DNA of 23,163 nucleotides, from positions 1-23,163 of the IMG/VR virus record IMGVR_UViG_3300028129_000066; one strand, 5' to 3'. Both the position numbers and the translations under genes were made by a program. The notes beneath the pieces are model-generated. The model worked only from the letters and a program-made list of their open reading frames with translations. It made no database searches and was not told the origin of the DNA. This DNA comes from a virus. This document shows, piece after piece, positions 1 through 23,163 of this stretch (position 1 is its first letter; the number at the start of each line of letters is the position of its first letter).

Positions 1-744
1 ATTTGGGATAGTGCTTTATCTCCTTCAAAAATATCACAATTATATAATTCAACAGTAGGTTTACAGTATCCAAATGGTAATGGGATAGATGCAGTATGGG
101 ATGATTTACTAGCTTACTACACAGCAGATAACACTCCTAACGATGCAATAGGTAGTAACAACGGTACACTTGTTAATGGTGCAACTTATGGCACTGGAAT
201 AATTAATCAAGGGTTTAGCTTAGATGGTGTTAATGATTATGTTGACATGGGTAACGTATTAGATTTTGATGGTACAACTCCTTTTAGCTTTAATTTTTGG
301 ATAAATACATCTACTTCGTCTTTTAGATATTTATTTTCTAAAAGACGGTCAACAGGAGATTTTACAGGTTATTCAATAATGATAAATGCTGATAATACTA
401 TTGAATTTCAACTCGCACATGACACTATATCTGACAGAATTAGATGTAATTCAATAGACACTTATACAACTTCAACTTTATCTATGATAACAGTTAGTTA
501 TGATGGTACTCAACTTGCATCAGGAATAACAATAGATATTAATAATACCTCATCTTCAATAAACACTAGAAGTGATGGCTTAGTTTCTTCTATATCAAAT
601 ATAGAAACTTTTAAGGTCGGAGCATTGGGTTCTGGTAATTATTTTGGAGGGGTTGTAGATGAAATAGGTATATGGAATAGAGTTCTTACACCAAGTGAAA
701 AAACAGAATTATATAACGGTGGTTCAGCATTACAATATTCATAA
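1..744 (+). CDS. LamG/concanavalin-like adhesin or fibre protein, C-terminal part (5' end outside window)
   Basis: The reading frame is open from base 1, so the gene starts upstream of the window; the ATG at 247 is internal. The visible part is about 247 residues. It begins with the last strand of one LamG-like unit (IWDSALSPSKISQLYN, then a GLQYP ending). A full second unit follows, from AYYTADN and FSLDGVNDYVDMG to VDEIGIWNRVLTPSEKTELYN, ending SALQYS. The matching 'IW..xLxPSxxxxLYN' endings show two tandem copies of the same fold. LamG/concanavalin-like domains are beta sandwiches that bind sugars or proteins and are common in phage tail fibres and spikes. A receptor- or surface-glycan-binding role is inferred. 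The lysis cassette follows shortly downstream, as often seen after tail fibre genes. Confidence 0.8.
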   Translation: MWDSALSPSKISQLYNSTVGLQYPNGNGIDAVWDDLLAYYTADNTPNDAIGSNNGTLVNGATYGTGIINQGFSLDGVNDYVDMGNVLDFDGTTPFSFNFWINTSTSSFRYLFSKRRSTGDFTGYSIMINADNTIEFQLAHDTISDRIRCNSIDTYTTSTLSMITVSYDGTQLASGITIDINNTSSSINTRSDGLVSSISNIETFKVGALGSGNYFGGVVDEIGIWNRVLTPSEKTELYNGGSALQYS

Positions 745-758
745 ATAAATAAATAAAA

Positions 759-959
759 ATGGGATACGCAATTAAACCAATAGAAGAATTAGAAACGTTT
801 GACTACTCACTTTGTAGTGGTTATTCAACAAAGGACACAGTAAGAAAGTCTTTAGACGGACAATTCTTTTTAGTTGAGGGAGAAACTTTCACAGATTTCA
901 CACACGCTGAAATATTAGTTGAAATGGCAAAACCTAATTGGACTGAACAAGAGATATAA
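759..959 (+). CDS. small hypothetical protein (66 aa)
   Basis: I do not recognise this gene. It is a 66-residue acidic protein starting MGYAIKPIEELETFDYSLC, with no membrane segment and no obvious motif. An A-rich leader of repeated AAAT units (about 743-757) precedes the ATG, as for many genes here. The stop overlaps the next start by one base (TAATG), so it is probably translationally coupled to the membrane protein downstream. Its position right after a fibre-like gene would suit a small fibre-associated or chaperone-like protein, but nothing in the sequence shows this. Confidence 0.65.
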   Translation: MGYAIKPIEELETFDYSLCSGYSTKDTVRKSLDGQFFLVEGETFTDFTHAEILVEMAKPNWTEQEI

Positions 960-1636
960 TGGAAACTTTATTTAAGGAAATAGCAAAATATAATCTTAGC
1001 GGATGGATGATATTCATTCTTCTGCTAATTTTTGTTGTTTCATATTTTTACAAGAAACCTATATCAGAACTATTAATTAAGTTTAAGTCTAAAAAAGACA
1101 GAAATATTAAAGACTTAATTAATCATGACTTATTCAACACTTTGCAACGTGTTAAATTAGAAGTTAAAAACATGAGGTTTTATTCACATGGTAAATACGA
1201 TGCTGTAAAAACTAAGATGTGTTATGATTTTACTAATTTTAAATCTGAGGTATGTTACCAACGATTTGAAGAGTTATTAGAGATAAACTTAGATATAATG
1301 AATGTTGATGAGTTAAAGTCTTTAATGCTTAAAGAAATGAATGAAATGCACGTTGATTATGTTGAAAAAATTACTACACATTGGTTAAGTAAAGGCTTAG
1401 ATGTTGACGATGTAGACTACATTGTTGAATTATTTGAACGTTTTCGGTTTGATGTGGTTCAAAGTTTTGCCAATAGAATAGATGCTATTTTTTCAGCTTC
1501 ATATCACGATACTAATTTTAAACGTGTGTTAGCTTGTTTTGATATGTTTGCTATGGGGGTTGACTTGTTACCAAAAGATATGCAGACTACATTCGAGTCT
1601 TTAAATGGTAGGTTTACAATTTTAAGTTACAAATGA
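959..1636 (+). CDS. membrane-anchored hypothetical protein (225 aa)
   Basis: This protein has one strong hydrophobic segment near the N-terminus (residues about 14-31, core WMIFILLLIFVVSYF) followed by KK and a long charged region with no further membrane span. That suggests a single-pass inner-membrane anchor with a roughly 190-residue soluble domain, probably cytoplasmic by the positive-inside rule (YKK after the span). The soluble part looks helical (for example LDIMNVDELKSLMLKEM). I recognise no family. The start overlaps the preceding stop by one base, and the end overlaps the next gene in ATGA. Its position between fibre and lysis genes makes a role at the host envelope possible, but this is only context. 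Confidence 0.7.
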   Translation: METLFKEIAKYNLSGWMIFILLLIFVVSYFYKKPISELLIKFKSKKDRNIKDLINHDLFNTLQRVKLEVKNMRFYSHGKYDAVKTKMCYDFTNFKSEVCYQRFEELLEINLDIMNVDELKSLMLKEMNEMHVDYVEKITTHWLSKGLDVDDVDYIVELFERFRFDVVQSFANRIDAIFSASYHDTNFKRVLACFDMFAMGVDLLPKDMQTTFESLNGRFTILSYK

Positions 1637-2112
1637 AAACAGGAGATATAATAGCATGTAAAGGTAATAGATTATTAAGTAAGTTAATAATGAAATTTAC
1701 CAATAGCAAGTACAGTCATGTATCAGTAGCGGTTAATATTAATGGTGATGTTTATATTGCAGAGATGCAAAAAGAAGGTTGCATTCTAATTGCTTATGAT
1801 AATTGGCAAAAGAAATACAATTATACTTATGAAGTATATGAACCGTTTGATAGAGTTAGATTATCCGAGATACTTTCTGTATCAGGAGTAGTTAGATATG
1901 ATAGAGTATCATTGCTTATTCGTCAACCAATTAAGATAATCAGAGAGAAAATTTTTGGTAAGAAGTTGACTTTAGATAAGCATAAAGATGAAACAAGTAA
2001 AATGACTTGTTCAGAATATGTTGCGTGGTTATATAGGTTTGATAACTTTCAGGATTATACTCCTGATGATGTTGTTAAAGAATGTATAAAAATGGAGTGG
2101 AAAAAAACATAA
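1633..2112 (+). CDS. permuted NlpC/P60 (YiiX/YebB-like) papain-fold enzyme
   Basis: This 159-residue protein carries the signature of the circularly permuted NlpC/P60-like family. An N-terminal 'GDIIACKGN' strand leads into 'YSHVSVAV' with the candidate catalytic His29. An acidic residue, Glu44, follows in 'YIAEM', and a late 'MTCSEYVAWLY' carries the candidate nucleophile Cys126. In this superfamily Cys and His form a papain-like site acting on peptide, amide or lipid ester bonds; phage members are often suspected cell-wall hydrolases. There is no signal peptide. The gene overlaps the upstream gene by four bases (ATGA) and lies just before the holin gene, so a part in lysis or envelope modification is plausible, but the substrate is unknown. 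Confidence 0.75.
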   Translation: MKTGDIIACKGNRLLSKLIMKFTNSKYSHVSVAVNINGDVYIAEMQKEGCILIAYDNWQKKYNYTYEVYEPFDRVRLSEILSVSGVVRYDRVSLLIRQPIKIIREKIFGKKLTLDKHKDETSKMTCSEYVAWLYRFDNFQDYTPDDVVKECIKMEWKKT

Positions 2113-2148
2113 ATTAAAAAAAATCCTAATTAGTTCAGGAAAAAATTT

Positions 2149-2190
2149 TGTATCTTATCTTTAATACTTATATGCTTAAGATAAGATACA
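2149..2190 (+). promoter_or_regulatory. perfect 13-bp inverted repeat in the holin leader
   Basis: The arms at 2149-2161 (TGTATCTTATCTT) and 2178-2190 (AAGATAAGATACA) are exact reverse complements around a 16-base loop. No T-run follows, so it does not look like a terminator. The 3' arm ends two bases before the ATG at 2193, and another in-frame ATG (2172-2174) lies in the loop. An RNA hairpin here would cover the ribosome landing area of the holin gene. It could equally be a DNA operator. Confidence 0.6.
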
Positions 2191-2192
2191 TT

Positions 2193-2729
2193 ATGAAATT
2201 TATAAAATCAATAATTCAAAACCAAGATCCTCAAAAACACTTTTTAGGATTTGTATCAATAGATGATTTCATTTCATCATTTTTAAAATTTAAACACTGG
2301 AGTTTTACATCAACATTTGCTATAACAGGAGGTTTAACAACTTTTATTACAGGATATGTTTGGGATTCTTATCAAGCAGTTTATACTTTATATGCTTTAA
2401 TGATTGGAGATTGGATTACAGGTATTATAAAATCTATGAGCTCTGGCAACTTTGAATCTTATAAAATACTAAGAATGCCTTTATTTTTTTTAGCTACCAC
2501 ATTTATATTAAGCATCAGTTGGTGGATGGCAAAATCTAATATGCTATTTTATCTTCTTCCTGGCTTAGTAATGACAGGGTTATATAGTGTTTACTTTGTA
2601 TCTTTATTAGAAAATTTAGGTGAAATAGGGTTTCTTCCTAAATCATTAGTAAGTACACTTAGAAAGAGATTTGGTTTAAAGGCCCTTATTGATATGACAA
2701 AAACAAAAGCTGATGAAAAAGAAAAGTAA
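2193..2729 (+). CDS. phage holin, holin-4 (toxin secretion/phage lysis holin) type
   Basis: This is a 178-residue membrane protein with about four hydrophobic segments (residues roughly 38-54, 62-80, 95-112 and 117-137). The second contains 'ALMIGDWITGIIKSM', matching the D-x-(L/I)-TG signature of the holin-4 family around Asp73. The tail is charged and cytoplasmic-looking (TKADEKEK). Holins form the inner-membrane lesions that time lysis. I chose the ATG at 2193 because it gives a basic, non-hydrophobic N-terminus (MKFIKSII). An in-frame ATG at 2172 would add MLKIRYI. A TTG at 2148 also lies in frame but falls at the edge of the inverted repeat and is less likely. The gene overlaps the next by 17 bases and heads the lysis cassette. 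Confidence 0.8.
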   Translation: MKFIKSIIQNQDPQKHFLGFVSIDDFISSFLKFKHWSFTSTFAITGGLTTFITGYVWDSYQAVYTLYALMIGDWITGIIKSMSSGNFESYKILRMPLFFLATTFILSISWWMAKSNMLFYLLPGLVMTGLYSVYFVSLLENLGEIGFLPKSLVSTLRKRFGLKALIDMTKTKADEKEK

Positions 2730-2994
2730 ATACTTTAATGAACTTTTTTATTTAATTAGAAACATATCAAGAGAAACACTTAAGAAAAAAGTTAATGGTA
2801 TTAGAGAGTGGAGTAGAACTTCATTAACTATGTTTAGTGCTTGGATTCTTGTAGTTTTTATGGTTATATTTGACCTGTACAAAGAAGGATTCCGTTATGA
2901 TGTATTTGTTACAATGTGTGGAGTTGCTTTAGGTACAAAAGTTACAGATGCTTACTCAAAGAAACTAAACAAAAATGAAAGTACTATTAATTAG
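2713..2994 (+). CDS. small membrane protein in lysis cassette (possible second holin or antiholin)
   Basis: This 93-residue protein has a basic N-terminal region (MKKKSKYFNE), one clear membrane span (residues about 38-54, AWILVVFMVIFDLY) and a weaker hydrophobic stretch (63-76, YDVFVTMCGVALG). The tail is basic and polar. Genes of this size and topology often sit between holin and spanin and may act as a second holin, an antiholin or a pinholin-like protein. The family is not recognised, so the lysis role rests on topology and position only. The start overlaps the holin end by 17 bases and its TAG stop lies inside the start of the spanin gene, which implies coupled translation across the cassette. 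Confidence 0.65.
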   Translation: MKKKSKYFNELFYLIRNISRETLKKKVNGIREWSRTSLTMFSAWILVVFMVIFDLYKEGFRYDVFVTMCGVALGTKVTDAYSKKLNKNESTIN

Positions 2995-3445
2995 TCTATT
3001 GTTAATCATTTCCTCATGTAGGAGTCCTGAGAAGTTATACAACCTTGCTATAAAAAGAGGTATGACTGTAGAGAATGACTCTATTCCAATTAAAATTGCA
3101 TTCCTTGATTCCACAGTAATCCATTATAAGGATAGCACTATAACAAGCTACAAGATTAACTACAAGGATTCAATCATCTTTAAGACGGTAGTGAACTTTC
3201 CCAAATCTAAAGTTGAGGTCAGGCAAGAAGAAAAAACTAAGCGTAAAGCAATTGACGTTGCTGGAGAAGTAAAAGTAGCTAAAGAAAAAACTAAGCGTGT
3301 AGAGGTACGTAAAGCAGCAAAAATAGAAGTTAAAACAATCAAATCTCAGTCTAGCTGGTGGAAGTTTTGGTTAGGATTCATTTTAGGTTTAATTGTTTAT
3401 TTTCTTATTATTAACTTAGCAAATAAAATACAAAAACTATTATGA
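2975..3445 (+). CDS. unimolecular spanin (u-spanin), lipoprotein with C-terminal membrane anchor
   Basis: The 156-residue product has both membrane anchors needed for a u-spanin. The N-terminus is a lipoprotein signal with lipobox ISSC (Cys15) after MKVLLISLLLI, placing that end in the outer membrane after lipidation. A C-terminal hydrophobic span (residues about 131-149, FWLGFILGLIVYFLIINLA) would sit in the inner membrane. The middle is a charged periplasmic region with two copies of EKTKR (residues 86-90 and 104-108). Spanins fuse inner and outer membranes in the last step of lysis in Gram-negative hosts. Here one protein replaces the Rz/Rz1 pair, as in phage T1 gp11. Overlaps with both neighbours (20 bases upstream, ATGA downstream) and the adjacent amidase support this. 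Confidence 0.82.
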   Translation: MKVLLISLLLIISSCRSPEKLYNLAIKRGMTVENDSIPIKIAFLDSTVIHYKDSTITSYKINYKDSIIFKTVVNFPKSKVEVRQEEKTKRKAIDVAGEVKVAKEKTKRVEVRKAAKIEVKTIKSQSSWWKFWLGFILGLIVYFLIINLANKIQKLL

Positions 3446-4119
3446 ATACTTTAGACACATCAAAAATTTTTCAAGCCCTTTTAAATACTAAAGAATATCT
3501 TAGAGAAGCTACATCAAAAAAACAAATTGTATTACATCATACTGCAGGATCATCTTCAGCAAAAAACGTAGCTACAGAATGGAACCGTGACAAAAGAGGT
3601 AGAATAGCAACTTGTGTATTGATCTCAGGAAAAGGTGCAAAAAATTCATATGATGGTGAAATTGTACAATGTTTTTCATCAAAATATTGGGCATATCATT
3701 TAGGAGTTAAATCTGAAGTTTTTAAAGCTAAAGGTTTATCTTGGAAAAACTTGGATAAATTATCAATTGGGATAGAAATATGTAACTGGGGACAGTTAGA
3801 AAAAAGAGGCAGTAAATTTTACAATTACGTAGATAGTGAGGTTCCTTTAGAAGAGGTCTGTGAATTAGATATAGCTTATAAAGGACATAAGTATTTTCAT
3901 GCATATACAGATGCTCAAATAGAATCAGTAAAACAATTACTTATTTTTTGGAAAATAAACTATGGAATTGATATTACATATAAGCCTGAAAATATGTGGC
4001 AGGTCTCAACAGAAGCTCTTAAAGGATTATCAGGCTTATATTCCCATAATTCATATAGGAAAGATAAAATAGATGTAAGTCCTCAGCCTAAATTAATTAA
4101 AATGTTAAAAAGACTTTAA
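3442..4119 (+). CDS. endolysin: N-acetylmuramoyl-L-alanine amidase (Amidase_2/PGRP fold)
   Basis: This 225-residue protein has the zinc amidase layout of the T7 lysozyme/AmiD family. 'IVLHHTAGSS' supplies the first ligand His32. 'YWAYHLGV' at residues 83-90 matches the conserved (W/Y)HxG site with His86. 'LSIGIEICNWG' (107-117) is the core strand. The late 'LYSHNSYRKDKIDVSPQP' supplies His202 and, in place of the usual Cys or Asp ligand, Asp211. The enzyme would cut the bond between N-acetylmuramate and L-alanine in peptidoglycan. There is no signal peptide, so release would depend on the holin upstream. It is the last gene of the lysis cassette, and a strong terminator follows 23 bases after the stop. 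Confidence 0.88.
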   Translation: MNTLDTSKIFQALLNTKEYLREATSKKQIVLHHTAGSSSAKNVATEWNRDKRGRIATCVLISGKGAKNSYDGEIVQCFSSKYWAYHLGVKSEVFKAKGLSWKNLDKLSIGIEICNWGQLEKRGSKFYNYVDSEVPLEEVCELDIAYKGHKYFHAYTDAQIESVKQLLIFWKINYGIDITYKPENMWQVSTEALKGLSGLYSHNSYRKDKIDVSPQPKLIKMLKRL

Positions 4120-4142
4120 TTTAAATAAATTTTACAATAATG

Positions 4143-4170
4143 AACCTAGACTGATAATCTAGGTTTTTTT
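4143..4170 (+). terminator. rho-independent terminator after the lysis cassette
   Basis: A perfect 8-bp stem (AACCTAGA at 4143-4150 with TCTAGGTT at 4158-4165) closes a 7-base loop, and the 3' arm runs into a seven-base T tract (4164-4170). It marks the end of the lysis unit. Confidence 0.85.
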
Positions 4171-4182
4171 GTTTAAACTCTT

Positions 4183-4209
4183 TTGGTTTAAACTTAATTT
4201 GTATATTTG
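4183..4209 (+). promoter_or_regulatory. candidate Bacteroidetes-type promoter
   Basis: TATATTTG at 4202-4209 matches the Bacteroidetes -7 consensus TAnnTTTG exactly. A TTG at 4183-4185 could be the -33 element, though the 16-base spacing is somewhat short. The site lies just after the lysis terminator and about 20 bases before the ATG at 4231, so it probably drives the packaging and head genes with the host's housekeeping sigma factor. Confidence 0.55.
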
Positions 4210-4230
4210 TTTAAATTAAAAATAAAACCA

Positions 4231-4482
4231 ATGGAAAATTTAAAAGATGATGTTGAATTAACACAAGAAGAGTTAACAGCTAGAAAAGATGAGATGATGG
4301 GTTTTTATACAGAATCAATGCCTTATTTAGAAGCTCAATTAAAGTATGAGGAAACTCTTTTAAAGATTGATGAAGCAAGATTCAAAAGAGCAAGTGTTCA
4401 AATACAATATGCAATGCTTATTCAAAAGTCAAAAGAAGAAAGTAAACCAGAACAAGAATTTGAAACCAAAACTAAAAAGTGA
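4231..4482 (+). CDS. small helical hypothetical protein (83 aa)
   Basis: I do not recognise this protein. From the ATG at 4231 it is 83 residues, highly charged and predicted helical, with likely coiled-coil character between residues about 10 and 70 (EELTARKDEM, KYEETLLKIDEARFKR) and a Lys/Glu-rich tail. A TTG at 4207 is in frame, but it overlaps the promoter -7 box, so I reject it as the start. It is the first gene after the terminator/promoter junction. The stop overlaps an in-frame GTG of the next gene and lies two bases before that gene's ATG, which suggests coupling. Confidence 0.7.
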   Translation: MENLKDDVELTQEELTARKDEMMGFYTESMPYLEAQLKYEETLLKIDEARFKRASVQIQYAMLIQKSKEESKPEQEFETKTKK

Positions 4483-4484
4483 TT

Positions 4485-4847
4485 ATGGCTATAGTAAATA
4501 GAGTTCAGAAAAATGCTCTTATGTCTAAGTCTAATATTGTTAAATTTCAAATACTCACTCATTGTTATTTAAAAGGGATTATGATAAGTGAGTCTGATCT
4601 TAGTTGTTTAACAATGTTATGTATAACAGGTAGTATTGAGCTAAGTCATTTTTGTAATGATATATCATCGGATGATGATGCAATATTTAAGTCACCACAA
4701 ACAGTAAGGAATTCAATTAACAAGGCAAAAAAAATTGGATTAGTTGTAACAGATGCTTTAAATAAAAAGGTTATATCTATTAACCCTAGTTTAAAGATTC
4801 AAACAGAAGGTGATGTACTTTTAGATTATAAATTTTTAGGCAGATGA
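4485..4847 (+). CDS. probable winged-helix DNA-binding protein (120 aa)
   Basis: The middle of this 120-residue protein resembles a winged helix-turn-helix. 'SPQTVRNSINKAKKIGLV' (residues 70-87) reads as a recognition helix and its exit, followed by a short hairpin (VVTDALNKKVISINP, 88-101) in the position of the wing. The N-terminal half (FQILTHCYLKGIMISESDL) is helical. A DNA-binding or regulatory role is inferred from this pattern alone; the specific family is unknown. I take the ATG at 4485; an in-frame GTG at 4479 overlaps the preceding stop. The gene is joined by an ATGA overlap to the HU/IHF-like gene, so two DNA-binding proteins appear to be made together. Confidence 0.65.
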   Translation: MAIVNRVQKNALMSKSNIVKFQILTHCYLKGIMISESDLSCLTMLCITGSIELSHFCNDISSDDDAIFKSPQTVRNSINKAKKIGLVVTDALNKKVISINPSLKIQTEGDVLLDYKFLGR

Positions 4848-5218
4848 TTCCAAAAAAACCCAAAGATTTATATAAAGATGTTTCTGAAGATTTAGATGTA
4901 TCAGAAACACTTGTAGATAATTTTATGACTTTTTATTATAAAGATTTAAGAAAAAACCTTTCAAGTTTATCACATACAAAAATAAATATAGATGGTTTAG
5001 GTGTAATGCATGTAAAAGCTAAAACAATAAGATCTTTAATAGTTTCTTTATCAGAAAAACTTGAAAGGATTGGTACAAATACTTTTTCTAAATACTTTAA
5101 TAGAAAAAAAATAGAATCACGGCTGGAGTTGATTAAAGAGATGCATGAAAAATTAGAACAAGACAAATTGAAAAAACAAATTTTTATTAAAAATAAAAAA
5201 AATGAAGGAGGAGAATAA
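4844..5218 (+). CDS. HU/IHF-like DNA-binding protein with C-terminal coiled coil
   Basis: The first 65 residues follow the HU/IHF pattern: two N-terminal helices (DLYKDVSEDLDVSETLVDNF and the next helix), then a beta strand with 'KINIDGLGVMHVKAKTIR' (residues 46-63). The last element matches the 'V.l.gfGtF.v..r' strand-turn-strand of HU proteins. Residues 65-120 are a charged helical or coiled-coil extension, absent from host HU, and the usual long DNA-intercalating beta arm is shortened or replaced. Phages of the Bacteroidota, including crAss-like phages, often encode divergent IHF-like proteins near their packaging genes. DNA bending or condensation before packaging is a reasonable inference. 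The start overlaps the previous stop in ATGA and the end overlaps the next gene by 17 bases. Confidence 0.68.
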   Translation: MIPKKPKDLYKDVSEDLDVSETLVDNFMTFYYKDLRKNLSSLSHTKINIDGLGVMHVKAKTIRSLIVSLSEKLERIGTNTFSKYFNRKKIESRLELIKEMHEKLEQDKLKKQIFIKNKKNEGGE

Positions 5219-5516
5219 AGTAAAAAAGATCTGGAAAAATAGAAAACTTATAATGGAAGGTATTACTAATACCATATTACGTGATAAGTTTGTAGAAAAG
5301 GTTGCTGAAGAAAGAAGTAAAATATGCAACGCTTGTCCTAGAAAAGATATTGAAGGTGATTCGTGTTTAGTTAAAGGTACTGCACCTTGTTGTAATTTGT
5401 GTGGGTGCTCTTTAAAGTTTAAGTTAAGATCGCTATCATCTGAATGTCCAGACTTAAGATGGGGTTCTCATATTTCAGAAGAAGATGAGGATAAGTTGAA
5501 TGCTTTAGAAGATTAG
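5202..5516 (+). CDS. cysteine-rich probable zinc-binding protein (104 aa)
   Basis: Eight cysteines cluster in this 104-residue protein: 'CNAC' (Cys42, Cys45), Cys55, then 'CCNLCGC' (Cys63, 64, 67, 69) and Cys82 in 'ECPDLRW'. CxxC pairs about 20 residues apart suggest a zinc ribbon or finger. The N-terminus is basic and helical (KVKKIWKNRKLIM) and the C-terminus acidic. The function is not known. I chose the ATG at 5202, which overlaps the upstream gene by 17 bases; the alternative at 5253 would remove the basic helix. The overlap contains AAGGAGGAG, but no start codon lies at the right distance, so I do not treat it as a ribosome site. The stop is TAG. Confidence 0.7.
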   Translation: MKEENKVKKIWKNRKLIMEGITNTILRDKFVEKVAEERSKICNACPRKDIEGDSCLVKGTAPCCNLCGCSLKFKLRSLSSECPDLRWGSHISEEDEDKLNALED

Positions 5517-5521
5517 AAATA

Positions 5522-5749
5522 ATGTGGTCAGACATTTCAGATTTAGGTATAGAATCATCAGATGAACTTTCAAAGGATCATATATTAAGAGACTTACAAA
5601 TACGTAATACTTTATCTTTATTAGAATGGTTATATGATTCTAATAAAGTTAATGATAATGAATACACAACTCTTCAGGATATGATTAAGTCTTCTGATAA
5701 AGGTAACTTTAGTATTGCAATGGAAATAATTAAAATTAAAAAAGGTTAA
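5522..5749 (+). CDS. small acidic hypothetical protein (75 aa)
   Basis: I do not recognise this family. The 75-residue product is acidic at its N-terminus (MWSDISDLGIESSDELSKD) and helical in the middle (ILRDLQIRNTLSLLEWLYD), with a basic tail (IIKIKKG). There are no cysteines and no membrane span. It lies five bases after the zinc-protein stop and one base before the nuclease start, so it belongs to the same transcription unit as the packaging genes. A small adaptor or regulator of a neighbouring protein is possible but unsupported. Confidence 0.62.
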   Translation: MWSDISDLGIESSDELSKDHILRDLQIRNTLSLLEWLYDSNKVNDNEYTTLQDMIKSSDKGNFSIAMEIIKIKKG

Positions 5750-5750
5750 A

Positions 5751-6563
5751 ATGAGTATAGTATTTAATGCAAAGGATCATTCATATAATAATATTGACCC
5801 TAATGACAATATAAAATGGACAAGTGTAACAACACTTATTTCAAAGTTTAAGTTACCTTTTGAGCAAAAAAAGATTGCTACATCTGTATCAAAAAAGAAA
5901 AGTTCTAAGTGGTACGGAATGACACCTGAAGAGATTATAACCATTTGGGAAAATGAAGCTCTTAGAGCTACTACTGTGGGTACATACTATCATAACCAAA
6001 GAGAAGCTGACATATGTAGTTTTGCTTCAATGGATATTGAAGGAACAACCATTCCTGTAATAGTACCATTGCCTGAAAAAGATGGTTTAAAATATGCACC
6101 TTCACAAAAGCTAACAGATGGTGTTTATCCTGAACATTTGGTTTATTTAAAATCTGCAGGTATCTGTGGTCAGGGTGATTTAATTGAAGTAGTTAATGGT
6201 TATATAAATATTATTGATTACAAGACAAATAAGAAAATTGAAAAAGAATCATATAAAGACTGGGAAGGTATTTCTAAAAAAATGTTAGCCCCTATTGGTC
6301 ATTTAGATGATTGTAATTTTAATCACTATTCTTTACAATTGAGTATTTATATGTATATTATGATTAAGCATAATCATAGATTAAAACCAGGAAAAATGCT
6401 TATTCACCATATAGAATTTGAAACTGAAGGTGAAGATAAATATGGTTATCCTATAAATAAATATGATGTAAATGGTGATCCGGTAGTAACTTCTGTAACA
6501 CCTATGGAGATTCCTTATTTAAAGGATGAAGTTATCTCAATTATTAAAAGTCTACAAGCATGA
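5751..6563 (+). CDS. PD-(D/E)XK superfamily nuclease (RecB/Cas4-like core)
   Basis: The 270-residue protein has the ordered motifs of RecB-type PD-(D/E)XK nucleases. His81 lies in 'VGTYYHNQRE', Glu128 in 'YPEHLVY', 'GQGDLIEV' gives Asp143, 'NIIDYKTNK' gives Asp156 and Lys158, and the later 'SLQLSIYMYI' supplies the Q-x-x-x-Y motif (Gln196, Tyr200). Asp143, Asp156 and Lys158 would bind metal and cut DNA. No four-cysteine iron-sulfur cluster is visible, which argues against true Cas4. Such nucleases in phages process recombination ends, degrade host DNA or trim packaging substrates. Here the gene sits two positions before the terminase, so a role in DNA maturation is possible. It overlaps the next gene by four bases (ATGA). 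Confidence 0.82.
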   Translation: MSIVFNAKDHSYNNIDPNDNIKWTSVTTLISKFKLPFEQKKIATSVSKKKSSKWYGMTPEEIITIWENEALRATTVGTYYHNQREADICSFASMDIEGTTIPVIVPLPEKDGLKYAPSQKLTDGVYPEHLVYLKSAGICGQGDLIEVVNGYINIIDYKTNKKIEKESYKDWEGISKKMLAPIGHLDDCNFNHYSLQLSIYMYIMIKHNHRLKPGKMLIHHIEFETEGEDKYGYPINKYDVNGDPVVTSVTPMEIPYLKDEVISIIKSLQA

Positions 6564-7075
6564 TTATAAAACTTTTTGATATAAAAAATGGAGCTGTGAT
6601 TCCTAGTGAACATTGTTATACACTAAAAACTTTGAAAAGCATTATGGATAAGTATTCTGAAGATTATTTAAAAATCTATCAGTACTTATTTTATATGACT
6701 TGTCCTAATCCTGATTTAAATCCTTTTTTTCATACACCTTTGATGGATAAGGAGGATTTAATTCTTGAAGAGATAGAAGCACCTTTTAGCACAGAAGATG
6801 ACTTAATAAGAAATGCTTTAAAGTTTTGTGAAGATCTTTATGAAACACCAACTTCTAGAGCTTATAACGGTATTAAAATAGCTCTTGATAGAATGGGTAG
6901 ATATTTATCCACTACTCAGATCACTGATGGTAAAGATGGTAATATTAATCAAATACGTGCTATGGCAAAAGATTTTGATGCAATAAGACAATCTTTTAAA
7001 GGAGTTTATAAAGACTTAAAAGATGAGCAAGAAAGTAAAGTACGTGGCGGTATTGGAATGGCTTATGATCAATAA
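6560..7075 (+). CDS. hypothetical protein directly upstream of TerL (171 aa)
   Basis: I do not recognise a domain. The 171-residue protein looks alpha-helical, with an N-terminal region 'LKTLKSIMDKYSEDYLKIYQYLFYM', an acidic middle ('EEIEAPFSTEDDLI') and a C-terminal helical part ending 'VRGGIGMAYDQ'. It starts inside the nuclease stop (ATGA) and ends two bases before the TerL start, so the three are probably translated together. In many phages the gene just before TerL is the small terminase subunit that recognises DNA. The size fits, but I see no clear N-terminal helix-turn-helix, so this is only a candidate based on position. Confidence 0.65.
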   Translation: MIIKLFDIKNGAVIPSEHCYTLKTLKSIMDKYSEDYLKIYQYLFYMTCPNPDLNPFFHTPLMDKEDLILEEIEAPFSTEDDLIRNALKFCEDLYETPTSRAYNGIKIALDRMGRYLSTTQITDGKDGNINQIRAMAKDFDAIRQSFKGVYKDLKDEQESKVRGGIGMAYDQ

Positions 7076-7077
7076 TT

Positions 7078-9291
7078 ATGGCAGGAGGAATAAATTATTC
7101 AGAGATACCTACATGGAAAGATGGTGTAGAAATAACTACTAGTTTTGATACTAGAGAGGAGTTTTATGATTACATTTTTGAAAAGGTTTTTAAAATCCCT
7201 GGTGAATATGGTTTTAATGAAACTACAAATAAGCTTTTTAATGCGGAAGCTCAAAACTTTAATAAGAATAAAGTTTACTGTACTGCACCTTTTAAGTCAA
7301 AAGACTTTATTCACTATTGGGATAGTAATAAAGAAAAGTGTAGAAAAGGTTACTTAATAATTGAAGGTGATAATCATTGGTTTTTAACTAGAGATTATTA
7401 TATGTGGTTGAATTACCTTCCTATTTTTGACAAAGAAGAACAAGATTTCGGGTTTGCAAAAATAAGAGATGCACAATATCATATGGCTTTGTATGAATTG
7501 CTTGCAGAATTAAATTATGAACATGCTGTAATATTAAAAAAAAGACAAATTGCTTCTTCATATTTTCACGCAGCAAAACTTATAAATCAAGTATGGTTTG
7601 AAAAAGGTGTTACTTTAAAGATGGGTGCTAGCCTTAAAGATTATATCAATGAGAAAGGAACCTGGAAATTTTTAGATGAGTATGCTTCTTTTTTAAATGA
7701 GCATACAGCTTGGTATAGACCTATGAATCCTAATAAGGTTATGATGTGGCAACAAAAGATTGAAACCAGGCAAGATAATAGAAAATTAGAAAAAGGTCTT
7801 AAAGGTACTATTCAAGGAATGTCTTTTGAAAAAGATCCAACAAATGGTGTTGGGGGTCCTGTAAAATACTTCTTCCATGAGGAAGCAGGTATTGCTCCTA
7901 AAATGGATGTTACTTTTGGGTATATTAAACCAGCATTAAAGTCTGGGATGATTACAACCGGATTATTTATAGCGGCAGGCTCAGTAGGTGATCTTGATCA
8001 ATGTGTTCCTTTAAAAAATATGCTTCTTAATCCTGAATCGAATCAAATATATGCAGTTGAAACTGACTTACTTGATAAAAAAAATACATTAGGTAAAACT
8101 GGTCTATTTATACCTGAACAATGGTCAATGCCTCCACATATAGATAAGTATGGTAATTCACTTGTAAATAAAGCTTTAGAAGCTTTAAATGAATATTTTG
8201 AGAAGATTAAAAAAGAAATGGAACCCGCTGATTATCAACTTGAGATATCTCAGCATCCAAGAAATATAGAAGAAGCTTTTGCTTTTAGAAAAGAATCTAA
8301 GTTTCCAGCACATCTTGTAAATGCACAATTAAAAAGAGTTGAAGATAAACTATATCCTTACCAACTACTTGAATTGTCTAGAGATGCCAGTGGAAAATTA
8401 ATAGCTAAAGAATCTAATAAGTTACCAATAAGGGAGTTTCCGATATCAAAGAAAACTGAAGATAAAACTGGTTGTCTAGTTGTCTGGGAAAAACCAGTTC
8501 CTGATCCTAGCTTTGGAATGTACTATGCTAGTATTGACCCGGTTGCGGAGGGAAAGACTACAACTTCTGATTCACTATGTTCAATTTATGTTATGAAAGC
8601 GCCTATTGAGGTTACTAAAGTAACTGTTGGAGAAGCTAAAACACATGTTGAAGAAAGTAAAATTGTTGCTGCTTGGTGTGGTAGATTTGATGATATAAAC
8701 AAAACACATGAAAGGCTTGAATTAATAATTGAATGGTACAATGCAAGAACTGTTGTTGAAAACAATATATCTCAGTTTATTAATTATATGATCTTTAAGA
8801 AGAAGCAACGCTATCTTGTACCAAGAACTGACATTCTTTTCTTAAAAGACTTAGGTGCAAATGCAAGTGTACATCAAGAATATGGTTGGAGAAATACAGG
8901 TACATTGTTTAAAAATCACATGATCAGTTATGCAATTGAATTTCTTAGAGATGAGCTTGATACAATTACAAAAGAGGATGGTACAGTTGTTAAGATCAGA
9001 TATGGTATTGAAAGAATACCTGATCCAATGTTACTAAAAGAAATGCAAGCTTATGTAGATGGTTTAAATGTGGATAGGTTGGTGGCTTTTTCTGCTTTAG
9101 TTTCTTTCTTGAAAATATTGGAAGCAAACATAGGTTATCAGAAAAGAGTGGTACATGACGAAGCAAGTAAAAACTTGCAAAAGTCTGAAAATTTATATAA
9201 ATTAAATAAGAGTCCATTTAAACATATGGGTAGTGCCAAAGGTCTTAATAAACAAGGAATGAAGAGATCAGCATTTAAAAATTTAAAATAA
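7078..9291 (+). CDS. terL: terminase large subunit (TerL), ATPase and nuclease
   Basis: The 737-residue protein has the two-domain TerL layout. The ATPase domain shows a degenerate Walker A-like region 'ILKKRQIASSYFHAAK' (about residues 152-167). Its Walker B-like strand 'VKYFFHEEAG' (262-271) carries the paired Glu268/Glu269, and the coupling-motif region is 'MITTGLFIAAGSVGD' (291-305). The C-terminal RNase H-like nuclease has Asp487 in 'YYASIDPVAEG', Glu561 in 'TVVENNIS' and a late acidic site near Asp666 ('VDRLVAFSAL'). TerL docks on the portal, pumps DNA into the procapsid with ATP and cuts the concatemer. The portal gene follows after five bases. The length is at the long end for TerL, as in large Bacteroidota phages. 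The P-loop lacks a canonical GKT/GKS, which is common in TerL. Confidence 0.9.
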   Translation: MAGGINYSEIPTWKDGVEITTSFDTREEFYDYIFEKVFKIPGEYGFNETTNKLFNAEAQNFNKNKVYCTAPFKSKDFIHYWDSNKEKCRKGYLIIEGDNHWFLTRDYYMWLNYLPIFDKEEQDFGFAKIRDAQYHMALYELLAELNYEHAVILKKRQIASSYFHAAKLINQVWFEKGVTLKMGASLKDYINEKGTWKFLDEYASFLNEHTAWYRPMNPNKVMMWQQKIETRQDNRKLEKGLKGTIQGMSFEKDPTNGVGGPVKYFFHEEAGIAPKMDVTFGYIKPALKSGMITTGLFIAAGSVGDLDQCVPLKNMLLNPESNQIYAVETDLLDKKNTLGKTGLFIPEQWSMPPHIDKYGNSLVNKALEALNEYFEKIKKEMEPADYQLEISQHPRNIEEAFAFRKESKFPAHLVNAQLKRVEDKLYPYQLLELSRDASGKLIAKESNKLPIREFPISKKTEDKTGCLVVWEKPVPDPSFGMYYASIDPVAEGKTTTSDSLCSIYVMKAPIEVTKVTVGEAKTHVEESKIVAAWCGRFDDINKTHERLELIIEWYNARTVVENNISQFINYMIFKKKQRYLVPRTDILFLKDLGANASVHQEYGWRNTGTLFKNHMISYAIEFLRDELDTITKEDGTVVKIRYGIERIPDPMLLKEMQAYVDGLNVDRLVAFSALVSFLKILEANIGYQKRVVHDEASKNLQKSENLYKLNKSPFKHMGSAKGLNKQGMKRSAFKNLK

Positions 9292-9296
9292 AATTT

Positions 9297-12044
9297 ATGC
9301 AAGTATTGAATGCTTTACAAATGAAGAATGGAGCTAAAACTAAAGAAAATAGAGTTGGTTCAATTACTCAACCATTACAGTTTATCTCTAAAAAAGATAA
9401 AGACCAGGAATGGGCTGCATGGAATATAGATTGGTTAGAGTGGAATGGTTTAAAACAACTGTCTCATAATGCACGCAGACTTCAGAAAAATTATAAACTA
9501 GCAAAAGGTGTAATTGATAAATCAGATTATATTGTTGAGGAAGATCAAGAATATGCAGATGTGATTGATTTACTTACAGCTGAAGATGAATCAGCATTAG
9601 AATTAAAATTTTACCCAATAATACCAAATGTGGTAAATGTATTGACATCAGAGTTTGCAAAAAGGTCAAGTAAAATGACTTACAAAACTGTTGATGAATT
9701 TTCATACAATGAAATGCTTGAGAAAAAAAGACAAATGATTGAGGATACTTTAGTTCAAGATGCTCAAATGAAAATCATGGGTTCTTTAGTTGAACAAGGT
9801 CTTGATCCAGAAGATGAGGAATTCAAAGCTGAGTTAAATCCTGAAAAAATTAAAACACTTCCTGAGATTGAATCATTCTTCAAAAAAGATTATAGATCTA
9901 CTGTAGAACAATGGGCATCTCACCAACATGAAGTGGATGTTGAAAGATTCAAAATGGATGAACTTGAAGAAAGAGGCTTTAAAGATATGCTTATTACTGA
10001 TAGAGAATTCTGGCATCTAAGAATGATGGAAGATGATTATGAAGTAGAATTATGGAATCCTCTACTTACATTTTATCATAAATCCCCAGATGCTCGTTAT
10101 ATATCTCAATCTAATTATGTTGGTAAAACAGATATGTTTAGTGTTGCAGATATCATTGATAAGTATGGTTATTTAATGACTGAAGATCAACTTGAGTCGT
10201 TGGAAGCAATTTATCCTATAAAAGCTGCAGGTTTTAATATTGGTGGTCAACAAAATGATGGATCATTTTATGATAGTACTAAATCACATGAGTGGAATAC
10301 TACAGGTCCTTCTTTAGCAATGAGACAATACACATCAATGCAAAATTCTGTTAGTGATCCTAATGATGTTATAAGTCAAATACTAAGTCAAGGTGAAGAC
10401 TATAATACTAAAAATCATAATAACTTATTAAGAGTAAGTACTGTTTATTGGAAATCACAAAGAAAACTTGGACACCTAACAAAGATAAAAGACAACGGAG
10501 AAGTAATCACTGATATTGTAACGGAAGACTATAAAGTTACAGACAATCCTGTATATGATACAAGGTTGTTTAAAAACAGAACATCTGAAAACTTAGTTGC
10601 TGGTGAACATATAAGTTGGATTTGGATAAATGAAGTTTGGGGAGGTATTAAAATAGGTCCTAACATGCCTTCATATTGTGGAATGAATTCTCCAGGTGGT
10701 TTTAACCCAATATATATTGGAATTGACAGTAAAGAAGTTGGTCCACTTAAGTTCCAATTTAAAGGAGATAATTCATTGTATGGTTGTAAACTTCCTGTAG
10801 AAGGGGCTATATTTTCTGATAGAAATACAAAATCTACAGCTCTTGTTGATTTAATGAAACCTTTTCAAATAGGTTTTAATATTGTAAATAATCAGATAGC
10901 TGATATTTTAGTTGATGAGTTGGGTACAATTATTATGTTAGATCAAAACACATTACCAAGACATTCATTAGGTGAAGACTGGGGTAAAGGAAATTTATCT
11001 AAAGCATACGTTGCAATGAAAAACTTTGGAATGCTTCCTTTAGATACAAGTATTGCCAACACAGAAAATGCTTTAAATTTCAACCATTTTCAAAAACTTG
11101 ATCTTGAACAAACTAATAGATTAATGTCAAGAATTCAACTAGGTAACTATTTTAAACAACAAGCATATGAAGTAGTAGGTGTTTCCCCTCAACGAATGGG
11201 TCAACAAATATCACAGGAAACTGCAACAGGTGTAGAGCAAGCTGTTAATTCATCATATGCTCAAACAGAAACTTATTTCATACAGCATTGTGATTATTTA
11301 ATGCCTAGAGTTCATCAAATGAGAACAGATTTAGCTCAGTATTATCATTCAACTAAACCGAGTATGCGTTTACAGTATATGACTTCTGCTGAAGAAAAAG
11401 TTAATTTTCAATTAAATGGTACAGACTTGTTGTTAAGAGATCTTAATATTTATGTTACAACTAAAGCTAACTATAGATCTGTACTTGAGCAAATGAAACA
11501 ACTTGCTGTTAATAATAACACAACTGGTGCATCTGTTTATGATCTTGGTAAAATTATACAATCAGATAGTATTGCAGACTTAAATTCTAGTCTTAAAGAT
11601 TCAGAACAAAAAATACAACAGTCTAAACAAGCAGAAATGCAACAACAGCAGCAAATGCAACAAGAAGCTATTGCTGCAAAAGCTGAAGAAGAAAAACTTA
11701 AAAGAAATCATGAAGATATTCGTGATGAGAAAAATAGACAGCGTGATATTTTAGTTGCTGAAATAAGAGCTGCAGGTTATGGTTCTGGACAAGATGTTAA
11801 TAATAATCAGATTTCCGATTATCAAGATGCAATGAAAGATATACGTCAAGGTGAACAATATCAATCTCAAAACCAACTTGAGAGAGAGAAAGAAAATAAC
11901 AAATTGAGAATGCATCAAGATAAAAACAATATTGAAAGAGAAAAAATTAATGCTCAAAAAGAGATAGCTGACAAACAGTTACAAATAGCTAGAACTAACA
12001 AAAACAAGTATGATGTAAAACAACCAAAGAAAGATAGTAAATAG
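9297..12044 (+). CDS. portal protein
   Basis: This 915-residue protein lies directly after TerL and has portal character. An N-terminal mixed region contains 'WNIDWLEWNGLKQL', then 'FYPIIPNVVNVLTSEFAKR' (about residues 104-122), typical of the start of the portal body. A long core follows, with a C-terminal part rich in helices from about residue 690. The last 150 residues form a Q/K/E-rich coiled-coil tail (QQQQQMQQEAIAAKAEEEK) interrupted by 'AAGYGSGQDVNNNQISDYQD', a calcium-loop-like element. Portals form a twelve-subunit ring at one vertex, through which DNA enters and leaves. The assignment rests on position, size and architecture rather than one diagnostic motif. The stop is TAG, and a 114-base gap with no gene follows before the next unit. 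Confidence 0.85.
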   Translation: MQVLNALQMKNGAKTKENRVGSITQPLQFISKKDKDQEWAAWNIDWLEWNGLKQLSHNARRLQKNYKLAKGVIDKSDYIVEEDQEYADVIDLLTAEDESALELKFYPIIPNVVNVLTSEFAKRSSKMTYKTVDEFSYNEMLEKKRQMIEDTLVQDAQMKIMGSLVEQGLDPEDEEFKAELNPEKIKTLPEIESFFKKDYRSTVEQWASHQHEVDVERFKMDELEERGFKDMLITDREFWHLRMMEDDYEVELWNPLLTFYHKSPDARYISQSNYVGKTDMFSVADIIDKYGYLMTEDQLESLEAIYPIKAAGFNIGGQQNDGSFYDSTKSHEWNTTGPSLAMRQYTSMQNSVSDPNDVISQILSQGEDYNTKNHNNLLRVSTVYWKSQRKLGHLTKIKDNGEVITDIVTEDYKVTDNPVYDTRLFKNRTSENLVAGEHISWIWINEVWGGIKIGPNMPSYCGMNSPGGFNPIYIGIDSKEVGPLKFQFKGDNSLYGCKLPVEGAIFSDRNTKSTALVDLMKPFQIGFNIVNNQIADILVDELGTIIMLDQNTLPRHSLGEDWGKGNLSKAYVAMKNFGMLPLDTSIANTENALNFNHFQKLDLEQTNRLMSRIQLGNYFKQQAYEVVGVSPQRMGQQISQETATGVEQAVNSSYAQTETYFIQHCDYLMPRVHQMRTDLAQYYHSTKPSMRLQYMTSAEEKVNFQLNGTDLLLRDLNIYVTTKANYRSVLEQMKQLAVNNNTTGASVYDLGKIIQSDSIADLNSSLKDSEQKIQQSKQAEMQQQQQMQQEAIAAKAEEEKLKRNHEDIRDEKNRQRDILVAEIRAAGYGSGQDVNNNQISDYQDAMKDIRQGEQYQSQNQLEREKENNKLRMHQDKNNIEREKINAQKEIADKQLQIARTNKNKYDVKQPKKDSK

Positions 12045-12122
12045 TTAGCCATATAGTGCAGAAATTACATCTTAATAATTATATTTTTTTAAATTTTTGA
12101 AGTTTATTTACAATCAATTTTA

Positions 12123-12129
12123 TATATTA
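12123..12129 (+). promoter_or_regulatory. candidate late-promoter-like AT element (TATATTA)
   Basis: TATATTA lies in the 114-base gap after the portal, 29 bases before the ATG at 12159. The same heptamer recurs upstream of the genes at 17447 and 21527 at 33 and 36 bases. In such AT-rich DNA this may be chance. Confidence 0.2.
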
Positions 12130-12158
12130 ATAATAAGTCACACATAAAAACCAACATT

Positions 12159-13427
12159 ATGCATAAGGATGAAATAGAAAAAAAAGGAGCTGATACAACA
12201 ACGGTTGATCAGGTTGACATTGATTTAGACAGTTTATTTGGATCACCAGGAGCTGAAAGCGTATTATTACCTGAAAAAGAAGGTGAAAATGAAAAACCTA
12301 AAAACGTTTTTACAAAACAAGAAACTGAGTTAGATTTTCTTGATGGTAGAAGTAAAGAAAGTGTTAAAACAAATGAGGAGCTTGATGAAGCTAAAGATAG
12401 TGTTAACACATCTGAAGTAATAGATGAGTTAGACACTCTTATTACAGAGCAAGAAGAAGGTTCTAAAACTAAAGGTAGATCTAAAGTAAATAAAGATGCT
12501 TTACATGATTTAGCAACAAAGATGATTGAAGAAGGTTCTTTGTTTGCTTTTGATGATGATAAACCATTAGAAGAATACACTACTAAGGATTTTAGAGAAT
12601 TGTTTGAAGCTAACTTTCAGGAAAGAGAAGCTAATATTAAGGCTAATGTTCCTAAAGAGTTCTTTGATGCATTACCAAATGAATTACAAGCAGCTGCAAA
12701 ATATGTAGCAGATGGTGGTCAAGATTTAAAAGGACTATTTAAAACTTTAGCTCAAGTGGAAGAAGTTATGGATTTAGATCCTGCAAATACAGATCATCAA
12801 GCTGAGATAGCAAGGCAATATTTGTATGCAACTAATTTTGGTACAGCGGAAGAAATAGAAGCTGAAATTGAAGATTGGGCTGATTTAGATAGGTTAGAGC
12901 AAAAAGCTAATCAATTTAAACCTAAGTTAGATAAAATGCAAGAATCAATTGTTCAGCAAAAACTTGCTAAACAAGAAGAATCTAAAGTTAAACAACAAGA
13001 AGCTGCTAAAAAATATACAGATAATGTATATAATACACTTGTAACTGGGGAATTAGATGGGGTTAAACTTGACAAAAAAACACAGAGTATGTTATACTCT
13101 GGATTAGTTCAGCCAAACTATCCTTCAATATCAGGAAAGAATACCAATTTGCTTGGACATCTTTTAGAGAAGTATCAGTTTACTGAACCGAGACATGATC
13201 TTATTGCAGAGGCTTTATGGTTATTGTCAGATCCAGATGGGTATAAAGGTAAAATTCGTGCAAAAGGTAGTCAAGAAGTTACTGAAAAAACAGTAAGAAT
13301 GTTGAAAACTGAAGAGGGTAGAAAGATTACATCTTCTTCACAACAGGAGTCTTCTAATAATAGAGCACCTGTAAGTAAACCTACTAGAACTGTTTCTAGA
13401 AATTCTAGAAATATATTTAATAGATAA
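12159..13427 (+). CDS. scaffold-like protein between portal and capsid genes (422 aa)
   Basis: The protein is very polar. The first 130 residues are strongly acidic (VDIDLDSLFGS, ELDFLDGRSKESVK, EVIDELDTLITEQEEG). The middle is helical with coiled-coil character (about residues 235-295, EEIEAEIEDWADLDRLEQK). The C-terminus is basic and probably flexible, ending 'TVSRNSRNIFNR'. An acidic, helical body with a basic C-terminal tail, encoded between portal and major capsid protein, is the usual pattern of a phage scaffolding protein that binds capsid subunits through its tail and leaves the head on maturation. I recognise no protease motif within it. It could instead be an internal head protein carried in the capsid; proteomics of virions versus procapsids would separate the two. 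Confidence 0.7.
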   Translation: MHKDEIEKKGADTTTVDQVDIDLDSLFGSPGAESVLLPEKEGENEKPKNVFTKQETELDFLDGRSKESVKTNEELDEAKDSVNTSEVIDELDTLITEQEEGSKTKGRSKVNKDALHDLATKMIEEGSLFAFDDDKPLEEYTTKDFRELFEANFQEREANIKANVPKEFFDALPNELQAAAKYVADGGQDLKGLFKTLAQVEEVMDLDPANTDHQAEIARQYLYATNFGTAEEIEAEIEDWADLDRLEQKANQFKPKLDKMQESIVQQKLAKQEESKVKQQEAAKKYTDNVYNTLVTGELDGVKLDKKTQSMLYSGLVQPNYPSISGKNTNLLGHLLEKYQFTEPRHDLIAEALWLLSDPDGYKGKIRAKGSQEVTEKTVRMLKTEEGRKITSSSQQESSNNRAPVSKPTRTVSRNSRNIFNR

Positions 13428-13454
13428 TTGAATAGTTAAATAAATAAAACAAAA

Positions 13455-15071
13455 ATGAGTACACCAGTTTTAAACAACGGTATCTTTTTGCGTGATACAG
13501 CATATAATGCTACATCACACATTGATTCTTACCATTTGCAAAATATGTTGAAAGACTCTCAACCTACAGACATGGGTCCTGTAGATCTTTGGGCTATGGC
13601 TCAAAAAGTTGAGATGCCTCTTTATCAATTATCAAGCTTTGGTGGTAAAAATATAATCAATGTTGATAATGCACGTGGAGAGTACAAATGGCAAACACCA
13701 TTAAGTATTGATCTTCCTTATATTGTTGAGGATATTGAACCAGCTAATACTTCTAAAGGTATTGACGGAACAACATTTAAGATTAAGTTAAACAAACGTG
13801 AGTTTGGTCATGGTGACATGATTACTTATGATAAATACAATGGAGTTGAGCTTTTTATTACAGCAGAAGATATCTTACCAGTAGGTGATGGATTTATCTA
13901 TACTGTACAATTAGTAAACAACGACAATTACAAGTATTTAGAATCTGCTTATTTAGCAAATGGTACTAAGTTCTTCAGAAAAGGTTCTGCAAGAGGTGAG
14001 TATGGAGAAAGATTCTCTGATATCTCAACTAGTGCTGGATACCGTGAATTCTACAATCACGTAGGTGGAGCTGAAGCACACGTTCATTACTCAGTTTCTT
14101 CTAGAGCTGATTTAATGATCAAAGGTGGAATGAATGCTGACGGAACTGTTCCTGTTACTGAGATCTGGAGAAACTTTGATAAAAACATTGATCCTTCTGT
14201 TTCATCTTTAGATGATATGGTTAAGACAATGGGTAAAGACAAAGTGAAAAAAGCTTTTGATAATGGTGATTTATCTAGAACTTTCTTAACTAACCTTGAA
14301 GCTGCGCATCTTTCTAAGATTGCTACAGATATTGAGACTTACCTTATGTGGGGTCATGGTGGTAAAGTTAAGCAAGATGGGCCAGATGATATTAGATTAT
14401 CAGTAGGTTTATGGAAGCAGTTAGACAACTCATTCAAAAGAGTATATAACAAAAATAACTTCACTTTAGATTTATTTAGAGGAGAATTATATAACTTCTT
14501 CAACGGTAAAGTTGAATTCCAAGGGCCAGACCCAAAACGTTCTTTAGTTGTTCAAACTGGAATGGGTGGAATGAAAATGGTAAATGAAGCTATTAAACAA
14601 GAAGCAGTATCTTCAGGTTTATTAATTCAAGCTTCTGATATCGGTGCAATCACTGGTAAAGGAATGGACTTGAACTTTGGTTTCTCTTACACATCTTATG
14701 TAATTCCTTTCTTAGCAAATGTTAAGTTTGTATTGAATCCTGCATTTGATAATGTTCATACAAATGATGTTGAAAACCCAATCGTTGATGGTTTCCCTTT
14801 ATCATCTTACTCTTTTGTTATATTTGATGTAACAGACAATGTAAATGACAATATCTATATGTTAAAATTATCTTGGGATAACCAATTAAAATGGTTCTAC
14901 CAAAATGGTACTATGGATTATATGGGTAGATCACAAGGTTTTGCATCTTCTGGAAACTTCAATGGATACAGAGTTATGATGTCACAAACTATGCCTGCTA
15001 TCTGGGTTAAGGATCCAACTAAAGTATTGAAAATTGTAATGAGAAATCCAATTACTGGAGGTTCATTCTAA
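13455..15071 (+). CDS. major capsid protein
   Basis: The 538-residue protein is called major capsid protein from its place after portal and scaffold-like genes, its size and its expression signs. The N-terminal region (MSTPVLNNGIFLRDTAYNAT) is followed by a mixed alpha/beta chain with 'WQTPLSIDLPYIVEDIEPAN', a central 'LEAAHLSKIATDIETYLMWG' helix and a C-terminal 'SQTMPAIWVKDPTKVLKIV' strand, consistent with an HK97-like fold but not proof of it. Codon choice differs from neighbours: TTC, AAC and ATC are much more frequent than in TerL or portal, a common sign of very high expression. A strong terminator 17 bases after the stop fits an abundant transcript. No prohead protease gene is visible in the window. 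Confidence 0.82.
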   Translation: MSTPVLNNGIFLRDTAYNATSHIDSYHLQNMLKDSQPTDMGPVDLWAMAQKVEMPLYQLSSFGGKNIINVDNARGEYKWQTPLSIDLPYIVEDIEPANTSKGIDGTTFKIKLNKREFGHGDMITYDKYNGVELFITAEDILPVGDGFIYTVQLVNNDNYKYLESAYLANGTKFFRKGSARGEYGERFSDISTSAGYREFYNHVGGAEAHVHYSVSSRADLMIKGGMNADGTVPVTEIWRNFDKNIDPSVSSLDDMVKTMGKDKVKKAFDNGDLSRTFLTNLEAAHLSKIATDIETYLMWGHGGKVKQDGPDDIRLSVGLWKQLDNSFKRVYNKNNFTLDLFRGELYNFFNGKVEFQGPDPKRSLVVQTGMGGMKMVNEAIKQEAVSSGLLIQASDIGAITGKGMDLNFGFSYTSYVIPFLANVKFVLNPAFDNVHTNDVENPIVDGFPLSSYSFVIFDVTDNVNDNIYMLKLSWDNQLKWFYQNGTMDYMGRSQGFASSGNFNGYRVMMSQTMPAIWVKDPTKVLKIVMRNPITGGSF

Positions 15072-15088
15072 GTATATATTTACAAAAT

Positions 15089-15120
15089 AAAAAGAGGAGC
15101 TTTATAGTTCCTCTTTTTTT
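15089..15120 (+). terminator. rho-independent terminator after the major capsid gene
   Basis: A stem of AAAAAGAGGAGC (15089-15100) with GTTCCTCTTTTT (15107-15118), including one G-T pair, closes a TTTATA loop and ends in a seven-base T tract (15114-15120). Only 37 bases separate it from the next start codon, with no recognisable promoter between, so readthrough is likely. Confidence 0.85.
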
Positions 15121-15157
15121 CTTAAATTCACATAAAATTTTTTAAAACCAACAAAAA

Positions 15158-16165
15158 ATGGAATTAACACAAACACAATTATTAAGCGGGACTAAAGCTA
15201 AAATAGCTATTAAACCGTACTTTGATGGGTCAGCATCAAACATGGGTCTTGAGAATTATGGTATTTCTCTATTTGACGGAGTTACTCACATGGAGCAATT
15301 AGCTTGTTTAGAACAAAATGGTGTAGTAAGGTATCTTACAGGATTGAATGAATTTGCTCCTGAAATAAAAAGATTACCTGAAGAAGAGAGAAACGCTAAA
15401 GTAAAGCAAATCAGAACCCATATAGTAGAACTTGAAAAAGAGTTAGCTTCTAATATACTTGATCCAGAAGATTCTGATTTCTGGAATAAAGTTAAATTAT
15501 TACAACCAAACAATAAAGATTTTTGGAATAAAATTACATTATCATGTGGAAATGATCCTGTTTTTTTAAACCCTGAAGATCCTTATGATAGAATTAAATT
15601 ACTTGCTATTGAAGCGGGTGGATTTGCTATTGTTGCAAAAAGTTATGAAGATGCAAGATCAAAAGTAAAACCACCAAAGTTTTATTTAGATAAAGCTGAA
15701 CAAACAGCAGGTATTAAAACTGAATACAAAAAATTGAAAAATAAAGCTCTTGCTGAATTACAAAAACTTTATGATAAAAATAGTACTAAACTATTCTTTA
15801 TTGCAAAAGCCGTAGATACAGCAAGTGTACAATATAAAAAGAATACACCAAATGACATCATATATGATATGATGGATACACACATTAATGGTAATGGTAC
15901 TGAAGGTAACAAAGAAAGAGCTGCTAAAGGATTCTTAGAAGCTGTAGCTTTGGATATGGAAACATTAAAAATTAAAGCAATTGTAAAAGATTCTGTATTC
16001 TTTAAATATATAGTTACTAAATCTGATGGTCATATTTACCATTCTAAAACAGGTACTGTACTAGGTAGAAATGTTTCAGATGTAGTTGAATTCTTAAAAA
16101 ATCCTTTACACGAGGATATCCTTAAAGATCTATCAACTGAAGCTGAAAAAATATGGAGCATGTAA
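15158..16165 (+). CDS. probable virion structural protein downstream of capsid (335 aa)
   Basis: I do not recognise a family. The 335-residue protein is charged and mostly helical, starting MELTQTQLLSGTKAKIAI. Residues 107-117 and 121-131 form a short internal repeat (DFWNKVKLL and DFWNKITLS, 14 residues apart), followed by a related 'NPEDPYDRIKLLAIEAGGF'. The C-terminal part has 'SDGHIYHSKTGTVLGRNVSDVVEFLKNP', which reads as a small beta-hairpin plus helix. Its place between capsid and connector genes suggests a head-completion, decoration or internal head protein, but nothing in the sequence decides this. Leader 'AACCAACAAAAA' before the ATG is the A-rich type seen throughout the window. 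Confidence 0.7.
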   Translation: MELTQTQLLSGTKAKIAIKPYFDGSASNMGLENYGISLFDGVTHMEQLACLEQNGVVRYLTGLNEFAPEIKRLPEEERNAKVKQIRTHIVELEKELASNILDPEDSDFWNKVKLLQPNNKDFWNKITLSCGNDPVFLNPEDPYDRIKLLAIEAGGFAIVAKSYEDARSKVKPPKFYLDKAEQTAGIKTEYKKLKNKALAELQKLYDKNSTKLFFIAKAVDTASVQYKKNTPNDIIYDMMDTHINGNGTEGNKERAAKGFLEAVALDMETLKIKAIVKDSVFFKYIVTKSDGHIYHSKTGTVLGRNVSDVVEFLKNPLHEDILKDLSTEAEKIWSM

Positions 16166-16185
16166 AATGTTCCATTTTCTTCTTA
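16153..16185 (+). terminator. weak hairpin over the stop codon, possible attenuator
   Basis: ATGGAGCAT (16153-16161) pairs with ATGTTCCAT (16167-16175), with one G-T pair, around a 5-base loop, followed by TTTCTTCTTAT. The stop codon TAA (16163-16165) lies in the loop. The stem is only moderately stable and the T tract is broken, so it is at best a partial terminator. Confidence 0.35.
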
Positions 16186-16205
16186 TATTAATTTAAAAAG
16201 AAAAC

Positions 16206-16907
16206 ATGTTAAATAGCACAATATCTATAAAAGTAAAGCAAAGACTTAATAAGTTAGATAGCAATGATTATGACAACTTAGAATGTTGGCAGATTGTAGA
16301 AGCTTTCAATAAGGCTCAAGTAGAATGGACAAGAAGACAACTTCACGGTATAAACATTGTTAAAGAAGGTGATGAGCAATCCACCAGAAGAATTGATGAC
16401 CTGCAAGTCTTATTAACGCCTTTGAAACTTGATCCTAAGTTGGAGGACGTTTATTATTTTGATGCTATACCGGATAACTATTTACAGTGGAAAAGGTTAG
16501 ATGTATATGCTATTAAAGATTGTTGTGATGAGCCAAGAAGAATGAAGACTTATTTAGTTGAAGAGGCTAACATTAATGATCTATTAGCAGATGTATCTAA
16601 AAAACCTAGTTTTGAGTGGGCTGAAACATTTGTAACTATTGAAAATAATAGACTAAATGTTTACTCTAACAATACCTTTGAAATAAGTAAAGTTGAATTA
16701 ACATATTACAGACAACCAAGAAGAATTGAAATCTTAAATTGTGTAGATCCTTATACTAATTTAGTAACAACTATTGATGTTGAATCTGAGTTTAAAGATG
16801 ATATAATTGAATTAATAATAGATGAGGCGGTAAGTATTCTTGCTGGTGATATTGAATCTAACAATCAATTTTCTAGAGGTACTCAAACAAGTGAAAGAAA
16901 TAATTAA
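16206..16907 (+). CDS. probable head-tail connector/portal-ring adaptor protein (233 aa)
   Basis: The 233-residue protein begins with a helical region containing 'CWQIVEAFNKAQVEWTRRQL' (about residues 27-46). It continues with 'YYFDAIPDNYLQWKRLDVYA', a beta-rich middle with 'NRLNVYSNNTFEISKVELTYYRQPR', and a final helix 'DDIIELIIDEAVSILAGDIE'. A helical bundle with a small beta sandwich and a C-terminal helix is what one expects of proteins that stack under the portal, and such genes lie after the capsid gene in podovirus-like and crAss-like genomes. The arrangement looks familiar from Bacteroidota phages, but the exact family is not certain. The tail of the gene runs into a 7-base tandem repeat that spans the stop codon. 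Confidence 0.68.
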   Translation: MLNSTISIKVKQRLNKLDSNDYDNLECWQIVEAFNKAQVEWTRRQLHGINIVKEGDEQSTRRIDDLQVLLTPLKLDPKLEDVYYFDAIPDNYLQWKRLDVYAIKDCCDEPRRMKTYLVEEANINDLLADVSKKPSFEWAETFVTIENNRLNVYSNNTFEISKVELTYYRQPRRIEILNCVDPYTNLVTTIDVESEFKDDIIELIIDEAVSILAGDIESNNQFSRGTQTSERNN

Positions 16908-16926
16908 TAATTAATAATTAATAATA
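16899..16926 (+). repeat. four tandem 7-base units spanning a stop codon and leader
   Basis: AATAATT is repeated three times exactly, with a fourth copy ending in A, across 16899-16926. The repeat supplies the last codons and TAA of the connector gene and the leader of the next gene (ATG at 16929). It looks like replication slippage. Confidence 0.85.
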
Positions 16927-16928
16927 TA

Positions 16929-17384
16929 ATGGATAAACCTAGAATGTTAAAACGTAGTGTTGATAAAAAAACTGAATCAACATACTACTCTAACACTAAT
17001 AGTTCAGTTGAATACATGACAGCTGATTGTGTTACTGAATTAATGAATGCTGCTACATCTTTTCACATGCTTCATTTAAAGATTACAGGTTTGGGTAGTT
17101 ATGCTGCACATACAGCTTTAAATGATCTTTATGATGCTTTACCTGGTCATGCTGATACAATAGCAGAAGGTTTCCAAGGAGCTTCTGAAAAATTACTTGA
17201 ATGCACGGATGCTGCACCGAGAACTGTAAAAACAGTTGAGGAAGCTATTTCTTATCTAAGAGAACTTTCTTCTAAAATTAGTAAACTGCAAAGTGTTATG
17301 CCTTATACAGAAATAGTAAACACCTTAGACACAATCAAAGATTCAATAAATACAGCTAAGTATAAATTAATATTTCTTAAATGA
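16929..17384 (+). CDS. Dps/ferritin-like helical protein (151 aa)
   Basis: Residues 46-82 strongly resemble the core of Dps proteins: 'HLKITGLGSYAAHTALNDL' followed by 'YDALPGHADTIAEGF', compared with the Dps pattern 'H-W-N-(8 to 9)-H-x-x-x-D ... H-x-D-x-x-A-E-R'. Spacing matches the E. coli Dps ferroxidase residues: His49 and His61 are 12 apart, Asp76 is 15 after His61, and Glu80 is 4 after Asp76. The fifth position (Asp67 in E. coli) is Asn65, with Asp66 next to it. The rest is helical, so a four-helix bundle is likely. Dps proteins form 12-mers that store iron and protect DNA. In this phage the gene sits among head and neck genes, so the protein may be packaged, structural or expressed to protect DNA; all are inference. 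A phage family of unknown function (DUF5856) may be the same, not checked. Confidence 0.68.
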   Translation: MDKPRMLKRSVDKKTESTYYSNTNSSVEYMTADCVTELMNAATSFHMLHLKITGLGSYAAHTALNDLYDALPGHADTIAEGFQGASEKLLECTDAAPRTVKTVEEAISYLRELSSKISKLQSVMPYTEIVNTLDTIKDSINTAKYKLIFLK

Positions 17385-17406
17385 TTGCAGTTAGTATAAT
17401 TTTTAT

Positions 17407-17413
17407 TATATTA
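17407..17413 (+). promoter_or_regulatory. candidate late-promoter-like AT element (TATATTA)
   Basis: TATATTA in the 62-base gap before the 499-aa virion gene, 33 bases before its ATG, within ATTATATTAT (17405-17414), which is repeated exactly at 21482-21491. Chance is a serious alternative in this AT-rich gap. Confidence 0.22.
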
Positions 17414-17446
17414 TATATATGTTTATAAATTAAATTTTTTTTAAAA

Positions 17447-18946
17447 ATGAGTTATTTTAATAGTGCTTTTCAAAAAGCGTTTGTAGGTACAGGTGGTTTT
17501 ACTGACTTAGCTGGTGGTAAACTAGGTACTACTTCAAACATTTTAGCTACAGGTGAGTTTGCATTTGTAGATCCAAAAACTTGGACAATCCAAGATACTG
17601 CTACACCTCCAACAGGATGTTGCCCGCTAGTTTTAGCTGCAGGTAGTTTGTATACTAAAGACAAAGTAGGAACGCATGGTGGTTACTTGGAATCAAGTAA
17701 ATCTAAAATCATCAATCCTAAGTATGTAAGTAAGTTTTACAGAGTTGATCCAAATGCTGCACAACCAAACGTTATTCACGTTGGTGATACACCATTTACT
17801 AACACTCCTCTTTTAACTATTGATAACGCAGGTGTTGCTTTTACAGATGGTACTTTTACAGGTGTTGCTACAACAACTGCTGGTGCTGGTACAGGTTTAA
17901 CTGTTGACGTTACAATTGCAGGTGGTGTTGTTACAGCTGTTTCTATTGATAATCCTGGTACAGGTTATGTTAATGGTGATGTTGTTACTATTACTGATGG
18001 TACAGCAACAACTGATGCTGATTTTTCACTTGCTTTAGAAGCAGGTTGTAGAAAAGATTTCTTATGTGATGAGACTTATAATTTACGTTTAGATGTAAAA
18101 GGTTCTCCAGTATTAAGGTTCTTAAATCGTAATTCTTATGTTACTGCTGATGCTTACACAGGATGTTGCCCAACAGGTGCTACTTCTCCTACTGTAGTTG
18201 ATTCTACATTAGTAATGATAGAATTTGCTAAAAGAATTATGGATAATGCACTAGTTTCTCCATTTGTTGCTTTAACAGTAACTACTGAAGCTAATGAATT
18301 ATTATATGCTCCAGGAACTGATACTTCAGGTTTAGTTGCTCCAACAGGATACACTATTGGTGGAACTTGGGATGATTATGTATCTCCAGGACATACTGTA
18401 GGTGCTTATGCTGGTTTAACTATTACAGGTGCTTATGTAGATACTAAGTTTGGTGATTGTACATTCCAACCTTCTGACTTCTATGAAAAAGAGCCAGTTA
18501 AGTTATATGCATCTTTAGTTGATACAAACGGGGACCCATGTGAATTTGAAGGTTTATGTGTAGCAACTGAATGTGAAGGTTTACAAGCAATGGGATTAGG
18601 TGAGTCAGTATTGAGAGATGTTGTTTTATCTGAGTCTTATGCTCAAAACTTTTTATCAACAGATTTACGTATCCGTGAGATTACTCAAGGTGATGACATG
18701 TTATCTGCAATAAGTAGAAGATCTTCTTACACAAGATATTATATTCAACATAATGTTCCACGTTTCAATAACCCATCAGGTGTTTTTGATAATGATCAAT
18801 ATTTATTAGAAATCATTACAAGTGGTGTAGACGCAACATTTGAAACATTTGTTACAACTTGGTTAGATAACTGTGGTACAGGATGTGAAGGTTTAGAAAT
18901 CAATTCTGCAGTAACTACATGTACTCCAATTGTACCTTTACCATAA
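17447..18946 (+). CDS. probable major virion structural protein with inserted beta-rich domain (499 aa)
   Basis: I infer a structural protein from location, size and sequence type; the family name is unknown to me. The N-terminal part contains 'TPPTGCCPLVLAAGSLYTKD' and 'VSKFYRVDP'. Residues about 124-197 are a Gly/Thr/Val-rich unit with 'AGAGTGLTVDVTIAGG' and 'NPGTGYVNGDVVTI', a beta-rich module also met in phage tail proteins and fibres. The core resumes at 'CRKDFLCDETYNLRLDVKG' (201-219), and 'YTGCCPTG' repeats the CCP motif. The C-terminal part has 'RYYIQHNVPRFNNPSG' and 'FVTTWLDNCGTGCEGL'. About a dozen cysteines are present, unusual for a phage structural protein. A strong terminator follows. 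Tail tube, sheath-like or large neck protein are all possible. Confidence 0.7.
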   Translation: MSYFNSAFQKAFVGTGGFTDLAGGKLGTTSNILATGEFAFVDPKTWTIQDTATPPTGCCPLVLAAGSLYTKDKVGTHGGYLESSKSKIINPKYVSKFYRVDPNAAQPNVIHVGDTPFTNTPLLTIDNAGVAFTDGTFTGVATTTAGAGTGLTVDVTIAGGVVTAVSIDNPGTGYVNGDVVTITDGTATTDADFSLALEAGCRKDFLCDETYNLRLDVKGSPVLRFLNRNSYVTADAYTGCCPTGATSPTVVDSTLVMIEFAKRIMDNALVSPFVALTVTTEANELLYAPGTDTSGLVAPTGYTIGGTWDDYVSPGHTVGAYAGLTITGAYVDTKFGDCTFQPSDFYEKEPVKLYASLVDTNGDPCEFEGLCVATECEGLQAMGLGESVLRDVVLSESYAQNFLSTDLRIREITQGDDMLSAISRRSSYTRYYIQHNVPRFNNPSGVFDNDQYLLEIITSGVDATFETFVTTWLDNCGTGCEGLEINSAVTTCTPIVPLP

Positions 18947-18968
18947 TAAAAATTAATCATTCATAACT

Positions 18969-19003
18969 AAAGGGAGGGTAAGAAATTTCCCTCCCTTTTT
19001 TTT
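18969..19003 (+). terminator. strong rho-independent terminator 11 bases before the next gene
   Basis: AAAGGGAGGG (18969-18978) pairs perfectly with CCCTCCCTTT (18989-18998) around a 10-base loop, and a T tract runs to 19003. It is the most GC-rich hairpin in the window. The next ATG is at 19015, which leaves no room for a promoter between. Confidence 0.9.
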
Positions 19004-19014
19004 ATTAAAAAAAT

Positions 19015-19557
19015 ATGGCAAAACATACATTAAGTTTAGAGATACCTACTGTTTTCAATGATTGTATATTATCAATTTTAGATACAAGTATTTATTCAGA
19101 GATGATACCTGTTACATGCCCAACATTGAATGTTACAGTTCCAGGTTTTATTTATTCAGTGGAAAAAACAATTACTCCTGGATCAAATACTATACTTACA
19201 GCTTGTGATTTAGATTTACAAACTACTGATTGTGGAACAGTATTTAGTTCAATTCCTGATGGTGTATATGTTATTAAATATAGTGTTTCACCTAATGATC
19301 AGGTTTATGTTGAATATAATCATTTGCGTATAAGTAAAGCATTAAATCAATATAATGATATACTATGTGATTTAGATTTACAAGCATGTGAACCTTCTAC
19401 ATTTGTTAAAGACAAGTTAGATAAACTCATGTCAGCAAAGATGTATCTAGACGCTGCAAAAGCAAAAGTAGAAACTTGTCATGAACCTCAAAGAGGGATG
19501 ACATTATATAATTATGCAATAAAAATTATGGATAAATTACAATGCCATAATTGTTAA
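19015..19557 (+). CDS. cysteine-containing probable tail or neck protein (180 aa)
   Basis: I do not recognise a named family. The 180-residue protein has a beta-rich first half (HTLSLEIPTVFNDCILSILD, CPTLNVTVPGF, IPDGVYVIKYSVSPNDQVYVEYNH) and a helical second half (FVKDKLDKLMSAKMYLDAAKAKVETC) ending 'DKLQCHNC'. The beta part looks like a single immunoglobulin-like or jelly-roll sandwich. Nine cysteines are spread along it, including a repeated 'CDLDLQ' (residues about 64-69 and 118-123). It is the first of five consecutive Cys-rich genes, all probably virion components. Translation must depend on readthrough of the terminator just upstream or on a promoter I cannot see. A tail-completion role is inferred from neighbours only. 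Confidence 0.65.
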   Translation: MAKHTLSLEIPTVFNDCILSILDTSIYSEMIPVTCPTLNVTVPGFIYSVEKTITPGSNTILTACDLDLQTTDCGTVFSSIPDGVYVIKYSVSPNDQVYVEYNHLRISKALNQYNDILCDLDLQACEPSTFVKDKLDKLMSAKMYLDAAKAKVETCHEPQRGMTLYNYAIKIMDKLQCHNC

Positions 19558-19576
19558 CTTTAAAAAAACCAATATT

Positions 19577-19702
19577 ATGAACTGCGGAAATTGTAAAAAT
19601 AAAATCACTTGTGGTTGTCAAAAAAGGATAGCTTCAGATGGAAAACAAGTATGTAGTAAATGTTTAGCTTCTTATGAGCTATCATTAAAACAAAAAAAAT
19701 AA
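19577..19702 (+). CDS. 41-aa CxxC/CxC mini-protein, probable zinc finger
   Basis: This short gene runs from ATG 19577 to TAA 19702. The product starts MNCGNCKNKITCGCQKR, continues ASDGKQVCSKCLASYE and ends in a basic tail (LKQKK). Six cysteines are arranged as C3-x2-C6, C12-x-C14 and C26-x2-C29, enough for one zinc site with two to spare. Support for a real gene: it fills the 151-base gap between its neighbours, has an A-rich leader (AAAAAACCAATATT) like the other genes, and ends six bases before the next start. The start of the gene at 23027 has the same C-x2-C-x(5-6)-CGC layout. The function is unknown; a small virion or assembly protein is possible. Confidence 0.7.
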   Translation: MNCGNCKNKITCGCQKRIASDGKQVCSKCLASYELSLKQKK

Positions 19703-19708
19703 AATAAG

Positions 19709-21460
19709 ATGATAGGTGGTAATCATAGTATATTTAAGTCTAGGCTTAAAGGTGTAGAAGTAGACTTACTCAATGATAATGTTGATGAAACAGGTTTTTT
19801 TGATAAGCATTATTATGACGGATCTTATAATGGCCAATACTTATATGAACTAGCTGTTTGTTGTAAAACAGGTGGTTCTTATATTGTTGAGATTTTAGTT
19901 CCTACACCTTTATCTGAACCTTATCAAGGCACTGTTTATAGATATATTGCTACTACAGATTATGTAGATCCTAATGGTAATGTATTACGTCAATTTGATT
20001 GTGGAGAAATCAGGCAAATCCCTACACCATCTGGTGATGATCCTACACCAATTTCAAATGTCTCATTTGAAATAGTTACAGCACTTGAAGGTGCTTGTAA
20101 AAAATGTTGTTCAGCACAAGCAACATTTGAAAGAAGATGTGATGGCACATTGATAAATCTTAATATAAGTAATGCTGATTTTACAATATACTCAGATCCT
20201 AAGAAATTTTATAAGTATACAGGATTAGTAGTTTTAATTGATAGTAATAGTGTTCCAGTATATACAAATGATTTCTTACGTTTAATTTCTAAATCTAAAG
20301 ATGCTAGCAATACTGCTGATTCATTAGATATTAGTAATGTAGAAGAATGGACATGTGAAGAATTTGATAATGATTGTGGAATTTGTCAAACTTATTATAA
20401 AGTAGTTGCTTGTGATACAAACATAACTGAAGAATATTGTACAGATCAAGATCTTTCAGCATATGTAGGTGTAGGAGCAATCAAAATAGTTGTTGATAAT
20501 CAACCATCAGATATATGTTGGACTGTTGAAGAAAGTTTAAGTTGTGAATTTCCTGTAACAATAACTGTGTCTGAAGAATTTGCTGAATGTATAGATTGTT
20601 TAACACCTTTAAATTATAGACTTGAATCTTGTGCAACTGATGATAATACAGTAATTTATACAAGTACTGATTTATCTCAATATGAAGGTAGAACTGTAAA
20701 TCTTGAAGGTTATGGTAATTGTTTCTTTGTAGAAATATTTGAAGAGCGTGTTCCATCAACTGTACAAGTTAATGTAACAAATGACTATGATAATTGTGTA
20801 GAATGTCCTAAACCAAGATACCAATTAACTAATTGTGAAGATTCTGAAGATTTAATTGTAACAACAACTAATCTTGAGGCACAAATAGGTTCAGTAATTA
20901 AAATAAGTTTTTATCCTGAAAAGTGTTGGACTGTTTCTGTAACTGATGATAATACTTCTGATGATCTTGTAATACTTACTGATACATTCACTACATGTGA
21001 AGAGTGTTTACCAGTGGTAACATGTGATTGTACTATTGTTAAAAATACTAGTTTAGCAGCAAAAGAATTTCAATATGTGGATTGCGATGATGTATTACAA
21101 GGTATTACCTTACAAGCTGGTCAAAGTACACCAAAAATTTGTGCTAAAGAATGGATATTTCCTGATGGTTGGACTGATGTGACATGCATTCAAAACTTTG
21201 GAGAATGTGTAGATAACATATGTCCTCCTCCTGCAATTCCTTTTAGAAAAATTAAACCTGGATATAATACTCCTGGATGTACAATTGAGTATTATGAAAG
21301 AGTTACATGTAAGTTTGCAGATTTAATGTATAATGAAGTCATGCAAAAAAGATATGGTGTTAGCCCTTGTTGTCCTGAAGATGAATTCTATAAAATACAT
21401 ATTAAACAACAACTATTAGAGATGAAAGCAATTACTGATCCAAATGCTTGTAAAATATAA
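19709..21460 (+). CDS. virion protein with tandem cysteine-rich repeats (583 aa)
   Basis: The N-terminal 130 residues are a beta-rich region (YNGQYLYELAVCCKTGGSYI) of unknown type. Three repeats of about 65 residues follow at roughly 228-297, 302-366 and 370-433. Each opens with an aromatic-x-(V/L)-x-x-C strand (YKVVAC, YRLESC, YQLTNC), has a mid Cys followed by an aromatic (CW, CF, CW), and closes with CxxC (CIDC, CVEC, CEEC). A more divergent copy may precede them at 131-226. The C-terminal region (about 505-583) has 'KIKPGYNTPGCTIEYYERVT', 'RYGVSPCCPEDEF' and a helical end. Such repeats look like small disulfide- or metal-stabilised beta modules in a tail spike or fibre shaft. Placement between the neck genes and the C1q-ended fibre supports a tail role. 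No enzyme motif is seen. Confidence 0.72.
   Translation: MIGGNHSIFKSRLKGVEVDLLNDNVDETGFFDKHYYDGSYNGQYLYELAVCCKTGGSYIVEILVPTPLSEPYQGTVYRYIATTDYVDPNGNVLRQFDCGEIRQIPTPSGDDPTPISNVSFEIVTALEGACKKCCSAQATFERRCDGTLINLNISNADFTIYSDPKKFYKYTGLVVLIDSNSVPVYTNDFLRLISKSKDASNTADSLDISNVEEWTCEEFDNDCGICQTYYKVVACDTNITEEYCTDQDLSAYVGVGAIKIVVDNQPSDICWTVEESLSCEFPVTITVSEEFAECIDCLTPLNYRLESCATDDNTVIYTSTDLSQYEGRTVNLEGYGNCFFVEIFEERVPSTVQVNVTNDYDNCVECPKPRYQLTNCEDSEDLIVTTTNLEAQIGSVIKISFYPEKCWTVSVTDDNTSDDLVILTDTFTTCEECLPVVTCDCTIVKNTSLAAKEFQYVDCDDVLQGITLQAGQSTPKICAKEWIFPDGWTDVTCIQNFGECVDNICPPPAIPFRKIKPGYNTPGCTIEYYERVTCKFADLMYNEVMQKRYGVSPCCPEDEFYKIHIKQQLLEMKAITDPNACKI
20390..21007 (+). repeat. three tandem protein-level repeats of about 65 codons
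   Basis: The repeats encode the Cys-rich modules within the 583-aa protein. Identity at the DNA level is low, so the copies are old and diverged while the cysteine and aromatic positions stayed. Confidence 0.7.
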
Positions 21461-21483
21461 GTCTTATAATAAAAAAAATTCAT

Positions 21484-21490
21484 TATATTA
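21484..21490 (+). promoter_or_regulatory. candidate late-promoter-like AT element (TATATTA)
   Basis: TATATTA in the 66-base gap before the fibre gene, 36 bases before its ATG, inside the ten-base ATTATATTAT (21482-21491) shared with 17405-17414. A small hairpin, TAGGT-TGTT-ACCTA (21497-21510), lies between it and the start. Confidence 0.22.
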
Positions 21491-21526
21491 TTAATAGGTT
21501 GTTACCTACATTAAAATTTTTATAAA

Positions 21527-23017
21527 ATGAAACCGTTAAATTTAGATAGTTCTCCTTGTTCACCTACATCTTCAAACTGTGTCATTTGGCAAGGTCCAGA
21601 CATAGCGTGTATAAATTTATGTAAAGGTGATACAATATCATCAGTTGTTTATAAACTAGCAACTGAGTTATGTACAGTTATGGATACTTTAAAAATATCT
21701 TCATATAACTTAAGTTGTTTTAACTTAACCAATGTTACACCACAAACTTTTCAAGATCTTATAGATTTGATTATACTTAAGGTTTGTGAGTTAGAAACAG
21801 CTAGTGGTAATACAATTGTTATACCTGGAGCTGGTGGTTCACCTACAGATACAATAGTTACAGTTGCTTCTTGCTTTATAGTTGGTACACAAACAACTAT
21901 GAATCTTCAAGATTATGTAACAACAATTGGTACAAAAATTTGTGATTTAATCACAGACATAAGTGTTAATACTAATGCAATAGAAGCATTAGGTATTCGT
22001 GTAACAGATTTAGAAAATGCTACACCTCCTTCATACACTACACCACAAATAACATTAGATGAGGCATTAGCTTCACTCAGCCCTGCTACATTATATAACA
22101 TTGACACTGTTTTAAATGTTTACATTAATGATGTATGGTTTTCTTATGTAGGCGTTACAGGTAGTATTACAGATTTAAGTGATTCAATCATTTATGGTAC
22201 CACTTCTGTAGCTAATAGTGATAATTCTATAACAAATCCTGGTGCTGTAATGAGTGTGCAATATGCTGCTGATTGGATTACAGGACCTACAAAAGTTGCT
22301 GACACATTAAAAAATATATGGACTGCAATAAAAGATATTAGAGGTGGTGTTCCTACACTTACAGTAGATAACTCAGGGAATGTTCAATTTACTCTAACCG
22401 GTTTTCCAGCATATAGTTTGAAGGCTGACGTTGCTTTACCAACAGTTACTATGACTGATGGTGCTACAATTGCTTTTACAGAAACTACTGGTGCACCTGA
22501 TTATGAATTTACAGCTGAGGTTATTCCTTTTAATGGTCTTTTTGTAAGATCTACAGGTGTGGCAATAACAAGTGTTGCAAAAGTTACTCCTTCATTAACA
22601 ACTCTTTTAAATAGTGGATCAAGTGCTACACTTATCTTAGGTACTACAGATTATAATGATGGTGGTACTGGTTATAATCCTACTACAGGTGAATGGACAT
22701 GTCCTGCTAATGGTAGATATAACTTAAGTTTTAATGTATCATTGTCTCACACTACTGATGCTGCAGGATGGCATACTGGTGGATCTGCAGGGATTATTAC
22801 AGCAGGTCTTGTATCTACAAGTAATGTTATATATGCAGCTAATAGTTTTACACCATCAGCAAGTATATCACCTGTTGCAAACATTGCAGGTAATATTGAA
22901 GGTGTTACACTTACTGCAGGTATAGTTATAAAGTTAAAAGTATTAAACTTGACAGGATTTGATTATATCTCAGAAGCAAATGATGTAGCAACAATGTCAA
23001 TACAAAGAATAAAATAA
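21527..23017 (+). CDS. fibre-like protein with C-terminal C1q/TNF-like domain (496 aa)
   Basis: The N-terminal 60 residues are Cys-rich (CSPTSSNCVIWQGPDIACIN, then LCKGD and 'YKLATELCTVMDTL') and probably attach the protein to the virion. Residues about 75-165 alternate helical stretches with 'NTNAIEALGIRVTDLE'-type heptads, suggesting a trimeric coiled coil. A threonine-rich beta shaft follows (VPTLTVDNSGNVQFTLTGF). The last 130 residues (about 365-496) fit the C1q-like jelly roll: 'YNPTTGEWTCPANGRYNLSF' and 'GVTLTAGIVIKLKVLN'. C1q-like trimers are known receptor-binding tips of phage fibres. A host-binding role is inferred. The combination with LamG domains at the other end of the window suggests more than one adhesion protein. 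Confidence 0.75.
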   Translation: MKPLNLDSSPCSPTSSNCVIWQGPDIACINLCKGDTISSVVYKLATELCTVMDTLKISSYNLSCFNLTNVTPQTFQDLIDLIILKVCELETASGNTIVIPGAGGSPTDTIVTVASCFIVGTQTTMNLQDYVTTIGTKICDLITDISVNTNAIEALGIRVTDLENATPPSYTTPQITLDEALASLSPATLYNIDTVLNVYINDVWFSYVGVTGSITDLSDSIIYGTTSVANSDNSITNPGAVMSVQYAADWITGPTKVADTLKNIWTAIKDIRGGVPTLTVDNSGNVQFTLTGFPAYSLKADVALPTVTMTDGATIAFTETTGAPDYEFTAEVIPFNGLFVRSTGVAITSVAKVTPSLTTLLNSGSSATLILGTTDYNDGGTGYNPTTGEWTCPANGRYNLSFNVSLSHTTDAAGWHTGGSAGIITAGLVSTSNVIYAANSFTPSASISPVANIAGNIEGVTLTAGIVIKLKVLNLTGFDYISEANDVATMSIQRIK

Positions 23018-23026
23018 TAAAATAAT

Positions 23027-23163
23027 ATGGCACTTTCAACATGTACAAAATGCGGAGAACAACCAATAGGATGTGGTTGTGAATCTCCATATACAACAGC
23101 TCCAGCTTGTCTACCTGTAGATCCTTGTTCAAATCCTGAACCTTGTTCTGAATTTTTTGATGC
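23027..23163 (+). CDS. cysteine-rich protein, N-terminal part (3' end outside window)
   Basis: The ATG at 23027 follows the fibre gene after nine bases, and the frame is open to the window end (45 full codons). The product starts MALSTCTKCGEQPIGCGCE and continues 'APACLPVDPCSNPEPCSEFF'. Cys6, Cys9, Cys16 and Cys18 repeat the C-x2-C-x(5-6)-CGC layout of the 41-aa gene at 19577, and further cysteines follow at a Pro-rich stretch. It may be the start of another fibre or spike protein that uses this motif as a virion-attachment tag. The full length and function cannot be judged from this fragment. Confidence 0.72.
   Translation, partial: MALSTCTKCGEQPIGCGCESPYTTAPACLPVDPCSNPEPCSEFFD

Follow-up and report, generated by a model that had tools for sequence, protein, structure and literature searches.

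The window analysed here is a stretch of 23,163 nucleotides (IMG/VR virus record IMGVR_UViG_3300028129_000066, positions 1 to 23,163). It is a fragment of a crAss-like phage and carries a terminase, a portal protein, a major capsid protein (MCP) and a homologue of the ring protein. An open reading frame of 151 amino acids with an ATG start was found on the plus strand at 16929–17384, directly after the ring gene. It encodes a mini-ferritin of the Dps family. The position between its two neighbours is called the slot below.

The capsid operon around the gene

The following genes define the operon.

7078..9291, plus strand: terminase large subunit (phrog_6681, 6e-64)
9297..12044, plus strand: portal protein (phrog_6547, 2e-90)
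13455..15071, plus strand: major capsid protein (Crass_capsid PF23898, 2.7e-29)
16206..16907, plus strand: ring (tail-barrel/connector) protein, upstream border of the slot (csAssE-Sib and phi17:2 matches; phrog_29507)
17447..18946, plus strand: probable capsid auxiliary protein, phicrAss001 gp36-like, downstream border of the slot (fold matches of the model)

The ring gene at 16206 was identified by tblastn, which matched it to the 'ring protein' of csAssE-Sib (1e-6) and to a structural protein of phi17:2 (3e-9). The model of the 17447–18946 product is of moderate quality (pLDDT 65). Its best matches are virion chains of phicrAss001. The icosahedral-capsid chain 7qof_a ranks first, with a Z of 11.5 over 278 residues, and FliD proteins rank lower. 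According to Bayfield et al., the auxiliary protein gp36 of phicrAss001 is composed of a PH domain and a FliD-like domain (PMC10172136). Since the virion-chain and FliD matches agree with these domains, the modelled product is most likely the counterpart of gp36. The gene at 15158–16165 was first taken as the capsid auxiliary protein, and the fold search points to 17447–18946. The original prediction had placed the reading frame between a connector and a large structural gene. This placement was right, with the ring homologue just before it and the capsid-auxiliary-like gene after it.

The ring protein and gp36 of phicrAss001 are consecutive by number (gp35 and gp36). In phi17:2, Lbo-JY46 and csAssE-Sib, the ring gene is followed directly by a large gene, and there is no cage gene between them. 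Because these related crAss-like phages go straight from the ring gene to a large gene, the Dps gene is an insert within a capsid operon that is conserved.

Among the other genes of the window, 19709–21460 encodes a cysteine-rich protein with repeated ECxxC-like segments, whose homologues at the same position are about 270 to 1414 aa long. A laminin-G-like lectin domain (247–744), a holin (2148–2729), an amidase (3442–4119), a PD-(D/E)XK nuclease (5751–6563) and a weak C1q-like domain (21527–23017) are ordinary for a phage.

Fold and metal site of the Dps-family protein

The gene and the features of its folded part are as follows.

16929..17384, plus strand: Dps-family (DUF5856) mini-ferritin gene, 151 aa (PF19174, 4e-16; phrog_858, 9e-20; AlphaFold2 model; Dps fold matches)
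16995..17375, plus strand: four-helix bundle core, helices 23–51, 57–86, 103–123 and 127–149 (AlphaFold2 model)
17073..17075, plus strand: His49 codon (E. coli Dps His51), invariant in alignment A1
17109..17111, plus strand: His61 codon (E. coli Dps His63), invariant in A1
17121..17123, plus strand: Asn65 codon, replacing E. coli Dps Asp67 (Asn 25, Gly 17 in the MCP-selected sample)
17154..17156, plus strand: Asp76 codon (E. coli Dps Asp78), invariant in A1
17166..17168, plus strand: Glu80 codon (E. coli Dps Glu82), invariant in A1

The match to PF19174 (DUF5856) scored 60.2 bits against a cut-off of 34.6, and that to phrog_858 had a value of 8.8e-20. A profile of 14 relatives was compared with solved structures and gave 49 matches, nearly all of them Dps or NapA proteins (best 2.8e-4, NapA). 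The Pfam Ferritin profile matched 11 of the 14 members (best 5e-4). When the single sequence was searched against PDB with phmmer, the Dps matches were weak, and the best of them (0.089) ranked under a spurious flagellin (0.023). Therefore, the alignment profile was needed for the Dps match. The AlphaFold2 model, obtained with 52 non-redundant relatives as input, is a four-helix bundle with a pLDDT of 86.4 and a pTM of 0.77. Its top solved match (VIA) was Dps2 of M. smegmatis (Z 16.6 over 127 residues), and E. coli Dps matched it with a Z of 15.3. The model is thus a ferritin-type bundle that lies closest to Dps among solved structures, and the earlier proposal of a Dps-derived protein is backed by both the fold match and the profile match.

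His49, His61, Asn65, Asp66, Asp76 and Glu80 were all found at the positions claimed for them. Their spacings of 12, 15 and 4 equal those of His51, His63, Asp78 and Glu82 in the numbering of E. coli Dps. The pattern H-x11-H-x14-D-x3-E was contained in 52 of 200,000 shuffles of the Dps-family protein and in 1 of the 61 reading frames of the window with at least 60 aa, so that this spacing is unlikely to have arisen by chance. It is kept in 14/14 relatives of alignment A1 and in 42/42 Dps of the MCP-selected sample. All full-length Dps of the ring-selected sample carry it except two, both with a shortened spacing. Ligand invariance was taken from these three sets, and a table of motif-selected sequences was set aside. 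Homologues lacking the pattern, which would have spoken against the prediction, are therefore almost absent across the three samples. The median dN/dS of 0.10 over 190 pairs indicated purifying selection on the gene.

The fifth ligand of Dps (Asp67 in E. coli) is Asn or Gly in the clade, with a single Asp in the ring-selected sample. It is Gln, Arg, Gly or Asn in the distant P19250A, cta1H496, ctEw122 and CC31 mobD.6. The full inter-subunit site of His51, His63, Asp67, Asp78 and Glu82 is thus represented by four of its five ligands. The bacterial Dps proteins or mini-ferritins (E. coli Dps, M. smegmatis Dps2, H. pylori NapA) have in common with the phage protein the four-helix bundle, the His/His/Asp/Glu inter-subunit site with the same spacing and a basic N-terminal tail. 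In contrast, Asp67 is changed to Asn or Gly, Trp52 to Leu and Arg83 to Gly in the phage protein, its family is found in phages only and its gene belongs to a capsid operon. Considering the replaced Asp67 and the four remaining ligands, the protein is classified as a divergent, phage-specific branch of the Dps family (DUF5856) rather than a canonical Dps, with a metal site that is reduced but conserved. We infer that it would assemble as a 12-mer cage and oxidise Fe(II).

A single Dps-family match was obtained among 84,980 species genomes of cellular organisms (L317). This is a crAss-like contig that was binned with a Chitinophagaceae MAG and may give a hint at the host group. The host of the clade probably belongs to the Bacteroidota.

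Exchange of the cage and retention of the N-terminal leader

Among the relatives selected by MCP, 43 of 43 slots in view were filled (42 Dps, one ferritin). The selection by a distant ring protein gave 74 complete slots, of which 71 were filled (61 Dps, 10 ferritin) and 3 were empty. Some contigs are in both samples, and their counts are not to be added. The occupant is mostly Dps, sometimes a true ferritin and rarely both. The three empty slots indicate that some phages can do without the cage. In these (L289, L295, L296), the ring gene stands directly before the auxiliary-like gene. Tandem cages are seen in L191, L192 and L197 (about 7968–9080), where a ferritin precedes Dps and each has a basic leader.

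The slot of L172 holds a true ferritin (PF00210, 1.6e-24; PDB 3qz3, 1.7e-22), as do the slots of other loci. This ferritin and its relatives share all eight ferroxidase residues with bacterial non-heme ferritin (FtnA; PDB 3qz3), and the eight residues are kept in 28 of 28 unique slot ferritins. They differ from FtnA in having the phage tag and a linker before the ferritin domain. A catalytically intact ferritin of a different cage geometry can thus replace Dps, which argues that iron handling, and not a structural interface, is kept. With four of five ligands present and all eight ferroxidase residues kept in the replacing ferritins, the Dps-type protein is likely still to bind iron. The original prediction had left a choice between iron binding and remodelling for a structural job; the former is likely on the four ligands, and a purely structural job is opposed by the intact ferritins that replace Dps.

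Loci with different cages were found on nearly identical backgrounds. L279 (ferritin) and L281 (Dps) share about 98–99% identity on both flanks. For the exchange pair L184 and L029, the identity is about 95% upstream, and for L194 and L168 it is 84–96%, in pieces. In the three close pairs, homology stops 27–35 nt into the gene, right after ...LKR. In a fourth and more diverged pair (L198/L171), it is lost just upstream of the start codon. On the ring tree, the 24 ferritin leaves require at least 18 changes of cage type (with shuffled labels, mean 22.4, range 18–24). Exchange between Dps and ferritin is therefore frequent, since cage type is scattered over the tree almost like shuffled labels. 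Change counts of tag classes on the same tree were discarded because the classes were too fuzzy (LQR was scored as LKR). Related ferritins are also encountered away from the slot. In L199 and L205 they lie upstream of a distant terminase, and the others are in L217, L219–L224 and L226–L234, which are loci without crAss-like marker matches.

The part of the gene that remains in these exchanges is its beginning.

16929..16955, plus strand: N-terminal basic tag MDKPRMLKR, residues 1–9 (conservation, swap junctions, permutation test)
16956..16994, plus strand: variable and probably disordered linker, residues 10–22 (pLDDT below 50 at 10–23; alignments)

The leaders of slot ferritins resemble the tag of the window (MEAKPRMLKRP, MEKPRILKRP, MAEQPRNLLKR). 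A distant part of the clade has another leader, again on both cages (MQKISRxxIFS on Dps, MQKIARPTIFS on ferritin). The ferritin-versus-Dps similarity of residues 1–13 follows ring identity with an r of 0.67 (permuted mean 0.24, sd 0.11; 0 of 2000 permutations). On the other hand, the similarities of the linker (r –0.08) and of the core (r –0.22) do not follow it. After redundancy was removed, the correlation between tag and ring identity over 22 ferritin loci was 0.62 (0 of 2000). The result indicated that the leader goes with the phage lineage rather than with the cage. When tag similarity was correlated with neighbouring genes to find the partner of the tag, the ring gene, the 17447 gene and the gene at 19015 did about equally well, the three being confounded by linkage. 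Some tags match their own lineage poorly. Of the ORFs with the tag pattern, 128 encode Dps or ferritin, and the remaining 18 are mostly dissimilar.

Cage genes of this family are also placed elsewhere. In a distant lineage (L021, 3692–12132; also L019, L020, L022 and L023), the Dps-family gene overlaps and directly follows the portal gene and has no LKR tag. The order in L021 is portal, Dps, a 371-aa protein, a scaffold-like and a capsid-like protein, with roles read from order and sequence. A Dps-like gene follows the portal gene in ctEw122. Three 'prohead protease' proteins of uncultured phages in BFVD (A0A6J7WPK9, A0A6J7WIS1, A0A6J7XDU5) have a region matching the Dps-like fold of the protein studied here. 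Some other DUF5856 genes are located outside head modules, and the gut crAss-like phage cr106_1 has an annotated DpsA among tRNA genes, away from its capsid genes.

Possible roles of a tagged iron cage

We propose that the gene product is the subunit of a Dps-type cage that would oxidise iron, and that its gene occupies a dedicated slot of the capsid operon. The cage in this slot is exchangeable, either Dps or a 24-mer-type ferritin, and the tag stays with the lineage. Through the tag, the cage would be attached to a partner specific to the phage lineage, which is most likely a protein of the virion or of its assembly. The cage could then travel inside the particle or along with it, and bind and oxidise Fe(II). 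In this way, packaged DNA or DNA entering a cell may be shielded from Fenton damage, and/or the next cell may receive iron-handling capacity. Because cages are swapped while the tag tracks the lineage, the selected trait is probably iron chemistry together with tag-mediated attachment to a phage-specific partner. A putative attachment to the virion is our best guess. The full reading, a cage anchored by its tag to a virion or assembly component, seems to us evenly balanced between being right and wrong. The more specific picture, in which interchangeable Dps and ferritin are packaged or displayed on virions of a large environmental crAss-like clade through a lineage-specific N-terminal docking peptide, is put forward tentatively.

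The location in the virion, at which the original prediction had hinted, is made more plausible by the fixed slot in the capsid operon and by the tag kept through cage swaps. The flanking genes, assigned as virion genes, count for it, and the recurring placement in head modules (L021, ctEw122) and the 'prohead protease' matches of BFVD are supporting. Against it count the DUF5856 genes outside head modules and the DpsA of cr106_1 among tRNA genes. The lost Asp67 ligand, the three empty slots and the tags poorly matched to their lineage count against the proposed explanation as a whole.

The capsid-operon position can also reflect late expression only. The cage would then be made with the capsid proteins, stay unpackaged in the cell, remove Fe(II) and H2O2 and protect phage DNA, with the tag as a DNA-binding tail. 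The tag is basic, and so are the N-terminal tails with which some Dps, including E. coli Dps, bind DNA. Other family members lie outside head genes, and PMC8008677 proposes that phage Dps protect anaerobic hosts from oxidative damage. However, the position in the capsid operon is fixed in nearly all members, and the tag is lineage-specific in its sequence and not merely in its charge. We regard this intracellular role as possible, though less likely than the anchored cage.

The tag could instead be a feature of translation or recombination, in which conserved DNA sets expression or a crossover point and the peptide has no binding role. The exchange junctions near the start codon and the dominance of one codon per residue in the tag would fit this. 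However, the amino acids of the tag are kept, in contrast to the diverging codons behind it. Synonymous changes are seen in places (TTA/CTT/CTA, AAA/AAG) and the spacing to the ring gene varies. Together, these points make this explanation improbable. A helical bundle remodelled into a neck or shell part without iron chemistry would suit the lost equivalents of Asp67, Trp52 and Arg83 and the structural neighbours, but it is very improbable in view of the four ligands conserved under strong constraint and of the replacing ferritins, which are catalytically intact and have another cage geometry.

Phage Dps as such are already known from PMC8008677, for Gratiaviridae and other gut phages, and from the cr106_1 annotation; these too are Dps of tailed phages, including Crassvirales. 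That paper treats them as accessory stress enzymes, and its passages on them do not mention a Dps/ferritin exchange or a shared tag. The open-access literature gave no description of a slot in which Dps and ferritin can be swapped under a common tag, no paper naming the DUF5856 family and no paper on ferritin together with Crassvirales. The slot in the capsid operon, the interchange of Dps and ferritin and the lineage-specific leader are the new elements. Crassviruses carry non-structural cargo proteins in capsid and tail, as described for phicrAss001 (PMC10172136). That cargo differs in its large size and in its presumed unfolding during ejection, and the text of that paper names neither Dps nor ferritin. 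The ferritin-like cargo of encapsulins offers an analogy, with a ferritin-type protein, a short terminal peptide and a gene beside an HK97-fold shell. In contrast, the peptide here is N-terminal and the shell is a real phage capsid.

If the more specific picture of docked, interchangeable cages is true, each particle would carry iron-oxidising capacity or an iron store. Phages would then have a natural equivalent of the ferritin cargo of encapsulins, and iron borne by virions would have a molecular basis. The finding of one position with two different iron cages and a retained phage tag suggests that the selected function, an attached iron cage, is separable from any one protein. Iron in virions (the 'Ferrojan horse' idea) becomes testable in one cultured phage, and the slot may offer a natural system to load ferritins onto HK97-fold capsids.

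Another basic leader, KKSLKKAQ-like, was seen at the start of small ORFs in L005, L012, L015, L027, L062, L066, L137 and L157. This small-protein family is perhaps a second tagged group.
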